A DNA stretch of 64,000 bases, from assembly GCF_016698645.1 (NCBI RefSeq), contig NZ_CP068047.1, positions 3,321,001-3,385,000 of the forward strand, given 5' to 3'. The stretch comes from Devosia oryziradicis (lineage in GTDB: Bacteria > Pseudomonadota > Alphaproteobacteria > Rhizobiales > Devosiaceae). Below are positions 1-64,000 of the stretch, in pieces. Numbering within the stretch: the stretch's first letter is position 1; every line of letters starts with the position of its first letter. The notes under the pieces were generated by a model. The model made no database searches and had not been told where the DNA came from. It saw only the letters and a list, made by a program, of their open reading frames with translations. The position numbers and the translations under genes were made by a program.

Positions 1-93
1 AATCGGACCCAGTTCGGCGACCGCGCCAACGACGCGGGCGGTGGCTGGCGAGAGCACGCCGAGATCGTGGTCAGCGATAACCAGCACGCTCAT
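1..93 (-). CDS. etfA: Electron transfer flavoprotein alpha subunit, N-terminal fragment
   Basis: The reverse strand from 93 reads MSVLVIADHDLGVLSPATA and runs off the window edge, so only about 31 residues are visible. This matches the N-terminus of ETF alpha, whose FAD-binding subunit pairs with ETF beta to pass electrons from acyl-CoA and related dehydrogenases to ETF-quinone oxidoreductase. Its ATG shares one base with the etfB stop (TGATG), the usual translationally coupled etfB-etfA order. The C-terminal FAD domain lies outside the window. Confidence 0.85.
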   Translation of the reverse strand, partial: MSVLVIADHDLGVLSPATARVVGAVAELGPI

Positions 94-851
94 CACAGCG
101 CCTCCATCTGGGAGACTTCGGCAGCGATGTAGGCGGCCAGTTCGGCGACCGAGCCCACCGTCTTTCCTGCCACACGGTCAGCAGGCGAGGATATCTTTTC
201 GATGGTGAGGCGCGGGGCAAGATCGACACCGAACTCGGCCACAGGCCGCACGGCCAGCGGCTTGGAGCGGGCCTTCATCACCATGGGGAGGGCCACGTTG
301 CGCGGCGTATTGAGGCGCAGGTCGGCCGTAACGATGGCCGGAAGCGGTATAGCGATGGTCTCGGTGCCGGAATCGACTTCCCTGGTTACTTCGAGCCCCT
401 GCCCCGCCACCTTGAGGTTCGAGGCGAACGTCGCCTGGGGATGGTCCGTCAGCGCGGCGAGCATCTGGCCGACATGATTGCTGTCGTCGTCCACGGCCTG
501 CTTGCCCAGCAGCACGATATCGGGGCTTTCCTCGGCGACGACCTTGGCCAGGAGCTTGGCTATGGCGAGGGTTTCGAGCTCGGCATCGGTCTCGATCAGG
601 ATGCCGCGATGGGCTCCCATGGCCAATGCGGTCAGGATGACGTCATTGGCCGCTTTCGGTCCGATGGAAACGACGACGATTTCGTCGCCATGCCCCACCT
701 CGCCCAACTGCACGGCGGCTTCCACCGCATGCTTGCAAAACGGGTTCATCGACATGCGGACGCCCGATGTTTCCACGCCCGTCCCATCGGGGCGGACGCG
801 GATGCGGACGTTGTGATCGACAACCCGCTTGATGGCGACCAGGATTTTCAT
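93..851 (-). CDS. etfB: Electron transfer flavoprotein beta subunit
   Basis: A 252-residue protein starting MKILVAIKRVVDHNVR, the typical ETF-beta opening. It contains the AMP-binding region near residues 115-130 (VLLGKQAVDDDSNHVGQ) and the family signature around residues 155-185 (REVDSGTETIAIPLPAIVT then DLRLNTPR). Length matches the family. It forms the soluble ETF heterodimer with the alpha subunit encoded immediately downstream. The start codon at 851 has no better upstream alternative. Regulation is not evident from the 110 bp upstream. Confidence 0.95.
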   Translation of the reverse strand: MKILVAIKRVVDHNVRIRVRPDGTGVETSGVRMSMNPFCKHAVEAAVQLGEVGHGDEIVVVSIGPKAANDVILTALAMGAHRGILIETDAELETLAIAKLLAKVVAEESPDIVLLGKQAVDDDSNHVGQMLAALTDHPQATFASNLKVAGQGLEVTREVDSGTETIAIPLPAIVTADLRLNTPRNVALPMVMKARSKPLAVRPVAEFGVDLAPRLTIEKISSPADRVAGKTVGSVAELAAYIAAEVSQMEAL

Positions 852-962
852 GGACTCTCCGGCAAGTTGCCGGTGTCATGGCAAAAATGGCTGATACGGG
901 CAAGCCGCGCCGGGGGAAATTTGGGCTAGGACCGGCGCGATTGTTGGAAAGCGGTGCTGACG

Positions 963-1292
963 CTATTCGCGGCCGATGCTGATGTTGATGCCCTGCTCGC
1001 TGCAGACGTCGTAGGGAATGGTCGCCGGTTCAATGTCGTTGTCGGAGAACATGACGATGACGCTGGTCGAGCAGGCATTTCCCTGCATGTCCGCCTCGTA
1101 ATAGGTGATGCCGTCCTTGCTGCCGACGCGGCGGATCTGGCCATTGGCGACGGTGATCTTGAAAATGCTGCCGTTCGCCTCACCCGACAGCAGGATCGGC
1201 AGGGAATAGGTTGCGGCAGATGCCGGCAGCGGCAGGGCAATGAGGGCCACCAGCGCAAATGCGGCGGCAGAACGCAAATTTGTAAGATTCAT
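963..1292 (-). CDS. Small secreted protein of unknown function
   Basis: A 109-residue protein with a clear Sec signal peptide: MNLTNLRSAAAFALVALIAL followed by a likely cleavage after ASA at about residue 26. The mature part is about 80 residues with two cysteines (in GNACSTS and DVCSEQG) that could form a disulfide. I chose the ATG at 1292 because GGAGG lies about 7 nt upstream; a TTG directly before it is in frame but less likely. I do not recognise the family. It stands alone upstream of etfB on the same strand. Confidence 0.65.
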   Translation of the reverse strand: MNLTNLRSAAAFALVALIALPLPASAATYSLPILLSGEANGSIFKITVANGQIRRVGSKDGITYYEADMQGNACSTSVIVMFSDNDIEPATIPYDVCSEQGINISIGRE

Positions 1293-1433
1293 CAATATCC
1301 TCCATGATGCGCTACTACTGACTTAAGCCGTGTGTGGTGTCCATATGGCGCGGCCCGGCAAGCCAGATCGTGGTTGACGTTGCCAATTGGGACAGTGACA
1401 CTGACCCAGACTGAGACTGCTTCGGACCTCTTC

Positions 1434-2606
1434 ATGCCCGTATTGAACCGCATCGCCGAATTTCACGAGGAAATCGCCGGCTGGCGACGGGACTTTCACG
1501 CCCATCCTGAACTGCTCTATGACGTGGTGCGGACAGCCGGCGTGGTGGAAGAGAAGCTGCGGGACTTTGGCTGCGACGAGGTGGTGACCGGCATTGGCCG
1601 GACGGGCGTCGTCGGCATCATCAATGGCCGTACCAATGGCAGTGGCCGCACCATCGGGCTGCGCGCCGATATGGATGCCCTGCCGATGACCGAGAAGACA
1701 GGCAAGGCCTATGCGTCCACCCTCGAGGGCAAGATGCATGCCTGCGGCCATGACGGCCACACGGCAATGCTGCTGGGCGCGGCAAAGTATCTCTGCGAAA
1801 CGCGCAATTTCGACGGCCGCATCGCGGTGATCTTCCAGCCTGCCGAAGAAGGCGGCGCGGGGGGCAAGGCCATGCTCGATGACGGCCTGGTTGAGACGTT
1901 CGGCATCGACGAATTCTACGGCATGCACAATTGGCCGGGCATGCCGACGGGCCATTTCGGTATCCGCGCTGGCGGCATCATGGCGGCAACGGACCGGTTC
2001 TATATCGATATTACCGGCCAGGGCGGCCATGCGGCGCGCCCCCAGACCACCATCGACCCCATCATCGTGGCCGCCAACATGATCGTGGGGCTGCAATCGA
2101 TCGTGTCGCGCAATGTGGACCCACTGGCCAATGCGGTGCTGTCGGTGACGATGGTGGAGGCCGGCGAAGCCGACAATGTGATTTCGCGGACGGCCAAGAT
2201 CACCGGCACGGTACGAACCCTCGATGGCGCGGTGCAGGACCTGATCGAGCAGCGGCTGGCCGATTTCGTGCCGCAATTCGCCAGCAGCTTCGGCGCCGAA
2301 GCCACCATCCGTTATGCACGCGGCTATCCGGTGACAGTCAATGCCCCCCAACAGGCCGACTTTGCCGCCGAGGTGGCGCGGGAAGTAGCTGGCGCGGATC
2401 GGGTCGACGACGACGTGGCGCCATCGATGGGCGGCGAGGACTTCTCGTTCATGCTCGAGGAGCGCCCCGGCGCCTATATCTTCATCGGCAATGGCGATAG
2501 CTCCGAGCTCCATACCAATACCTACGACTTCAACGACGAGGTCATTCCGGTTGGAGCCAGCTATTGGGTGAGACTGGCCGAGAGGGCACTTCCCGTCTCT
2601 GCCTGA
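1434..2606 (+). CDS. M20-family metallo-amidohydrolase (hippurate/N-acyl-amino-acid hydrolase type)
   Basis: A 390-residue enzyme of the M20D peptidase group, which hydrolyses N-acyl or amide-linked amino acids using a divalent metal pair. Visible hallmarks are RRDFHAHPEL near the N-terminus, the metal site HACGHDGHTAML, the PAEEGGAGG segment carrying the catalytic and bridging glutamates, GMHNWPG, and near the C-terminus GGEDFSFMLE and ELHTNTYDFND with the last histidine ligand. The frame is open upstream to 1332, but family alignment supports the start MPVLNRIAEFHEEI at 1434. The next gene begins 10 bp downstream, suggesting co-transcription with the membrane protein. Substrate cannot be read from sequence. 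Confidence 0.9.
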   Translation: MPVLNRIAEFHEEIAGWRRDFHAHPELLYDVVRTAGVVEEKLRDFGCDEVVTGIGRTGVVGIINGRTNGSGRTIGLRADMDALPMTEKTGKAYASTLEGKMHACGHDGHTAMLLGAAKYLCETRNFDGRIAVIFQPAEEGGAGGKAMLDDGLVETFGIDEFYGMHNWPGMPTGHFGIRAGGIMAATDRFYIDITGQGGHAARPQTTIDPIIVAANMIVGLQSIVSRNVDPLANAVLSVTMVEAGEADNVISRTAKITGTVRTLDGAVQDLIEQRLADFVPQFASSFGAEATIRYARGYPVTVNAPQQADFAAEVAREVAGADRVDDDVAPSMGGEDFSFMLEERPGAYIFIGNGDSSELHTNTYDFNDEVIPVGASYWVRLAERALPVSA

Positions 2607-2616
2607 GGGACGTCCA

Positions 2617-3693
2617 ATGACGCTCCCACAAACGCTTCGCCCGAGCCTCATCACCCTGCTCATTTCCGTCGCTGGAGGTGGTGCCGCTACCCTGCTCGGG
2701 CTCCCGGCAGGCTGGTTGATGGGCGGAGCACTTGCGGTTACCGCCGCGGCGATGGCGGGCGCGCGCGTGCATGTGCCAGACTGGCTGCGCAATGTGACCT
2801 TCGTGCTCATCGGCATGTCGATGGGCGCAAGCGTGGCCCCCGACAGCCTGAGCCTGCTCGCAAGCTGGCCGGTAAGCCTGGCCGGCCTGGTTCTGGAGCT
2901 ATTGCTGATCATCACGCTCACCGGCTGGATGCTGGCCCGGTTCTTCAAGCTCGATCCCGGCACGGCCTATCTCAGCTCGTTTCCGGGCCATCTGTCATTC
3001 GTGATGGGCATAGCTGCAGCCGGAGTGGGCAATCCAAGGCAGATTGTCATCATCCAGGTCATCCGCATCCTGATGCTCACCATTGCCGTGCCGATCGGGA
3101 CCGTGTTCCTGCCGATCGACCACATGGCGCCGCGGTCGCCGAAGAGCTTCCTCGGCATCTGGCAATTGCTGGCCCTGGCATCGGCCTCGATCGCGGTCGG
3201 CCTGGTGTTCGTACGGCTCAAAGTGCCGGCAGGGCTCGTGCTGGGTGCGATGGCAGCCGCGACAGCAGCCAAACTGGGCGGTCTTTATATCGAGGCCATG
3301 CCGACGCCGTTGGTGATCGTGACCTTTGTCCTCACCGGGGCGCTGATCGGCTCGCGCTTTGCCGGCATCACCCGCGGTGAATTCCTGTCTGCGGCCAAAG
3401 GCGGGGTGATCGCGACGGCGATGACGCTGGGTATTGTTTCGCTGGTCGCCTTAGGCGTCAGCCAGATCGTCGACATGCCTTATGGGCAGATCTGGCTGGG
3501 ACTATCGCCCGGTGCGCTGGAGGGCATGGGCGCGCTGGGAATCGCGCTCGGATATGATACGGCCTTTATCGCGGCGCACCACGTCATCCGGTTGCTGCTG
3601 CTCAGTTTTGCCATACCGACCGTGGTGGTGCTCATAAGGCGGCGCGAAGCTGCCGCAATCGCCCAACAAGATAGCAAATCTCTTTCGGAGTAA
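2617..3693 (+). CDS. AbrB-family (ammonia-monooxygenase-like) membrane protein
   Basis: A 358-residue integral membrane protein with about ten hydrophobic segments arranged as two similar halves, the duplication typical of the AbrB/COG3180 family. Each half opens with a glycine-rich helix (GLPAGWLMGGAL and VPAGLVLGAMAA) and contains a short acidic or glycine loop (SSFPGHLSF; GLSPGALEGMGAL). The family is often mislabelled as transcriptional regulator or ammonia monooxygenase; transport activity is suspected, not proven. It follows the M20 hydrolase by 10 bp, so a transport partner for that enzyme's substrate or product is plausible inference. Confidence 0.8.
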   Translation: MTLPQTLRPSLITLLISVAGGGAATLLGLPAGWLMGGALAVTAAAMAGARVHVPDWLRNVTFVLIGMSMGASVAPDSLSLLASWPVSLAGLVLELLLIITLTGWMLARFFKLDPGTAYLSSFPGHLSFVMGIAAAGVGNPRQIVIIQVIRILMLTIAVPIGTVFLPIDHMAPRSPKSFLGIWQLLALASASIAVGLVFVRLKVPAGLVLGAMAAATAAKLGGLYIEAMPTPLVIVTFVLTGALIGSRFAGITRGEFLSAAKGGVIATAMTLGIVSLVALGVSQIVDMPYGQIWLGLSPGALEGMGALGIALGYDTAFIAAHHVIRLLLLSFAIPTVVVLIRRREAAAIAQQDSKSLSE

Positions 3694-3694
3694 C

Positions 3695-3973
3695 ATGATG
3701 ATCAAAACAATCGCATTCGCCCTTTTGGCGAGCACCGTCATGGCCGCGCCGGCCTTCGCCGCCCCGGTCTGTTCCGGCAACTTCGCGCTGGATGACGAGT
3801 GGCACACCGAGGCCGAGCTAAATGACTTCAACCTCAACCTGCTGCGCAGTGCCGGCGTCGATGCCGTCCGGGCCGAGGTCTGGGGTGGCTGCATCCGCGC
3901 CTGGGTTCGGGTCTCTGACGGTAGCGAAGAAATGCAGTTCTATGAGCCGCTCAACCTGCGACGCGTGGAATAG
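3695..3973 (+). CDS. Small secreted protein of unknown function
   Basis: A 92-residue protein with a Sec signal peptide (MMIKTIAFALLASTVMAAPA, cleavage likely after AFA) and a mature domain of about 70 residues carrying two cysteines (APVCSG and WGGCIR). It starts 2 bp after the preceding stop, with CGGAG just upstream, so it is probably translated from the same mRNA. Either of two adjacent ATG codons (3695 or 3698) could be used. I do not recognise a family. Confidence 0.65.
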   Translation: MMIKTIAFALLASTVMAAPAFAAPVCSGNFALDDEWHTEAELNDFNLNLLRSAGVDAVRAEVWGGCIRAWVRVSDGSEEMQFYEPLNLRRVE

Positions 3974-4005
3974 CCCGCCGGGCTCGACCCGATCCTTTGA
4001 GGACA

Positions 4006-4039
4006 GCCGGGCGACTGCGAAAGGCAGTCGTCCGCCGGC
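4006..4039. terminator. Stem-loop between convergent genes
   Basis: A hairpin with a perfect 7-bp inner stem (CGACTGC / GCAGTCG, 4012-4018 and 4024-4030) and an outer GCCGG/CCGGC stem. It sits in the 68-bp gap between convergent genes ending at 3973 and 4042. There is no T-run, so it is at best a weak bidirectional terminator or mRNA 3'-end structure. Confidence 0.4.
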
Positions 4040-4041
4040 TC

Positions 4042-5685
4042 TCAGCCATAGCGCACTTTAGCCTTGCTGGTGGCCGGCAAGGCGACCATTGCGTAGCCAT
4101 TGGCCCCCAGGGTGAGGGTCTTGCCGGAGAGGGCGGCATTCTGCGAGACCGTTTCGAACTCGGTACCGCGGGGGAGTGACAAGAGCTCAACCTCGCGCGC
4201 CTGGGACGAGAGATTGAACACGCAGAGTAGCGAGGCGTCGCCCAACGTGCGGCGGAAAGCCAGGATTGGTTCGCCCGTCTTGAGGAAGGCGATGCTGCCT
4301 TCGCGCAGCGCCGGATGGCTTTTGCGCCAGGCGAGGATGGCGCGGTAAAAGGCCAGGGTCGAATTGGGGTCGGCATCCTGGCCGGCGACATTCAGAACGG
4401 ATTGGGCCGGCTTGACCGGCAGCCAGGGCGTGCCGGAGGTAAAGCCATTGGGCGCCTCGCCCTGCTCCCATGGAATGGGGGTGCGGCAGCCGTCGCGCCC
4501 CTTGTCCTCGGGCCAGAAGCGGATGCCGCGCGGATCGGTCAGTTCCTCGAACAGCAGATCGGTTTCGGGCAGACCCAGCTCCTCGCCCTGGTAGAGGCAG
4601 ACCGAACCCTTGAGCGACAGCACCAATGCCGCAGCCTGGCGCGCCAATTCAGCCGGTGACTGGCTGAACCTGGCCCAGCGCGTCATGTGGCGGGGTACGT
4701 CGTGGTTGGAGAAGCTCCAGCAGGGCCAACCATCTGGACCGGCCTTGAAGAATTGCTCGATGCATTTGCGGAAGTGGGCGGCAGTGAAATCGGGCCCGAG
4801 AAAATCGAAGCCGTAGCACATGTGGAGGGTGTCACCCCCCGAAGTGTATTCGGCCATCAGCTTGACCGACTTGTGGCTGTCGCCGACCTCGCCGACCGAG
4901 GTGGTGCCGGGATATTGGTTCAGCAGCGCGCGGACGCGGCGGAGGAAATCGACATTCTCCGGCTGGCTCTTGCTGAACTTGTGCTCCTGCATGTCGTAGG
5001 GGTTCACGGCATAGGGCAGATGCTCGTTCTTGACCTTGTTGGCGGGGTTGGAGCGCAGCTTCTTGTCGTGAAAGTAGTAGTTGACCGTGTCGAGGCGGAA
5101 GCCGTCGATGCCGCGCTCGAGCCAGAAGCGCATGACATCGAGCACCGCCTGCTGCACGTCGGGATTGTGGAAGTTGAGATCGGGCTGGCTGGCGAGGAAA
5201 TTGTGCAGGTAATACTGCCCGCGCGTGGGGTTCCACTCCCAGGCGCGGCCGCCGAACACGGCCGGCCAGTTGTTGGGCGGCGAACCATCGGGCAGCGGAT
5301 CGGCCCAGACATACCAGTCGGCCTTGGCATTGGTGCGGTTGAGCCGGCTTTCCTCGAACCAGGGATGCTGGTCCGACGTATGGCTCACCACCTGGTCCAT
5401 GATGACCTTGAGGCCGCGGGCATGGGCCTGCTCGACCAGCGAGTCGAAATCATGCAGCGAGCCGAACAGCCGATCGACCTCGCGATAGTCGGAGACGTCG
5501 TAGCCCATATCGGCTTGGGGAGACTGGGTGATCGGCGACAGCCAGATGCAGTCGACGCCCAGCCTGGCGATGTGATCCAGCCGGGCGATGATGCCGGGCA
5601 AATCGCCGACGCCATCGCCATTGCTGTCCTGGAACGAGCGCGGATAAACCTGATAAATCACTCCGCCGCGCCACCATTCGGTCAT
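4042..5685 (-). CDS. GH13 alpha-glucosidase (oligo-1,6-glucosidase / AglA type)
   Basis: A 547-residue cytoplasmic glycoside hydrolase family 13 enzyme. It opens with WWRGGVIYQVYPRSFQDSNG, and contains GVDCIWLSPI (beta-2), HTSDQHPWF (region I), GFRLDTVNYY with the nucleophile Asp, SVGEVGDS with the acid/base Glu, and SFSNHDVPRH with the third catalytic Asp. It should release glucose from alpha-glucosides such as isomaltose, sucrose isomers or trehalulose; the exact linkage is not predictable. No transporter or LacI regulator is adjacent, unlike the common aglEFGAK layout. Confidence 0.92.
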   Translation of the reverse strand: MTEWWRGGVIYQVYPRSFQDSNGDGVGDLPGIIARLDHIARLGVDCIWLSPITQSPQADMGYDVSDYREVDRLFGSLHDFDSLVEQAHARGLKVIMDQVVSHTSDQHPWFEESRLNRTNAKADWYVWADPLPDGSPPNNWPAVFGGRAWEWNPTRGQYYLHNFLASQPDLNFHNPDVQQAVLDVMRFWLERGIDGFRLDTVNYYFHDKKLRSNPANKVKNEHLPYAVNPYDMQEHKFSKSQPENVDFLRRVRALLNQYPGTTSVGEVGDSHKSVKLMAEYTSGGDTLHMCYGFDFLGPDFTAAHFRKCIEQFFKAGPDGWPCWSFSNHDVPRHMTRWARFSQSPAELARQAAALVLSLKGSVCLYQGEELGLPETDLLFEELTDPRGIRFWPEDKGRDGCRTPIPWEQGEAPNGFTSGTPWLPVKPAQSVLNVAGQDADPNSTLAFYRAILAWRKSHPALREGSIAFLKTGEPILAFRRTLGDASLLCVFNLSSQAREVELLSLPRGTEFETVSQNAALSGKTLTLGANGYAMVALPATSKAKVRYG

Positions 5686-6032
5686 TGCCTGTCTCTCCTT
5701 GTTCGCCCGGTCAGGCTAGCGGGTCGCCGCCGGGAAAGGAATCCGCCCACGCGCAGGAAAGGCATGCGCGACGCCGAAATCGGTCGAGTGTGTCGAGCGT
5801 GTGTGCGGCGGGCAACAGGGGGACGATCGTAAATGTTGTGCGCCCGGCGGACCAAGGACAACGCAAGCACAACGGTCCGGATGGGCGGCGCAGCCTATGC
5901 GCGTCGATATAGCGTTCTTTGTAGTGGTAAACGAGCTTGGCCGCGGACCGGGGTTGCTTCGTAGTCGTTCGGGCCGACCGCTGATAGGGTCGGCGGAATG
6001 GTTGGCCCGGAACGATCAGGGCGCATCTGAAG
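5686..6032. other. Gene-free interval between glucosidase and acyltransferase
   Basis: About 350 bp. The first part would hold the promoter of the leftward GH13 gene; the rest is the 3' flank of the acyltransferase. I see no convincing small gene, terminator or repeat. Open frames here are short and lack ribosome binding sites. Confidence 0.5.
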
Positions 6033-7145
6033 CTAGGGTGCGCTGGCCAGCTGCGCCTTATGTTTATGTCGCGACGGGAGGTTTCGGACGAAGCGCACCA
6101 AGGGTGCCTCGATGTACCAGTGGGCCAGCACGCCAAGCACCAGCGAGGCAGCGAACAAAAATGGCACAAGCGCCACCACGGGGACAGGATTGCCAACTTT
6201 TGCCATGACCTCCAATACCACCAGAATCGCCAGGTTGTGCAGGAGGTAGATGGAGTAGGATGCGTCGCCAAGTATACTGCCAATCCTGCCTGTAAGACCC
6301 TTGCTCGGCGAGACGGTGATAGCCGCGTAGACCGCAGCCGCGGAGACAGCAGTCAGAACGAAAGCCTGCACGAGGTCGGGAGAACTCTTATAGTCGGCCA
6401 ACCAGACGAGCGTCATCACCGCGACGGTCATCCCCAGAACGGTGTAGATACCGCCTTTGGTACTGGGTAGTCGATCACGCGACAGCCAAAGCAGGCCAAG
6501 CAACAGACCTGCAGCAAATTCGAGGTTGTGAATGGTGGTAGCGAACCGGAGCAAGCCCCGGGCGTGCTCCGGGATAACGGTCAATACGGACGGAACCCAC
6601 GTCTCTACCGCTGCGATCAACAGTGGTGACGCTACCCAAGCCGCCATAACCCACCATCCGCGGCGGCTCGATAGGACAGTAAGAGCAAAGAGAATATAGA
6701 ATAGAAACTCTACTCTTAGTGTCCATGTCACGTTTGGCTTCAGATCCCCCAGCGGCCAGAGCGTGACGGTGCGAAGCGTCATCAGCCAATCAAAGTTGCC
6801 CGTTCCAAAATAGCTGATAGCAACATAGGCGACGATGCACACCCATAGGAAAGGGACGATGCGGGCAAACCGCCGCCAAAAGAAATCACCAACATTCAAC
6901 CTTGGCGTCAGGTCCGAGCGAAGTGAAACGATAGTTATGATAAAGCCGCTGATGACGAAGAATATCGGCACGCCTACCCAACCGGCAAGCAGGAAGGGAT
7001 GCGCGGTCCCCCCGTAGTATTCGGGCTGCGACGTTATCGCCGCAGCATGATCGAGAACGACCGCACAAGCGGCAAAACCTCGAAGGTACTGCAGGCCTTC
7101 GATATTCTTATCGGTAGTAGTCACCAGAATGCCTCGACACCGCAT
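6033..7145 (-). CDS. Acyltransferase-3 family membrane protein (OatA/OafA-like)
   Basis: A 370-residue protein with about ten membrane segments. The N-terminus has the family arrangement IEGLQYLRGFAACAVVLDHA, with the conserved Arg and His thought to be catalytic, and GVPIFFVISGFIITIVSL a little later. Members O-acylate cell-surface sugars (LPS O-antigen, exopolysaccharide, Nod factor) from acyl donors at the inner membrane. The start is uncertain: ATG at 7145 or a GTG seven codons in. The gene is visibly richer in A/T than its neighbours, which suggests a cell-surface gene acquired by transfer. It stands alone. Confidence 0.85.
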   Translation of the reverse strand: MRCRGILVTTTDKNIEGLQYLRGFAACAVVLDHAAAITSQPEYYGGTAHPFLLAGWVGVPIFFVISGFIITIVSLRSDLTPRLNVGDFFWRRFARIVPFLWVCIVAYVAISYFGTGNFDWLMTLRTVTLWPLGDLKPNVTWTLRVEFLFYILFALTVLSSRRGWWVMAAWVASPLLIAAVETWVPSVLTVIPEHARGLLRFATTIHNLEFAAGLLLGLLWLSRDRLPSTKGGIYTVLGMTVAVMTLVWLADYKSSPDLVQAFVLTAVSAAAVYAAITVSPSKGLTGRIGSILGDASYSIYLLHNLAILVVLEVMAKVGNPVPVVALVPFLFAASLVLGVLAHWYIEAPLVRFVRNLPSRHKHKAQLASAP

Positions 7146-7262
7146 CGTAACGGACTTACGCGCTGCAGATTACATCAGTATATGCGCTTGGGTGCTGAGT
7201 GAAGCTTAGTTTTCGCATTACAGTATTGTTGCTACAGCTTGGTAAACTGGCTTGCACCCTGC

Positions 7263-8201
7263 CTAAACCACGGCACTGATCAGCGGCTCGCCGGCAAAAT
7301 GTGCGTCCAGATTGGCCACCAGCAGCGCGCCCATGGCGTGGCGGGTTTGGTGGGTGGCGCTGCCCTGGTGGGGGCTGAGGACGACGTTGTCGAGGGCGAG
7401 GAATCCTGCGGGGACCTGGGGTTCGTTTTCGAAGACGTCGAGCGCGGCGCCGCCGAGGCCGCCGGTTTGCAGCAGTTCGAGCATTGCGGGTTCGTCCACC
7501 AGTGTGCCGCGAGCGACGTTGACCAGCATGCCCTTGGGGCCGAGGGCGGTGAGGACTTCGCGGGAGACGATGCGTTCGGTGCCCTTGCCGCCAGGCGCTA
7601 TGATGACCAGCCAGTCGCTGTCGCGCGCCATGTCAGCGAGGTTGTCGTAGAAGATATGCGGCTCGGACGGCTGGCGCTTGCGGCCGTGGTAGACGACACG
7701 CATCTTCATGGCCTGGGCGCGGGCCGCGATCTCCTTGCCGATGCGGCCGAGGCCCAGGATGCCGACGGTCTTGCCGGTCAGTTCGGAAAACAGCGGCATC
7801 GAGCCACCCGGCCACTTGCCCTGGCGGACATATTGGTCGCCCTGCGGGATGCGACGGGCGAGCGATATCATCAGTCCGATGGTGAGTTCGGCCACGGCAT
7901 CGTTGAGCACATTGGGCGTATTGGTGACGCGGATATTGCGGGCCTTGGCAGCCTTGGTGTCGATATTGTCGTAGCCGACGCCGAAGCTGGCGATGATTTC
8001 GAGATTGGGCAGCGCATCCATGAGATCGGCCTGCACGCCCGAGCCGGCATGGGCGCGGATGCGGCTGCCATTGGCGGCGAGCCAGGCCTTGGGATCGGTC
8101 TGCTCATACAGTTTGTGGACGGTGTAGCGCTCGGCGAGGGCCGCTTCGCAAGAGGCGAGCAGCTTGCCTGTTTGCACGATCTCGATGGACTTGTCGGTCA
8201 T
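7263..8201 (-). CDS. D-isomer-specific 2-hydroxyacid dehydrogenase (glyoxylate/hydroxypyruvate reductase type)
   Basis: A 312-residue NAD(P)-dependent reductase of 2-oxo acids such as glyoxylate or hydroxypyruvate. The nucleotide-binding fold shows VGILGLGRIGKEIA. Catalytic elements are the Arg in LVNVARGTLVDE, the Glu in ENEPQVP, and the His in LSPHQGSATH. The frame is open to 8261, but MTDKSIEIVQTG at 8201 fits the family length and leaves the upstream sequence as promoter. A CTTGTATGG motif at 8220-8228, just upstream, resembles part of a motif found before uxaC and glpD. Confidence 0.9.
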   Translation of the reverse strand: MTDKSIEIVQTGKLLASCEAALAERYTVHKLYEQTDPKAWLAANGSRIRAHAGSGVQADLMDALPNLEIIASFGVGYDNIDTKAAKARNIRVTNTPNVLNDAVAELTIGLMISLARRIPQGDQYVRQGKWPGGSMPLFSELTGKTVGILGLGRIGKEIAARAQAMKMRVVYHGRKRQPSEPHIFYDNLADMARDSDWLVIIAPGGKGTERIVSREVLTALGPKGMLVNVARGTLVDEPAMLELLQTGGLGGAALDVFENEPQVPAGFLALDNVVLSPHQGSATHQTRHAMGALLVANLDAHFAGEPLISAVV

Positions 8202-8374
8202 TCGGCTGGACTCGCAATTCTTGTATGGCGTGCACCATAGAGGGCGAGGTGAGGTGCACAACCCCTCTTCCGCCCTTCGGGTGCAGTGACGCTACCAATG
8301 CGGCTTGCCGAGGCCTGATAAAAGTGTAGCAATGTGAAGGCGATGGGACGAGCCGTATTACCACTCGGAGCATA

Positions 8375-9796
8375 ATGGCCGACAGCAAGCCGTTCGATGA
8401 AATGTACAATGCGGATGGTTCTGTCCGCGAACCCTATCGGGCGCTGGCCCAGTGGCTCGAGGAACAGCCGGACAAGGCGCTGACGCTGATGCAGTCCGAT
8501 GCAGAGGCGATCTTTCGCAAGCTGGGCATCACTTTCGCGGTCTATGGTTCGGAAGAAGGCACCGAAAAGGTCATTCCCTTCGACGTCATCCCCCGCATCA
8601 TTGCGGCACAGGAATGGCGCAAGCTTTCCAAGGGTATCGAACAGCGGGTCAAGGCCCTCAACGCCTTTCTCTATGACATCTATCACCGCCAGGAGATCCT
8701 CAAGGCCGGGCGGATTCCGGAAAGGCTGATCCTGCAGAATTCGGCCTTCTGCCCCGAGATGATGGGGCTGGAGCCGGCCAAGGGCGTCTATGCCCACATT
8801 ATCGGCGTCGATATCGTGCGCGTGGGTCCGGACGAATTCTACGTGCTGGAAGACAATCTGCGTACTCCTTCGGGCGTCAGCTACATGCTGGAAGACCGCG
8901 AGGCTATGATGATCCTGGCGCCGGACCTGTTCCAGCGGCAGAAGGTGGCGCCGGTGGATACCTATCCGGAGAACCTGCGGCGGACACTGGAAAGCGTCGC
9001 GCCGGCGGCATCATCAGGCGCCCCCAATATCGTGGTGTTGACGCCGGGGATCTACAATTCAGCCTATTTCGAGCATTCGTTCCTGGCCGACCAGATGGGC
9101 GCGACCCTGTGCGAGGGGCCCGATCTGTTCGTCGATGGCGGCAAGGTCTATATGCGGACCACGACTGGTCCTGAACGGGTCGACGTGATCTATCGCCGCA
9201 TCGATGACGACTATCTCGATCCGCTGACCTTCCGCCCGGATTCCATGCTGGGCGTGCCGGGGCTTTTCAACGCCTATCGAGCGGGGAATGTGACGCTGGT
9301 CAATGCGCCGGGTACCGGCATTGCCGATGACAAGGCGGTCTATACCTATGTCCCCGAGATCGTCGAATTCTACCTCGGCGAAAAGGCGCTGCTGCAGAAT
9401 GTGCCGACCTATAACTGCACCGACAAGGAGCAGCGCAACTGGGTGCTGGCCAATATCGGCGATCTGGTCGTCAAGGAAGTCCACGGTTCGGGCGGCTACG
9501 GGATGATGGTCGGGCCGACCTCGAACAAGGCCATGCACAACGAATTTCGCAAGAAGATCGAGGCACGGCCGGACAATTACATTGTCCAGCCGACGCTGGC
9601 GCTGTCCACCTGCCCCACCTACGTCAATGCGGGGATCGCGCCGCGACACGTCGATCTGAGGCCCTATGTGCTGGTCGGCGACGAAGTGCGGATCACGCCC
9701 GGCGGGCTGACGCGGGTAGCGCTGAAGAAGGGCTCGCTGGTGGTGAACTCATCGCAAGGCGGCGGGACGAAGGATACGTGGGTGCTGGAAGATTGA
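8375..9796 (+). CDS. Circularly permuted ATP-grasp protein (COG2308 / DUF404-DUF407)
   Basis: A 473-residue protein of the circularly permuted ATP-grasp family. Recognisable segments are IIAAQEWRKLSKGIEQRVKA, the catalytic core VLEDNLRTPSGVSYMLEDR at about residues 168-186, and DLVVKEVHGSGGYGMMVGP near residue 370. The family is predicted to form amide bonds on an amino acid or peptide using ATP; its product is unknown. It is the first gene of a tight operon with the alpha-E protein 2 bp later and the transglutaminase-like protein next, the standard neighbourhood of this family. Confidence 0.93.
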   Translation: MADSKPFDEMYNADGSVREPYRALAQWLEEQPDKALTLMQSDAEAIFRKLGITFAVYGSEEGTEKVIPFDVIPRIIAAQEWRKLSKGIEQRVKALNAFLYDIYHRQEILKAGRIPERLILQNSAFCPEMMGLEPAKGVYAHIIGVDIVRVGPDEFYVLEDNLRTPSGVSYMLEDREAMMILAPDLFQRQKVAPVDTYPENLRRTLESVAPAASSGAPNIVVLTPGIYNSAYFEHSFLADQMGATLCEGPDLFVDGGKVYMRTTTGPERVDVIYRRIDDDYLDPLTFRPDSMLGVPGLFNAYRAGNVTLVNAPGTGIADDKAVYTYVPEIVEFYLGEKALLQNVPTYNCTDKEQRNWVLANIGDLVVKEVHGSGGYGMMVGPTSNKAMHNEFRKKIEARPDNYIVQPTLALSTCPTYVNAGIAPRHVDLRPYVLVGDEVRITPGGLTRVALKKGSLVVNSSQGGGTKDTWVLED

Positions 9797-9798
9797 GC

Positions 9799-10743
9799 AT
9801 GCTCGGACGCACCGCACAGAACCTCTACTGGCTTTCCCGCTATGTCGAGCGAGCTGAAAACATGGCCCGGCTGCTCGAGGTTGGCTATCGCATGTCGCTC
9901 ACCAGCCGGCGCGAAGGCGGGGCCAGCGAGCACCTGATCTCGATGATGCAGGCCGCCGAGGTCGACGAAGACTTTGCCCGCAAGGGCCGCCCCGCCGATG
10001 TCGATACGGTGGCCCATTTCATGATGTTCGACCCGGACAATCCAAGTTCGGTGTTCAATTGCCTTATGGCAGCGCGCACCAATGCGCGGACTGTGCGCAC
10101 GGCGATTACGGGCGACATGTGGGAAACGCTGAACGCAGCGTGGCTGCATTTCAGCCAGATCAAGCCGCGCGACGTGCGGGGAGCCAAGCTCCTCGAACTG
10201 CTTGAATGGGTCACCCACCTGAGCCACGAATTCCGCGGCGCGCTGCTTGGAACCATCCTGCGTGATGACGGCTACGCGTTCCTCCAGGCCGGCAATTTCG
10301 TCGAGCGGGCGGACAATACGGCGCGCATTCTCGACATGAAGTATTACGTGCTGCTGCCGCGCGCCAAGATGGTGGGCGGCGATCTCGATATCCAGCAATG
10401 GTCGCTAATCCTGCGGGCGGCGTCGGCACACCTGAGCTATCGCCACGTCTATCACGACCGCTACAAGGCCCATAACATTGCCGACTTCCTGATCCTGCGC
10501 CCGGAAATGCCCCGTTCGCTGATCTATTGCGCCCGCTTCATCGAAGCGCAGGTGCAGACGCTGGCCGAGTTCTACGGCAGGCAGCCGGCCTGCAACGAGG
10601 CGGCCGCATCGCTGCGCGCCATGGTCGAGGGCACGACGATGGAATCCATCTTCGCGCATGGCCTGCATGAATTCCTCACCGAGTTCATTGCCCGCAACAA
10701 CATCGTCTCGACCTCGCTGTCGGAGAGCTACAACTTCCACTAG
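9799..10743 (+). CDS. Alpha-E domain protein (DUF403)
   Basis: A 314-residue, mainly alpha-helical protein of the alpha-E family. It starts MLGRTAQNLYWLSRYVERAE, which is diagnostic, and has a second conserved helix GNFVERADNTARILDMKYY. Its biochemical role is unknown, but it nearly always accompanies a circularly permuted ATP-grasp enzyme and a transglutaminase-like protein. I place the start at 9799, 2 bp after the upstream stop; a TTG two codons earlier overlaps that stop and is possible. Confidence 0.92.
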   Translation: MLGRTAQNLYWLSRYVERAENMARLLEVGYRMSLTSRREGGASEHLISMMQAAEVDEDFARKGRPADVDTVAHFMMFDPDNPSSVFNCLMAARTNARTVRTAITGDMWETLNAAWLHFSQIKPRDVRGAKLLELLEWVTHLSHEFRGALLGTILRDDGYAFLQAGNFVERADNTARILDMKYYVLLPRAKMVGGDLDIQQWSLILRAASAHLSYRHVYHDRYKAHNIADFLILRPEMPRSLIYCARFIEAQVQTLAEFYGRQPACNEAAASLRAMVEGTTMESIFAHGLHEFLTEFIARNNIVSTSLSESYNFH

Positions 10744-10805
10744 GGGCCGATGGGGGCTGCGGCTCCCCCGAGCGCCGGATATCCGGCGATGAACACGAGT
10801 AGCAG

Positions 10806-11606
10806 ATGCGCATTTCCATTCGGCAGCAATTGAGCGTCACCCCACCGCCCGGCACGGCCAATGCCGTGCTGCAGCTGCTGCTGACGCCCCAGAGCGGGCG
10901 CTCGCAGCAGATCGAGAGCTGGGGTGTCGACATGGCCGGCATCGCCGAGGCCGGGCACTTCACCGATGCCTTTGGCAATGAGACGCACCTGGTGAACCAG
11001 ACCCGGCCCGACGGGCCCCTTGTGGTCACCATCGAGGGGGTGGTGCGGACGACCGACACGCATGGGGTGCTGGGCTGGCCGGCGCGGGAGCCGGTGCCCG
11101 CGCTTTATCGCCGGGTGACGAGCCTCGCCAAGGCGCCTGCCGGGATGCCGGCCAAGTTTCGCGGCGGCAAGAACCGGCTCGATACCCTGCACGGATTGAT
11201 GGGCTGGGTGGGCGAAGTGCTGGGCACGGAACAGCTCAAGGGGCAGAGCCAGATGGCGGCTGATGGCTCGCAGCAGCAAAGCCAGGGCGGTGGAAGCCGC
11301 GTTCTGCCGCCGGCCGGCGACTACGCGCATGCCTTTATTGGTGCCTGCCGGGCTGTCGACATTCCCGCACGCTATGTGACGGGCTACCTCGCCGGCGCCG
11401 AAGACGGTCCGACTGCCTTCCATGCCTGGGCGGAAGCGCATGACGATCGCCTGGGCTGGATCGGCTTTGATCCCCGCTTGCAACTCTGCCCGACCGATCG
11501 GCACGTGCGCCTTGCGGTAGGCCTCGATGCGCTGGGCGCGCGACCCATCCGCATGGTGCCGGCCGAAGAGGTGACTGAGATCGACATCCGCGTAGAGGCG
11601 GCCTAG
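10806..11606 (+). CDS. Transglutaminase-like protein lacking the catalytic cysteine
   Basis: A 266-residue protein with a Bact_transglu_N-type beta domain (residues 1-95) and a transglutaminase-like core (about 120-240). The core keeps the family landmarks DYAHAFIGACRAVDIPARYV, the His in FHAWAE (H206), the Asp in IGFDPR (D222) and the tail CPTDRHVRLAVGLD. The usual active-site block G-V-C-Q-D-x-A-H is replaced by PPAGDYAH, so the catalytic Cys position is Ala170. A Gln/Ser-rich stretch (about 145-160) replaces sequence normally leading into that block. It is therefore probably not a normal cysteine peptidase. Third gene of the ATP-grasp / alpha-E operon, 62 bp after DUF403. Confidence 0.85.
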   Translation: MRISIRQQLSVTPPPGTANAVLQLLLTPQSGRSQQIESWGVDMAGIAEAGHFTDAFGNETHLVNQTRPDGPLVVTIEGVVRTTDTHGVLGWPAREPVPALYRRVTSLAKAPAGMPAKFRGGKNRLDTLHGLMGWVGEVLGTEQLKGQSQMAADGSQQQSQGGGSRVLPPAGDYAHAFIGACRAVDIPARYVTGYLAGAEDGPTAFHAWAEAHDDRLGWIGFDPRLQLCPTDRHVRLAVGLDALGARPIRMVPAEEVTEIDIRVEAA

Positions 11607-11628
11607 GCCTGGTTGCGGGCGGCCCGGG

Positions 11629-12564
11629 CTAATGCCCCAGGATCAGCAGCCAGAGCGAGATGGTGACCGCCGAGGACACGGTGGCGATGAGGATCGTATT
11701 GGCGGCGACGCTGACGCCGCGGTTGTAGTAGGTGGCAAAGACATAGACGTTGACGCCTGCCGGCATGGACGCGAGCAGGATGCCGTAGCGAGCGGTTTCC
11801 ATGGGCACGCGGAGCACCCAGATCATCAGCACATAAGCGATCGCCGGGTGGACGATCAGCTTGATGAGGGAAGCGATCAGCGCCTGTTTCCAGTTGTCTG
11901 ACAGTTTGAACTCGTTGAGCGCCCCACCGATGCCGAACAGCGCAGCCGGAACCACGGCTGAGGCCATCATGGTGAGGAAGGCCTCGGCGGGTTCGATCAG
12001 CTTGAGACCGGAAAAATAGCCGATCATGCCGGCGGCAATGCCCCAGATCAGCGGGTTGGAACCCACCCGCTTGCCGGCCACCAACAGGGTCTTGCCCAGC
12101 GACTGGCCGTCGCGGCGCATCAATTCCATGGTGATCATGCCAAGCGTCAGCAGGATGGCGCCGTGCAGGCCGATGATCGACAGGGTGACCGGCAGCGATT
12201 CGGCGCCATAGGCGCGGCTCATGATGGGCAGGCCGACCAGCACCGTATTGGTGAAAGTGCCCGAAAAGCCGACCGCCACGGCCTCGCCCGGCCTGTTTCC
12301 GAAGACCTTCATGGCGATGACGATGCCCACGACAAAGCAGACGACGGCGCCGAAATAGAACGGCCCGATGATGGCCGGATTGAAGGCCGCGCTGAAATCA
12401 CTGGTCAGCAGCGAATGAAACAGCAGGCAGGGTGTCGCGAAGTTGTTGACGAAGGCGATCAGGCTCTTGATGCCGTCGGCCGGAAAGAGCCGGAAGCGCA
12501 CGGCGGAATAGCCGAGCGCCATCAGCGCAAAGATCGGCGCGATGACGGTGAGGATGGCGAGCAT
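11629..12564 (-). CDS. AEC-family transporter (auxin efflux carrier type)
   Basis: A 311-residue membrane protein with about ten hydrophobic helices in the AEC/BART arrangement. Conserved features include FVNNFATPCLLFHSLL in the first half and ASMPAGVNVYVFATYY near the C-terminus. Bacterial members export or import small organic acids such as malate; specificity cannot be told here. It is transcribed divergently from glpD and convergently with the transglutaminase-like gene. Confidence 0.85.
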   Translation of the reverse strand: MLAILTVIAPIFALMALGYSAVRFRLFPADGIKSLIAFVNNFATPCLLFHSLLTSDFSAAFNPAIIGPFYFGAVVCFVVGIVIAMKVFGNRPGEAVAVGFSGTFTNTVLVGLPIMSRAYGAESLPVTLSIIGLHGAILLTLGMITMELMRRDGQSLGKTLLVAGKRVGSNPLIWGIAAGMIGYFSGLKLIEPAEAFLTMMASAVVPAALFGIGGALNEFKLSDNWKQALIASLIKLIVHPAIAYVLMIWVLRVPMETARYGILLASMPAGVNVYVFATYYNRGVSVAANTILIATVSSAVTISLWLLILGH

Positions 12565-12625
12565 GGCCGCAATTCCGGGCGGGAGACCTCCCTGCCCTAC
12601 AAGCCCAGCCGCGCAGGGTCAACGG

Positions 12626-12642
12626 CGATCTTGTATGGAAGA
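12626..12642 (+). promoter_or_regulatory. 17-bp motif shared with the uxaC upstream region
   Basis: The sequence CGATCTTGTATGGAAGA occurs here between the divergent AEC and glpD genes, and again on the opposite strand at 19074-19090 just upstream of uxaC. The core is an imperfect palindrome (CTT-N2-AT-N2-AAG). It may be an operator shared by these genes, but two identical 17-mers in 64 kb are not far from chance. Confidence 0.3.
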
Positions 12643-12668
12643 ATGGCCGTTAGCCATTGGCACCCCAA

Positions 12669-12717
12669 AACGAAACGCAATTCTTCCAAAACGAAATCAG
12701 ATCGCGTATGAACGAAA
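12669..12717 (+). promoter_or_regulatory. Three AACGAAA boxes at exact 21-bp spacing upstream of glpD
   Basis: AACGAAA occurs at 12669-12675, 12690-12696 and 12711-12717, start to start exactly 21 bp (two helical turns). The first two extend to an identical 11-mer, CCAAAACGAAA. The complement TTTCGTT is the kind of repeat recognised by DeoR-family repressors such as GlpR. Position 18-67 bp before the glpD start fits an operator for glycerol-3-phosphate control. No glpR gene is in the window. Confidence 0.55.
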
Positions 12718-12735
12718 CCAACGACGGGAGCAGTC

Positions 12736-14232
12736 ATGGCCGACAGCGATAGTGTGGACATCTTTGTCATCGGCGGTGGCGTGAACGGCGCCAGCGTGGC
12801 GCGCGACGCGGTGGGACGCGGTTATTCCGTGGCGCTGGCCGAGATGAATGACCTCGCCAGTGGCACCTCGTCGGCGGCAACCAAGCTGGTGCATGGCGGG
12901 CTGCGCTATTTGGAACACTACGAGTTTCGCCTTGTGCATGAGGCATTGGCGGAGCGCGAGGTGTTGTGGGCGGAAGCGCCGCACATCATCAAGCCGCTGC
13001 GCTTCGTGCTGCCGCATCACAAGGGGTTGCGGCCGGCCATGGTGCTGCGCGCCGGGCTCGCCATGTATGACTATATGGGTGGCCGTCGCCTGTTGCCGCC
13101 GACCAAGACGCTCGACCTGACGCGCGATGTCGCCGGCAAGCCGCTCAAGCCCGGCTACCGGCTGGGCTTTGAATATTCGGACTGCTGGGTCGACGATGCG
13201 CGCTTCGTGGTGCTGAATGCCCGCGATGCGGCCGACAAGGGCGCCGCCATCCATGTGCGCACCAAGGTCACCAGCGTGCGCCGCGACCATGGCGGCTGGC
13301 TGGTGGAACTGGATGGCGAGTCCGGACGGAAGACGCTGACGGCCAGGCTTGTCGTCAATGCAGCCGGGCCATGGGTCGATCAGGTCATTACCGGCACGAT
13401 GGGCAAGAACGGCGCGCACAATGTGCGGCTGGTCAAGGGCAGCCATATCGTGGTGCGCAAGCTGTTCGACCACGACCGCTGCTATATCTTCCAGAATGCC
13501 GATGGCCGGATCATTTTCGCCATCCCCTATGAGGATGACTTCACCCTGATCGGCACCACCGACCAGGACTATCAGGGTGACCCCAAGGATGTGAAAATCT
13601 CCGACGGGGAAACCGACTACCTGCTGAGCGCCGCCAGCGAGTATTTCGCCAAGCCCGTGACGCGCGAGCAGATCGCCTGGAGCTATTCGGGCGTGCGCCC
13701 GCTGTTCGACGACGGCGCCAGCGCGGCGCAGGAAGCGACGCGCGACTATGTGCTCAAGGTGGACGGCGATGCGGCCACGGGCGCGGCGGTCAACGTGTTC
13801 GGCGGCAAGCTGACGACGTCGCGTCGGCTGGCCGAGTCGGTGCTGGAAAAGATCGAGGGTGTGCTGGGAAAGAAGGGCAAGCCCTGGACCAAGACCAGCC
13901 GGTTGCCCGGTGGAGACTTCGAACCGCTGGCCTTCGACGCCGAAGTCAGGCGGCTCGGCATGGACTATGCGGGCCTGCCACCGGCCATGCTGCGGCGCAT
14001 GACACGGCTTTATGGTACCAAGGCGCGGGTGCTGCTGGGAACGGCGAAGGGCACCGACGATCTCGGGCTGCATTTCGGTGCCGACCTCTATGCGAGGGAA
14101 GTCGACTACCTGGTTGCCAATGAATGGGCGCGGACGGCACAAGACGTATTGTGGCGACGCACCAAGCTGGGTTTGCGGGTGAACGCGGAAGAGGCCGCAA
14201 GGCTCGAGGACTACCTGGCCCGACGCGGCTGA
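12736..14232 (+). CDS. glpD: Aerobic glycerol-3-phosphate dehydrogenase
   Basis: A 498-residue FAD enzyme that oxidises glycerol-3-phosphate to dihydroxyacetone phosphate and feeds electrons to quinone at the inner membrane. The N-terminus has the dinucleotide motif [17 protein letters not shown], then the family signature [19 protein letters not shown]; the C-terminal part contains [11 protein letters not shown] and [15 protein letters not shown]. Length matches E. coli GlpD. It is followed after 13 bp by glpK, so the two form a glycerol catabolism operon, here without glpF or glpR. The three AACGAAA boxes upstream are a plausible operator. Confidence 0.96.
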
Positions 14233-14245
14233 ACTGGGGGGAACA

Positions 14246-15733
14246 ATGGGCAATTACATCCTGGCGATCGACCAGGGGACGACGTCGAGCCGGGCGATTG
14301 TGTTTGGCAAAGATCGGACGATTGCCGGGGTGGGGCAGAAGGAGTTCACCCAAATCTTCCCACAGGATGGTTGGGTGGAGCACGATCCGGAGGAAATCTG
14401 GGAATCGGTGCTGTGGGCGATCAAGAAGGCCATCCGGGAAGCAAAGATCGAAGCCAAGGATGTGGCCGCCATCGGCATCACCAACCAGCGGGAAACGACG
14501 CTGATCTGGGACCGCCAGACCGGCAAGCCTATTCACAATGCGATCGTCTGGCAGGACCGGCGTACCGCTGCCTATTGCGCCAAGCTCAAGAAGGCGGGGC
14601 ATGAAAAGGTCATTACCAAAAAGACCGGGTTGCTGCTCGACCCCTATTTCTCCGGCACCAAGATCAAGTGGCTACTCGACAACGTGAAAGGCGCAAGAAA
14701 GCTTGCAGCAAAAGGGCAGCTTGCTTGCGGCACGGTCGATAGTTTCCTGATCTGGCGGCTGACCGGCGGCAAGGTGCATGCGACCGACGCCACCAATGCC
14801 GGCCGCACACTGTTGTTCGACATCGGCAAGAACCAGTGGGATGCGGGCCTGCTGGAGCTGTTCGACGTTCCGGCGGCTTTGCTGCCCGAGGTCAAGGATT
14901 GCGCCGATGATTTCGGGGTCACCGAGCCGGGCCTGTTCGGCGCCGCGATCCCCATCCTTGGCGTCGCCGGCGACCAGCATGCCGCCACCATCGGCCAGGC
15001 CTGTTTCGAGCCGGGCATGATGAAATCGACCTACGGTACGGGCTGCTTTGCCCTGCTCAATACCGGCGCCGACATGGTGCGCAGCAAGAACCGGCTCTTG
15101 ACGACCATTGCCTACCGGCTCGATGGCAAGACCAGCTATGCCCTTGAAGGCTCGATCTTTATTGCAGGCGCCGCCGTGCAATGGATCCGCGACGGACTGA
15201 AGCTGGTCAAGCAGGCCAGCGAAACCGGACCACTGGCGCGCAGTGCCGACCCCAGCCAGAACGTCTACATGGTCCCCGCCTTCGTCGGGCTGGGAGCACC
15301 ATGGTGGGATGCCGAGGCGCGCGGGGCAATCTATGGCCTGACGCGCAATTCCGGCCCGGCGGAAATCGCCAAGGCGGCGCTGGAAGCGGTGTGCTACCAG
15401 ACGCGCGACCTGCTCCAAGCCATGCACAGGGACTGGAAGGGCGGCGGCGACACGGTGCTGCGCGTCGATGGCGGCATGGTGGCGTCGGACTGGACCATGC
15501 AGTTCCTCGCCGACGTGCTCGACGCGCCGGTCGATCGGCCGGTGATCCTCGAGACCACGGCGCTGGGGGCTGCCTGGCTGGCGGGGGCGAAGGCTGGGGT
15601 CTGGCCCGGGATGGAGGAGTTTGCGGCGGGCTGGGCCAAGGACCAAAGGTTCGAACCGCAGATGGACGCGGCCGAGCGCAAGCGCAAGATCAAGGGCTGG
15701 GACGTGGCCGTTCGGCGCACGCTGCTGCAGTAG
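14246..15733 (+). CDS. glpK: Glycerol kinase
   Basis: A 495-residue FGGY-family kinase that phosphorylates glycerol to sn-glycerol-3-phosphate, the substrate of GlpD. Landmarks are [17 protein letters not shown] at the N-terminus, [26 protein letters not shown], the [11 protein letters not shown] segment, and the FGGY-type signature [25 protein letters not shown] lies 6-10 nt before the ATG. Tight spacing after glpD supports one transcript. Confidence 0.96.
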
Positions 15734-15751
15734 CGCTCGGGCTCCCCGCGC

Positions 15752-16252
15752 CTACCCCTGCCACGCCTCGAAGCTGCCGCCGGCGATCATGGCCCAATAG
15801 AGCTTGCCACCTGAACTGCGAGCGGCGGCGAGGCCGAATTCGACGAAGCGGTGGCTGAGCAGGGTGCTGCGGTGGCCCGATGAATCCATCCAGCCACCGA
15901 TGACGCCCTGCAGGTCCTTGTAGCCCTTACCGACATTCTCGCCGACGGCCCCAAGGTACCCCGCGGCTGTGACGCGCTGGCGCAGGGTGACGCCCAGGTC
16001 GTGGCTCATGGTGTTCTTCTGCGCCATGAGGCGAGCCTGCGAGCGGGCTGCCTCTTCGAGCCTGACATTGTAGGTCCAGGGTGGGGCGCCATTGGCGCGA
16101 CGCACGGTGTTGATCGCCTCGAGGATTTCAGCGTCGGTCAGCGTCTCGGGCGTGCTGGCGCCCTTAGGCAGCATGGGGATCGTCGTCGAGCAGGCCGCCA
16201 AGGCAGCCGTCGCGGTCAACAGAATGAAGCCGCGGCGCGTCGTGGTGAGCAT
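15752..16252 (-). CDS. CAP/SCP-domain lipoprotein
   Basis: A 166-residue protein with an N-terminal export signal containing a twin-arginine-like TTRRGFILL and a lipobox LAAC, so probably a lipoprotein. The rest is a CAP (SCP/PR-1-like) domain: INTVRRANGAPPW, a QARLMAQKNTMSHD helix with the conserved His, GENVG, and GGWMDSSGHRSTLL with the second His. Bacterial CAP proteins are secreted and of varied or unknown function. An ATG at 16264 is also possible; I prefer 16252, preceded by GGAAA. It follows the kinase-like gene within a few bases. Confidence 0.8.
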   Translation of the reverse strand: MLTTTRRGFILLTATAALAACSTTIPMLPKGASTPETLTDAEILEAINTVRRANGAPPWTYNVRLEEAARSQARLMAQKNTMSHDLGVTLRQRVTAAGYLGAVGENVGKGYKDLQGVIGGWMDSSGHRSTLLSHRFVEFGLAAARSSGGKLYWAMIAGGSFEAWQG

Positions 16253-16270
16253 CAGGTTTTCCATGATGGG

Positions 16271-17128
16271 TCAGGCCTGGTCGTAGGCACTGAGCAGATG
16301 GGGCAGGCAGGCGAGCTGATGCGTGATGGAGCGTTCTTCGGCCAGCTCCCAACAGGCCGACAAGGCAGCGTGCGCTGCTGCCCAGCCGAGGATGCGCTTG
16401 CGCGGATAGTCCAGGCGCTGGGACAGAATGTCGGCTCGCGCGGCAATGCGTCGAGGATCGGTCGCCAGGTGCGCGGCGCCCTTGGGGTTGATGAAGACAT
16501 TGGCCAGGTCATAGGCCGGATCGCCCAGCACGCCCTTTGGATCAATGGCCAACCAGCCGCGATCGGAACTGAGGATATTGTCGTGATGTACGTCGCCATG
16601 CAGCGGAATTTGCGCGCTGGGACGATCAAACAGCTTCAAGGCAATGCCGCAGGCCCGGGCGTAAAGGTCGCGGGCCGTGTGCGGCCAGGCGCGGACGTCG
16701 GTATCGAACAGGGTTTGGAAGCGCTGGCGCAGCGGCTGCAGCTCGGGCGGGGTCTCGCTACGCTGGCGGTGCAGGCTGGCAACCACGGTGGCAAGGGCAA
16801 TGGTGCCTTCGTCGTCCTTGCCCGCGCGAACGGGATCGCCCAGCGTGCCGCCGTCGAGCCATTCCATGAAGATGGTATCGCCATGCATGTCGAAGACCGT
16901 GGCGGCACCCTCGCCGCCATACCAGGCGAGCAAGCGGGAGCCTCGTTGTTCCTCGACCTCGTTGGGCTTGAGAATCTTCAGGGCGGCAAAGTTGCGGCCA
17001 TTCTGCTCGACACGAAACACCCAACTCGTGTGGGTTTCGGCGACAGGCGTCGATTTGGTCAGGGACCAGCGGATCAGGGCGCGGCTGAGCGCGGTTTCTA
17101 CGGGCGACTGATTCATCATTGCCGGCAT
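16271..17128 (-). CDS. Aminoglycoside/hydroxyurea phosphotransferase family protein (APH(6)-like)
   Basis: A 285-residue small-molecule kinase fold. The active-site loop LHGDVHHDNIL with downstream AIDPKGVLGDPAYDLAN matches the streptomycin 6-kinase / hydroxyurea kinase group rather than APH(3'). Also visible are IFMEWLDGGTLGD (hinge) and ALKILKP (ATP-binding lysine). Members inactivate antibiotics in some hosts, but most chromosomal homologues have no known substrate, so resistance should not be assumed. Start is ambiguous (17128, 17119 or 17116). Probably co-transcribed with the CAP lipoprotein 6-18 bp downstream. Confidence 0.8.
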   Translation of the reverse strand: MPAMMNQSPVETALSRALIRWSLTKSTPVAETHTSWVFRVEQNGRNFAALKILKPNEVEEQRGSRLLAWYGGEGAATVFDMHGDTIFMEWLDGGTLGDPVRAGKDDEGTIALATVVASLHRQRSETPPELQPLRQRFQTLFDTDVRAWPHTARDLYARACGIALKLFDRPSAQIPLHGDVHHDNILSSDRGWLAIDPKGVLGDPAYDLANVFINPKGAAHLATDPRRIAARADILSQRLDYPRKRILGWAAAHAALSACWELAEERSITHQLACLPHLLSAYDQA

Positions 17129-17336
17129 TAGAGCAGAAGGCGCGCCCGGTTTCGACGGGGTGGAGGCTGATTGCCGGAAAACTTGATGAAATCGTGGCGG
17201 TAACCAAGAGGTAAGGCTGCCGGTTGGCGCAATGGCAACCCTAAGTGGAGGAAGGGCTAGTCCGGCAACCCTCCTTTACCGGTTGCAGGCGCAGGGTTGT
17301 GGCACGCGAAAGCAAGTCCAGCAGGGGGAACTTGAA

Positions 17337-17513
17337 ATGACGCATCAACCTTACGAAGACCGGCGCGAATCCACACGGCTGTCGGACATCATTTCGGCCG
17401 AGGAATTGCACCCGACCTTTGGCCGGCAGGTGATGAACGGGCTCGGCGGCCTGTTGCTGCTGCTGATTACGGGTGTGGTGATCGTGGCACTGGTCTTGTG
17501 GAAGTCGCCATGA
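17337..17513 (+). CDS. Small single-span membrane protein
   Basis: A 58-residue protein, MTHQPYEDRRESTRLSDI..., with a charged cytoplasmic N-terminal half and one hydrophobic helix (about residues 36-54, GGLLLLLITGVVIVALVLW). A GGGGG Shine-Dalgarno lies just upstream of the ATG at 17337, which is why I reject the longer frame from 17232. No family recognised. It is isolated between the kinase-like gene and uxaC and is followed at once by an intergenic repeat element. Confidence 0.6.
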   Translation: MTHQPYEDRRESTRLSDIISAEELHPTFGRQVMNGLGGLLLLLITGVVIVALVLWKSP

Positions 17514-17516
17514 GCT

Positions 17517-17598
17517 TCACCCTCGGGCTTGACCCGAGGGCTCTACACTCGCTGCACGGAAGGTAAGTGCAGTGCCCTTGGGTCAAGCCCGAGGGTGA
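17517..17598. repeat. Intergenic inverted-repeat element, copy A
   Basis: Two 25-bp arms (17517-17541 and 17574-17598) are reverse complements with one mismatch; each arm is itself a palindrome (CCCTCGGG-N5-CCCGAGGG). The 32-nt centre contains another inverted repeat (CTGCAC/GTGCAG). A second copy lies at 23169-23250 in the opposite orientation, including a similar centre, so this is a dispersed element and not a simple terminator. The centre here is the reverse complement of copy B's at roughly four positions in five. Confidence 0.85.
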
Positions 17599-17627
17599 CG
17601 CCGGGTGGTCGCGGAGCGACCGATGGC

Positions 17628-19034
17628 CTAATCCAGCTTGTACGCATCCTTGGCCGCCTGGTAGCTCAGGTGCTTGGCGATATCGCGGGCCGTGGACATG
17701 GTGATGCGATTTTCGCCGACCCAGCGGCCGAGCAAGCCGCAGACTTCGCGGCGCCAGACGTCGTGGCGTGCAGGGATAGACAGTAGCGCGCGGGTGTCGT
17801 CGTTGAAGCCTGCAAGATTGTAGAAGCCGGCCGACTCCACCACCTGGTCGAGATAGCGGCGGATGCCCTGCGGGCTGTCATGGAACCACCAGGGCGGTCC
17901 GATCATCAGGCTGGGCCAATAGCCGGCCATGGGCGCCAGTTCGCGGGCATAGGTGGTCTCATCGAGCCCGAACATGATGAGCCGCAGATTGGGTTCATTG
18001 CCGCAGCGCGAGAGCAGGGCCCGCAGGCCATTCACGTAGTCGGTGGTGCCGGGGATATCGGCGCCCAGATCGGTACCGCGCTCGACCATGAGCAGCGGAT
18101 CGGTATTGCGGCGCGAGCCGGCGTGAAGCTGCATCACCATGCCGTCTTCGACCGAAAGCAGCGCCATCTCCGTCATCATCTGGGCGCGGAACAGCTCGGC
18201 ATCGGCAGCGTCGTGCCGGCCCGCGAGCACCTTGTCGAGCAAAGCTTGCTTTTCGGGCGCGGAGAGATCGGCGGTGTTCGCCGTGGGGACGCCGTGATCG
18301 GTGGCGACGGCACCGAAGCGGCGGAAGTATTCGCGGCGGTTGCGATGAGCATTGATGAGCCCCGACCAGTTGGCGACGTTCTCGCCTGATATCTCGCCGA
18401 ACTTCTGCAGGTTCTCGACGATGGCGGCGCGGCTCGGATCGGTCACGTCATCGGGGCGATACGTGGTGCGGACACGGCCGATGATGCCCTTGGTTTCCAT
18501 CGCCTGGTGATGCACCAACGGATCGAGAGCAAATTCGGTGGTGGCGATGACCTCGACGCGGGCGCGATCAAGCAGTGCCATGGGCAGCAGTGCCGGCGTG
18601 GCGAGGGCAGCGTCGATGGTGTCATAGATGGCGTCGGCCGTGGCGGGCGACAGCTCCTGTTCGATGCCGAACGCCCATTGGAGCGAATGATCGATCCAGG
18701 TCTTGGAGGGCGTACCGGCGAAGAGGTGGTAGTTGGCGGCAAACAGCCGCCAGGCGTCGCGCCCTTTGGCGACCGGCTTGCCATCCTTGCGGGGGACGCC
18801 GAGGTCATCATAGCTCAGGCCGCGGCTGCGCAACATACGCAGCACATAGTGATCGGGCGTCAGAAACAGCGCCGCCGGATCGGAAAAGCGCCCGTTATTG
18901 GCAAACCATGACGGATCCGTGTGCCCATGCGGGCAGATCAGGGGCAGGTCGCGAACTTCTGGATAAAGCTCGCGCGCGATGGCGCGGGCGGGCTCGGAGG
19001 CAGGGAGCAGGCGGTCTGGATGCAAATGGGTCAT
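17628..19034 (-). CDS. uxaC: Glucuronate isomerase (uronate isomerase)
   Basis: A 468-residue member of the UxaC family of the amidohydrolase superfamily, interconverting D-glucuronate with D-fructuronate and D-galacturonate with D-tagaturonate. Features include LICPHGHTDPSWFA (metal-binding HxH-like region), VMQLHAGSRRNTD, GFDDT-like and FHDSPQGIRRYLD segments. MTHLHPDRLLP at 19034 fits family length and has upstream regulatory sequence; the frame continues to 19070 without a good ribosome site. No other hexuronate gene is adjacent. The upstream 17-bp motif at 19074-19090 may be an operator. Confidence 0.93.
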   Translation of the reverse strand: MTHLHPDRLLPASEPARAIARELYPEVRDLPLICPHGHTDPSWFANNGRFSDPAALFLTPDHYVLRMLRSRGLSYDDLGVPRKDGKPVAKGRDAWRLFAANYHLFAGTPSKTWIDHSLQWAFGIEQELSPATADAIYDTIDAALATPALLPMALLDRARVEVIATTEFALDPLVHHQAMETKGIIGRVRTTYRPDDVTDPSRAAIVENLQKFGEISGENVANWSGLINAHRNRREYFRRFGAVATDHGVPTANTADLSAPEKQALLDKVLAGRHDAADAELFRAQMMTEMALLSVEDGMVMQLHAGSRRNTDPLLMVERGTDLGADIPGTTDYVNGLRALLSRCGNEPNLRLIMFGLDETTYARELAPMAGYWPSLMIGPPWWFHDSPQGIRRYLDQVVESAGFYNLAGFNDDTRALLSIPARHDVWRREVCGLLGRWVGENRITMSTARDIAKHLSYQAAKDAYKLD

Positions 19035-19073
19035 GGCGTCGTTACTGCCATGGTCCGCGGGGAAGATCAATCA

Positions 19074-19090
19074 TCTTCCATACAAGATCG
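19074..19090 (-). promoter_or_regulatory. 17-bp motif upstream of uxaC
   Basis: On the minus strand this reads CGATCTTGTATGGAAGA, identical to 12626-12642. It lies 40-56 bp before the uxaC start, beside an A/T-rich stretch (19099-19120) that could hold the promoter. A GntR-type regulator of hexuronate genes is one candidate for the binding protein, but this is inference. Confidence 0.3.
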
Positions 19091-19248
19091 AGATGCCTTG
19101 CATTTTATGTAAATTAACCGCGTTCCGAGGATGGCGTTCGTCCGAGGCGAGCGCGGGATTACCTTCAGCTGGCGGGTGAGAACAGCGCAAACGCGGCTGC
19201 CCAAGGGTCCAATTCGGTCAGAGCGACCGGCAGACTGAGGGGTAGACG

Positions 19249-19410
19249 ATGGCGCATATCGACAGCAACGATCCCAGCCTGGCAGCGGCGCGCCGGCAAG
19301 CCAGGCATTCGGGCTATGTCCAGCATGCACAGGTCATGCTGATGGCGGCGGGGATTGCCGCATTTGGCATCGTGGCGGTGGCCGCCACTGTGATGACCAC
19401 CCTGCTCTAG
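19249..19410 (+). CDS. Very small single-span membrane protein
   Basis: A 53-residue ORF, MAHIDSNDPSLAAARRQARH..., with a charged N-terminal half and a C-terminal hydrophobic helix (about residues 27-50). A strong TGAGGGG ribosome site lies 6-9 nt before the ATG, which is the main evidence that it is real. It ends 79 bp before the response regulator. Its layout resembles the 58-residue protein at 17337, but I see no clear sequence similarity and no known family. Confidence 0.55.
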   Translation: MAHIDSNDPSLAAARRQARHSGYVQHAQVMLMAAGIAAFGIVAVAATVMTTLL

Positions 19411-19489
19411 CCAACGCGGAGCCTCTGAGCTCTTGCTTCCGTGCCTTACGGAAACACACTAGTGTGCCGCCGGGGAGAGACCGGCGCCG

Positions 19490-20164
19490 ATGCGAATACT
19501 GCTCGTCGAAGACAATGAAGACCTGGGCGAGGCGATCCAGAAGCGGCTGCGCAATTCCGGCCATTCGGTCGAGTGGGTGCGCGATGGCAATGAGGTCGTG
19601 CCGGCGGCACAGGGCGACGATTTCGACGCCGTGGCGCTGGACCTGATGCTGCCCAGCCGCGACGGCATCGGGCTGATCGCGGAGTTGCGCAAGGGCAGGT
19701 TCAGCGCGCCGATCCTGGTTATTACCGCGCGCTCGGAAATCGACGACAAGGTCAGCCTGCTGGATCTGGGCGCAGACGACTATCTGGTGAAGCCGTTCGA
19801 CCTGCGGGAGCTCGAGGCGCGGCTGCGCGCGCTGATCCGGCGCACGGGCGGGCAGACGACAAGCACGCTGGGTGTGGGCAACCTAGAAATGGACCTGGCG
19901 GGGCTCAATGCCAGCATCGGCGGGCGCGCCCTGGAACTGGGACGGCGCGAGTTCCGGCTGCTGGAAATCCTCGTTACCAATGCCGGCCGCGTGGTGCCCA
20001 AGGAGCGGCTGATGAACCAGCTGTTCAATTTCGATGAGGCGGTCTCAGTCAACGCGCTGGAACTGCATATTTCGCGGCTGCGCAAGAAGCTTGAGCCGGC
20101 CAATATCGAGATCGGCACGGTGCGCGGCGTCGGCTATGTGGTCCGGGCGCCGCATGGCGGCTAA
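19490..20164 (+). CDS. OmpR-family response regulator (TctD-like)
   Basis: A 224-residue regulator. The receiver (about 1-115) has the acidic pair in LLVEDNEDLG, phosphoacceptor Asp in VALDLMLPSRDG, Thr in LVITAR and Lys in YLVKPFDL. The winged-helix DNA-binding domain (about 125-220) ends in LHISRLRKKLE...IGTVRGVGYVVR. It resembles TctD/QseB regulators, which control tricarboxylate uptake with a TctE kinase. The kinase gene overlaps its 3' end by 11 bp, indicating translational coupling. Confidence 0.93.
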   Translation: MRILLVEDNEDLGEAIQKRLRNSGHSVEWVRDGNEVVPAAQGDDFDAVALDLMLPSRDGIGLIAELRKGRFSAPILVITARSEIDDKVSLLDLGADDYLVKPFDLRELEARLRALIRRTGGQTTSTLGVGNLEMDLAGLNASIGGRALELGRREFRLLEILVTNAGRVVPKERLMNQLFNFDEAVSVNALELHISRLRKKLEPANIEIGTVRGVGYVVRAPHGG

Positions 20165-22619
20165 GTCCTTCTCCATCCGCAATCGCATTGTGGCGCTGGC
20201 GCTGGCGCTGCTGCTGGCGGCGGCGGTGGTGCTGATCGTCTTCATTCGTGACTATGCCGAGCGGTCGGCCGACCGGGCGTTCGACCGGCTGCTGGCCGCC
20301 TCGGCGCTCACCATTGCCGGTGCGGTGCAGGTGGAGAACGACACCGTCATAGTCGAACTGCCGTTTGCCTCGTTCGGCATGTTTTCGGGGCGTGACCGGG
20401 TGTTCTATGCCGTGGAAAGCCCTGGCGGCGGGGCGGTGACGGGGTATGAAGACCTGTCGCGCATGCTGCCGGAGATGACCTCGGCGGGACCTGTTTTCGC
20501 CGACACGATCTATCGCGGTGACCTGGTGCGCGTGGCGAGCGTGGGGCGGTTGACGTCATCGGGCGGCGATGCGGACTGGGTAACCATCCATGTCGCCGAA
20601 ACGCAGAGCGAGCGCGAGGCGCTTGCCGGAGAGATACTTTCAAACGCCATCGTGCCCGTGGTGGCACTGACGCTCCTGGCCGTGGCCCTGGTGTGGTTCG
20701 GCATCGGGCGCATGTTCGCCCCGCTTTATCAGTTGGAGCAGGAATTGCGGGGGAGAGCGCCGGACGACCTCAGCCCGGTGGACGTGCCCGTGCCGGTCGA
20801 GGTTAGTCACCTGGTGTCCGGGCTCAATGCCTTCATGGCCCGCCTGGGCAGCGCCATGGAGCGGGTGTCGGGGCTCGTTGCGGAAGCCGCGCATGAGGTG
20901 CGGACGCCGCTGGCGTCGCTGCGGGCGCAGGCGGAAGTCGCAATAGACGAACAGGATCCGGTGGCGTTGCGGGCGCGCGTGGGCCGCATTCACCAGGGCG
21001 CGGTGCAGGCGAGCCAGCTGGTGTCGCAATTGCTGATGGAGGCGACGATTTCCCACCGCCTCGAGAACCAGGAGACCGACACGACGGCGTTCGGCCAGGT
21101 GGTGGACGACGTGCGGCAGCGGCTCGACCCGGACCAGGCGGGGCGGCTGGTGGTGGACTTGCCCGAGGTCGTGGCGGGAGCGCAAATTCGCGGCGATCGG
21201 GTGGCGCTGCGCGAGATGGTGCGCAATGTGGTGGACAATGCGCTGGTCTATTCGAGCGGACCGGTAGAACTGGGCGGCGCGGTAGGCGACGGCGTGATGC
21301 GGTTCGTAGTCAGCGACCACGGGCCCGGCATTTCCGACAGTGAAAAACCGCTGGTGCTGGAACGGTTCAAGCGTGGAGCGGCAAGTGGAGGGTCGGCGGG
21401 ATCGGGCCTGGGCCTGTCGATCGTCAAGCGGGTTGCAGAGGCGCATCGCGGTTCGCTGCGACTGACGGATCGGGCGGGGGGCGGGCTGGTGGTGGAGATA
21501 GAGTTGCCCCTGGTGGGGCGCAATCCCAAGCTCGAGCAGATGCGGCGGGCGCTGGGCTCGCTGTCGGCGCTGGTGCTCTGCCTGCTGCTGCTCAACCCAA
21601 GTGATGCGCAGGCCGCTTCCACCCGCTATCCGGCGCGTGATGGCGCCGGTGAGGTGGTGCTGACCATTGTCGGTGTCACCGATACGCCGCTCTTCGCGCA
21701 GTTCATCGCCGGCTTCCAGGCGCAGCGGCCGGACGTGACCGTCGTCTATGAGGAAACCGATTCCGTGCCGCTTTACGAGCGCTACCTGAGCGGTGACTTG
21801 ACGCCCAAGCCGGACCTGCTGGTCAGCTCGGCCTCGGACCTGATGATCAAGCTGGCCAATGACGGCCATGCCATGGCCTATGACAGCCCGTTCCTCGGCG
21901 CCCTGCCCCAATGGGCGCATTGGCGGAACGAGGTGTTCGGCTTCACCTTCGAGCCAGCTGTCATCATCTACAATCCGGACCGGATCACTGCCGAGGAGGT
22001 GCCACGCACTCACCTGACGCTGGCGGAGATGCTGGAGACGCAGACCGCGCGCTTTCGCGGGACGATCGCCACCTACGACATTGCCCTGTCAGGCGTGGGC
22101 TATCTGCTGGCCTCACAGGATCAGGTGATCTCGTCGAACTTCTGGCGGCTGGCCGCGGCGTTCGGGCGGGTGGAGGCGGTGTTTTCCGGTTCGAGCCCGG
22201 CAATCCTGAATGGCGTTGCGGATGGCTCGCTGGCGCTGGGCTACAATGTGCTGGGCTCCTATGCCTTTGCGCGTAAGGCCGATGGCGCCAATATTGAGAT
22301 CGTGGTGCCCGACGACTATGTGCTGGTGCTGACCCGTGCCATGCTGATCCCGCGCGATGCGCCCTCACCCGAACTGGGCAAGGCCTTCGTCGACTTCGCC
22401 CTCTCGCCGGCAGGCCAGGCAATTGCGGCCGAGCAGACGGCGCTGGGCTCGGTCGTGCCGGGTGGGAGTGGCGAATGGACGAGCGAGGCTATCGCAGCCC
22501 GCGGCCGCGGAGTGATCCAGCCTATTCCGCTGGGTCCGGCCTTGCTGGTGTCTCTGGATCAGCAAAGGCGCCAGCGATTTCTCGACAGCTGGGGCGAGAT
22601 TGTGTCGCCCAAGCCGTGA
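20154..22619 (+). CDS. TctE-like sensor histidine kinase fused to a C-terminal periplasmic solute-binding protein
   Basis: One uninterrupted 821-residue frame with two normally separate proteins. Residues 1-454 are a TctE-type kinase: TM1 (about 11-31), periplasmic 2CSK_N-like sensor (about 35-160), TM2 (about 163-186), HAMP, H-box EAAHEVRTPLASL (H247), N-box RNVVDNALVYS, G1 DHGPGIS and G2 GSGLGLSIVKR. Residues 463-487 look like a signal peptide or third membrane span (positive MRR, hydrophobic core, SDAQA cleavage site). Residues 488-821 are a type-2 solute-binding protein of the Fe3+/extracellular family 1 kind (LTIVGVTDTPLFAQFIAGFQ; ...IIYNPDRI; ...LSPAGQAIA). No stop separates them, and the internal ATG at 21540 has no good ribosome site. 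The topology would put the binding domain in the periplasm beside the sensor. Confidence 0.85.
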   Translation: MAAKSFSIRNRIVALALALLLAAAVVLIVFIRDYAERSADRAFDRLLAASALTIAGAVQVENDTVIVELPFASFGMFSGRDRVFYAVESPGGGAVTGYEDLSRMLPEMTSAGPVFADTIYRGDLVRVASVGRLTSSGGDADWVTIHVAETQSEREALAGEILSNAIVPVVALTLLAVALVWFGIGRMFAPLYQLEQELRGRAPDDLSPVDVPVPVEVSHLVSGLNAFMARLGSAMERVSGLVAEAAHEVRTPLASLRAQAEVAIDEQDPVALRARVGRIHQGAVQASQLVSQLLMEATISHRLENQETDTTAFGQVVDDVRQRLDPDQAGRLVVDLPEVVAGAQIRGDRVALREMVRNVVDNALVYSSGPVELGGAVGDGVMRFVVSDHGPGISDSEKPLVLERFKRGAASGGSAGSGLGLSIVKRVAEAHRGSLRLTDRAGGGLVVEIELPLVGRNPKLEQMRRALGSLSALVLCLLLLNPSDAQAASTRYPARDGAGEVVLTIVGVTDTPLFAQFIAGFQAQRPDVTVVYEETDSVPLYERYLSGDLTPKPDLLVSSASDLMIKLANDGHAMAYDSPFLGALPQWAHWRNEVFGFTFEPAVIIYNPDRITAEEVPRTHLTLAEMLETQTARFRGTIATYDIALSGVGYLLASQDQVISSNFWRLAAAFGRVEAVFSGSSPAILNGVADGSLALGYNVLGSYAFARKADGANIEIVVPDDYVLVLTRAMLIPRDAPSPELGKAFVDFALSPAGQAIAAEQTALGSVVPGGSGEWTSEAIAARGRGVIQPIPLGPALLVSLDQQRRQRFLDSWGEIVSPKP

Positions 22620-22853
22620 GGCACCGGACTCGCCTTCAATCGGCACGACGCCATGCCCAAAATGCATGAGTAAGACTATGGTCCTAGCCAAGCGGCAGGT
22701 TTCAGGGGATTTTGCCGGCCGTTTTGCAGCGGCATGCGCAGAGCGCATGGCCGGCTTGACCTTTTGCCCCTAGCAGCGCGAAGTCGACGAGCCCATCTAC
22801 ACACTCATGAAAGCGGCCCGGCAATTCGGTCGGGGCTGATGAGGAAACTGGCT

Positions 22854-23021
22854 ATGAGCACCACCCGCAAGTTCTTTGCGACCCTTGGCACCTTCGTCGA
22901 AGTGTTCGGCAGCGCTGCTGCCGTTTCGAACGCGGTCGAGGGTGGTCGTGCCCCCAAGGCCAAGCACCTCAAGTCCCTCGGTATCGACGCCGACGCTTTC
23001 CGTTCGATCGGCAAGCTCTAA
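22854..23021 (+). CDS. Small basic protein of unknown function
   Basis: A 55-residue protein, MSTTRKFFATLGTFVEVFGS, ending in APKAKHLKSLGIDADAFRSI plus GKL. AGGAAA lies about 6 nt before the ATG at 22854; an in-frame ATG at 22839 is less well placed. The C-terminal helix recalls the short arginine- or lysine-rich DUF1127-type proteins common in alphaproteobacteria, but the match is not firm. It has its own strong terminator downstream, so it is probably monocistronic and well expressed. Confidence 0.6.
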   Translation: MSTTRKFFATLGTFVEVFGSAAAVSNAVEGGRAPKAKHLKSLGIDADAFRSIGKL

Positions 23022-23088
23022 GTCTCCCTGGCGCGGGGCGCTTTCCCTCCCTGGAGCGACCTGCGCCGAGCGGCTGATCTGACGTGAG

Positions 23089-23125
23089 AAAGCCCGGATG
23101 CCCTTGAATGGGCGTCCGGGCTTTT
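23089..23125 (+). terminator. Strong rho-independent terminator
   Basis: A 15-bp stem (AAAGCCCGGATGCCC pairing with GGGCGTCCGGGCTTT, one G-T pair) with a 6-nt loop and a short T-run. It lies 68 bp after the small gene at 22854-23021 and also faces the convergent tctA side. Confidence 0.85.
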
Positions 23126-23168
23126 GCGTTGTCTGGCTACGGGGAGATAGGGGCCGGCCCACCGGCCG

Positions 23169-23250
23169 TCACCCTCGGGCCCGACCCGAGGGCGTTGCAC
23201 TTACCCAACGTGCAGCAAGTGAAGAGCCCTCGGGTCAAGCCCGAGGGTGA
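23169..23250. repeat. Intergenic inverted-repeat element, copy B
   Basis: Arms at 23169-23193 and 23226-23250 are near-perfect reverse complements (TCACCCTCGGG... and ...CCCGAGGGTGA) and match the arms of copy A at 17517-17598. The centre (GCACTTACC, CGTGCAGC, AGTG) matches the reverse complement of copy A's centre at most positions, so copy B is inverted relative to copy A. It lies between the terminator and the tctA 3' end. Confidence 0.85.
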
Positions 23251-23287
23251 CGATCGGTGGATGGGGCAGGCTTGTCCCCGATCCAAA

Positions 23288-24835
23288 TCAATCCTCGTCG
23301 GCGGCCATCTGCTGGAGCACGGCGCCCTTTCCCCGCATGCGCAGGTAGAGGGGGATGAGCAAAGCGGCGGCGGCAATCACGTAAAGCGTGACGGCGATGG
23401 GCGAATGCACCAGCGCCACCGGATCGCCCTGGCTGATTGCGAGTGCCCGGCGCAGCTGCTGCTCGGCCAGCGGCCCCAGGATCAGGCCGATGACGACAGG
23501 GGCGATCGGATAGCCGAAGCGGCGCAGGCCATAGCCAAGAATGCCGAAAGCCAGCAGGATCAGCAGTTCAAACGAGAACGGGATCGGACCCAGGCGGCCG
23601 GACATGGCGCCGTTGGCACCCAGCGTGCCCAGCGTCGCGAAGGTCAGGATGCCGGCATATAGCCAGGGCCGCGGGATGGTCAGCAGCTTCACCCAGAGGC
23701 CGATCAGCGGCAGGTTGAGCACCAGCAGCATGAAATTGGCCACGAGCAGGCTGGCAATCAAAGACCAGACGAGCGGCGCATTGTTCTCGAAGAGCAGCGG
23801 GCCCGGTTGCAGGCCGAACTGCTGGAAGCCGGCCAGCATGATGGCCGCAGTTGCGGAGGTGGGCAGGCCCAGCGTCAGCAGGGGTACCAGGGTACCCGCC
23901 GCCGAGGCATTGTTGGCCGCCTCTGGGCCGGCCACGCCCTCGATGGCGCCCTGGCCGAACTCCTCGGGATGCTTGGAGAGGCGACGCTCGGCGGCATAGG
24001 AGAAGAAGGTGCCGATTTCAGCGCCGCCGGCGGGCATGGCGCCGATAGGAAAGCCGATGACGGTGCCTCGCAGCCAGGCGGCCCAGGATCGCTTCCAATC
24101 CTGCAGCGTCATCCACACCGAGCCCTTGACCGCCAGAACCTCTTCCTTGATCTGGCTTGGAGAGGCGGCGATGGCAAGGGTCTCGCCGATAGCGAAGAGA
24201 GCAACCGCAAGAGTGGTCACTTCGATGCCGTCGAGGAGGTCGGGAATACCAAAGGCGAGGCGCGCCTGGCCGGTCTGCAGGTCGATGCCGATGCAGCCCA
24301 GGCCCAGACCGATGAACAGTGCGGTGATGCCGCGCAGCGCGCTGTCACCGAAGGCAGCCGACACGGTGATAAAGGCCAGCACCATCAAAGCAAAATAGTC
24401 GGCCGGTCCGAAGGACAAGGCGACCTTGACCACCCAGGGCGCAAGGAAAGCCAGGGCCACCGTGGCGATGAGTCCGGCGACAAAAGAGCCGATGGCCGCC
24501 GTCGCAAGCGCCGGGCCGCCCCTGCCCTTGCGGGCCATCTTGTTGCCCTCGAGCGCAGTGACGATCGAAGCGGATTCGCCGGGCGTATTGAGCAGGATGG
24601 AGGTGGTCGAGCCGCCATACATGCCGCCATAGTAGATGCCGGCGAACATGATGAGCGAGCCCGTCGGATCGAGACGGTAGGTGACGGGCAGCAGCAGCGC
24701 CACGGTCAGGGCCGGACCGATGCCAGGCAGCACGCCAACGGCCGTGCCCAGGGTCACGCCGAGCAAAGCGTAGAGCAGATTCTGCCATTGCATCGCGGCC
24801 ACGAGGCCATTGGCAAGCAGACCGAAAGTATCCAT
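23288..24835 (-). CDS. tctA: Tripartite tricarboxylate transporter, large membrane subunit
   Basis: A 515-residue protein with about twelve membrane segments, the large permease of a TTT (tripartite tricarboxylate) secondary transporter. Diagnostic stretches are [42 protein letters not shown], and [20 protein letters not shown]. It works with the small TctB subunit and the periplasmic TctC receptor encoded immediately upstream in order tctC-tctB-tctA. The substrate may be citrate or another carboxylate; sequence does not fix it. Confidence 0.95.
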
Positions 24836-24850
24836 GTCAGCGTCTTTCGC

Positions 24851-25336
24851 TCAAGGGATGAGGCGCTCGATGGGGCCCGTTGGCAGGGAAAGCTGCAGCC
24901 CGCGCGAGAAGATGAACCAGATGACAAAGGCCAGCACGAAACCGATCGGGATGGTCTGCCACAGCGGCCCGCGGCCGAAGCCCTTGGCGGTGAAAGCGAA
25001 CAGCACGGCGGTGGCGATGGAGAAACCCGCCCAGCCGAGAAGCAGCATCTGGCCAACCAGCCCGCCGATGATCCACAGCATCGGGCCGTAATTGTCCTTC
25101 TCGCGGGGCGGAAAGCTACCGCGCAGGGCCGAGATGACGGTTCCGATGGAGAGCAGGATCAGGCCGCCCGCTATGACATAGGGGAACACCTGCGGGCCGA
25201 CCTTGGCCTGAACGGGCGGCAAGCGCATCTGCGCGGTCTGCCAGATAATCACTGCGGCAATCGCCGCCAACGCAAGCGCGATGACAAGCGCCGCCCCGTC
25301 GGGGCGGCGCGAGAGGTTGGGTTCGCCTGAACTCAT
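24851..25336 (-). CDS. tctB: Tripartite tricarboxylate transporter, small membrane subunit
   Basis: A 161-residue protein with four predicted membrane helices (for example ALVIALALAAIAAVIIW and FAFTAKGFG flanked by helices), the expected size for TctB. Its ATG overlaps the tctC stop (ATGA) and tctA starts 15 bp downstream, so the three genes are translationally linked. TctB is poorly conserved in sequence; the call rests mainly on size, helices and position. Confidence 0.9.
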   Translation of the reverse strand: MSSGEPNLSRRPDGAALVIALALAAIAAVIIWQTAQMRLPPVQAKVGPQVFPYVIAGGLILLSIGTVISALRGSFPPREKDNYGPMLWIIGGLVGQMLLLGWAGFSIATAVLFAFTAKGFGRGPLWQTIPIGFVLAFVIWFIFSRGLQLSLPTGPIERLIP

Positions 25337-26277
25337 TGGACGAGGCCAATGTCTTTCAGGATGCCCGATGTCGCCTCGATATCGGAAGCGAGCTGGGCGT
25401 CGAAATCGGCACCGGCGAGATACATGTCCTGCCAGCCTTTGGTTTCAAGCGTCTGCTTCCAGGTCGCCGAGGTCACCATCTTTTCGATGTCGGCATTGAT
25501 GGCAGCCTTCTGCTCCTCGGTGATCTCGGGGGCGGCAGCAACCATGCGCCAGTTTTCAACGACGAGATCGACGCCAGCTTCCTTCAGTGTGGGGATTTCC
25601 GAGCCTTCGAGACGGGCGGCACCGGTCGAGGCCAGGGCCCGCAGGTCACCCGATTCGATCTGGGCGGCGAATTCGCCCAGACCCGAAATACCCACGGTGA
25701 CCTGGCCACCAAGCACCGCCGCGAGGGCTTCGCCACCGCCGGAGAAGGCGATGTAGTTGACCGTGGTGGGATCGACGCCAACGGTCTTGGCGAAGAGGCC
25801 AGCCGCGATGTGGTCGACGCCGCCGGCCGAGCCGCCGGCCCAGGAGACGGAGCCGGGATTGGCCTTGAGCTTGGCGATCAGGTCATCGACGGTCTTGAGC
25901 TCGGAGGCAGCGGGAACCACGATCACGTCCGACTCGCCGGTGAGCCGCGCGATGGGCGTGACATTGGCGAGCGAGACGGGCGAGGCGTTGGTGAGGATGG
26001 CGCCGACCATCACATAGCCACCGACGATCAGGGCATTGGGGTTGCCGGTCGACTGGTTGACGAACTGGGCCAAGCCGATCGTGCCGCCGGCACCGGGAAC
26101 ATTGGTCACCTGCACATTGCCCGAAATGCCTTCGGCCTGCATGGCCTCCTGCATGGAGCGGGCGGTCTGGTCCCAACCGCCGCCGGGGGCAGCGGGGGCC
26201 ATGATGGTGTAGTCGGCGGCGAAAGCGGGAACAGCCATTGCGCCAGAAACCAGCGCGGCCAAGAGCAGCTTGTTCAT
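25333..26277 (-). CDS. tctC: Tripartite tricarboxylate transporter, periplasmic receptor
   Basis: A 314-residue Bug/TctC-family binding protein with a Sec signal peptide (MNKLLLAALVSGAMAVPAFA, cleavage near residue 20). The family pattern is clear: IMAPAAPGGGWDQTARSMQE (ligand loop), NVPGAGGTIGLAQFVN, and SVSWAGGSAGGVDHIAAGL. The start at 26277 has GGAGGA upstream. It delivers carboxylate to TctAB. The TctD/TctE-like pair at 19490-22619 is the natural candidate regulator, although it lies about 3 kb away and convergently. Confidence 0.94.
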   Translation of the reverse strand: MNKLLLAALVSGAMAVPAFAADYTIMAPAAPGGGWDQTARSMQEAMQAEGISGNVQVTNVPGAGGTIGLAQFVNQSTGNPNALIVGGYVMVGAILTNASPVSLANVTPIARLTGESDVIVVPAASELKTVDDLIAKLKANPGSVSWAGGSAGGVDHIAAGLFAKTVGVDPTTVNYIAFSGGGEALAAVLGGQVTVGISGLGEFAAQIESGDLRALASTGAARLEGSEIPTLKEAGVDLVVENWRMVAAAPEITEEQKAAINADIEKMVTSATWKQTLETKGWQDMYLAGADFDAQLASDIEATSGILKDIGLVQ

Positions 26278-26437
26278 AAGTCCTCCCATATCATATCCGG
26301 AACGTCGTTGCGTTCGTGACGAGGGAGAATAGGCTGCGTCCCTGTCACCGTCCTGTCAGCGCGGCGCCTACGCCATGCGACTTTGGTTCATCTGGATAGC
26401 TGGGGGCAGCTTGCGCCACTGACGCGGGGATTGCAAC

Positions 26438-28288
26438 TCAGGCCGTGCGGCGCGCGTCCTCATCGCCCTGGGTAATGGCAGGCTTCTGGGCGAACAGCTT
26501 GAGCAAGCGCGTCGCGTCCTCCATCGAGCAGGGACGGGAATAGAGGTAGCCCTGCCCCATGGTGCAGCCGAGCTGGGACAGGATGCGGGCCTGTTCGGGG
26601 GTCTCGATACCTTCGGCAACCAGACGCATATCGAGCTTGCGGGCAATGTCGATGATTGCCCCGGCCACGACATCGCAGGCCGCGTCATTGCCCAGACGGG
26701 AAACAAAGGAGCGGTCGATCTTGATCACATCGACCGGAAAGGTCAGCAGGTGGGTGAGCGAGGCAAAGCCAGTGCCGAAATCATCGAGGGCGACAAGCAG
26801 GCCGCGTTCGCGCAACGCCTTCACCGCCTTGGGCACCATCTGGTCATTGCCGCCCATATAGACGGACTCGTTGACCTCGAGCACGACATGCTTGAGCGGA
26901 ACGCCTTCGCGCTCGAAGGTCTCCACGATACGGCGTTCGAGATCGCCACGCAGGAAGTCGCCGGTCGTCACATTGATGCCGACATGCTGGAAATCAAGAC
27001 CCAGGTCGAGCCAGTGGCGGATATCGCGGGCGATCTGGTTGAGCATCTGTCCGGTCAGCTGCCAGGCGATGCGCGGATCGGCAAGGGCGGCGTGAAACTC
27101 GCCGGCCGACGCGATGCGGCCGTCGGGCATGCGCATGCGTGCCAGGGCTTCGACGCCGACCACTTCGGCGGTGCCGAGCTGGACGATCGGCTGGTAATGC
27201 GCGAGCACCCGTCTTTCGGCCAATGCCTGGTCGACCGCCCGCACCATCTTGGCGCGTTCGACCATCGAGGTGCGAAGGCCGGGCGTGAAGCGCACATAGC
27301 CGCCGCGCCGGATGTCCTTGGCATGATAAAGGGCAAAATCGGCATTCTGGCTTAGCGAAGCGCCATCGAGGCCATCGGGTCCGAACAGGGCGCCGCCGAC
27401 GGTAACATGGGGATCAATGGTCTGGTCGCCGGCCTGGATGAGACCGCGCACCGAGGCCAGCATGCGGGTCGCCGCTTCCTCGAGGCCGGCATGGGTTTCG
27501 CAATCGGCAACCAGGACAGCAAACTCGTCGCCGCCCAGCCGGCACGCCGTGAGCGAGGGATGGCAATTGGCAATGCGTTCGGCGACGGTGCGGATCAGCA
27601 TGTCGCCGAAGATATGCCCGACCGTATCATTGACCAGCTTGAGGTGGTCGATATCGACCAGCAGCAGGCCGAAGGACTCGCCCTCGGTAATCGACCGGCT
27701 CAGGATTTCATTGAAGTGGCCGCGATTGGGCAGGCCGGTCAGCGCATCGAAATAGGCCAGACGATAACTGCGCTGGCGCACTTGTTCATGGTCGATGGCG
27801 ATGGCGCAGAGCCGGACGCAGGTTTCCACAATGTTGCGCTCGAGGTCGTCCGGACCGCGGCTGGTGTCATAGTAGAAGGCGAAGGTGCCAACGACGCGGC
27901 CGTCGCGATCGCAAATGGGCGTTGACCAGCAGGCGCGCAGGCCCAGCGGCCCAACCAGGTCGCGATAGTCGGCCCAGAGCGGGTCACTGGCAATATCGGT
28001 GACCACCACCGGGGCATTGTGGAAAGCCGCCGTCCCGCAGGAGCCGGCGCTGGGGCCGGCAATCAAACCATCGATGGCGCTGGAATAGGCCAGTGGCAGG
28101 CTTGGCGCGGCCAGGGGATGGAGGCGGCCATCGGCATCGACCGTCAGGATCGAGCAGATTGCCGCGGGCGCCAGCAACTCTGCCCGCCGACAAAGCAGGT
28201 CGGCGACGGCCACGAGCGGTTCGCCGCAGGCAATTGTTTCGAGTATCTCAGTCTGCAGCCGCAGCAGCGCACTATCGGTATTCATCAT
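26438..28288 (-). CDS. GAF-GGDEF-EAL cyclic-di-GMP protein
   Basis: A 616-residue cytoplasmic protein. An N-terminal GAF-like sensor (about 20-165) is followed by a diguanylate cyclase domain with intact RLGGDEFAVL (GGDEF at 252-256) and a phosphodiesterase domain with VEALAR (EAL at 380-382), the metal-binding NES and DDFGTGFASL motifs and KIDRSF. Both domains look catalytically competent, so net activity is open. I start at MMNTDSALLR; the frame runs upstream into the tRNA-Phe gene, which cannot be coding. No membrane span is seen. It stands alone. Confidence 0.93.
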   Translation of the reverse strand: MMNTDSALLRLQTEILETIACGEPLVAVADLLCRRAELLAPAAICSILTVDADGRLHPLAAPSLPLAYSSAIDGLIAGPSAGSCGTAAFHNAPVVVTDIASDPLWADYRDLVGPLGLRACWSTPICDRDGRVVGTFAFYYDTSRGPDDLERNIVETCVRLCAIAIDHEQVRQRSYRLAYFDALTGLPNRGHFNEILSRSITEGESFGLLLVDIDHLKLVNDTVGHIFGDMLIRTVAERIANCHPSLTACRLGGDEFAVLVADCETHAGLEEAATRMLASVRGLIQAGDQTIDPHVTVGGALFGPDGLDGASLSQNADFALYHAKDIRRGGYVRFTPGLRTSMVERAKMVRAVDQALAERRVLAHYQPIVQLGTAEVVGVEALARMRMPDGRIASAGEFHAALADPRIAWQLTGQMLNQIARDIRHWLDLGLDFQHVGINVTTGDFLRGDLERRIVETFEREGVPLKHVVLEVNESVYMGGNDQMVPKAVKALRERGLLVALDDFGTGFASLTHLLTFPVDVIKIDRSFVSRLGNDAACDVVAGAIIDIARKLDMRLVAEGIETPEQARILSQLGCTMGQGYLYSRPCSMEDATRLLKLFAQKPAITQGDEDARRTA

Positions 28289-28449
28289 CCGCCCTCGATC
28301 CCGCCGGCCAGAATAGTCGGGCAGAATGAAACGGCAGTTCCAAAGATAGATCGCCTTGCGGCGCACGCCGAAGGGGATCGTTAGGGATGTGATGGTGGCG
28401 AGGCGGGAGGGGCGCCCAGCGCAAGATACGTTCGGATTGCCTGAAAAAA

Positions 28450-28525
28450 TGGTGCCCGGGACCGGAATCGAACCAGTGACACGCGGATTTTCAATCCGCT
28501 GCTCTACCAACTGAGCTACCCGGGC
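28450..28525 (-). tRNA. tRNA-Phe (GAA)
   Basis: On the minus strand the sequence folds into a full cloverleaf: acceptor GCCCGGG/CCCGGGC with encoded CCA, a D arm (GCTCAGTTGGTAGAGC), anticodon stem-loop GCGGA-TTGAAAA-TCCGC giving anticodon GAA, and a T arm with GGTTCGATTCC. Length is 76 nt. Confidence 0.97.
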
Positions 28526-28889
28526 AACGGGGCGGAAGGACCGCCCGGTTCAAAGCCACGGGCCTTATAGGGGATGGGTTTTGAGGGTGCAAGCGGGAAA
28601 AGGGTTTGTGGAAAGGAGTTTGCGGGATCGTGGTGATGTCACACTCCGGTGTGGGTGCAGCTTGCAGTGGAAGGTCTCCGCCGTGGCTTTCCCCCGGCGT
28701 GATCGTGGCAAGCTGTAAGGCCCTTCACCCGGTGCTGCGGGCCGGTCTGTGGCCCAGAGGGAGCGGTTGCGAAGCGGCTTGGCATTGCAGGCATTAGGCT
28801 CAATTAAGGGCTCACGGAGAGGCAGTCATGCCCGCGTGGGCTCTACCCCGGGTTCGCTGGACCAGCATGAGGTCGCTGGACGATGCGTG
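28526..28889. other. Gene-free interval upstream of tRNA-Phe
   Basis: About 364 bp between tRNA-Phe and the yacG 3' end. It must hold the tRNA promoter and any terminator for the yacG operon. I see no convincing gene, repeat or clear hairpin with T-run. tRNA-adjacent positions can be integration sites, but no integrase or attachment repeat is visible. Confidence 0.45.
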
Positions 28890-29081
28890 CTAGAACTCGT
28901 CGTCGTCGCCCGAAACGGGCGTGTTTTCGTGGGCTGCCGGCTCGTCCTCCTTGGCGGGGATGACGTAGGTGCCTGACAGCCAGCGGTTGAGGTCAACGTC
29001 GGCACAGCGCTTGGAGCAGAAGGGCTTGAAGGCCTCGACCGAGGGCTTGCCGCAGATCGGGCACGTCTTGGCGGCGGGCAT
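28890..29081 (-). CDS. yacG: DNA gyrase inhibitor YacG
   Basis: A 63-residue zinc protein, [13 protein letters not shown]... with the four-cysteine zinc site (C7, C10, C22, C26) and the conserved [15 protein letters not shown]. YacG binds GyrB and blocks DNA binding. The acidic C-terminal tail (SGDDDEF) is common. Its ATG shares a base with the maf stop (TGATG), so it is translationally coupled to maf as in many alphaproteobacteria. Confidence 0.9.
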
Positions 29082-29719
29082 CAGACGCCCGAGAGGGTTG
29101 ACTGGTTGAGCCAGTTGAAGTGGACGGGATAGCCCTCGCCGGCGAGGAGTTGGGCGGTTTCCAGCAAGGGCAGGCCGACCACGGCAGTATAGGAGCCCGA
29201 AAGCTTGACCACGAAAGCGCCGGCAATGCCCTGGATGGCATAGCCGCCAGCCTTGTCGCGCCATTCCGCTGACGCGAGGTAGGCTTCCATCTCGCGGGTG
29301 GAGAGGCGCTTGAAGCGGAGGCGGGTTTCGACCAGTCGCTGGCGCTTCTGGCCGGACGGGGTGAGGACGGTGAGAGCGGTATAAACGCGATGGGCGCGGC
29401 CGGAGAGCAGGCGAAGGCACTCGGTGGCCTCTTCCATGGTCTCGGCCTTGGGCAGCACGCGGCGGCCGACAGCCACGACCGTATCGGCGGCAAGCACCAG
29501 GGCGCCCTGGCCGAAGCCGGCCGAACGAGCCTTGTGCTGGGCGGTCAATGCCTTGAGGTCGGCCAGGCGGATGGCAAGCTTGCGCGGGAGCTCGCCCTTT
29601 TCGGGCGTTTCGTCGACATGGGCCGGCACCAGGTGCTCGGGCTCGATGCCGATCTGATTGAGCAGCGCAAGCCGGCGCGGCGAGGCGGAGGCCAGGATCA
29701 GGTCGGGACGACTGGCCAT
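29081..29719 (-). CDS. maf: Maf-family nucleotide pyrophosphatase
   Basis: A 212-residue Maf/HAM1-fold protein. The N-terminus [19 protein letters not shown] carries the SxSPRR substrate loop; [15 protein letters not shown] and the catalytic [11 protein letters not shown] follow. Maf proteins hydrolyse non-canonical or modified nucleoside triphosphates and have been linked to septum control. The gene lies between infA (11 bp upstream) and yacG (overlapping). Confidence 0.92.
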
Positions 29720-29730
29720 GCGGCGCTAGC

Positions 29731-29949
29731 TCACTTGAAGCGGTAGGTGATACGGCCCTTGGTCAGGTCGTAGGGCGTCATTTCGCACAGGACCTTGTCG
29801 CCGGCCAGGACGCGGATGCGGTTCTTGCGCATGCGGCCAGCGGTGTGGGCGATGATCTCATGCTCGTTCTCCAACTTGACGCGGAACGTCGCATTGGGGA
29901 GCAATTCGGTCACCACGCCCGGAAATTCGAGCACTTCTTCCTTCGCCAT
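29731..29949 (-). CDS. infA: Translation initiation factor IF-1
   Basis: A 72-residue S1/OB-fold protein, [20 protein letters not shown], with the typical [20 protein letters not shown] and [20 protein letters not shown]. It binds the 30S A site and assists initiation. The start at 29949 gives the canonical 72 residues; the frame extends ten codons further without support. Confidence 0.97.
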
Positions 29950-30024
29950 ACTGTCTCCTGAAAAGACCCATAGGGGCATTGCTTGCCGGCCACGGGTCGG
30001 AAAGAGGCCTTTACCTACTTCAAT

Positions 30025-30984
30025 TCAATGGATTTGTGAACCACCGGAAACCAATGGCTCGAGCCGGTTGCGCACCCGCTTCCTGAGGCTGTCCCGCAGT
30101 TCCCTGTAGGCGCCGAGGACCACCTCGCGACTGCCCTCGGCCAAGGAGGGGTCGGCGGTAGTCCAGTGCTCCACGGCCCCGGCCTCCAGGCCCTTGCGGG
30201 TCACGGCTTCGGTTGCGTCGTCGGACAGGGTAATCACCAGGTCGAAACGGTTGGCGACCAGCTCGTCCAGGATATGGGGCGTGTGGACGCTCATATCAAT
30301 GCCGATCTCTTCCATCACCGCATGGACGAACTGATCGGCCTTGCCGCCATTGACGCCAACCGAGCGGGCGATGATCCGGCCCGGAAAGGCCTGGCGGGCG
30401 AGGGCCGCGGCAATGGGTGAGCGCACCGAGTTCATCGAACAGACAAAGAGCACCGAAGGCAGTTCGCTGGTCGCCTCGTCGATCCGCGACGCATAGGGCT
30501 GAACGGCGCAAATGAGGGTGAACAAACGCCGCGCGGTGTTAAGATCGATGACCAGCTTGTTGTCGAGACGGGTTCGCAGCAGTTCGGCCGCCTCGTTGTG
30601 CATGCCGCGGCGGGCCATGTCGACGGTTTCGATCTGGAACGGCTGGGCCGAGCGGATGGCCTCGTAATAGGCGTCGCGAATGCGGAAGTAATCGCGGATC
30701 AGCCGGCGGAAGGGCGTCAGCGACAGATAGTGGGCAGCAATCGGCTGGAAGGTCTCGGGGTGGCGCACGTCGAGGACGATAAAGTTGCCGACAATGGACA
30801 TGTGCAGCGCAAAGGGACCCGTCGCGGTTACCCTGGCGGGGCGGAAGCAGTTGTCTTCCAACAGATCATAGATGGCGATCCGCCATTCATGTACCTCGTC
30901 AGGATTGATCGAGGTGATGGTGTTGGGGTCGAGCGTCACGGTCACCAGGCGATCCGTTTCAGCGGGTCGGGCCGGAGGCTGCAT
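30025..30984 (-). CDS. Fused UPF0262 protein and low-molecular-weight protein tyrosine phosphatase
   Basis: One 319-residue frame joins two proteins usually encoded by adjacent genes in Hyphomicrobiales. Residues 1-160 are UPF0262 (RIAIYDLLEDNCFRPA; GPFALHMSIVGNFIVLDVR; NTARRLFTLICAVQP). Residues 175-319 are an LMW-PTP/ArsC-like phosphatase with the P-loop VCSMNSVRS (C182, R188) near the start and the acid loop TTADPS (D278). About 12 linker residues lie between. The ATG at 30984 is 8 bp after the hisD stop. It is unclear whether the phosphatase acts on tyrosine phosphate or arsenate. Confidence 0.85.
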   Translation of the reverse strand: MQPPARPAETDRLVTVTLDPNTITSINPDEVHEWRIAIYDLLEDNCFRPARVTATGPFALHMSIVGNFIVLDVRHPETFQPIAAHYLSLTPFRRLIRDYFRIRDAYYEAIRSAQPFQIETVDMARRGMHNEAAELLRTRLDNKLVIDLNTARRLFTLICAVQPYASRIDEATSELPSVLFVCSMNSVRSPIAAALARQAFPGRIIARSVGVNGGKADQFVHAVMEEIGIDMSVHTPHILDELVANRFDLVITLSDDATEAVTRKGLEAGAVEHWTTADPSLAEGSREVVLGAYRELRDSLRKRVRNRLEPLVSGGSQIH

Positions 30985-30992
30985 CGAAATGC

Positions 30993-32285
30993 TCAACGGT
31001 TGAGCCTGATGGAAACGGAGCGCCCGTGACCATCGAGCCCCTCGACTTCGGCCAGCGTGACCGCAGCCTGGCTGAGTGCCGAGAGGGTCATGGGATCGCA
31101 GCCGAGGATCGACGTGCGCTTCATGAAGTCCAGCACGCCAAGGCCGGAGGCGAAGCGGGCGGTCCCGGCCGTTGGCAGGACGTGGTTGGAGCCGCCGACA
31201 TAATCGCCAATTGCCTCGGGCGTGTGATGGCCGAGGAAGATCGCGCCGGCGTGCCGAATGGAGGGGAGGATAGACTGCGGATCGTCGAGCGCCAGTTCGA
31301 TATGCTCGGAGGCGATGCGGTTGGCGAGGACCACGGCTTCGTCGAGCGATGCAACTGATATGACGGCGCTGTAGTCGTGCCAGCCTTCGCGGGCATTGGC
31401 CGGATTGGGCAGCAGGTCGATCTGGCGATCGACCTCCGCAGCAACCGAGTCGGCCAGGCCCTTTTCGGTGGTAACGAGGATGGAGCGGGCCCCTGCCCCG
31501 TGCTCGGCCTGTGCGATCAGATCCGCCGCGACCCATGCCGAATTGGCCGAGCCATCGGCGATGACCAGCACTTCGGAAGGCCCGGCAATCATGTCGATGC
31601 CGACCTGGCCAAACACCTGGCGCTTGGCCGTTGCCACATAGGCGTTGCCGGGGCCGACGATCTTGTCGACGGGTGCGATGGTCGCCGTGCCATAGGCCAA
31701 AGCGGCCACGGCCTGCGCGCCGCCGACGCGATAGATTTCGGTCACCCCGGCGATCTTCGCCGCAAGCAGGATCGGCGCGGCAATCTGGCCGCCCGGGGTC
31801 GGAACCACCATGGCGATGCGCCCGACACCGGCGACCTTGGCCGGAACGGCATTCATCAGCACCGAGGAGGGATAGGTGGCGAGGCCCCCGGGCACGTAGA
31901 TGCCGACGGCGTCGACCGGCGTCCAGCGGGTGCCGAGGGTAACGCCGAGCGGATCGGTATAGATGTGGTCGGTCGGCTTCTGTTTTTCGTGGTGGGCCCG
32001 GATGCGATCATGGGCGGTCTGGAGGGCGGCGCGAACCTCATCACTGACCCGGGCAGCGGCCTTGTCGATCTCGTCCTGCGGGATTCGCAGGTCCGCAGCG
32101 CCGTACCGGGTGCGATCGAACCGGTTGGTTAGTTCCACCAAGGCGTCATCGCCGCGCGTCCGGATATCGGCAATGATGCCAGCGACGGTATCGCTGACGT
32201 CCTGGCTCGACTCGCGTTTGCCTTCCAGCAATTGCCGGAAGCGGGACTCGAAATCACGGTCGGCGCTATCGAGGCGAAGAACCAT
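30993..32285 (-). CDS. hisD: Histidinol dehydrogenase
   Basis: A 430-residue enzyme catalysing the two final NAD-dependent steps of histidine synthesis, histidinol to histidine. Landmarks are [70 protein letters not shown] with zinc and catalytic residues, and [20 protein letters not shown]. Length is typical. It follows the DUF2948 gene after 9 bp and precedes the UPF0262-phosphatase fusion, a conserved gene order. Confidence 0.96.
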
Positions 32286-32294
32286 AAGGCGTCC

Positions 32295-32729
32295 TTAGTC
32301 CAGTGCGTGGGCGGGCTTGGCGGTTGCAGCCCAGGCTGCCCCAAGGTCGGACAAGCGGGCCTCGAGGCATTCGACGCCGAGGCGCACCGTGCCGCCGCCG
32401 GCGAAACTGAGTTCGATGATGCCGGCCGGGCCATCGATGGGCTGGAAGGTGATGGCGAGCAGTTCGAGCACGCCTTCTGGCGCGGCCGGATCGAAGCCAT
32501 TGGTGGCGACCGACTGTACGGCATCGAAATGCAGCGCGGCGCGCTTGCGTAGGCCCTTGTCGCGACGGCCGTTGATCGAGGTCCAATCGAAGCGATTCAT
32601 GAGCAGGGCGAAGCGTCGATCACCGCGGGCATAGCCCATGTCGGCAACGCGAACGACGGCATCCTGCACATGGGCGGAAATGACTTCGAGGTCTTCGGTA
32701 TCAAGCGCGAGAAGTTTCAGGTCGGTCAT
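32295..32729 (-). CDS. DUF2948 family protein
   Basis: A 144-residue protein of the alphaproteobacterial DUF2948 family, MTDLKLLALDTEDLEVISAH with the conserved RRFALLMNRFDW near residue 40 and ITFQPIDGPAGIIELSFAGG. Function is unknown. It is almost always found directly before hisD, as here (9 bp apart), so it is probably the first gene of this hisD-infA-maf-yacG run. Confidence 0.88.
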   Translation of the reverse strand: MTDLKLLALDTEDLEVISAHVQDAVVRVADMGYARGDRRFALLMNRFDWTSINGRRDKGLRKRAALHFDAVQSVATNGFDPAAPEGVLELLAITFQPIDGPAGIIELSFAGGGTVRLGVECLEARLSDLGAAWAATAKPAHALD

Positions 32730-32865
32730 AGCTGGTCGGCCCTTGGGACTGGAATGAGCCGTATCTGGTCACCCCAACCCCGATCTACAAGCTTGCAGCC
32801 CATGGAGCAATGCAAGCACGGAGAAAAGGGGCAGGCGTATCGCCCGCCACGATGCCGCCAGGCCG

Positions 32866-32898
32866 TGCTCTCCCTCCTCGGAGGGAGAAGGGAGAGCA
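32866..32898. terminator. Nested inverted repeat after murA
   Basis: Outer arms TGCTCTCCC (32866-32874) and GGGAGAGCA (32890-32898) are perfect complements; an inner CTCCCTCC-TC-GGAGGGAG palindrome competes with them. It begins 9 bp beyond the murA stop in the 177-bp gap before DUF2948. There is no T-run, so termination is possible but not certain. Confidence 0.4.
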
Positions 32899-32906
32899 GA
32901 AGGGCG

Positions 32907-34199
32907 CTAGCCCGCGACGCGCTCGATTTCCGCGCCGCAGCGGCTGAGCTTGTCTTCGAGGCGTTCGAAGCCGCGGTCGAGATGGTAGATGCGGTTGACC
33001 ACCGTCTCGCCCTTGGCGGCAAGGCCGGCGATGACCAGCGACACCGAAGCCCGCAGGTCGGTTGCCATCACCTGGGCGCCCTTGAGCTGAGGCTTGCCGG
33101 TGACGGTAGCGACCTGGCCGTCGACCGAGATATCGGCGCCGAAGCGGGCGAGCTCGGCGACATGCATGTAGCGGTTCTCGAAGATGGTCTCGCGGATCTG
33201 GCTGGTGCCGTTGGCCATGGTCATCAGCGCCATGAACTGGGCCTGGAGATCGGTAGGAAAGCCGGGGAATGGATCGGTTTCCACATCGACCGGCTGGATG
33301 CCATTGCCGTTGCGATAGACGCGAAGACCACCTGGCTCCGCCGTCAACTCGACACCCGTACGGCCCAGGACATCGAGCGCTGCCTGCAGATGCTCGGGGC
33401 GCGCGCCCCTCAGCAAGACATTTCCCCCAGTCATGGCTGCGGCCATGGCAAAGGTGCCGGTCTCGATGCGATCCGGGATCACGTCGACAGTGGCGCCATG
33501 CAGTTTTTCTACGCCCTCGACCGTGATGGTGCGGGTGCCGATGCCGGAGATCTTCGCCCCCATGGCAACCAGGCACTCGGCCACATTGGTGATTTCAGGC
33601 TCCTGGGCGGCATTCTCGATGACGGTCGTACCCTTGGCGAGGGTCGCGGCCATCAGGATTGTGTGGGTCGCACCGACCGAGACCTTGGGAAAGGCGATGC
33701 GGGCACCCACGAGGCCACCCTTTGGCGCCTTTGCGACAACATAGCCCTCGTCGATATCGATCTCGGCGCCAAGTTCCTTGAGGCCATAGAGGAAAAGATC
33801 GACGGGCCTGGTGCCGATCGCGCAGCCGCCCGGCAGGGAGACGCGCGCCTCGTGGCAGCGGGCGAGCAAGGGGCCGATAACCCAGAAACTGGCGCGCATC
33901 TTGGACACGAGTTCATAGGGCGCGGTGGTGTCCACGATATCGGCGGCATGGAATGTCATGCGCTGACCCACGCCCTCTTCCTCGCCGCGGCGGCGGCCAT
34001 GCACTGCGATATCGACACCGTGGTTTTCGAGGATGCGTTCGAGCTGTTTGACATCGGCGAGGCGCGGCACGTTCTGCAGCACCAGCGGCTTATCGGTCAG
34101 GAGGGAGGCAATCATCAGCGGCAAGGCTGCATTCTTGGCGCCCGAAATCGGGATTTCGCCATTGAGTTCGTTGCCACCGATCAAACGGATACGGTCCAT
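32907..34199 (-). CDS. murA: UDP-N-acetylglucosamine 1-carboxyvinyltransferase
   Basis: A 430-residue enolpyruvyl transferase, first committed enzyme of peptidoglycan synthesis, adding PEP to UDP-GlcNAc. It starts [29 protein letters not shown]; the fosfomycin-target cysteine is present in [11 protein letters not shown], and [13 protein letters not shown] contains the usual C-terminal motif. Cytoplasmic. It is separated from the DUF2948 gene by 177 bp containing a hairpin. Confidence 0.97.
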
Positions 34200-34346
34200 A
34201 GTCTTGTCCTATATGGCGGGCGTGACAGCCCTGCTACCTGGATTGGAGGTAGGCCAAGTCCTAGTTGCCACGTAAGCCAGACTCGCCGTTCTCGATGAAG
34301 GCAGGCACGACGCCTGCCAATAGTCTGATAGTCGCCCGAAACTGGT

Positions 34347-34520
34347 TTACGGTTTATTGACCGTATCGGTTTCGGGTTGCCCGTGCGGGTCAGGCGCCTG
34401 TCGCTCCGAATCGGCGCGTGCCTTGGCCTGTCCCTTCCGGCGCTTGAGGTTCTCTCGCAGCTTTGCGGCCAATCTTTGCTCGCGCAAGGCGGCCTGTTCG
34501 GATTTGCTCATCTCGGCCAT
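34347..34520 (-). CDS. Small charged conserved protein upstream of murA
   Basis: A 57-residue ORF, MAEMSKSEQAALREQRLAAK..., very rich in Arg, Lys and Glu and predicted as one long helix (residues 3-40) with a disordered tail. Similar small proteins with a basic LRENLKRRKGQAKAR core occur in many Hyphomicrobiales, often near murA; function is unknown. It is on the same strand as murA, about 150 bp upstream. Confidence 0.6.
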   Translation of the reverse strand: MAEMSKSEQAALREQRLAAKLRENLKRRKGQAKARADSERQAPDPHGQPETDTVNKP

Positions 34521-34633
34521 TGAATCGCGTTGGAGCCTCAGGCGGTTGATAGGCGCTTTTTAGCCTTGCGTCGAGGTTTGGCCTATGGCAAAGGAGCCCC
34601 CGTCGCGCCGGGCACCAGCCGCGCCCATGACAT

Positions 34634-34708
34634 GCTGCCGTAGCTCAGTGGTAGAGCACCCCCTTGGTAAGGGGGAGGCCGACAGTTCAATCCTGTCCGG
34701 CAGCACCA
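34634..34708 (+). tRNA. tRNA-Thr (GGT)
   Basis: Cloverleaf with acceptor GCTGCCG/CGGCAGC plus encoded CCA, D arm TAGCTCAGTGGTAGAGCA, anticodon stem-loop CCCCC-TTGGTAA-GGGGG giving anticodon GGT, and T arm with AGTTCAATCCT. Length 75 nt. Confidence 0.97.
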
Positions 34709-34824
34709 TTTTTCCCAACGATCGGCGGTTTCGGAAACAGGCCAGTGCACTGGCTGATACAGTCCGCGCAAAAGCGGACCCCGCCAGCGTGCGCTGACGG
34801 GGCCCAGGCAGGCATGCAATGCGC

Positions 34825-35883
34825 TCAGCGCAGGATGCGCTTGCCGGTCTCCGCGTCGAACAGATGGAGCAGGCTGGTTTCGAAGGCGATGCCGATGGAC
34901 TCGCCGGGAGCGGCACTGACGCGCTCGCGGAACACACCCACAATGTCGTGGCCGCCCAGGTTCAGCGTCACCTGGGTTTCCGAGCCGGTCGGCTCGATGA
35001 CGACGACTTCGGCCTTGGCGCCGGCCGGATCGAGCCGCAGATGCTCGGGACGCACGCCCAATGTGATGGGGCCATCGACGACCCCGGCCGGCAGGCTACC
35101 CAACTGGATGCTGGTGCCATCGGCAAAACGGAAGGACGAGCCGGCGATCGAGCCGCTGACGATGTTCATGGCAGGCGAGCCAATGAAACCGGCGACGAAC
35201 AGGTTTGCGGGCCGATCGTAGAGTTCGAGCGGAGTGCCGATCTGCTCGATATTGCCCGAGTGCATCACGACGATCCGGTCTGCCATGGTCATGGCTTCGA
35301 TCTGGTCATGCGTCACGTAGACCGTGGTGGTCTTGAGGCGCTGGTGGTTTAGCTTGATCTCGCTGCGCATCTGCACGCGCAGCTTGGCATCGAGGTTGGA
35401 CAGGGGTTCGTCGAACAGGAAGACGGTGGGGTTGCGCACGATGGCGCGGCCCATGGCAACGCGCTGGCGCTGGCCCCCCGAGAGGTGGCGCGGATAGCGC
35501 TCGAGATAGGTTTCAAGACCGAGGATAACCGCGGCATTGGCCACGCGGCGCTTGATCTCGTCCTTGGGGACGCGGGCGAGGCGCAGCGAGAAGGCCATGT
35601 TCTCCTCGACCGTCATATGTGGATAGAGGGCATAGGACTGGAACACCATGGCGATGTCTCGGTCCTTGGGGGCCAGGTCGTTGACCACGACGCCAGCGAT
35701 CTCGATTTCGCCGCCGGTGATGTCCTCGAGCCCGGCGATCATCCGCAGCAGCGTGGATTTTCCACAGCCTGACGGTCCGACCAGGATGACAAATTCGCCA
35801 TCGGCAATGTCAATCGAGACGCCGTGCAGCACTTCCACGCTGCCATAGTTCTTTCGAACATCCCTGATCGTTACGGCACCCAT
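34825..35883 (-). CDS. ABC importer ATPase, MalK/UgpC (CUT1) type
   Basis: A 352-residue ATPase. Walker A is [13 protein letters not shown], signature [15 protein letters not shown], Walker [15 protein letters not shown], then the H-loop [15 protein letters not shown]. The C-terminal 120 residues form the OB/TOBE-type regulatory domain of MalK-like proteins (TLGVRPEHL). The ATG at 35883 has GGGAGG upstream; the longer frame to 36027 is not supported. It is transcribed divergently from the binding protein and fused permease, so it most likely powers that importer. Such ATPases can also serve several CUT1 systems. Confidence 0.92.
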
Positions 35884-36060
35884 CCAAAGTCCTCCCAGAT
35901 GATGGTCGAAGCCCCCCGGCCCGCCTGTTTGGCGATTGTCCGATGGGGCGAAAAAACACCCGGCACGACTTGGTTCATCCGTGCGCCGCCCTCCCCGGCA
36001 GCCGCGCAGACCATTCGTGCCCAACATCGTGTCTAAAGGGATGGTCCGGCCTCATCAAGT

Positions 36061-36141
36061 CTTTTGTGGGACAAAAGGTTGACTCTGCGATCGTTCTTCC
36101 CCTAATCCTTGGGGTATTCGCTGCCAATGATGGGACAAAAG
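36061..36141 (+). promoter_or_regulatory. GntR/FadR-type operator pair and promoter of the sugar ABC operon
   Basis: A perfect inverted repeat CTTTTGT-GGG-ACAAAAG (36061-36077) contains TTGTGGGACAA, which fits the FadR-subfamily consensus TNGTNNNACNA. A second copy of its right half, GGGACAAAAG, lies at 36132-36141, exactly 64 bp downstream, with a degenerate left half. Between them a candidate promoter reads TTGACT (36079-36084), 18 bp, TAATCC (36103-36108). The operon's own GntR/FCD gene (39775-40527) is the likely binder. The site lies in the divergent gap and could also affect the ATPase gene. Confidence 0.6.
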
Positions 36142-36274
36142 ACCCCGTGGTGCGATGCGTGTGATGGGGCGGGAGGGCCCCGGCACCGGAGGATGAAGCG
36201 CATTGCGAAGAGTTGAATGCCGCGCTGCGGCGTCGCGATGGCTCAGCCATGTTTCAACAGGAGGAGACGGAAGC

Positions 36275-37678
36275 ATGACGTCGAAGAAGTTCACTCGCCG
36301 TGACGTATTGAGGACCGGTGGAGCCGCCGGCATCGGCCTGTGGGCCGCCGGCAATGGCCTGCCGGTATTCGGCCAGGACGCCCCCGCCCCAGAACTGGAT
36401 CTGCCGCAGGGCGCTGCCGGCAAGCTGACGGTCATTCACCGTACCGAATATTTCGAGGCGGCGCAGAACCTGTTCCGCGATACGGTCGCCGAGTTTGCCA
36501 AGGCCAACAATGTCGAGCTCGACATTTCGACGACCAACCCGGAATCGTTTGGCGACTTCCTGGGCAAGATGACGGCCGCCGTGAAGGCGGGTAACCCGCC
36601 CGACCTGGCCTATACCAGCAACGTTTCGGTGCCGCAGATGCACCTGCTGGGCCTGCTCGAGGACGTCAATGACGTGGTCGAGGAAGCCATCAGCAAGTAT
36701 GGCAACGTGATGCAGGGCATCAACGCCGAAAAGATCGGCAAGATCGACGGCAAGTGGATGGCCATTCCGTTTATCGCCAACACCACCGGCACGTTCTTCC
36801 GTGGCGACAAGCTCAAGGAAAAGGGCATCGATCCGGCAACGCTGGACACCTGGGAAAAGCGCCGCGAAGCAGCGCTCGCCATTTCGGACCCGGACAACGA
36901 GTTCTGGGGTTGGGGTCTCACGGTCAACCAGGGCGGCGACGGCTGGGGCGTGGCATCGGGCATCCTCAACGCCTTTGGCGGCCACTTCACCGATGAAAGC
37001 GGCACCAAGGTCGAGTTCGACTCGCCCGAGACCGTTGCCGCGTACGAGTTCGTGCGCGAGACCTATGACCGCAACGGCAAGTATGCCGCAATGCTGCCTC
37101 CCGGCGTCGAAAGCTGGGGCGACACGTCCAACAACGAAGCCTGGCTGGCAGGCAGCATCGGCTACACGCACAATGCGTTCTCGGTTTATGCCGCGTCCAA
37201 GCGCGACAACAACCCGGTCTTCCCGAACACCATCCTGCTGCGTCAGCCCAATGCCAATAACGGCGACAGCCGTGACGGCGGTGCGGTCGGCGGCTGGCTG
37301 ACCATCTTCAAGGGCGCACCAAACCTGGACCTCGCCAAGAAGCTGGCCCTTGACCTGCTCGACCCGGCCAACTTCACCCCGATGTCCTCGATCGCCGGCG
37401 GCCTGTTCATGCCGGCCTACGAGAACCTGTGGACCGACGAACTGATCTCGGCCGATCCCAACTACGCGATCATCAAGGACCAGGTCAGCGTGGCCGAGCC
37501 GTTCATCGGCCCGTCCTGGCCGGCCCAGCCGGCTGCGCAGATCGACGCGATCCGCGCCCAGGGCATCCTGGAACAGTCGATGGGCAATGTGATTGCCGGT
37601 CGCATGACGTCCCAGGAAGCTGTGACCGACGCCCACAACAAGATCGTCCAGATCTTCGAAGAAGGCGGCATCATGTAG
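36275..37678 (+). CDS. Extracellular sugar-binding protein (CUT1 family) with Tat signal
   Basis: A 467-residue family-1 solute-binding protein. The signal region KKFTRRDVLRTGGAAGIGLW has a twin-arginine motif, so export is probably by Tat after folding, not Sec; mature protein starts near residue 33 (QDAPAPEL). The body shows the family pattern, including NPPDLAYTSNVSVPQM and AIPFIANTTGTFFRGDKLKE. GGAGGAG precedes the ATG at 36275. First gene of the operon; a 13-bp hairpin after its stop may keep its mRNA abundant relative to the permease. Ligand is unknown; a sugar or sugar acid is likely given the enolase-superfamily enzyme downstream. Confidence 0.92.
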   Translation: MTSKKFTRRDVLRTGGAAGIGLWAAGNGLPVFGQDAPAPELDLPQGAAGKLTVIHRTEYFEAAQNLFRDTVAEFAKANNVELDISTTNPESFGDFLGKMTAAVKAGNPPDLAYTSNVSVPQMHLLGLLEDVNDVVEEAISKYGNVMQGINAEKIGKIDGKWMAIPFIANTTGTFFRGDKLKEKGIDPATLDTWEKRREAALAISDPDNEFWGWGLTVNQGGDGWGVASGILNAFGGHFTDESGTKVEFDSPETVAAYEFVRETYDRNGKYAAMLPPGVESWGDTSNNEAWLAGSIGYTHNAFSVYAASKRDNNPVFPNTILLRQPNANNGDSRDGGAVGGWLTIFKGAPNLDLAKKLALDLLDPANFTPMSSIAGGLFMPAYENLWTDELISADPNYAIIKDQVSVAEPFIGPSWPAQPAAQIDAIRAQGILEQSMGNVIAGRMTSQEAVTDAHNKIVQIFEEGGIM

Positions 37679-37691
37679 CCGAAGAAATGCG

Positions 37692-37723
37692 CGCGGCGCG
37701 GTGGACTTTACCACCGCGCCGCG
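37692..37723 (+). terminator. Intercistronic stem-loop after the binding-protein gene
   Basis: A perfect 13-bp GC-rich stem (CGCGGCGCGGTGG / CCACCGCGCCGCG) with a 6-nt ACTTTA loop, 13 bp after the stop codon and without a T-run. Such hairpins behind binding-protein genes commonly block 3' exonucleases or partly attenuate transcription so that the receptor outnumbers the permease. Confidence 0.65.
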
Positions 37724-37816
37724 TGGTTCTTGTCGATCCTGCAGGCGCCGCCCTCAGGCGCCAGCGCTAGGCTTTATCGGTTGCGACCGGGGGCATGACC
37801 CCGACGGAGTATTGGC

Positions 37817-39778
37817 ATGGAAGATCGGATGACCTTGACGCTGGGCGCGGCACGACCGCAGCCTTCCCGCAAAAAGCGTCTGGAGGCCCTGTTCGGCCGC
37901 GACTGGAAGGTCGGCTATCTGTTCGTGCTGCCCCTGGTCCTCATCATGGCGCTGCTGATCTTCTGGCCATTTGTCAGCGCCATCTTCATCAGCACGACAT
38001 CGCTCAATTTCCTTACCGGCGAAACCGCCAATGTCGGCCTGCGCAATTACCAGCGGCTGTGGACCAACAGCGATTTCCTGCAGTCGATGCAGAATACCAT
38101 CCAGTTCACCTTCTGGTCGCTGCTGCTCAAATTTGTCATCGGCATGACCGTGGCGCTCATCCTCAACAGTCGCCTGCCGTTCCGCAGCCTGCTCAGCGGC
38201 ATCATGCTGCTGCCCTGGATCGTGCCCGAGATCGTGACGGCGCTGGCCTGGAAGAGCATCTACGACCCCATGTTCGGTGGCCTCAACCCGATCCTGCAGG
38301 GCGCGGGTGTCATCGACCGGCCATTGGGCTGGCTGTCGGATCCCAGCATGGCGATGGGAAGCATCATCTCGGTCAATGTGTGGAAGGGCATTCCCTTCTT
38401 CGTGCTGCTGCTGCTGGCTGGCCTCAAGGCCATCGATCGCGAACAGCTCGAGGCGGCGCAGGTGGATGGTGCCAATGCCGTCCAGCGCTTCCGCAATGTC
38501 ACCCTGCCCGGCCTGCGCTATGTGATCGTGGTCACCCTGCTGCTGTCGTTCATTTCCACCTTCAACCAGTTCGGCCTGCCCTTTCTGATGACGGGCGGCG
38601 GACCGAGCGGGGCCACCAAGCTCTATTCGATCCTCGCCTATGAAAAGGCGCTGGGCTCGCTGCAGTATGGCCCGGGCATCGCCATCGCCTTCAGCGTGGC
38701 GCCGTTGATGGCCATCCTGATCTGGCTACTGGCGCGCTTCATGCGCCATGACGACAAGCGCGACGGCGCGTCGGAGCGCGGCCCGGGACTATCCGATCGC
38801 CTGCTGGCGGGCGGCACCTGGCTGGTCAATGTGATCATCGACCTCGCCTTCCTGCCTATCCAGTTGGTCTTTGCGGGTATTGAATGGGTGGTTCGTCGCG
38901 TGCGCGTCGCTACCGGGCGCTCGCCCGTGCAGCCCATTTTCAAGCAGAGCGCGCGCTCCAATGCGGGGCCGCTGGCCCGGCTGCTGGTCCTGGTGCCGCT
39001 GCTGGCATTCGTGCTGTTCCCGTTCTACTGGATTGTGACGACCTCGCTCAAGACGACGTCGCAGATCAGCGAACGCCGCTCGATCTTCTGGCCCGAACCC
39101 TTTACCGGCGATCAGTATGTATCGCTGGTCCGCGACACGCCGTTCCTGACCTGGCTGATGAATTCGGTCTTCGTGGCCGCGCTGAGTACCCTGGTCTCGG
39201 TGGCCCTGGCGTCCTTGGCTGCCTATGCGCTGTCGCGGCTGCGGTTCCGCGGCGCGGGCCTGCTGACCACGCTGCTGCTCATCACCTATCTGCTGCCGGG
39301 TACGCTGCTGTTCATTCCGCTCTACCAGACGCTGACCTCGATGGGTGTCATCAACACGCATGCCGCGCTGATCATCACCTATCCGACTTTCCTTCTGCCC
39401 TTTGCCACTTGGGTGCTGATGGGGTATTTCCGTTCCATTCCGATCGAACTGGAGGAAGCCGCCCGTATCGATGGTGCCAGCCGACTGTATATCTTCTGGC
39501 GCATCACCCTGCCCCTGGCGGCACCTGCCATCCTGTCGGTGACGCTGTTCGCCTTCACCAATGCCTGGAACGAGTTCCTCTTTGCCTTCGTGTTCATTAC
39601 CAGCGAATCGTTGCGCACCCTGCCAATCGGCCTGCAGTCGCTGGTCGTTGGCGATATCCTGCCCTGGGGCAAGCTGATGGCCGCATCGTTGCTGACTGCA
39701 ATCCCCGTGGCCGTGCTCTATGTCTATGCCCAACGCTTCCTGGCCGAGGGGCTAACCGTCGGGGCCGTCAAGGGATGA
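37817..39778 (+). CDS. Fused CUT1 ABC permease (MalF-type half joined to MalG-type half)
   Basis: A single 653-residue protein replaces the usual two permeases. The first half (about 30-310) is MalF/UgpA-like with EAA motif around residues 210-232 (LEAAQVDGANAVQRF, ending TLPGL). The second half (about 385-653) is MalG/UgpE-like with EAA motif around 545-569 (LEEAARIDGASRLYIF, ending TLPLA). The 75-residue linker (311-385) contains an extra hydrophobic stretch (334-358) ending in RRVRVATGR. Both EAA loops look functional, so one chain could dock both ATPase subunits. No internal stop or frameshift. The start at 37817 follows GACGGAG; 37829 is an alternative. Confidence 0.9.
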   Translation: MEDRMTLTLGAARPQPSRKKRLEALFGRDWKVGYLFVLPLVLIMALLIFWPFVSAIFISTTSLNFLTGETANVGLRNYQRLWTNSDFLQSMQNTIQFTFWSLLLKFVIGMTVALILNSRLPFRSLLSGIMLLPWIVPEIVTALAWKSIYDPMFGGLNPILQGAGVIDRPLGWLSDPSMAMGSIISVNVWKGIPFFVLLLLAGLKAIDREQLEAAQVDGANAVQRFRNVTLPGLRYVIVVTLLLSFISTFNQFGLPFLMTGGGPSGATKLYSILAYEKALGSLQYGPGIAIAFSVAPLMAILIWLLARFMRHDDKRDGASERGPGLSDRLLAGGTWLVNVIIDLAFLPIQLVFAGIEWVVRRVRVATGRSPVQPIFKQSARSNAGPLARLLVLVPLLAFVLFPFYWIVTTSLKTTSQISERRSIFWPEPFTGDQYVSLVRDTPFLTWLMNSVFVAALSTLVSVALASLAAYALSRLRFRGAGLLTTLLLITYLLPGTLLFIPLYQTLTSMGVINTHAALIITYPTFLLPFATWVLMGYFRSIPIELEEAARIDGASRLYIFWRITLPLAAPAILSVTLFAFTNAWNEFLFAFVFITSESLRTLPIGLQSLVVGDILPWGKLMAASLLTAIPVAVLYVYAQRFLAEGLTVGAVKG

Positions 39779-40527
39779 CAACTCCGCCTCGGATGGCGGC
39801 GGGCGGCAGTGCGCTCAACGCCTCCATCGTGCGCAACTCGATCCCCTCGGCCGTGGACGCCATGGTGATCAATATCCGTGCGCTGATCTCCGACGGCGGG
39901 CTCAGCGTCGGGGACAGCCTGCCCACGGAACGCGAACTGTGCGAGCGTTTCCAGGCCAGCCGGAACACGGTGCGCGAGGCCATGCGCATCATGAAAGCCT
40001 ATGGCATCGTCTCGGTTCGCCCCAAGGTGGGTGCCATCATCGTCGACGATCGGATGGAGCGGGCCCTCGACCTGTTCTCGTTCAATACGCTCGATATTTC
40101 GCGGCGCACGTTTGACGACATCCAGGGCTTCCGCAAACTGATCGAGGTGGGATCGGTGGATGCCATCTTCGACCAGATGCGGCCAGACGACATCGCCGAG
40201 ATGCGGGCGATCAATGCGCAGATGCGGGCGGCGGCCTCGATCGAGGAGGCCTCCGAGATGGATTTCCGCTTCCATTTCAGGCTGGTTTCCATGCTCGACA
40301 ACCGGGCGGTGTGCGACGTCTATCGCATCATGAAGCCGGTCATCATTCGCATCATGGAGCGCGCCAAACAGCTCAAGGATTTCACGGTCGATACCTATGA
40401 GCAGCATGCCGCTGTGGTGGATGCCTTGGCGATCCGCGACCGCATCCGGTACCAGTATGCATTGCAGTCCCATCTCCAGGTGGGCATCACGACATTTGAA
40501 ACCCCGCAGGATCTGACGCCGGCCTGA
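39775..40527 (+). CDS. GntR-family regulator, FadR/FCD subfamily
   Basis: A 250-residue repressor-type regulator. The winged helix-turn-helix (about 22-90) has LSVGDSLPTERELCERFQAS and RNTVREAMRIMKAYGIV, hallmark of GntR. The C-terminal all-helical FCD domain (about 105-240) keeps probable metal or ligand residues in EMDFRFHFRL and EQHAAVVDAL. The ATG overlaps the permease stop (ATGA), so it is made with the transporter and probably responds to the imported acid sugar or its breakdown product. The palindrome at 36061-36077 is the likely operator. Confidence 0.92.
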   Translation: MTTPPRMAAGGSALNASIVRNSIPSAVDAMVINIRALISDGGLSVGDSLPTERELCERFQASRNTVREAMRIMKAYGIVSVRPKVGAIIVDDRMERALDLFSFNTLDISRRTFDDIQGFRKLIEVGSVDAIFDQMRPDDIAEMRAINAQMRAAASIEEASEMDFRFHFRLVSMLDNRAVCDVYRIMKPVIIRIMERAKQLKDFTVDTYEQHAAVVDALAIRDRIRYQYALQSHLQVGITTFETPQDLTPA

Positions 40528-40645
40528 CCGGCGCGCCGCAGACCGGGTGCTGGCAACGCCCCGTTCGCGCGATCGTCAACCTGACGGCATTTTAAGAGGA
40601 AGAGGCGGCGCGAAGACCTGCGCGCCGGTTCAGGGAGAAGCCAAA

Positions 40646-41803
40646 GTGAAGATTACCTCGGTCAAGACGGCTGCCACGGTGGGCCACTGCATGCATCTAT
40701 GGGTCCGCATCGAGACCGATGCCGGCATTACCGGCCTGGGGGAATGCGTCCATGGCGGCCACCAGGCCATCGCCATCATTGAAAAGGAGCTGGCGCAGAA
40801 GCTGGTCGGCCGCGACCCGTTTGCCATCGACGCCATCTTCGAGGAAATCCGCCGCAGCCTGGTGTTCGAGGGCGGCTTTGCGGGCGCGCTGATCACCGCG
40901 CTGACCGGCGTCGAGATCGCGCTCTGGGATCTCAAGGGCAAGGCGCTTCAAGTGCCGATCTATGAGCTGATGGGCGGCAAGTTCCGCGACAATATCCGCG
41001 TCTATTGCGACTGCGAAGTCTCGCCCGGCATGAACATGGACGAAGTGCAGCGCGAAGTGGACGAAGTGCTCGAGGCCGGTTTCACCGCGCTCAAGGTTGA
41101 CCTCGACATTCGCGCCTATGGCCATACGGGCACGGAAACGGGCTGGTATGAAAAGGACGGCTTCAACATGACTCCCAACAAGTGGGAGCATGACCGCATG
41201 GTGCAACTAGCCGAAATGGTGGTGAAGGCGGCGGGCAAGGAAGTTGAAGTCGCGTGCGACCTTCATACAAGGCTCGACAAGCACAGCGCCATCCGCCTGG
41301 CCCGGGATCTGGAGCACCTGCAGCTGATGTGGCTGGAAGAACCCATTCCGCCGGAGAATATCGACGTGATGGCCGAGATCACACGCAGTACCTCCACCCC
41401 GATCTGCGCCGGCGAGAACCTCTATCTGCGCCATGGCTTCCGTAAGCTGCTCGAGCAGCAGGCCGTGGACATCATCATGCCCGACATTCCCAAATGCGGT
41501 GGGCTTTCGGAATGCCGCAAGATCGCCGAGCTGGCCGATCTCTATTCAATCCCCTTCGCGCCGCACAACGTGTCCTCGCCCATTGGAACGATGGCTTCGG
41601 CGCAGGTCTGCGCCACAGTGCCCAATTTCCTGGTGCTCGAGTTCCACTGGTTCCACCGGGACTACTGGGCGACGATCACCGATGGCGGCGAGATCATCAA
41701 GAACGGCAAGATCGCGCTGAGCGACCGGCCGGGTATCGGGCTCGAACTCAACGAGGAAGTGGCCAAGACCTATCAGTATCCGGGCACGACCTGGTTCGCT
41801 TGA
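40646..41803 (+). CDS. Enolase-superfamily (mandelate racemase/muconate lactonizing) enzyme, acid-sugar dehydratase-like
   Basis: A 385-residue enzyme beginning with GTG (VKITSVKTAATVGH), preceded by AGGGAG at good spacing; the frame is open to 40547 but upstream sequence is unlike the family. Capping-domain and barrel motifs are clear: GLGECVHGG, GVEIALWDLKGKALQVPIYE, and metal ligands in ACDLHTRL, WLEEPIPPEN and CAGENLYLR, plus the catalytic-type His in FAPHNVSSPIG. The pattern most resembles galactonate/mannonate-type dehydratases. Clustering with the ABC importer and GntR suggests catabolism of an imported sugar acid; substrate is not assignable. Confidence 0.88.
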   Translation: MKITSVKTAATVGHCMHLWVRIETDAGITGLGECVHGGHQAIAIIEKELAQKLVGRDPFAIDAIFEEIRRSLVFEGGFAGALITALTGVEIALWDLKGKALQVPIYELMGGKFRDNIRVYCDCEVSPGMNMDEVQREVDEVLEAGFTALKVDLDIRAYGHTGTETGWYEKDGFNMTPNKWEHDRMVQLAEMVVKAAGKEVEVACDLHTRLDKHSAIRLARDLEHLQLMWLEEPIPPENIDVMAEITRSTSTPICAGENLYLRHGFRKLLEQQAVDIIMPDIPKCGGLSECRKIAELADLYSIPFAPHNVSSPIGTMASAQVCATVPNFLVLEFHWFHRDYWATITDGGEIIKNGKIALSDRPGIGLELNEEVAKTYQYPGTTWFA

Positions 41804-41847
41804 TCGCATCCGCGCGACATCGGCGGAGGGGCCCGTAGTCGCGCGCC

Positions 41848-41883
41848 GGGCGCTGGTGACCAAACGCACCGGCGCCCATTTTT
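41848..41883 (+). terminator. Rho-independent terminator of the sugar ABC operon
   Basis: Stem GGGCGCTGGTG / CACCGGCGCCC (11 bp with one G-T pair) and an 8-nt loop, followed by ATTTTT. It lies 44 bp after the enolase-superfamily gene and just before the convergent glycosyltransferase stop. Confidence 0.8.
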
Positions 41884-41900
41884 CTGCGTCGTTGCCAGCG

Positions 41901-43034
41901 CTACTTCCAGGTGAAGATGCGCGTGACCGAATAATTGAACACCGAACTCATCAGCGCGCCGGCGAGGCCGGCAACGATGGGCACGGCGCGGGCCTCGTAG
42001 ATCACCGAGGCTATCGAGACATTGGCAATGCCGCCCAGCGAGCAGACCAGGTAGAAGATGAGCAGCCCCATCCACAGCTTGGCCCCGTGCAGCTTGCGGT
42101 CGGCATAGGTGAGGATGTTGTTGATGAAGAAGTTCCAGGTCATGGCGGTGATGGTCGCGACGATCTGAGCCACCAGGAAGGGCTGCGGTGCTACACTGGT
42201 CAGCAGCCACAAGACGGCCAGGTGGATGGCCAGTCCACTGAATCCAACCAGGGCAAAGAGCAGGAAGCTTGTGGGCAACAGGCCGCCGGTCAGCTTGGAC
42301 AGCCACAGGCCGAGGAACTGCAGCACGACGAGCGGGCTCATCTTGCTTTCGCCCGACAGACGCTGGCGGAAAGTGTAGGGAACCTGGGCTATGGCCGGTG
42401 GCGTGCCCTTGCGCGTAGCCGTGACGACCAGGTCGAGCAGGATCTTGAAACCTTCCGACGACAGCTGTGGCGCGACGTCGATGAAAAGGTCGCGGCGGAG
42501 CATGAAGAAGCCGCTCATGGGGTCGGCAAGTTCCTGGCCGGCCACCAGGGTCGAGAGGCGTGTCGCCAGGTTGCTGCCCCAGAGGCGCAGCGGCGAAAGG
42601 CCGTCCCCGGCGGAGCCGCCACCGGCATAGCGCGAGCCGACGGCGATATCGGCGCCGGCGCGAACCTTGGCCAGCATGGCGGGAAGGATGGCTTCATCGT
42701 GCTGCAGGTCGCCATCCATCACGGCGACGAAAGGCGCACTGGTGGAGAGGATGCCCTCGGCGCAGGCCGACGAGAGGCCACGCCGGCCCAGCCGCTTGAT
42801 GCATCGGACATTGTCGTGGAGGCGCGACAGCTCCCAGGCCGCGTCGGCGGTGCCGTCCGGGCTGTTGTCGTCGACAAAGATCAGTTCCCAGTTGATCCCG
42901 GCGAGCGCCACTTCCAGGCGCTCCACCAAGGGCGCGACGTTGTCGTGCTCGTTGAAGGTGGGGACGATGACGGCCAGTTCGGGCGCCTGCCGGGTGGCGA
43001 TAGAGGTAGCGGAGGTCTTGGTCAGGACAGACAT
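41901..43034 (-). CDS. Polyprenol-phosphate glycosyltransferase with GtrA-like membrane domain
   Basis: A 377-residue protein. The N-terminal GT2 catalytic domain (about 15-245) is DPM1-like: VIVPTFNEHDNVAPLV, FVDDNSPDGTAD, VMDGDLQHDEAILP, and GESKMS. The C-terminal 120 residues carry about four helices typical of the GtrA family (FLLFALVGFSGLAIHLAV). Such enzymes transfer mannose or glucose to polyprenyl phosphate at the cytoplasmic face of the membrane. It is 9 bp downstream of opgC, so it may be part of the glucan operon and supply a lipid-linked sugar. Confidence 0.9.
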   Translation of the reverse strand: MSVLTKTSATSIATRQAPELAVIVPTFNEHDNVAPLVERLEVALAGINWELIFVDDNSPDGTADAAWELSRLHDNVRCIKRLGRRGLSSACAEGILSTSAPFVAVMDGDLQHDEAILPAMLAKVRAGADIAVGSRYAGGGSAGDGLSPLRLWGSNLATRLSTLVAGQELADPMSGFFMLRRDLFIDVAPQLSSEGFKILLDLVVTATRKGTPPAIAQVPYTFRQRLSGESKMSPLVVLQFLGLWLSKLTGGLLPTSFLLFALVGFSGLAIHLAVLWLLTSVAPQPFLVAQIVATITAMTWNFFINNILTYADRKLHGAKLWMGLLIFYLVCSLGGIANVSIASVIYEARAVPIVAGLAGALMSSVFNYSVTRIFTWK

Positions 43035-43043
43035 GATCGTCTC

Positions 43044-44282
43044 CTAAGCGCGGGATGGGGCGGTTCGGGCAGCGGAGCGCAGCTCGGCGGTGCGGGTCAG
43101 CACCCAGGCCAGCGCGAGCAAGGCAAGGATGCCGCCACCCAGGATGAGGCCGTCGAACAGCGGATCGGGTTGGCGGGGCGTCTTCACCACCTGCAGGAAC
43201 AGGCTGATGACGGTGCCAGTGGCAAAAACAGCAAGCCCCTGACGCCCGAGAAGGCGGAACGGCGCGGCTGCGGGCGAAGCAGCAAGGGTGCGCATGATGG
43301 GCAGGTTGCCGAGCACATAGAACAGGGCCAGCGCATGCAGCAGGCGCGGCAGGGCGAGGAACGTCTTGTCGAACCAGGTTATGTAGAAGGGTGCACCGGC
43401 ATCGGCGATGAGGGTGAGGACGCCGCGCCCGGCCTCGCCGAGTTGGGGAACCTTGACCCAGAGCAGCACGAAGACGACGAAGGCGGCGGCCAGGCCAAAC
43501 AGCAGCGGATGATAGGGGATGAAGCGCTTGCGCGCCTTCATGGCCACGCCCGACAGCAAGCCTATAACGAACAGGATCTGCCAGGAGAACGGGTTGAAAA
43601 ACCAGCCACCCGAGGTGGGAAAGTTCGGCAGGTTGAGGCGGAACTGGCCGGCGACGACCCACAGGGCGACGGACAGCACCAGCATCAGCCACGGACGGCG
43701 CAGGCCAACCAGCAGGAAGAGCGGCGTTGCCAGCAGCAGCACGGTATAAAGCGGTAGAATGTTGAGATAACCCAGCTGATGGCTCAACAGCGGAATGCCG
43801 ATCAGCGTGCTCAGCGGCTGGCCATAAATGGGGGTGATATTGTTCTTGTGCATCACCTCGGGCAGGTCGAACCATAGCGCCGCTGCGGAGAACATGGCCA
43901 GGCACAGCATGGTTATGGTGATGTGCACGAAATAGAGCTGGCGCGCCCGGGCCCAGACCTTGGCTACGGCCAGCCAGAGATTGCCCGTTCGGAAGCCGTT
44001 GGAATAGGCAAGCCCTGCCGCCATGCCCGACATGAAGACAAAGGCTTCAGCCGCATCGGAGAAGCCGAAATTGCGGTTGGTGAAAGTCTCGTAGATGGTG
44101 CCCGGCACGTGGTTGATGAAAATCATCACCAGCGCAATGCCGCGGAACATATCGAGCCGCGCATCGCGGCCAACCGGTGCGGCGGAATTGTTGCGCGTGG
44201 TCTCTGTCGACCAGATGGCGCGCATCCAGTTCGGACCAAGCAGGCCGGCGGACCGATAGGCCGTGGTGTCAGGCAGGGACAT
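43044..44282 (-). CDS. opgC: OpgC-type succinyl/acyl transferase for osmoregulated periplasmic glucan
   Basis: A 412-residue membrane protein with about ten helices. The N-terminal RDARLDMFRGIALVMIFINHVPG is diagnostic of OpgC, which adds succinyl groups to periplasmic glucans. GFSDAAEAFVFMSGMAAG follows. Its ATG lies 14 bp inside the opgH 3' end, so synthesis is coupled to the glucosyltransferase. Confidence 0.9.
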   Translation of the reverse strand: MSLPDTTAYRSAGLLGPNWMRAIWSTETTRNNSAAPVGRDARLDMFRGIALVMIFINHVPGTIYETFTNRNFGFSDAAEAFVFMSGMAAGLAYSNGFRTGNLWLAVAKVWARARQLYFVHITITMLCLAMFSAAALWFDLPEVMHKNNITPIYGQPLSTLIGIPLLSHQLGYLNILPLYTVLLLATPLFLLVGLRRPWLMLVLSVALWVVAGQFRLNLPNFPTSGGWFFNPFSWQILFVIGLLSGVAMKARKRFIPYHPLLFGLAAAFVVFVLLWVKVPQLGEAGRGVLTLIADAGAPFYITWFDKTFLALPRLLHALALFYVLGNLPIMRTLAASPAAAPFRLLGRQGLAVFATGTVISLFLQVVKTPRQPDPLFDGLILGGGILALLALAWVLTRTAELRSAARTAPSRA

Positions 44283-46053
44283 GGCTTGGCGCCCTCATCG
44301 TGACCACGGAGAGTCCGGTTTCAATGGAGAGGGCGGGACCGGCCCAGGCCGCCAGGATGGCGCGCTGCGTCGCCAGCACCGGCGGTGGCGTGATTTCGAT
44401 CCCGGTGCGGAAAGTCAGCGGCACACGGCGAGACGGACGCGACGTTGCCGAAACCAGGAGCGGCGCAGCCATGGCCGGCAGCATTGCGGGCGCCACCCAC
44501 ACGGCCACGGCTGGGCTGAAAGCCAGCGTGCTGCCCAGCGCCAGGGTTGCAAGGGCCACGATCCACCAGGTGGCGTGGAACGCTTCGCGAAGGCTGACCC
44601 AGTTCTGACCACGTCCGGTTGGCGGCCAGCCGCCATCGAGGCCGAGGAACACCTGCGCCACGGCGCGGCTCTGCAGCAAGAGCATGGTCGGCGCCAGGAC
44701 GGTGGAGAGCGCTATCTCGCCCAGGACCGACAACAGTGCAACCGGCGTGCCGCCGAACAGCCGGTTCTCGCCATCGATCATGCCCCGAAACAGGATCAGC
44801 ATCTTGGGCAGCACGAGGATGGCTGCCACGGCAAAGCCGAGCGCCCAGACCTCGACCAGGGGCACGCCGAGCCCAGCCAGTACAGGCGGCTGTTCGGGCA
44901 GAGCGCCGGCCACGATGCTGATGATCAGAAGTGCCAGCCAGAGGGGCGAGGCCAGGTAGGCCATGATGCCCTGAATGAAAGTGAAGCGGCTCCAGATCTT
45001 GAGTCCGGGAGCCGCCAGCAACCGTCCATGTTGCAGGTTGCCCTGGCACCAGCGGCGATCGCGCTTGGCATATTCGATCAGGTTTTCCGGGCCTTCCTCG
45101 TAGGACCCCTCGAGCCAGGGCTCGATCTCGACCTTCCAGCCGGCGCGGGCCAACAGCGCGGCCTCGACATAGTCGTGGCTGAGGATGTGGCCGCCGAAAG
45201 GCGGCGTCCCGGACAATTCCGGCAGGCCGCAGCTCGAAGCGAAGGCATGCATGCGGACGATGGCGTTGTGCCCCCAATAAGGCCCTTCGCGCCCCTGCAT
45301 CAGTGCAGCGCCGCGGGCAAAGGTGGGCGACAGATATGAGGCCGCAAACTGAATGGAGCGGCCGAACATGGTTCTGGCGTTGATGATGCGTGGCACGGTC
45401 TGCAGCAGGCCGAGTTCTGGGTCGGCCTCCATGCGCTGCACCATGGCAACAATGGTTGCGCCTTCCATCAGGCTGTCAGCATCAAGGATCAGCGCAAATT
45501 CGTAAGCGCCGCCCGAGCGGGCCACGAAATCCTCGATATTGCCGGCCTTGCGACCAATATTGCGTTCACGCCGGCGGTAGAAAATGCGGCCTTCGCTCTG
45601 CGGCTCTTGCAGCAAACGTTCAAACCACACCGCCTCCTGGGCGGCGCACTCGACCGACTGGGTGTCGGACAGAACGGCAAAATGGAAATGTTCCGCCTGC
45701 CCCTCGGCGATCAGGCTGCGGTTCATGGCCGCGATGCGCGAGAAGGTCGCGACAGGGTCTTCGTTGTAAATGGGAACGAGAATGGCAGTGCGTCCGAGAA
45801 TGGGCGCCGAGGATGGTGCGAGCCTTGGCTTGCGCCGGAACACCCCCAATACAGCGGCGGCGCTGCCCCAGACTAGCCAGAAGCTGCTGATGGCCACCAG
45901 CAGGCAACGCAGCAGATCGAGCGCGTTTAGGCTGCCTTCCCCCGCCAGGCGCAGAAAAAGGTAGCTGCCGACCAGACTGAACGCCAAGGCGGTCAGCAGC
46001 GCGGCGCAGCGAAACAGGACAGGCCAACCCATGGTTTGGGGTGCTTGGATCAA
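44269..46053 (-). CDS. opgH: Glucan glucosyltransferase OpgH (MdoH)
   Basis: A 594-residue GT2 inner-membrane enzyme that polymerises glucose from UDP-glucose and translocates periplasmic glucan. Visible are AILVPIYNEDPVATFSRIAA, RERNIGRKAGNIEDF, the ALILDADSLMEG DxD region, and the QxxRW motif in KRDRRWCQGNLQH, with several flanking helices. It is shorter than E. coli OpgH (847) because the long N-terminal region is missing, as is usual in alphaproteobacteria. The start is probably TTG at 46053, overlapping the stop of the tiny upstream ORF (TTGA); ATG at 46032 is the alternative. Confidence 0.92.
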   Translation of the reverse strand: MIQAPQTMGWPVLFRCAALLTALAFSLVGSYLFLRLAGEGSLNALDLLRCLLVAISSFWLVWGSAAAVLGVFRRKPRLAPSSAPILGRTAILVPIYNEDPVATFSRIAAMNRSLIAEGQAEHFHFAVLSDTQSVECAAQEAVWFERLLQEPQSEGRIFYRRRERNIGRKAGNIEDFVARSGGAYEFALILDADSLMEGATIVAMVQRMEADPELGLLQTVPRIINARTMFGRSIQFAASYLSPTFARGAALMQGREGPYWGHNAIVRMHAFASSCGLPELSGTPPFGGHILSHDYVEAALLARAGWKVEIEPWLEGSYEEGPENLIEYAKRDRRWCQGNLQHGRLLAAPGLKIWSRFTFIQGIMAYLASPLWLALLIISIVAGALPEQPPVLAGLGVPLVEVWALGFAVAAILVLPKMLILFRGMIDGENRLFGGTPVALLSVLGEIALSTVLAPTMLLLQSRAVAQVFLGLDGGWPPTGRGQNWVSLREAFHATWWIVALATLALGSTLAFSPAVAVWVAPAMLPAMAAPLLVSATSRPSRRVPLTFRTGIEITPPPVLATQRAILAAWAGPALSIETGLSVVTMRAPSHVPA

Positions 46054-46187
46054 CGACCGGCAAACGCCGAAAGCGTTTCGCGCAGCATGCTCAGCAGCGA
46101 GCGGCGCAGTTCCAGGCGCTGCTTGGGCATGGCCAGGGGCGCGTCGGGCAAGCCGTTGGCAAAGGGAAATTCAGCGTTGTGCTTCAT
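46050..46187 (-). CDS. Tiny coupled ORF between opgG and opgH
   Basis: A 45-residue ORF, MKHNAEFPFANGLPDAPLAM, continuing PKQRLELRRSLLSM and ending in AFAGR. Its ATG overlaps the opgG stop (ATGA) and its TGA overlaps the opgH TTG start (TTGA), so all three frames are chained with 4-bp overlaps. The C-terminal half is an amphipathic, arginine-rich helix. In relatives with longer OpgH proteins this position codes for the N-terminal region of OpgH, so it may be a split-off fragment of that region or a separate small subunit. I recognise no family. Confidence 0.55.
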   Translation of the reverse strand: MKHNAEFPFANGLPDAPLAMPKQRLELRRSLLSMLRETLSAFAGR

Positions 46188-47776
46188 GCGAGGGGTCTCC
46201 ACTGGTAGAGCCAGGTTTCAGTCAGCTTCTTCCCCAAACCAACCAGGTAAGCTTTGAGCTCGAGCGGCGCGACGCCGTCGGTCTCCACGTCAAGGACCAG
46301 GCGCCAGACGCCGTTCGCGTCCACGCGCGACAGCACGGAGTTTCGTATGACCCCGCCGCTGACGGTCGCCAGCACGTCTATCGGCGTTCCCGGCGAAAAT
46401 GTGTCGAGCTCCCCACCCTTGAAGTCGACGACGAACTTGCGAAGGTTGGCAGCATTCTCGACGCCCGACACGCCACCGACCCCGGCCCGGGTCTCGGCGA
46501 CATAAGCGGTTGCGGCTTTTTCGTCCGGGTCGAGATTGCCCCAGATCAGGCGGTAGGCGTATTCGCGCGCCTGGCCGGCAAGGGCCGGCTCGGAAGGAAT
46601 CCAGAAGGCGACAATGTTGTCGTCGGCCTCCAACTTGGCCGGAATTTCGATGAGGCGAACCATGCCCTGACCCCACTGGCCCTGCGGTTCGACGCGCAGC
46701 GAAGGACGGCGCTCATAGTGCGCACCCGCGTCCTGATAGGTCTCGAAATCGCGGCCGCGCTGATAGAGGCCAAAAGCCTGTGGATTGTTTTCCCAAAAGT
46801 AGGAATTGCCCAGAGTCGGGCCGTTGTTGAGCGCGCGCCACATGACTTCGCCGCCTTCGCGCTCGACCAAAAGGCCGTTGCTGTCATGCACCTGAGGGCG
46901 ATAGTCGTCGAACCCGCCGCGATTGGCTTCGGCGTAGAGGAACATTGAAGTTAGAGGAGCGACACCAAGCTCCTTGACGTCGGCGCGGAAAAACAGCCGC
47001 GCCGTGACGTCCATCGTCGTTTCCTGGGTCGCATCGCTGGCCGGGGTGATCACGAAGCGATAGGCACCGGTAACGCTCTCGCTATCGAGCGCCGCGTAGA
47101 CCGTCAGAGGCCCGCCATTCTGTGGCTTTTCGATGTAGAATTCGGAGAAGCGGGGAAACTCCTCCGGCAGATCGACCCAGGAATTGAGCACCAGACCCCG
47201 GGCGCTCAAGCCATAGATGTTGTCGCGGCCGAGTGAACGAAAATAGCTGGCGCCCAGGAACGACACCAATTCGTCATAGGCATCGGGGCGATTGAGCGGA
47301 TAGTTGACGCGGACGCCGGCGACACCCGGAAACTCCTGCGCCTGTGCGACCTCGGCCACGGCAGTGTCGTGATACTCAAAATCCGCGGCGGCGAAATCGA
47401 CCGGATGCGCCTGTCCCGATTCAATCTCGAATACCTTGACCGGTTCGGCATAGAGCCAACCCAGATGAAAGGCCTGGAGGCGATAACCGACATTGTCGTC
47501 CGCCCACTTGGACGCATCGGCGCGATACTGGACCTTGCGATAGGCGTCGTAGTCGAGCTGCTGGAACGCGTCAGGAAGTTTCGCCGTGACGGGGCTGAAC
47601 GGCGCAGCTGCCATAGCCTGCATGCGGTCGCTGAAGCTGTCGTAATCGAAGGCAAACGCCGTCTCATCCTGCGCCAGAACCGGCAGAGTCAGCGATGTAG
47701 AGGAGAGAAGCAGAGCAGCCGCGCCAAGGCCTTGGAGGATATGACGACGATTGGGCAGGTTGGATTGAGGCTTCAC
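46184..47776 (-). CDS. opgG: Periplasmic glucan biosynthesis protein OpgG/OpgD
   Basis: A 530-residue periplasmic protein of the MdoG family required for periplasmic glucan backbone formation. The start is GTG at 47776 with AGGA upstream. The signal region LPNRRHILQGLGAAALLL has paired arginines, as in Tat-dependent OpgD, so either name is possible. The mature part holds DYDAYRKVQYRAD, VRVNYPLNRPDAYDELVSFLGASYFR, YGLSARGLVLNS and RPSLRVEPQGQWG. First gene of the opgG - tiny ORF - opgH - opgC - glycosyltransferase operon. Confidence 0.92.
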   Translation of the reverse strand: MKPQSNLPNRRHILQGLGAAALLLSSTSLTLPVLAQDETAFAFDYDSFSDRMQAMAAAPFSPVTAKLPDAFQQLDYDAYRKVQYRADASKWADDNVGYRLQAFHLGWLYAEPVKVFEIESGQAHPVDFAAADFEYHDTAVAEVAQAQEFPGVAGVRVNYPLNRPDAYDELVSFLGASYFRSLGRDNIYGLSARGLVLNSWVDLPEEFPRFSEFYIEKPQNGGPLTVYAALDSESVTGAYRFVITPASDATQETTMDVTARLFFRADVKELGVAPLTSMFLYAEANRGGFDDYRPQVHDSNGLLVEREGGEVMWRALNNGPTLGNSYFWENNPQAFGLYQRGRDFETYQDAGAHYERRPSLRVEPQGQWGQGMVRLIEIPAKLEADDNIVAFWIPSEPALAGQAREYAYRLIWGNLDPDEKAATAYVAETRAGVGGVSGVENAANLRKFVVDFKGGELDTFSPGTPIDVLATVSGGVIRNSVLSRVDANGVWRLVLDVETDGVAPLELKAYLVGLGKKLTETWLYQWRPLA

Positions 47777-47948
47777 CGGGCATCCTGTCAGTGACGAACT
47801 GCCGTGTTTTTGGGTAAAGCTCGAACGCCGACTAGGTCAAAAAGTTGTCGCATGCGTTCCATGCGCCAGAAGCATAGATCGCAACGCAGCCGAACCGGCC
47901 CCGGCGGGTTATGGACAATCGGGTGATCGTCGGCCCTAGGGGACAATC

Positions 47949-49109
47949 TTGGCTGTCATTGTCGAACAGGCAGCGCCGCAGGCGCAGACCAGGAGCGCGG
48001 TGTTGTGGCTCATACCACTTGCATGCGCAGCACTGGGGCTGCTCGTGCGCTTCCTCGCCTATGCCAACACCGTAGATGCTGCTTCGGTTGCAAATTTCGC
48101 CGAAGGCCTCTGCCGGTGGGATTGCGGATGGTATGTGCGGCTCTCAGAAGAAGGCTATGATCCCTTCCCCGTGCCGAGCATGATCAATGCAGGCAACTGG
48201 GCCTTCTTCCCGCTCTATCCGCTGTTGGTCGGTGCCCTTCGCATGGCGACGGGACTCCCCACCATGGTGGTGGCGACGGCGACATCGATCCTGCTCAGCG
48301 TTGTTGCGGCGCGCGTGGCCTGGCCGCTGTTGGGCCGGGAAATCCGTGCTTACAGCCTGTTCTGCGCCTTCCTGTTAGCAGGGCCGTTCGCAGTCTATTT
48401 CACCACCTTCTATACCGAGGTGCTGTTCCTGACGTTGACCCTCTGCGTGTTTGCGGCACTGCAGCGGCGCGACTATCTCGCCGCCGGTTTGTTCGCAGCT
48501 CTCGTCTCCGGCACCCGCATCGTCGGCGTTTTCATCGTGCTGGCGATCGTGCTGCAAGCCTGGCTCGACCATCGCCAGCGCGGGGGCACGCGGCCGGGTT
48601 TCATAAGTGCCGTGTTGAAGCGACCTGACATCCTGGTAGCTATCTTCATCGCGCCGCTGGGGCTGTTCACATACATGGCCTATCTCCACTGGCATATCGG
48701 GGACGCCCTGGCCTTCAGCCATGTACAGCGTGCCTGGGGCCGCGCGACCGGCAATCCCCTGATGTATCTGTGGAATGCACTGACCAATTTTCCGCAGGGC
48801 ACCTGGTGGCCGACCGTGTCGCAGCAGCTGGGCGCGGCCTGGCTGGTCGGCATTGCCATGACCATCGTGATGGCGGCGCGGCGGCAACTTCCAGCAGCCT
48901 TGTTCTGCCTTGTCTGCCTCACACTGCCCCTATCGGCGGGGCTCGCGTCCATGCTGCGGTTCGTCGTGGGCTTGGCTCCGGTCACCGTCACGGCGATGAC
49001 ACTGCTGGCGCGCTCGCGCGTCGTCTATCTGGTGTCGCTGGGTGTGATCCTGGTCGGGGGCTATTTCGGCACTGTGGGCTGGCTGACCGGAGTGCTCACC
49101 CTTGTCTGA
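47949..49109 (+). CDS. PIG-V-like GT-C mannosyltransferase family membrane protein
   Basis: A 386-residue protein with about nine to ten membrane helices. The first periplasmic loop contains RWDCGWYVRLSEEGYD, the W-D-x-x-W-Y pattern of PIG-V/GT-C glycosyltransferases that use polyprenyl-phosphate sugars, followed by NWAFFPLYPLL. The start is TTG at 47949 with AGGGG about 8 nt upstream. A lipid-linked sugar made by the DPM1-like enzyme at 41901 could be its donor (inference). Divergent from opgG; acceptor unknown. Confidence 0.75.
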   Translation: MAVIVEQAAPQAQTRSAVLWLIPLACAALGLLVRFLAYANTVDAASVANFAEGLCRWDCGWYVRLSEEGYDPFPVPSMINAGNWAFFPLYPLLVGALRMATGLPTMVVATATSILLSVVAARVAWPLLGREIRAYSLFCAFLLAGPFAVYFTTFYTEVLFLTLTLCVFAALQRRDYLAAGLFAALVSGTRIVGVFIVLAIVLQAWLDHRQRGGTRPGFISAVLKRPDILVAIFIAPLGLFTYMAYLHWHIGDALAFSHVQRAWGRATGNPLMYLWNALTNFPQGTWWPTVSQQLGAAWLVGIAMTIVMAARRQLPAALFCLVCLTLPLSAGLASMLRFVVGLAPVTVTAMTLLARSRVVYLVSLGVILVGGYFGTVGWLTGVLTLV

Positions 49110-49764
49110 GCCCGCACGCACAATCGGCCTGCCTGCCGGGATGTTCGCATATGGCGTGGTTGCGCTCGCCATCGCTTTCGAGTTGACGGTGGCATGGTGG
49201 ATGCTCCATCCCCAGGTTCCGCCAGACTATCGGGCCTACTACATCGATCACAGCACGACCTGCCTAAACCAACCCGTGTCGGGAGACTACGCGCTGGGCA
49301 CGACCGTGTCGTTCCGCAGCGAGGGGCGGGAGCTCGCCAAGCCGCTCTGGGTTTGCGGTTGGGAGGGCCCGGCGGGCGACGGCACGCATGCGGTGGGCAC
49401 GTCCTCGCGGCTGCGCTTTGCAATACCCGCGTCCGAAGGCGGTCCGCTCTATCTGTTCCTGGAACTGATTGCCGTGTCGCGGGAAGGGCATCCCTCGCAG
49501 CGGATAGGCATCGAGGCCAATGGGGCCGAGCTGGGCGTTGCCAATGCACTGGCCGGAATACCGCTCGAGGTAGATCTCGAAATTCCCGCCGAGGTCGTTG
49601 CCGCCGGCACCGGGTCCGTCGACGTGATCCTGAGCTTTCCGGACGCCATCCAGATGTCGCCCAGCGACAGCGATACCCGGTGGCGGTCGATCAAACTGCT
49701 GTCGGCACGGCTGGGAACGTCGCCCAGGCCCGCAAGCGCAATGAAAAGCCCGGCCACCCCATAA
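49102..49764 (+). CDS. Membrane-anchored periplasmic protein of unknown function
   Basis: A 220-residue protein with one N-terminal helix (about residues 14-34) and a beta-rich periplasmic part that reads like a carbohydrate-binding-type sandwich (LYLFLELIAVS; ...IEANGAELGV). Two cysteines (TTCLNQ and WVCGWEG) could pair. It begins with TTG at 49102, overlapping the GT-C gene by 8 bp, so it is probably its accessory partner. The stop codon falls inside the terminator hairpin at 49744-49777. I do not recognise the family. Confidence 0.6.
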   Translation: MSEPARTIGLPAGMFAYGVVALAIAFELTVAWWMLHPQVPPDYRAYYIDHSTTCLNQPVSGDYALGTTVSFRSEGRELAKPLWVCGWEGPAGDGTHAVGTSSRLRFAIPASEGGPLYLFLELIAVSREGHPSQRIGIEANGAELGVANALAGIPLEVDLEIPAEVVAAGTGSVDVILSFPDAIQMSPSDSDTRWRSIKLLSARLGTSPRPASAMKSPATP

Positions 49765-49777
49765 GGGATGGCCGGGC
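49744..49777 (-). terminator. Rho-independent terminator of the pentose ABC operon
   Basis: Reading the minus strand, GCCCGGCCATCCC-TTAT-GGGGTGGCCGGGC is followed by TTTT. The 13-bp stem has one mismatch. It overlaps the 3' end of the convergent gene ending at 49764, so it may serve both directions. Confidence 0.75.
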
Positions 49778-49797
49778 CAGATGCGGGAAGCCTGGAC

Positions 49798-50739
49798 TTA
49801 CTTCAGGAATTCATCGACGTTTTCGGCGGTGACGACGTCGTTGCCGGTGTAGATGATTTCGTCGACCGTTTCGCCGTTCTTGATGGCGAGCAGGGTGTCC
49901 ATGGCCTTCTGGCCCATTTCATAGGGGCGCTGGCCGACCAGGCCGTGGGCATAGCCTTCCTTGAGCAGCTGGAGCTGCTGCGGGAGGGTGTCGGCGACGA
50001 CGAGCGCCAGGGCGCCGCTGTCGACGTCAGCCTTGTACTGGTCGACAAAGTTCTTCCAGCCATCGGGAGCGAACATCGGCCAGCCACCGACGGGCACGAT
50101 TGCCTTGATGTCGGGGTTGGCAGTCTTGAGATCGCCCATCTGCTGAACGGCGAGCGCGATGTCGTCGTTCGAGAAGGTCGGCGAGCCGGGGACTTCGGTC
50201 CAGTTCGAACCGGCCAGTGCCTCACGCACGCCATCGACGCGCAGAGCCAGGTTCGGAGCAGCAGCGCCACCCGAGATCACACCATAGGTGCCGCCGTCGG
50301 GAGCAACCTGCAGCAGCAGCTTGCCCAGGTCCTGGCCAAACAGCTTGTTGTCGGTACCGACATAGGCGGTACGGGTGCTGTCAGGAGCGTCCGAGTCGAA
50401 GGTGATGACGGCGATGCCGGCTTCGGTAGCGCGGTCGATCACGGTGGTGGCGGCAGCAATGTCGGACACCGAGATGGCCAGGCCATCAACGCCCTGGGTG
50501 ATCAGGTCTTCGATGATCTGAGCCTGGGTGGTGGCTTCGTGTTCCACCGGGCCGATATAGAGGCAGGTAACGTTGCCCAGTTCCTTGGCACGGGCTTCGC
50601 AACCGTCACGGGCCAGGTCGAAGAACGGGTTGTTCATGGCTTTCGGGACGACGGCGAAGGTGTAGTTGTCCTGGGCAATGGCAGTGCCGCCGAGGAACAG
50701 CGTGGCGATCGTGCCGAGCACGATTGCTGTCTTAGTCAT
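49798..50739 (-). CDS. Periplasmic pentose/hexose-binding protein (RbsB/FrcB type, CUT2)
   Basis: A 313-residue type-1 periplasmic binding protein. Sec signal MTKTAIVLGTIATLFLGGTA with cleavage after AIA. Family patterns are VVPKAMNNPFFDLARDGCEARAK (first 20 residues typical), IEDLITQGVDGLAISVSD, ITFDSDAPDSTRTAYVGTDN and a C-terminal VVADTLPQQLQLLKEG. GGAGGAG lies before the ATG at 50739. It is the first gene of an SBP-permease-ATPase operon divergent from a LacI regulator and a beta-L-arabinofuranosidase, so arabinose or a small arabinoside is the likely ligand. Confidence 0.9.
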   Translation of the reverse strand: MTKTAIVLGTIATLFLGGTAIAQDNYTFAVVPKAMNNPFFDLARDGCEARAKELGNVTCLYIGPVEHEATTQAQIIEDLITQGVDGLAISVSDIAAATTVIDRATEAGIAVITFDSDAPDSTRTAYVGTDNKLFGQDLGKLLLQVAPDGGTYGVISGGAAAPNLALRVDGVREALAGSNWTEVPGSPTFSNDDIALAVQQMGDLKTANPDIKAIVPVGGWPMFAPDGWKNFVDQYKADVDSGALALVVADTLPQQLQLLKEGYAHGLVGQRPYEMGQKAMDTLLAIKNGETVDEIIYTGNDVVTAENVDEFLK

Positions 50740-50852
50740 TATGGTCTCCTCCAAACGAACCGGACGTTTGTCCGGGTTATCACACCGGCGAAAAACGCTT
50801 CGCCGGCCTCCCTTCGGCGCCCGGTCGAGCCGGGCGGCGATCTCTTGTGTCG

Positions 50853-51884
50853 TCAGCCGTTTCGCATCGACCGCAGACGGTCGACCAGCACGGCAGCGAC
50901 GATAATTGCGCCCACCAGGGCCTGTTGCCAGTAGGGGTCCACACGCGCCAGGACCAGCCCGTTGCGAATGACCTCGATGAGGATGCAGCCAATGATGGCA
51001 CCAGCCGCACCACCGACACCGCCGGCAAGGTTGGCGCCGCCGATAACGGCCGCGGCAATGATGGTCAGTTCATAGGCGGTTGCCAGGTTGGCCGGGGCCG
51101 AGCCCAGCCAGCCCGAGATGATGATGCCATTGAGTCCAGCGGCAAGCGAGCACAGCACATAGACCTGGATCTTGACCCGGTCGACGTTGACGCCGGTCAG
51201 GCGGCCTGCGCTCTCATTGCTGCCGATGGCGAAGACGTGCTTGCCCCAGGCAGTGTGGTTGAGGGCCACCCACATCACCAGTGCGCAGATCAACAGATAG
51301 ACGAAGGCAATCGGCACGACATCGAACACCTTGCCGGCGGTCACCAGCAGGAAGAGGTCCTTGTCGGGGCCGGTGGGGAAGGCGCCGCGGCCCTGCGTAG
51401 CCACATAGACCAGGCCGCGCACCATGGACAACGTACCCAGCGTGGTGACGAAGGGGCTGAGCTTGAGCTTGGCAATGGTGAGGCCGTTGAACAGGCCCAC
51501 GGCGCCTGCCGCAGCCAGGCCGGCCAGGATCGAAATCACCAGCGAGCTTCCCGGGAAGGGATAGAAATTCGCAGCCGCCATCGAGCCCATCACGATGGAA
51601 GTGACGGTGGCCGACAGCGCGATCGTCGAGCCCACGCTGAGGTCAATGCCGCCGGTGATGATCACCAGGGTAATGCCTAGGGTGGCGATGGCGATGAACG
51701 AGAAATTGCGGGTGATGTTGGAGATATTGCCGGCAGTCAGGAAATTGGGAGACAGCAGGCTCATCACCACCATCAGCACGATCAGTGCCGCCAGCACATA
51801 GGCCGACTGGCTGGCCAGAAAACCGCGCTGCCAGAACCTGGTCCGGCCGACATTGGAGAAAGTCTGAACAGTAGACCCAGCCAT
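50853..51884 (-). CDS. CUT2 sugar ABC permease (RbsC/FrcC type)
   Basis: A 343-residue permease with about nine to ten helices. Characteristic RbsC-family stretches are ATLGITLVIITGGIDLSVGS, FVTTLGTLSMVRGLVY, FAIGSNESAGRLTGVNVDRVK, and GGANLAGGVGGAAGAIIG. The ATG at 51884 shares a base with the ATPase stop (TGATG). It forms a homodimer channel with the single ATPase encoded upstream. Confidence 0.93.
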   Translation of the reverse strand: MAGSTVQTFSNVGRTRFWQRGFLASQSAYVLAALIVLMVVMSLLSPNFLTAGNISNITRNFSFIAIATLGITLVIITGGIDLSVGSTIALSATVTSIVMGSMAAANFYPFPGSSLVISILAGLAAAGAVGLFNGLTIAKLKLSPFVTTLGTLSMVRGLVYVATQGRGAFPTGPDKDLFLLVTAGKVFDVVPIAFVYLLICALVMWVALNHTAWGKHVFAIGSNESAGRLTGVNVDRVKIQVYVLCSLAAGLNGIIISGWLGSAPANLATAYELTIIAAAVIGGANLAGGVGGAAGAIIGCILIEVIRNGLVLARVDPYWQQALVGAIIVAAVLVDRLRSMRNG

Positions 51885-52624
51885 CACGCAGCCTCCTTCG
51901 CCCCGGTAATGAGTGCAGTAACTTCCTCGGGCGAGGAGTTTGCGATGGCCTTGTCGGCCACCTTGGTACCGCGCCGCATGACGATTACTCGTTCGCAAAC
52001 GGCGAATACGTCCGGCATACGGTGGGAAATCAGGATCACGGCGATGCCGGCTTCCTTGAGACGATGGATGAGGTTGAGCACCTCGGCCACCTGGCGCACC
52101 GAAATGGCCGCCGTGGGTTCGTCCATCAGGATCAGCTTGGCGTCGGAAAGGCGCGTACGCGCAATGGCGACGGCCTGACGCTGGCCGCCCGACATCTGGC
52201 GCACGTAGTCGCCGGCGCGGGTTTCGGACTTGAGCTCGGCAAAAAGCTCGGACGCCCTTGCATTCATGGCGTTGTGGCGCAGGAAGCGGAACGGCCCAAT
52301 ATTGTACTTGAGCTCGCGGCCAAGGAAGATGTTCTCGGCGGCAGTCAGGTTATCGGCCAGTGCCAGATCCTGATAGACGGTCTCAATGCCCAGCTTGCGG
52401 GCCTCGCCGGGGCTGCCGATGTTGGCCCTGGCGCCATCAAAGGTCAGGGTGCCGCCGGTAGGGTGATAAATGCCCGAGATGATTTTGACCAAGGTCGACT
52501 TGCCGGCACCGTTGTCGCCCATAAGGCCCACAACTTCGCCCGGCTGAATTTCGAAGCTCACATCAGACAGTGCACGGATGGCGCCAAATTCCTTTGTCAC
52601 GCCTTCCAGTTTCAGTAGCGCCAA
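51884..52624 (-). CDS. CUT2 sugar ABC ATPase, single-domain (FrcA-like)
   Basis: A 246-residue ATPase with one nucleotide-binding domain, unlike the double-domain RbsA/XylG proteins; this is the FrcA arrangement of rhizobia. Walker A is GDNGAGKSTLVKI, signature MSGGQRQAVAIARTR, Walker B LILMDEPTAA, H-loop VILISHR. The best start is TTG at 52624 (LALLKLEGVTKEFG) with GAGGAGG 6-7 nt upstream; the longer frame has no ribosome site. Gene order SBP last in this direction means the ATPase is promoter-proximal, opposite to most binding-protein operons. Confidence 0.9.
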   Translation of the reverse strand: MALLKLEGVTKEFGAIRALSDVSFEIQPGEVVGLMGDNGAGKSTLVKIISGIYHPTGGTLTFDGARANIGSPGEARKLGIETVYQDLALADNLTAAENIFLGRELKYNIGPFRFLRHNAMNARASELFAELKSETRAGDYVRQMSGGQRQAVAIARTRLSDAKLILMDEPTAAISVRQVAEVLNLIHRLKEAGIAVILISHRMPDVFAVCERVIVMRRGTKVADKAIANSSPEEVTALITGAKEAA

Positions 52625-53001
52625 GTAGTCCTCCTCACCGGCGTAGACGCTGCGGGTTCCCAGCCGGTACCGCGCACCTGGCACGGTCAACCGGCCGACG
52701 CGACTCGGCGCGGCGGGACACACTCAGCGACATAGGCGATCCTCCCAGATCGCGCTGAATACAGCAGAGTTTGAAAAGTAATACAATATCATATTAGCAT
52801 TTTTTCGATTGCCGATAAAAAACACCTGGTGATGGGGGATTTGCGGGGGCTTGGGCACATCCGCCAAAGGGACATTGGCCGCCGCTCAGGTGCAGGAACC
52901 TACACCCAACGGCGCCGCCTGCCACCGATTTTAATTGTTGAGGTTTACGCATCCCTGTGGCATCTGGGCTGCGGAAAACCTTTTCCTTGACAGGGGCTGA
53001 T
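52625..53001. promoter_or_regulatory. Divergent promoter region of the pentose transporter and lacI-GH127 operons
   Basis: A 377-bp gap. The part at 52770-52830 is strikingly A/T-rich for this genome, with a perfect AATAT-C-ATATT palindrome (52785-52795) and an A-tract pair around 52800-52822, and probably holds the promoter of the leftward transporter operon. I could not identify a convincing LacI-type operator with a central CG. The rightward promoter is presumably near 52930-52990. Confidence 0.45.
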
Positions 53002-54033
53002 GTGAACGAGGACCGCTATCCGCAGCGCGCCACTATTCGCGACGTTGCCCAGCGGGCCGGCGTTTCGATCGGCACCGCCTCAAAAGCGCTCAACGACAAT
53101 GGGCGGCTCAAGGCCGATACACGGACGCGAGTGATCGCGGCGGCGCAAGAGCTTGGGTTCCGGCCAAACTCGCTGGCGCAGAGCCTGCACCGCACCCGGT
53201 CGATGACGGTGGGTGTGCTGTCGACCGACAGTTTCGGGCGCTTCGCCTTCCCCATCATCGAGGCGCTGGAGGAACGGCTGGCCGAGCAGGGCATCGCCAT
53301 CTTCATGTGCAATGCCACCGACGATCCCGAGCGCGAGAAGCGGCATCTCGACCAGTTGCTGGGCAAGCGTATCGACGGCCTGCTGGTGACGGGACGGCGC
53401 ATGGACAAGCGGCCGCCGGTGGCCGTGCCGGGGCAGACCATGCCCGTGATCTACGTCTTTTCGCAGGCTGACGATCCTGAGGCTCTCTGCCTGCTGCCGG
53501 ATGATTATGGCGGGGCACGGTTGGCCGTGGAGCACCTGATCGGCCTTGGCCGCCGGCGCATTGCCCACATTACCGGCCCGGAGAGCTTCGAAGCGGTGAC
53601 ATTGCGTCACCGCGGCTATCGCGACGCACTCACCACTGCCGGACTATCGGCCTCGGACACATTCTTTCGCAAGGGCAAGTGGTCGGAAGCGTGGGGCCGC
53701 GAGGCGGTTGCAGACCTGTTCGACGACGCGGCCGAGATGCCCGATGCACTGTTCTGCGGCAACGACCAGATTGCCCGTGGCGCGAGCGATGCCTTGCGCG
53801 AGCGCGGCATAGACGTGCCGGGCCAGGTCGCGGTGGTCGGTTTCGACAATTGGGACGTGATGACGCTTGCCGCGCGACCGCCCCTCAGCAGTGTCGACAT
53901 GAACCTGCGCGAACTGGGCCGGCTGGCGGGCGAGCGACTGATATCGATGATCGCCGGAGAGCGCTTCAAGGGCGTCGAGCGCCTGCCCTGCTCGCTGTTC
54001 GTGCGGCAATCGTCCGACACCAACCAATCCTAA
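53002..54033 (+). CDS. LacI-family transcriptional regulator
   Basis: A 343-residue repressor. The N-terminal helix-turn-helix and hinge read ATIRDVAQRAGVSIGTASKA and LGFRPNSLAQSLHR; the rest is a type-1 binding-protein-like sensor domain (about 65-340; FCGNDQIARGASDALRERG). The start is GTG at 53002 with AGGGG upstream; an earlier GTG at 52957 is less likely. Next to the GH127 gene (20 bp) and divergent from a pentose importer, it probably senses an arabinose-derived sugar and controls both units. Confidence 0.92.
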   Translation: MNEDRYPQRATIRDVAQRAGVSIGTASKALNDNGRLKADTRTRVIAAAQELGFRPNSLAQSLHRTRSMTVGVLSTDSFGRFAFPIIEALEERLAEQGIAIFMCNATDDPEREKRHLDQLLGKRIDGLLVTGRRMDKRPPVAVPGQTMPVIYVFSQADDPEALCLLPDDYGGARLAVEHLIGLGRRRIAHITGPESFEAVTLRHRGYRDALTTAGLSASDTFFRKGKWSEAWGREAVADLFDDAAEMPDALFCGNDQIARGASDALRERGIDVPGQVAVVGFDNWDVMTLAARPPLSSVDMNLRELGRLAGERLISMIAGERFKGVERLPCSLFVRQSSDTNQS

Positions 54034-54053
54034 AAGACTGCTGGAGGATTTTC

Positions 54054-55967
54054 ATGAGCCGCTACGCCCCCGTCAATTTCCCCGACGTAAAGCTCGAGGG
54101 GAAATTTTGGCACGAACGGCTGGAGACGGTGCTGACGCGGACGATTCCGAGCCAGCACAGGAAGCTGGGCGAGTATGGGATCCTCGACTCGCTCAAGCTG
54201 CCCAATCCGCCACCGCCGCTCCGCTTCCCGCGCCATCCCAATGGCTTTACCGTCCAGGTGTTCTGGGACAGTGATGTCGGCAAGTGGATCGAGGCAGCCA
54301 GCTACGCGCTGGCGCATCGGCGCGATGCGGATATCGAAGCCAATATCGAGGCGGCTATCGATGATCTCGAAAAGGCACAAGCGCCCGACGGATATCTCAA
54401 CTGCTGGTATCTGGGTCGCGAGCCGGACAAGCGCTGGACCAACCTGCGCGACAACCATGAATTCTATAATGCCGGCCATCTGCTGGAAGGCGCGGTGGCC
54501 TATTTCCGGGCCACCGGACGACGGCGTTTCCTTGACGTCATGGAGCGATATCTAGACCACATCTATGCCCGATTTGGCACAGGCCCCGGCCAGACGCGCG
54601 GCTACGACGGGCACGAGGAAATCGAGCTGGCGCTGATGAAGCTCTATTACCTGACGGGCGACCGGAAGCACCTGGACTTTGCCACCTACCTGATCAACGA
54701 GCGCGGCCGGCAACCGCCTCACTACTTTGATGTGGAGCGCGACCTTCGTGAGGGCGGAGACAGCAAGCAGCGCTACGTCTTCGGCAACTACGAGTATTCG
54801 CAGAGCCACAAGCCGGTGCGCGAGCAGGACAAGGTGGTGGGCCACGCAGTGCGGGCGATGTATCTCTACACTGCCATGGCGGACCTGGCGGCCGAACTCG
54901 GCGACCCCGCGCTGAAACGCGCCTGTGAGGTGCTGTGGAACGATGTGATGGAAACCAAGATGTATGTGACGGCGGGCTTGGGGCCGTCGGCACATAACGA
55001 GGGCTTCACCCACGATTTCGACCTGCCCAATCAGACGGCCTATGCCGAAACCTGCGCCTCGGTGGCGCTGATCTTCTGGGCGCAGCGCATGCTCCATCTC
55101 GATCTCGACGGCAAATATGCCGACATCCTCGAGCTCGCCATGTTCAATGGCGCCCTGTCGGGCCTGAGCCGCGATGGCGAACATTATTTCTATGCCAATC
55201 CGCTCGAGAGCGACGGGACGCCCACCCGCTGGGACTGGCACACCTGCCCATGCTGCACGATGAATGTCAGCCGGTTGGTGGCGTCGGTGGGCGGGTACTT
55301 CGTCTCCACCTCCCCAGATGGCGTCGCCTTCCACCTCTATGGCGGCATTTCCACCCAGGTGGACGTGGCCGGCACCAAAGTGGCCTTGCGCGAGGTTTCG
55401 ACTTATCCGTGGAACGGCGAGATCGCGATCCACGTCGATCCGGCAAGCCCGGCGACCTTCGACCTCAAATTGCGCATTCCAGGCTGGAGCAACGGTGCCA
55501 AGGTATCCGTCAACGGGCAGGCGCTGGACGTGGCGGAGGCGGTCAATGGCTATCTGACCATCAATCGTCAGTGGACCAACGGCGACGTGGTCAACCTTGA
55601 CCTGCCGATGCCTCCGGTCCGGCTCTATGCGCATCCGGGCGTGATCATGGATGCAGGTCGGGTGGCACTGAAGCGTGGTCCGCTGGTCTATTGCCTGGAA
55701 GAGGTGGACAATCCAGGCGGGCGGGTGCAGCGGCTGAAGCTGCCGCGCACCTCCCAATTGCGGGCCGAGACGCGGGCAGACCTGTTTGATGGCGTAGTAA
55801 CCCTCAAGGCCGAGGCGCTGGCTATCAACGAGGCTGACTGGAATACGCTCTATCGCACAACGCCGCCGGTTGACGAGAGGGCGACCCTGACGGCCCTACC
55901 CTACTATCTTTGGTCCAACCGGGGGCAAGGCTCAATGGTGGTGTGGGTCCCCGAGTCGCAGCAGTAG
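54054..55967 (+). CDS. GH127 beta-L-arabinofuranosidase
   Basis: A 637-residue cytoplasmic glycoside hydrolase of family 127 (HypBA1 type), releasing L-arabinose from beta-1,2-linked arabinofuranosides. Every catalytic position known from HypBA1 is present at the right spacing: acid/base Glu316 in NEGFTHDFDLP, zinc ligands Glu332 and Cys334 in YAETCASVAL, and the HTCPCCTMN cluster whose last two cysteines (C400, C401) are nucleophile and zinc ligand. No signal peptide, so the substrate must be imported, fitting the divergent ABC importer. Beta-L-arabinofuranosides occur on plant hydroxyproline-rich glycoproteins. Confidence 0.93.
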   Translation: MSRYAPVNFPDVKLEGKFWHERLETVLTRTIPSQHRKLGEYGILDSLKLPNPPPPLRFPRHPNGFTVQVFWDSDVGKWIEAASYALAHRRDADIEANIEAAIDDLEKAQAPDGYLNCWYLGREPDKRWTNLRDNHEFYNAGHLLEGAVAYFRATGRRRFLDVMERYLDHIYARFGTGPGQTRGYDGHEEIELALMKLYYLTGDRKHLDFATYLINERGRQPPHYFDVERDLREGGDSKQRYVFGNYEYSQSHKPVREQDKVVGHAVRAMYLYTAMADLAAELGDPALKRACEVLWNDVMETKMYVTAGLGPSAHNEGFTHDFDLPNQTAYAETCASVALIFWAQRMLHLDLDGKYADILELAMFNGALSGLSRDGEHYFYANPLESDGTPTRWDWHTCPCCTMNVSRLVASVGGYFVSTSPDGVAFHLYGGISTQVDVAGTKVALREVSTYPWNGEIAIHVDPASPATFDLKLRIPGWSNGAKVSVNGQALDVAEAVNGYLTINRQWTNGDVVNLDLPMPPVRLYAHPGVIMDAGRVALKRGPLVYCLEEVDNPGGRVQRLKLPRTSQLRAETRADLFDGVVTLKAEALAINEADWNTLYRTTPPVDERATLTALPYYLWSNRGQGSMVVWVPESQQ

Positions 55968-55972
55968 ACCAA

Positions 55973-56002
55973 GAAAAGCCGACGCCCCTTTGGGGCGCCG
56001 GC
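55973..56002 (-). terminator. Terminator of the PRC-barrel gene
   Basis: On the minus strand GCCGGCGCCCC-AAA-GGGGCGTCGGC is followed by TTTTCTT; the 11-bp stem has one mismatch. It lies 39-68 bp beyond the PRC-barrel stop and also flanks the convergent GH127 gene. Confidence 0.7.
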
Positions 56003-56040
56003 GGCAGTATCACTAGGTTATGAAACACCTGGCGATGTGG

Positions 56041-56430
56041 CTAGATCCAATAGGGAGCCACACCGTAATAGTCATAGACCCGGCGGCCATTTTCGGCCGT
56101 CCAGTAGTCGTCGTCCTCGCTCTCGTATTTGGGCGCACCCTCGAGCTGGTCCTTCGTCACGTCGACGCGGTAGCCGCCGAGGCTCTCGTCGTAGTTCAGC
56201 TTGGACCAGGGCAGCGGGTAATGGTCGTGCCCGATACCCAGGAAGCCGCCGAAGCTCAGCACGGCGTAGGAAACCTTGCCGCTACGCTTTTCGACGAGGA
56301 TGCGTTCGATCGAGCCAATATGCTCGCCACGCGGATCAAAAACCTTAGTCCCCTCCACCTTGTCGGAGGCGATGAGATCGTGGGTTTCCTTGACGCCGGC
56401 ATCGCGGTTGCGAATGTCATCGTAGGCCAT
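56041..56430 (-). CDS. PRC-barrel domain protein
   Basis: A 129-residue protein with a PRC-barrel: TKVFDPRGEHIGSIERILVE, GKVSYAVLSFGGFLGIGHDH, YPLPWSKLNYDESLGGYRVD. This form is common in alphaproteobacteria and often induced by stress, though function is unclear. The C-terminus is acidic then tyrosine-rich (VYDYYGVAPYWI). Start at 56430 (MAYDDIRNRDAG) matches the family; the frame continues upstream without support. Confidence 0.88.
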   Translation of the reverse strand: MAYDDIRNRDAGVKETHDLIASDKVEGTKVFDPRGEHIGSIERILVEKRSGKVSYAVLSFGGFLGIGHDHYPLPWSKLNYDESLGGYRVDVTKDQLEGAPKYESEDDDYWTAENGRRVYDYYGVAPYWI

Positions 56431-56601
56431 TTTCGAGCTCCTCTGGTTAGGTTCGTGGCAGGTCAACGCGTGCCCGCCGACGGGGTTCCAGGCCAAATAA
56501 AGTGTGATCAACAGCCCCTGGCGGCCACCGTGGGAACCCCCGGCGCCCGGCACGCATTGGTTTAATGAACTTTTTTCAAACGGTTTTTTAGGAGATGCGC
56601 C

Positions 56602-56859
56602 ATGGTTTTCGACAGCCTCCGCGACCGCATGGGCGGCCATGACAACGTGACGCCCATGAGCATTGCGCATAACAGCTTGTTCACTGCCAAAGAGAAGATC
56701 GAGCTGCTCAACCAGCTCAAGGCCGACGTGACTGGCGCGACCCAGGAGGGCCGGGAATTGGGCTTTGATCCAGAGGAGATCGACGCTGCCATCGCTGAGG
56801 TTCGACTGGGTGTCCAGAATGGCGAAGGCACCGAGACCGTGCTCAAGGGGGACTTCTGA
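56602..56859 (+). CDS. Small acidic helical protein of unknown function
   Basis: An 85-residue soluble protein, MVFDSLRDRMGGHDNVTPMS, with a predicted helical pair (AKEKIELLNQLKADV and PEEIDAAIAEVRLGV) and acidic overall charge. AGGAGATG precedes the ATG. The stop shares a base with the next ATG (TGATG), so it is coupled to the membrane protein at 56859. I recognise no family. Divergent from the PRC-barrel gene, which hints at a stress-related role. Confidence 0.65.
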   Translation: MVFDSLRDRMGGHDNVTPMSIAHNSLFTAKEKIELLNQLKADVTGATQEGRELGFDPEEIDAAIAEVRLGVQNGEGTETVLKGDF

Positions 56860-57191
56860 TGGCCACCGCCCCCAAACAGCCCGCACCAACCCTCGCCGAA
56901 GTCGACGTACTGGTGGATGAGAATGCCTCGCGTGTCGATGTGCCCAACGCCTCCCCGATCAAGGTTGCGGGCGAGCACGAAGCAAGCGTCGGGGCCACTG
57001 GCCCAACGAACTGGTGGCTCTACGGCGTGATTGGCTTGGCAATTGTGGTGGCGGTACTGTTTTTGATGCAGATGTTCCAGGGCGCTCCGGCGACCGACGT
57101 GCAGCCTGGCACCCCCACGTCCGAAAGTGTTGTGGCGCCGGCCACGGCTCCCGCGGTTCCGGTGCAGGAGCCGGCGGCGCCGACCAACTAG
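56859..57191 (+). CDS. Single-span membrane protein with Pro/Ala-rich tail
   Basis: A 110-residue protein: a soluble N-terminal half (1-50), one hydrophobic helix (about 52-72, WWLYGVIGLAIVVAVLFLMQ), and a low-complexity Pro/Ala/Val tail of about 38 residues likely in the periplasm. Orientation is inferred only from charge. Translationally coupled to the upstream 85-residue gene. No known family. Confidence 0.6.
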   Translation: MATAPKQPAPTLAEVDVLVDENASRVDVPNASPIKVAGEHEASVGATGPTNWWLYGVIGLAIVVAVLFLMQMFQGAPATDVQPGTPTSESVVAPATAPAVPVQEPAAPTN

Positions 57192-57218
57192 CGCCGGCCA
57201 ACGAGCAACCTTTCCAAA

Positions 57219-57247
57219 CAAAAAGGCGCGCCCCTCGGGACACGCCT
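57219..57247 (-). terminator. Terminator of the OmpA-like lipoprotein gene
   Basis: On the minus strand AGGCGTG-TCCCGAGGGG-CGCGCCT is followed by TTTTT. It lies 25 bp after the OmpA-like stop. Confidence 0.65.
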
Positions 57248-57271
57248 GCTTCGTTTCCTGTACCGGATCGA

Positions 57272-57937
57272 TCAGCCGTTGATGGGCGCGATCTGGATCT
57301 CGACGCGGCGGTTCTGGGCGCGGCCAGCTTCGGTGGCGTTGCTCGCAATCGGGGACGTTTCCCCCTTGCCTTCAATATAGAAGCGGCGCTGGTCGATGCC
57401 CTGGTTGGCAAGGATCGTGGCGACGGACACGGCACGCTTCTGGCTCAGGCTCAGGTTGTAGGCATCGTCACCCTGGCTGTCGGTGTGGCCGTAAACGTCC
57501 ACGATGGACTTATCGAACTTCTTGAGCACCAGCGCGACCGAGACCAGCGTCGAGTTGAAGCCGGGGTTTACGTTGCTCGAGTCGGTGGCGAAGGTGATGT
57601 TGGAGGGCATGTTGAGAATGATGTTCTGGCCCGCGCGCGTGACCGAAACGCCGGTGCCCTGGAGCTGGGCCCGCAATTCGGCTTCCTGCTTGTCCATGTA
57701 GTTGCCGATGGCCGCGCCGGTCAGGCCGCCCACGCCAGCGCCGATCAGGGCGCCAACGCGCGGATCGCCGCCAACTGCCGCGCCCACCAAAGCACCCGCG
57801 ACCGCGCCGCCGCCAACGCCAATCAGCGCGCCACCAGTGGTATTGGAAATCTGGCTCTGGCCGGTATACGGGTTGGTAGTGGTGCAGGCGGTGAGCGCCA
57901 GGGTCGCGGCGAGCGCAACCAAAATCTTCGACTTCAT
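57272..57937 (-). CDS. OmpA-family peptidoglycan-associated lipoprotein (YiaD-like)
   Basis: A 221-residue outer-membrane lipoprotein. Signal peptide with lipobox LTAC (cysteine near residue 18), then a glycine-zipper segment (about 35-80; GGALIGVGGGAVAGALVG type repeats), then an OmpA_C domain: DSSNVNPGFNSTLVSVALVL, the peptidoglycan-binding VYGHTDSQGDDAYNLSLSQK, and GRAQNRRVEIQI. It links the outer membrane to peptidoglycan. The ATG at 57937 follows AGGGGG. Confidence 0.93.
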   Translation of the reverse strand: MKSKILVALAATLALTACTTTNPYTGQSQISNTTGGALIGVGGGAVAGALVGAAVGGDPRVGALIGAGVGGLTGAAIGNYMDKQEAELRAQLQGTGVSVTRAGQNIILNMPSNITFATDSSNVNPGFNSTLVSVALVLKKFDKSIVDVYGHTDSQGDDAYNLSLSQKRAVSVATILANQGIDQRRFYIEGKGETSPIASNATEAGRAQNRRVEIQIAPING

Positions 57938-58037
57938 TAATTGTCCCCCTGAAGGATCATGAACAGTGGCCTGTTGGTGACCACTGAATAAGGCAGGATG
58001 GTGGTGAAGCAAAGGGGATGAACGGCGGATGAACGGG

Positions 58038-58808
58038 TCAGGTGTTGGCCCAGCCGCCATCGACAAGGAATTGCTGCGCCGAAATCATGGCGCTGTCGTC
58101 GGCGGCCAGGAACAGGGCCATGCGCGTCACGTCATCGGGGTAGACATTGCCGGCCAGCGCTTGTTGCGCCTCGATGGCCGCCATCGTGGTCTCGGTGTAC
58201 CAGAGTTCGATCTGTCGGGGTGTGACGGTGGCGCCGGGGCTCAGCGTGTTGACCCGAATGCCGGACTTGCCCAATTCGCGGGCCATCGAACGGGTCAACC
58301 CATGCGCCGCAGCTTTGGCGGTTTCATAGAGCGGCAATTGCGGTGTCATGATCATCCAGCTGATCGAACTCAGGTTGATGATCGACCCGCGTCCCGCCCT
58401 GATCATGCCAGGCGCCACGGCCTGCATGGCGAAGAAGGCGTGCTTGAGATTGACGGCCATGCGGTCGTCCCAATAGGCCGACGTCACGTCGCTCCAGTCG
58501 TGGCGCTGGTCATGCGCTGCGTTGTTGACCAGCACCAGCGCATCGCCATGGGCCCGCGCGAAGTCGGCGATTGCAGACCGATAGGCGTCGATGTCGGTCA
58601 CATCGCAGGGGGCGAAACGGACGGTGTGGCCGGCCTCCGACAACTCTGCGGCCAGCTTCTCGCCAGCCGGGACGGCGATATCGACAAAACCGACCTTGCT
58701 GCCCTGCGCTGCGAACTGCCGCACCATGCTTTCGCCGATCCCCGATGCGCCACCGGAAATGACGACCGGCCTGCCGGCGAGGCTGGGATAGCGGGCGAAG
58801 TTGGACAT
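58038..58808 (-). CDS. Short-chain dehydrogenase/reductase
   Basis: A 256-residue classical SDR using NAD(P). Cofactor motif VVISGGASGIGESMV near the N-terminus, VLVNNAAHD at about residue 90, catalytic Ser in NLSSISW and Tyr/Lys in LYETAKAAAHGL, then RVNTLSPGATVTPRQ. Such enzymes oxidise or reduce sugars, polyols or keto compounds. Start MSNFARYPSL at 58808 chosen by family length. Substrate not predictable; no operon partner. Confidence 0.9.
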   Translation of the reverse strand: MSNFARYPSLAGRPVVISGGASGIGESMVRQFAAQGSKVGFVDIAVPAGEKLAAELSEAGHTVRFAPCDVTDIDAYRSAIADFARAHGDALVLVNNAAHDQRHDWSDVTSAYWDDRMAVNLKHAFFAMQAVAPGMIRAGRGSIINLSSISWMIMTPQLPLYETAKAAAHGLTRSMARELGKSGIRVNTLSPGATVTPRQIELWYTETTMAAIEAQQALAGNVYPDDVTRMALFLAADDSAMISAQQFLVDGGWANT

Positions 58809-58943
58809 GGGCACGGGTTCCAAGAGGGGACTAATCCAACGTGAGATACCGTTCGCTTGACCGCTTCGCAAGCCGTCTGATGTACGTACCTCAGAAATGA
58901 ATGGAGAGTGGACCGGGGCGGCCGAAGCCCACGGTGCATTCTC

Positions 58944-60266
58944 TCAGAGGCCTTCGACCGAGGGCATCATCTTGTGCGGGACAACGTCGCGCGCTTCGAC
59001 TTCTTCAAGCAGGCGCTCGATTTTTTCGACATTGGCGATGTGACGGGTCTCCATGGAGAAGTTCAGCGTCACATATTCACGGCCTGGGCAGAAAGTGCAG
59101 ATGTTGGCCGCCGAGTGCCAGGCACCGCAATAGATCGGCTCGACCATGCCAGCAGTCATTGGACCATAGGTGCGGTGCGGCGGTACCAGGGTCAGCACGA
59201 TATGCATGCCGCCGTTGAAGCGCCAGAACCGGGTGCCGGGCAAAAATTTGGCAAAACGGTTGGCGGCGCGGACCGCCTTGAACATGGAGTTGATCATCAC
59301 CTGGAACTTGGTGATGTCCTTCTGCTCGATCTGGGCGACCGTGTCGTCGACGGCGCGTACATAATCGACGAAGTCCTCGATGACCGTGAACTTGGCTTCC
59401 AGCGCGCGAACGCGGAAGAAGTCGTCGTCGGCGTTGTTCCTGGTGGTGTCGAGCATGGTGTAGGCAGCGCCGATCACCTTTTTGCTCATCAGCTTTTCCT
59501 CGCCCTCGCCGTTAAGGGCGTGGGTCACCAGTGCGAACATCAAGGAACGCTGGCGCACGCCAAGCTTGTTGGCGAGGAGGCGCAAGCGGTGGCGCTTGAT
59601 GGCCAGCGTCTTGAAGCCCCATGGCTTGTCGGGTGGCGCCAGGAGATTGGCGAGCACGATATAGATGAAGGCCATCATCCCGCCGCGGAAGGCACTCTTG
59701 AGGCGCGCAGCCAGGGGGAGCTTGTTCTGCCGGTCCGACATGGTGCCATGCCCGGCCGAGGACGAGCGGGTCAGCAGGGCCGAATCGGAGCCCTCCATCA
59801 GCGCGTGGCTGGAGCGTACCTGGATGATGGAGGCGCGACCTTGCGCGTCCGGGCCGCCCTTGCGGACAGCGGCCATGACGCGGAACAGCGGCAGGTCGTC
59901 ATGGGCGAAAATATCGCTGGATTTTCCGAGCCATCTGTCTGGATAACCGTCGAATTCGTCGACCATCTCCACCGAGGTGATGGCGTCCAGCATCTGCTTG
60001 GGGAAGGGTTCGCCCGGGCGGGCGCCAACAAAACCATGGGTAAGTTGCGGCGCTAGGCTGACCATCTCGGCGACGAGGTTTCCCAGACCTTCCTTGTCAT
60101 AGGCAGTCTTGGAGAAAGCCGTGAAAAAGACGGTGTCGCGCCCCTCATATAGGAACCATTGGAAATCGGTGAACAGGGCCTGCGGATCACGGCTTACGGC
60201 GGCGCGCGCCAATTCAAGAGCGTCGCTACTTTCACCGGCGAAGCTCGACGACGAAAAACTCTTCAC
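58944..60266 (-). CDS. WS/DGAT-like (condensation-fold) acyltransferase-related protein, divergent
   Basis: A 440-residue protein beginning with GTG at 60266. The region RSSHALMEGSDSALL (about residue 153) aligns with the HHxxxDG active-site motif of wax ester synthase/diacylglycerol acyltransferases, but reads S-H-x-x-x-E-G, so one His is Ser and Asp is Glu. The C-terminal half has WS/DGAT-like TKFQVMINSMFKAVRAANRF and MHIVLTLVPP. It may be an acyltransferase with altered specificity or an inactive relative. It is divergent from hemA, with a shared upstream region. Confidence 0.55.
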   Translation of the reverse strand: MKSFSSSSFAGESSDALELARAAVSRDPQALFTDFQWFLYEGRDTVFFTAFSKTAYDKEGLGNLVAEMVSLAPQLTHGFVGARPGEPFPKQMLDAITSVEMVDEFDGYPDRWLGKSSDIFAHDDLPLFRVMAAVRKGGPDAQGRASIIQVRSSHALMEGSDSALLTRSSSAGHGTMSDRQNKLPLAARLKSAFRGGMMAFIYIVLANLLAPPDKPWGFKTLAIKRHRLRLLANKLGVRQRSLMFALVTHALNGEGEEKLMSKKVIGAAYTMLDTTRNNADDDFFRVRALEAKFTVIEDFVDYVRAVDDTVAQIEQKDITKFQVMINSMFKAVRAANRFAKFLPGTRFWRFNGGMHIVLTLVPPHRTYGPMTAGMVEPIYCGAWHSAANICTFCPGREYVTLNFSMETRHIANVEKIERLLEEVEARDVVPHKMMPSVEGL

Positions 60267-60522
60267 TCACTTACCCCTCGAAATGCCCATTCGGGCTTTT
60301 TTGTGATGGTAGTCTGAGACCAACCCTGCATCAATACTGCGGCGCAACAGCAGTTAATTCGTGAATAGAGGTTCCATCACGAAGGCGCGATGAATGAGGC
60401 ATTCATCGCCCATGCGCGATTGCCGCATTGGCAGGAGCGGTCCCGCACTTTAGAATGACTCTCATGTCGAGCCGCGCAAGCCTTGCGCCAAAACGGTTTG
60501 GCCGGGGGCGGCGCGCGTCGAA

Positions 60523-60536
60523 TTGACCTATGTCAA
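60523..60536 (+). promoter_or_regulatory. FNR/FixK-type box upstream of hemA
   Basis: TTGAC-CTAT-GTCAA is a perfect palindrome fitting the FNR/FixK family consensus (TTGA-N6-TCAA). It lies 80-93 bp before the hemA ATG, a normal place for oxygen-responsive activation of tetrapyrrole synthesis as known for hemA in Rhodobacter and rhizobia. It could also influence the divergent gene at 60266. Confidence 0.7.
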
Positions 60537-60615
60537 GGCGATCTTGGCCCACCTAGTTATGGCTTGTTCACCGGCGCGGTTTTGGTGCCGACGGCAGGAC
60601 ACAAAGGGACGTTTG

Positions 60616-61896
60616 ATGGACTATCGCGGCATATTCGAAGATGCGGTGGACACACTGCGGGCAGAGAAGCGCTACCGCGTTTTCGCCGATCTCGAGCGCG
60701 TGGCCGGGCAGTTTCCCCGCGCCATCTATCGCGACGAAGCCGACAATATGCGCGACATCACCATCTGGTGCTCCAACGACTATCTGGGCATGGGCCAGCA
60801 CGCCAAGGTGATCGGCGCGATGCAGGACACTGCCGGCCGGCTGGGTGTTGGCTCGGGCGGCACGCGCAACATTTCGGGCACCAACCGTCCACTGGTCGAG
60901 CTCGAGCGGTCACTCGCTGACCTCCATCGCAAGGAAGCTGCCCTGGTTTTCACTTCGGGCTTCGTGTCCAACGAGGCCGCGATCGCGACCATCGCGCGGC
61001 TGCTGCCCGATTGCGTGATCTTCTCGGACCAGCTCAACCACGCCTCGATGATCCAAGGCGTGCGGCAGTCGGGTATGCAGAAGGTCATCTTCCGCCACAA
61101 CGATGTAGCGCATTTGCGCGACCTGCTGGCGGCGACCGATCGCAAGCGCCCCAAGCTCATCTGCTTTGAGTCGGTCTATTCGATGGATGGCGACGTCGCC
61201 CCCATCAAGGAAATCTGCGACTTGGCCGAAGAATTCGGCGCGTTGACCTATATCGACGAGGTCCATGCCGTTGGCATGTATGGCCAGCGCGGCGGCGGCA
61301 TTGCCGAGCGCGAAGGCCTGATGGACCGCATCGACATCATCGAGGGCACGCTGGCCAAGGGCTTCGGCACGATGGGCGGCTACATTGCCGCCAACAAGGC
61401 GATCGTGGATGCCGTGCGCTCCTATGCGCCCGAATTCATCTTCACCACCTCGCTGCCCCCTGCCCTATGCGCAGCCGCCCGCGCCTCGATCGAGCACCTC
61501 AAGGTGTCCACGCATGAGCGCATCATGCACCAGCGCCAGGCCCGCCTGACCAAGGCAATCCTGGCCGATGCAGGCCTGCCTGTCATGGAAACCGATACCC
61601 ATATCGTGCCGCTGATCGTGGGCGATGCACGCGCCGTCAAGGCGGCCAGTGACATGCTGCTGGACAAGCACAATATCTATATCCAGCCCATCAACTATCC
61701 CACCGTCCCTAAGGGCACCGAGCGCCTGCGCATCACGCCGACGCCGCTCCATACCGACGAAATGATCTTTGCCCTGCGTCATGCGCTGGTCAGCGTCTGG
61801 ACGAGCCTTGAACTGCCGCGCGAAGCTGCCGATGCGGCAATCACCGCGAGCAAGCTGACCTCGGGCGACCTGACCCTGCCCACCATCGGCGGCTGA
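60616..61896 (+). CDS. hemA: 5-aminolevulinate synthase
   Basis: A 426-residue PLP enzyme joining glycine and succinyl-CoA to 5-aminolevulinate, the alphaproteobacterial (Shemin) entry to heme. Landmarks are [68 protein letters not shown] and the PLP lysine in [15 protein letters not shown]. The start at 60616 follows AAAGGGAC; the frame is open to 60523 but begins inside the FNR-type box. Oxygen control is likely from that box. Confidence 0.96.
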
Positions 61897-61959
61897 CGCC
61901 CGGCTGTCGGAAAAGCCAGGCTCCATCCGTCATTCTGGCTGCACAGGATGGAGGAGGAC

Positions 61960-62331
61960 ATGGCTGACGACACAACCATCATCGGCGGTACCGGCACGGA
62001 TCTGTTCGCCGGCATTCCGGTCAGTGATTTCCGGCTTTCGCTGGCCTGGTATCAGAACCTGTTCGGCTGTCCGCCGCGCTTTTTCCCCAATGCGACCGAA
62101 GCGGTGTGGGCGATCGGCGAACACCGCTGGATCTACATCATCGTTGACGCAAAACGCGCCGGCGGGGCCATCCAGACCATCATGTGCAGTGATCTCGAAA
62201 TCACCATCGAGCAGATCGCCGCGCGCGGCATCGACTTCAGCCAGGAAGAGATCCCCGGCAAGGATGTGCGCAAGGTGGTGTATTACGATCCTGATGGCAA
62301 CGAGATCGGGCTAGGGCGAATTCCGGGATGA
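61960..62331 (+). CDS. VOC-superfamily (glyoxalase/bleomycin-resistance fold) protein
   Basis: A 123-residue protein of the vicinal-oxygen-chelate fold: FAGIPVSDFRLSLAWYQNLF at the N-terminus and KVVYYDPDGNEIGLGRI at the C-terminus, the usual beta-alpha-beta ends. GGAGGAGG directly before the ATG at 61960 decides the start. Metal ligands are not all evident, so catalytic activity is uncertain. It follows hemA by 63 bp, but no functional link is obvious. Confidence 0.8.
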   Translation: MADDTTIIGGTGTDLFAGIPVSDFRLSLAWYQNLFGCPPRFFPNATEAVWAIGEHRWIYIIVDAKRAGGAIQTIMCSDLEITIEQIAARGIDFSQEEIPGKDVRKVVYYDPDGNEIGLGRIPG

Positions 62332-62380
62332 TCTTCACCGATGATCGCTCGGTCAGGCCGCCGGGCCCCAGAATTCCGCC

Positions 62381-63139
62381 TCAGGCCGTCCGGCCGCGAT
62401 AGACGGCGGTGCGAAGCTCATTGGCGTAGTGATCGAAAGCGGGCATTCCGCTGACCTGGGCCACGGCGACCTCGGACTCGATGTCGTAAGGCACACGAAC
62501 AAAATGCAGTGACCAGGGATGGGCTGACGCCGCGCCGAACCAACCTTCCAACACCGCGTAGCAGGCTAGCGGCACATCGAGCGGATTGCCGACGCTTCCC
62601 ACGTTAAACAGCGTGCGATGCTCGAAGTTCAGCAGATAGGCCCCGTGAATGTCGCCATAGCCCACCATATCCGGTTCCGGCCCGAAGCCGGTGAACGCCG
62701 TGTTGCCGAACATCGCGCTGTGTTCCGCGCGCTCCGCCGTTGCGTGAACGCGGTGGTAGATGCCGATCTGGCTGGCGTGGAATAGTCGCACGCGGCGGCC
62801 GCTGAGCAGGAAGTCATGGCTTGCTGGCAGGCTCGCCAGGTAGCGGAGCCTCTCAGCGCCCAGTTGAGCCCGATGCCATTGGAGAACCGGCTGCGTGGCC
62901 GCCTCGTCCTGCGCAACCATGTCGTCCCAATTGCCCTGCACAATGATTTCACAGGTGTCCCGGCAACGATCGACCACCGCTGCGGAGCGAGGCCCCTTGC
63001 CGACCAGGTCGCCCAGATTGAATATTCGGGTGATACCCATGGCGGCGATATGGGCCAGCACCACCTCCAGCGCAGTCAAGTTGCCATGAATATCGGACAG
63101 GATTGCCACGCGCTCGGCGCCTGTCGGCAACTCGGTCAT
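62381..63139 (-). CDS. Calcineurin-like metallophosphoesterase
   Basis: A 252-residue phosphoesterase. Motifs in order are ILSDIHGNLTAL, NLGDLVGKGP, IVQGNWDD (the usual GNxD/H block), and YGDIHGAYLLNF with the last histidine ligand, together forming the two-metal site. It resembles YfcE/PrpE-like enzymes acting on phosphodiesters, diadenosine polyphosphates or phosphoproteins; the true substrate is unknown. Confidence 0.88.
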   Translation of the reverse strand: MTELPTGAERVAILSDIHGNLTALEVVLAHIAAMGITRIFNLGDLVGKGPRSAAVVDRCRDTCEIIVQGNWDDMVAQDEAATQPVLQWHRAQLGAERLRYLASLPASHDFLLSGRRVRLFHASQIGIYHRVHATAERAEHSAMFGNTAFTGFGPEPDMVGYGDIHGAYLLNFEHRTLFNVGSVGNPLDVPLACYAVLEGWFGAASAHPWSLHFVRVPYDIESEVAVAQVSGMPAFDHYANELRTAVYRGRTA

Positions 63140-63287
63140 CGGCTGGCCCTATGCTAGTTGGGCGCCACCGATAACAACTTTCCGGGCGTCAGCCAACACG
63201 TGCCACCGAGCGGTCGCATCGCCCGTGGCATACCCGGTATTGCGTCCGCCACCGATACGAGCCGGTGTGAGACCGGCGTAGGATGCC

Positions 63288-63923
63288 TCAACTTGTCAGG
63301 ACGATGCGCATCAGGTCGGCGGTGTTGCGCGCACCCAGCTTTTCCATGACCCGGGCCCGGTGGACTTCTATGGTCCTGGGCGAGATGCCTAATTCGCGGC
63401 CGGCTTCCTTGTTGGACTGACCATTGGTAATGAGCTGCAGCACCTCGCGCTCCCGCGGGGTCAGCTGGGAAAAGCCACGCACTTCCACGGGCCGCCGCCC
63501 ACCCTGCATGGCGCCCAGATGCACGTCGCGGCGGAGTGCCTCGCGTACGCTGCTCAGAAGATATTCGGTGTCGATGGGTTTGGAAATGACATCTGAGGCG
63601 CCCAGCTTCATCGCCGTTACTGCCGCCTCCAGCTGCGGCGTATCGGCAAGCATGAAAACCGGCGTTCCGGTGCGTGTCGCCTTGACGCGCCGGAGCAGGC
63701 TCAGGCCGCTTTCCTCCCCCAGCCGCAGGTTGAGGACGACGATATCGGGGCGCCGCCGTTCGATTGTTGCCGCGAAATGCGCGGCCTCGAGCGAGAAGGT
63801 GGTCTGGAAACCCTCCAGGCGAAACAGCACGCTCAGCGACTCGCAGGTCGTGGCATCGGTATCCACGATGTGGATCAGCCGATCGCGGTTGAGGAAGGAG
63901 TGATAGAAGATCTCGTCGCTCAT
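63288..63923 (-). CDS. FixJ/LuxR-family regulator with non-phosphorylatable receiver
   Basis: A 211-residue protein with a FixJ-like receiver (about 15-130) and LuxR-type DNA-binding domain (about 150-210; SQLTPREREVLQLITNGQSN and GISPRTIEVHRARVMEKLG). The receiver phosphoacceptor is Asn65 in VVLNLRLG where FixJ has Asp, and the conserved Thr is Ala93. One of the acidic pair and the Lys (SKPID, K115) remain. Regulation is thus probably not by phosphotransfer. The ATG at 63923 fits the family; no kinase gene is visible in the window. Confidence 0.88.
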   Translation of the reverse strand: MSDEIFYHSFLNRDRLIHIVDTDATTCESLSVLFRLEGFQTTFSLEAAHFAATIERRRPDIVVLNLRLGEESGLSLLRRVKATRTGTPVFMLADTPQLEAAVTAMKLGASDVISKPIDTEYLLSSVREALRRDVHLGAMQGGRRPVEVRGFSQLTPREREVLQLITNGQSNKEAGRELGISPRTIEVHRARVMEKLGARNTADLMRIVLTS

Positions 63924-64000
63924 ATTCCCTCTGCCCGGTGGCAAGTTTCGCTTGTGCGTCCCCGAGGGACGGCAAGGCTTCGCCAGTCGCTGAGCTGCCG
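63924..64000. other. Window end, unassigned
   Basis: The last 77 bp hold the upstream region of the FixJ-like gene. The minus strand is open further in another frame, but I can support no gene. Confidence 0.3.

Follow-up and report, generated by a model that had tools for sequence, protein, structure and literature searches.

A single unbroken reading frame of 821 aa in the window, the whole 64,000-nucleotide stretch of Devosia oryziradicis DNA analysed here, runs without a stop from a TctE-type histidine kinase into a type-2 solute-binding protein (SBP). The best reading of this gene, and a reasonably likely one given the signal-peptide features at the junction, is a polyprotein that would be cut by signal peptidase, with an uncut tether as the second. 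The regulator, kinase and SBP are separate neighbouring genes in many relatives, and the kinase tree indicates that fusion arose repeatedly and was undone once, with a changed gene order.

Organisation of the fused gene

The features of the locus are as follows.

19490..20164, + strand: response regulator of TctD/OmpR type (Pfam Response_reg and Trans_reg_C); its stop overlaps the kinase start at 20154
20154..22619, + strand: fused histidine kinase/SBP, 821 aa, conserved in relatives
20187..20246, + strand: TM1 of the fused kinase, residues 12-31, a hydrophobic run and a confident helix in the AlphaFold2 model
20211..20636, + strand: sensor region 2CSK_N, residues 20-161 (Pfam, E 2.5e-32)
20871..21050, + strand: HisKA, residues 240-299 (Pfam)
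20892-20894, + strand: phospho-acceptor His247, H in 68/68 aligned fusions
21192..21512, + strand: HATPase_c, residues 347-453, with N, G1 and G2 boxes (Pfam)
21510..21548, + strand: linker and positively charged n-region of the putative internal signal peptide, residues 453-465
21540..21542, + strand: internal ATG, Met463, with no SD at the window gene
21549..21593, + strand: hydrophobic core of the putative internal signal peptide, residues 466-480
21594..21614, + strand: c-region NPSDAQA, then AS; predicted signal peptidase I cut after Ala487, 21614/21615
21615..22616, + strand: SBP of 3c9h/MctA type, residues 488-821, 35.8 kDa
23288..24835, - strand: TctA, large membrane subunit of the tripartite tricarboxylate transporter (Pfam); likely target operon
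24851..25336, - strand: TctB (Pfam)
25333..26289, - strand: TctC, the transporter's own binding protein (Pfam), not of the same SBP family as the fused protein

The sequence-only reading had described a complete TctE-like kinase continuing in frame into a binding protein through a signal-peptide-like segment, and all of this was borne out. The 2CSK_N, HisKA and HATPase_c domains are matched, and the box residues H247, N358, D388, G390/G392 and G416/G418/G420 are invariant in all 68 aligned fusions; the adjoining tctABC genes lend the TctE-like label further support. In the SBP half, SBP_bac_11 covers residues 511-760 (Pfam, E 1.9e-15), with SBP_bac_1, SBP_bac_8 and SBP_bac_6 matching the same part. 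The predicted mass of the whole protein, 87.4 kDa, is close to the 88 kDa that had been given for the full-length product.

Of the 75 genomes of the genus, 53 have an intact gene with the same domain order, the window's own among them; the other copies are 69-90% identical. Both halves are under purifying selection and the linker is relaxed, with dN/dS values of 0.124, 0.43 and 0.115 for kinase, linker and SBP, respectively. Frameshifted copies of the fused gene in two other genomes (G022 and G061) might suggest a sequencing or assembly artefact, or a gene in decay. Too many independent assemblies have an intact fusion for this reading to stand; the intact copies and dN/dS values rule out an artefact by frameshift or lost stop, and four named fused records examined are each annotated as a single coding sequence. 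It therefore retains a negligible probability. All four records name the entire product simply 'extracellular solute-binding protein', which hides the kinase and calls for caution with annotation.

The junction has the anatomy of a signal peptide

Domain comparisons used a set of 127 rows, from which L038-L056 (named copies, assumed to come from genomes already represented), the frameshifted L083 and L084, L103 (a copy of L102) and the other kinases L002-L008, L057 and L058 were left out; the 53-row Devosia-type set further excludes L075. At the junction, a signal peptidase I -3/-1 motif is present in 67 of 69 fusions (all except L072 and L082), compared with 10 of 69 when their TM1 is scored instead. 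The test is crude; applied to free SBPs, it finds the motif in the signal sequence of 44 of 58. Judged by eye, the junctions of four additional named records also finish with a permitted motif. The hydrophobic run is 15 residues long at the junction and 20 in TM1. While the junction evolves fast (its columns average 0.50 conservation), the n-, h- and c-region anatomy and the -3/-1 motif are kept, and position -1 is Ala in 53/53 rows of the Devosia-type set. The distance from the core to the first SBP strand has a median of 21 aa in fusions versus 18 aa in free SBPs, and that from the end of the kinase domain to the core is 3-30 aa (median 13).

Both a tethered receptor and a polyprotein had been proposed from the sequence alone; these comparisons favour the latter and not the former. 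If left uncut, the internal segment would form a third TM helix, and the SBP, still covalently attached next to the sensor loop, would act as an in-built detector of the ligand. The single open frame and a possible topology are consistent with this, and a periplasmic linker with a median of 21 aa could still reach a membrane-proximal domain. However, the contrast with TM1 in both motif and core length, the constancy of Ala at -1 within a drifting junction, a linker scarcely longer than in free SBPs and the occurrence of a fission into separate proteins (see below) all argue against a tether. The short kinase-to-core distance would, in addition, be expected to pin the catalytic domain near the membrane. 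We thus consider the uncut tether rather unlikely.

In the AlphaFold2 model, the kinase TM helices and the SBP are confident, and residues 456-487 form no helix (pLDDT <50). Free signal peptides are likewise modelled poorly, so the low confidence at the junction decides nothing. A signal sequence within a chain can remain uncut.

The polyprotein arrangement probably serves to obtain two matched partners by cutting a single chain. A more elaborate version, which we put forward tentatively as a whole, is a sensor polyprotein with several origins from neighbouring genes, from which signal peptidase would release kinase and co-receptor at 1:1, the leftover signal peptide serving as a C-terminal third membrane anchor. 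With 3-30 residues to the core, such an anchor would hold the catalytic domain at the membrane and may tune signalling.

Internal translation starts

The lack of a ribosome site at the internal ATG had been taken to argue against two separate translation products. This holds for the window gene, where the Met463 ATG (21540) scores 0.1 kcal/mol against the anti-SD and thus has no good ribosome site; a nearby GTG scores -2.7. It also holds for the fusions at large: across 69 fusions, start codons and SD energies gave no systematic internal ribosome start. Any start codon occurs in the n-region of 46/69 and ATG in 20/69, and an SD energy of -6 or below is reached in 13/69 (19%) versus 20% of kinase-body windows. 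General internal initiation was rejected on these grounds, the n-region values not exceeding the kinase-body background.

As an absolute statement, the argument does not stand. In one Devosia-type subgroup, where this weak candidate start is kept, 21 of 22 members encode residue 463 with ATG or TTG, and the TTG share there ranks first among 88 Leu columns; elsewhere in the 53-row set, most sequences have a gap at this codon. When the G-rich kinase end (the GGGLVVEIELP stretch) is included, the best-start SD of fusions equals that of separate SBP genes, with medians of -6.4 and -6.15 kcal/mol, respectively, versus -3.2 for kinase bodies (means -6.0, -6.4 and -3.5). SD-like strings in this stretch occur in 62% of fusions and 26% of separate kinases (Mann-Whitney p 1.7e-4, for rows that are not independent and with an effect mixed up with clade membership), and the Gly444 codon is GGG/GGA in 40/53 against a 41% background.

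These observations, together with the abutting separate genes of many relatives, are those expected if the SBP were made mainly as a separate protein from an internal start, either the former SBP start or a GTG at the kinase end. Against this, besides the n-region background levels, the invariant Val447 shows no preference for GTG (24/53 versus a 61% background), and the synonymous divergence of the linker is the same as that of the two halves. We retain internal initiation as a minor rival on account of the ATG/TTG pattern at residue 463 and the excess of SD-like strings, and judge it quite improbable.

Repeated fusion and one fission

Quick trees were built from 88 of 127 rows and a careful tree from 67 of 132. 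The fusion label changes six times on the kinase tree, every change being forced by supported branches. A single fused clade, comprising all fused rows plus L085/L086, was rejected by the AU test (p 1.4e-70), as was one without L089, L090, L139, L140 and L161 (p 0.008); the groups were named after the tree was seen, and both p values are indicative. A single origin of the fusion was rejected on this basis. The one fission, L085/L086, lies inside a fused clade and consists of separate genes in the order regulator-SBP-kinase. Here the SBP carries a signal-like sequence at its own N-terminus and the kinase tail has no third membrane segment; the free SBP of L085 lacks a canonical motif by the crude rule, and VMA followed by A can be read by eye.

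Among the matches listed for the phylum sample of 398 genomes, Alphaproteobacteria included (at most two candidates scored per genome, listed matches with E up to 1e-35), only the window's own spans both halves. In a plasmid search, the single-piece fusions among the 30 of 164 records listed are all from Alphaproteobacteria.

The fused SBP resembles citrate-binding proteins

The nearest solved folds to the fused SBP are 3c9h and MctA with citrate or Mg-citrate (target TM-score 0.86-0.92), MctA, a metal-citrate binder, being the nearest with a named ligand. Of the six MctA residues mutated in 7f6e/7f6f, four are identical here (D510, S559, S646 and Y703), one is conservatively replaced (Thr to Ser, S681) and one differs (S26 to V508). 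Fold and ligand-contact residues thus place the window protein with MctA-like citrate SBPs, and its ligand is probably citrate or metal-citrate. The fusions L087 and L091-L093 have none of the four common pocket residues, and citrate is therefore probably not what all fusions bind.

Neighbouring genes and proposed mechanism

The response regulator has TctD (PRK15479) as its best NCBIfam match, at 195 bits versus a cut-off of 337; by this curated equivalog cut-off it is TctD-like and not filed as TctD. As in TctDE/BctDE-type systems, an OmpR-type regulator adjoins a 2CSK_N/HisKA/HATPase_c kinase with tctABC linked. The SBP is encoded with kinase and regulator, as in a three-component system, and no ABC permease was found by Pfam among the 12 proteins at 14246-28510, two small frames giving no match. 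A tctA, tctB or tctC relative lies in the short flanks of 46/69 fused and 43/58 separate loci; within these short flanks, the remaining 23/69 fused loci yielded no tct gene. In Azospirillum thermophilum, the fused gene adjoins malic enzyme and citrate lyase genes. Judged by position only, tctABC is the likely target of the regulator.

Starting from the fusion, its conservation and repeated origin, the domain identities, the signal-peptide anatomy and the transporter neighbourhood, we propose a mechanism that appears fairly probable as a whole, and in which cleavage, docking, ligand and target genes are inferred. The system would be a three-component sensor of citrate/tricarboxylate made up of regulator, kinase and regulatory SBP. 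Kinase and SBP would be translated as one chain, with the kinase inserted via TM1 and TM2. Following the cytoplasmic catalytic domain, segment 453-487 would re-engage the secretion machinery as a true signal peptide, and signal peptidase I would cut after Ala487 to give, at 1:1, a membrane-bound kinase of 51.6 kDa and a free SBP of 35.8 kDa in the periplasm. The ligand-loaded SBP, probably carrying citrate or metal-citrate, would dock on 2CSK_N, by analogy with Bordetella, where the citrate-loaded periplasmic SBP BctC is described as docking on the kinase BctE and activating it (PMC5812351, PMC9602780). The regulator would then switch on the adjoining tctABC.

Comparison with known systems

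Kinases of the EvgS/BvgS type carry an N-terminal SBP domain, ahead of the catalytic core, whereas the SBP follows HATPase_c here. Our search of the open-licence literature, mostly at abstract-start level, found no account of a kinase whose C-terminus carries an SBP. An internal signal peptide within one chain and a signal peptidase cut are features of FbcH, the Bradyrhizobium cytochrome b/c1 polyprotein; FbcH is a respiratory complex and not a sensor, and for the window fusion we infer the cleavage. The fused SBP has its fold and most of the tested pocket residues in common with MctA (7f6e/7f6f) and Agrobacterium 3c9h, but these are titled ABC transporter SBPs, and no ABC permease was found around the window gene.

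Gene triples of Alphaproteobacteria (for example in Bosea vaviloviae and Bradyrhizobium sp. 155) have the same three families in the same order; in them kinase and SBP are neighbouring or overlapping genes, and translation of the SBP begins at a separate start, with a signal sequence at its N-terminus. In BctCDE/TctDE of Bordetella and Salmonella, a two-component system likewise lies beside tct genes and the co-sensor is described as TctC itself, a separate protein (PMC5812351, PMC9602780); here, in contrast, the locus has TctC and, in addition, an SBP from another family that is attached to the C-terminus of the kinase. CuaD-CuaS-CuaR similarly pairs a dedicated regulatory SBP with a two-component system, but is described for separate genes, cellobiose and a clostridium (PMC10384115).

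SBP-assisted sensing by separate genes is thus known, and the kinase-SBP single chain is a variant thereof. Such kinases have so far been described with separate partners, which are here repeatedly locked into one chain. Repeated fusion with a kept cut site suggests that stoichiometry or co-insertion may be worth selecting in SBP signalling, and the value of this coupling is directly testable, since related species offer it in separate, fused and re-split form.

Fused gene, genomic context and conservation

The sequence-only reading had proposed an in-frame fusion of a histidine kinase to a C-terminal solute-binding protein (SBP), and this was borne out. The genes at the centre of the locus are:

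20154-22619, + strand: fused kinase/SBP gene, a single stop-free frame of 821 codons
19490-20164: OmpR/TctD-type response regulator gene, whose stop overlaps the fused-gene start

Pfam places 2CSK_N at residues 20-161, HisKA at 240-299, HATPase_c at 347-453 and the SBP domain at 511-760. The source genome is one contig of 3.5 Mb, and the nearest named relatives are Devosia. Downstream, on the opposite strand, lie tctA, tctB and tctC; further neighbours encode an FGGY sugar kinase, a CAP-domain protein, an APH-type phosphotransferase, UxaC and a GGDEF-EAL protein. A Pfam scan of 12 proteins between 14246 and 28510 turned up no ABC permease. The product of 16271-17128 (- strand) matches Pfam APH_6_hur (E 9.6e-58) and APH, as an aminoglycoside/hydroxyurea phosphotransferase-type kinase, and a 55-residue frame with no Pfam match (22854-23021) lies between the SBP end and tctA.

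The same domain order was found in other genomes. We scanned 136 genomes of the family, 75 of them from the same genus, with a match threshold of E 1e-60. Within the genus, 53 of 75 carry an intact full-length fusion (that of the window included; the others at 69-90% identity), four a broken or contig-cut one (G022, G061, G065, G075), two have kinase and SBP as separate genes (G067, G074), four have distant paralogues alone and 12 gave no match at this threshold. One genome from another genus of the family has a fusion at 73% (G128). Remoter fusions (31-58% identity) are found as second copies within the genus, in further members of the family and, beyond it, in other families and orders. The kinase boxes had been read as intact; indeed, the catalytic residues are unchanged in all 68 aligned fusions. 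Over the 66 pairs formed by 12 close copies, dN/dS comes to 0.124 in the kinase and 0.115 in the SBP, against 0.43 in the linker; synonymous divergence is equal across the three. The fused gene is frameshifted in G022 (one contig) and G061 (two contigs), as are tct genes nearby; either sequencing errors or decay may be the cause. Four named plasmid records (L159-L161, L163) annotate the fused protein solely as 'extracellular solute-binding protein', a name that hides the kinase half.

Relatives with separate genes

Combining 100 fetched loci with those from the window genome and the family scan, 127 rows with both domains were kept. Relatives with separate kinase and SBP genes do exist: 58 rows, beside 69 fused. 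The regulator adjoins all 58 separate rows and 67 of the fused, the other two sitting at contig ends. A tctA, tctB or tctC relative flanks at least 46/69 fused and at least 43/58 separate loci (at least 44/69 and 22/58 counting tctA or tctB alone), these being lower bounds because the flanks are mostly 1.5-2.5 kb. In one group of separate loci the SBP gene is oriented divergently from regulator and kinase. Where separate genes share a strand and run in the order kinase-SBP, the SBP domain starts 38 to 210 nt past the kinase stop, so the SBP signal peptide begins near or inside the kinase end; the two would become fused if one stop were lost or a small in-frame stretch deleted. Only one in-frame TGA parts the two genes at L100 and L101. 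The SBPs of these two loci carry lipoprotein-like signal sequences (LAGC, LAAC), and may represent a membrane-anchored form of this system. L143 and L158 have two SBPs of the fused-gene type, flanking a regulator-kinase pair on both sides.

The junction and its predicted processing

The junction (residues 453-487) comprises a linker and a predicted internal signal peptide, with a predicted signal peptidase I cut after Ala487. One fixed rule was used to place the hydrophobic core and best -3/-1 site (A at -1; A, V, S, T or G at -3). The motif was present in 67/69 fusions (missing from L072 and L082), compared with 10/69 for the first kinase membrane helix of those fusions (TM1, residues 12-31; uncut, same orientation) and 44/58 free SBP signal sequences, whose misses include two lipoprotein-like sequences and one split row, L085. 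The median core is 15 residues at the junction versus 20 in TM1. Ala487 is present in all 53 rows of the Devosia-type set, where mean column conservation is 0.50 for the junction while the two halves reach 0.82 and 0.86; in the wider 68-row alignment, 59 rows have Ala at this column, one has Thr and eight are gapped. Read by eye, the junctions of L159, L160, L161 and L163 likewise end in an allowed motif. An AlphaFold2 model (mean pLDDT 84.2, pTM 0.65) is confident for the membrane helices and SBP; residues 456-487 fall below 50 and form no helix, which is consistent with a signal peptide though not proof of one.

Because the cut site is retained, the fused protein is most likely a polyprotein processed by signal peptidase, and cleavage is predicted. 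The sequence-only reading had offered this as one of two outcomes, the other being a tether, in which the SBP stays covalently attached to the kinase; the latter now ranks second and seems unlikely. From core to first SBP strand we count 21 residues in fusions versus 18 in free SBPs, and no added tether was seen in this stretch.

Internal initiation within the fused frame ranks third and is less likely still. It had been argued against from the lack of a ribosome site at the ATG at 21540, and that ATG indeed has no Shine-Dalgarno site. Start codons of any kind occur in the n-region of 46/69 fusions (ATG in 20/69), with strong Shine-Dalgarno energies at background (13/69 versus 20% of 1737 kinase-body windows). 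On the other side, codon 463 in 22 Devosia-type rows is ATG in 7, TTG in 14 and CTG in 1, its TTG share being the top of 88 Leu columns, and fusions have Shine-Dalgarno-like strings at the kinase end more often than separate kinases do. Both patterns may be relics of an old SBP start, may follow from common ancestry or may mark a weak functional start.

Ligand and origins

The best solved relatives of the fused SBP are 3c9h, from Agrobacterium, and the metal-citrate SBP MctA, solved with citrate or Mg-citrate. Six mutated MctA residues were compared: four are identical in the fused SBP, one is changed from Thr to Ser and another differs (numbering offset of 2, verified against the mutant chains for S26A, T199A and S164A). 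Malic enzyme and citrate lyase genes adjoin the fused gene in Azospirillum thermophilum, as does tctCBA in Peteryoungia, and aconitase adjoins the separate-gene version in Bosea. The SBPs of L087 and L091-L093 have diverged strongly and retain none of the four MctA-shared pocket residues; they therefore likely bind a ligand other than the MctA type. The kinases of these four fusions group near the main clade, and a receptor swap is possible.

A careful kinase tree, built from 67 of 132 rows, requires six changes of the fused label, all six forced by supported branches (bootstrap 6-7). Quick trees of 88 rows require five (kinase) and six (SBP), three in each forced by starred branches. A single clade uniting every fused row with the split pair L085/L086 was rejected (AU test, p 1.4e-70), as was one without L089, L090, L139, L140 and L161 (p 0.008); clade groups were named after the tree was seen, and p values are indicative.

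The Devosia-type L085 and L086 are nested in the fused clade, yet their genes are separate and run regulator-SBP-kinase; with the named copy L055, they present fission plus reordering inside that clade. In both, the SBP carries a signal-like N-terminus of its own, and the kinase tail lacks the third hydrophobic segment. The tail retains VGRS, resembling VGRN of the fused linker. This arrangement indicates that the kinase can dispense with the third segment and that the SBP can exist as a protein of its own. SBP-assisted tricarboxylate sensing is itself already known; its single-gene form has arisen several times.
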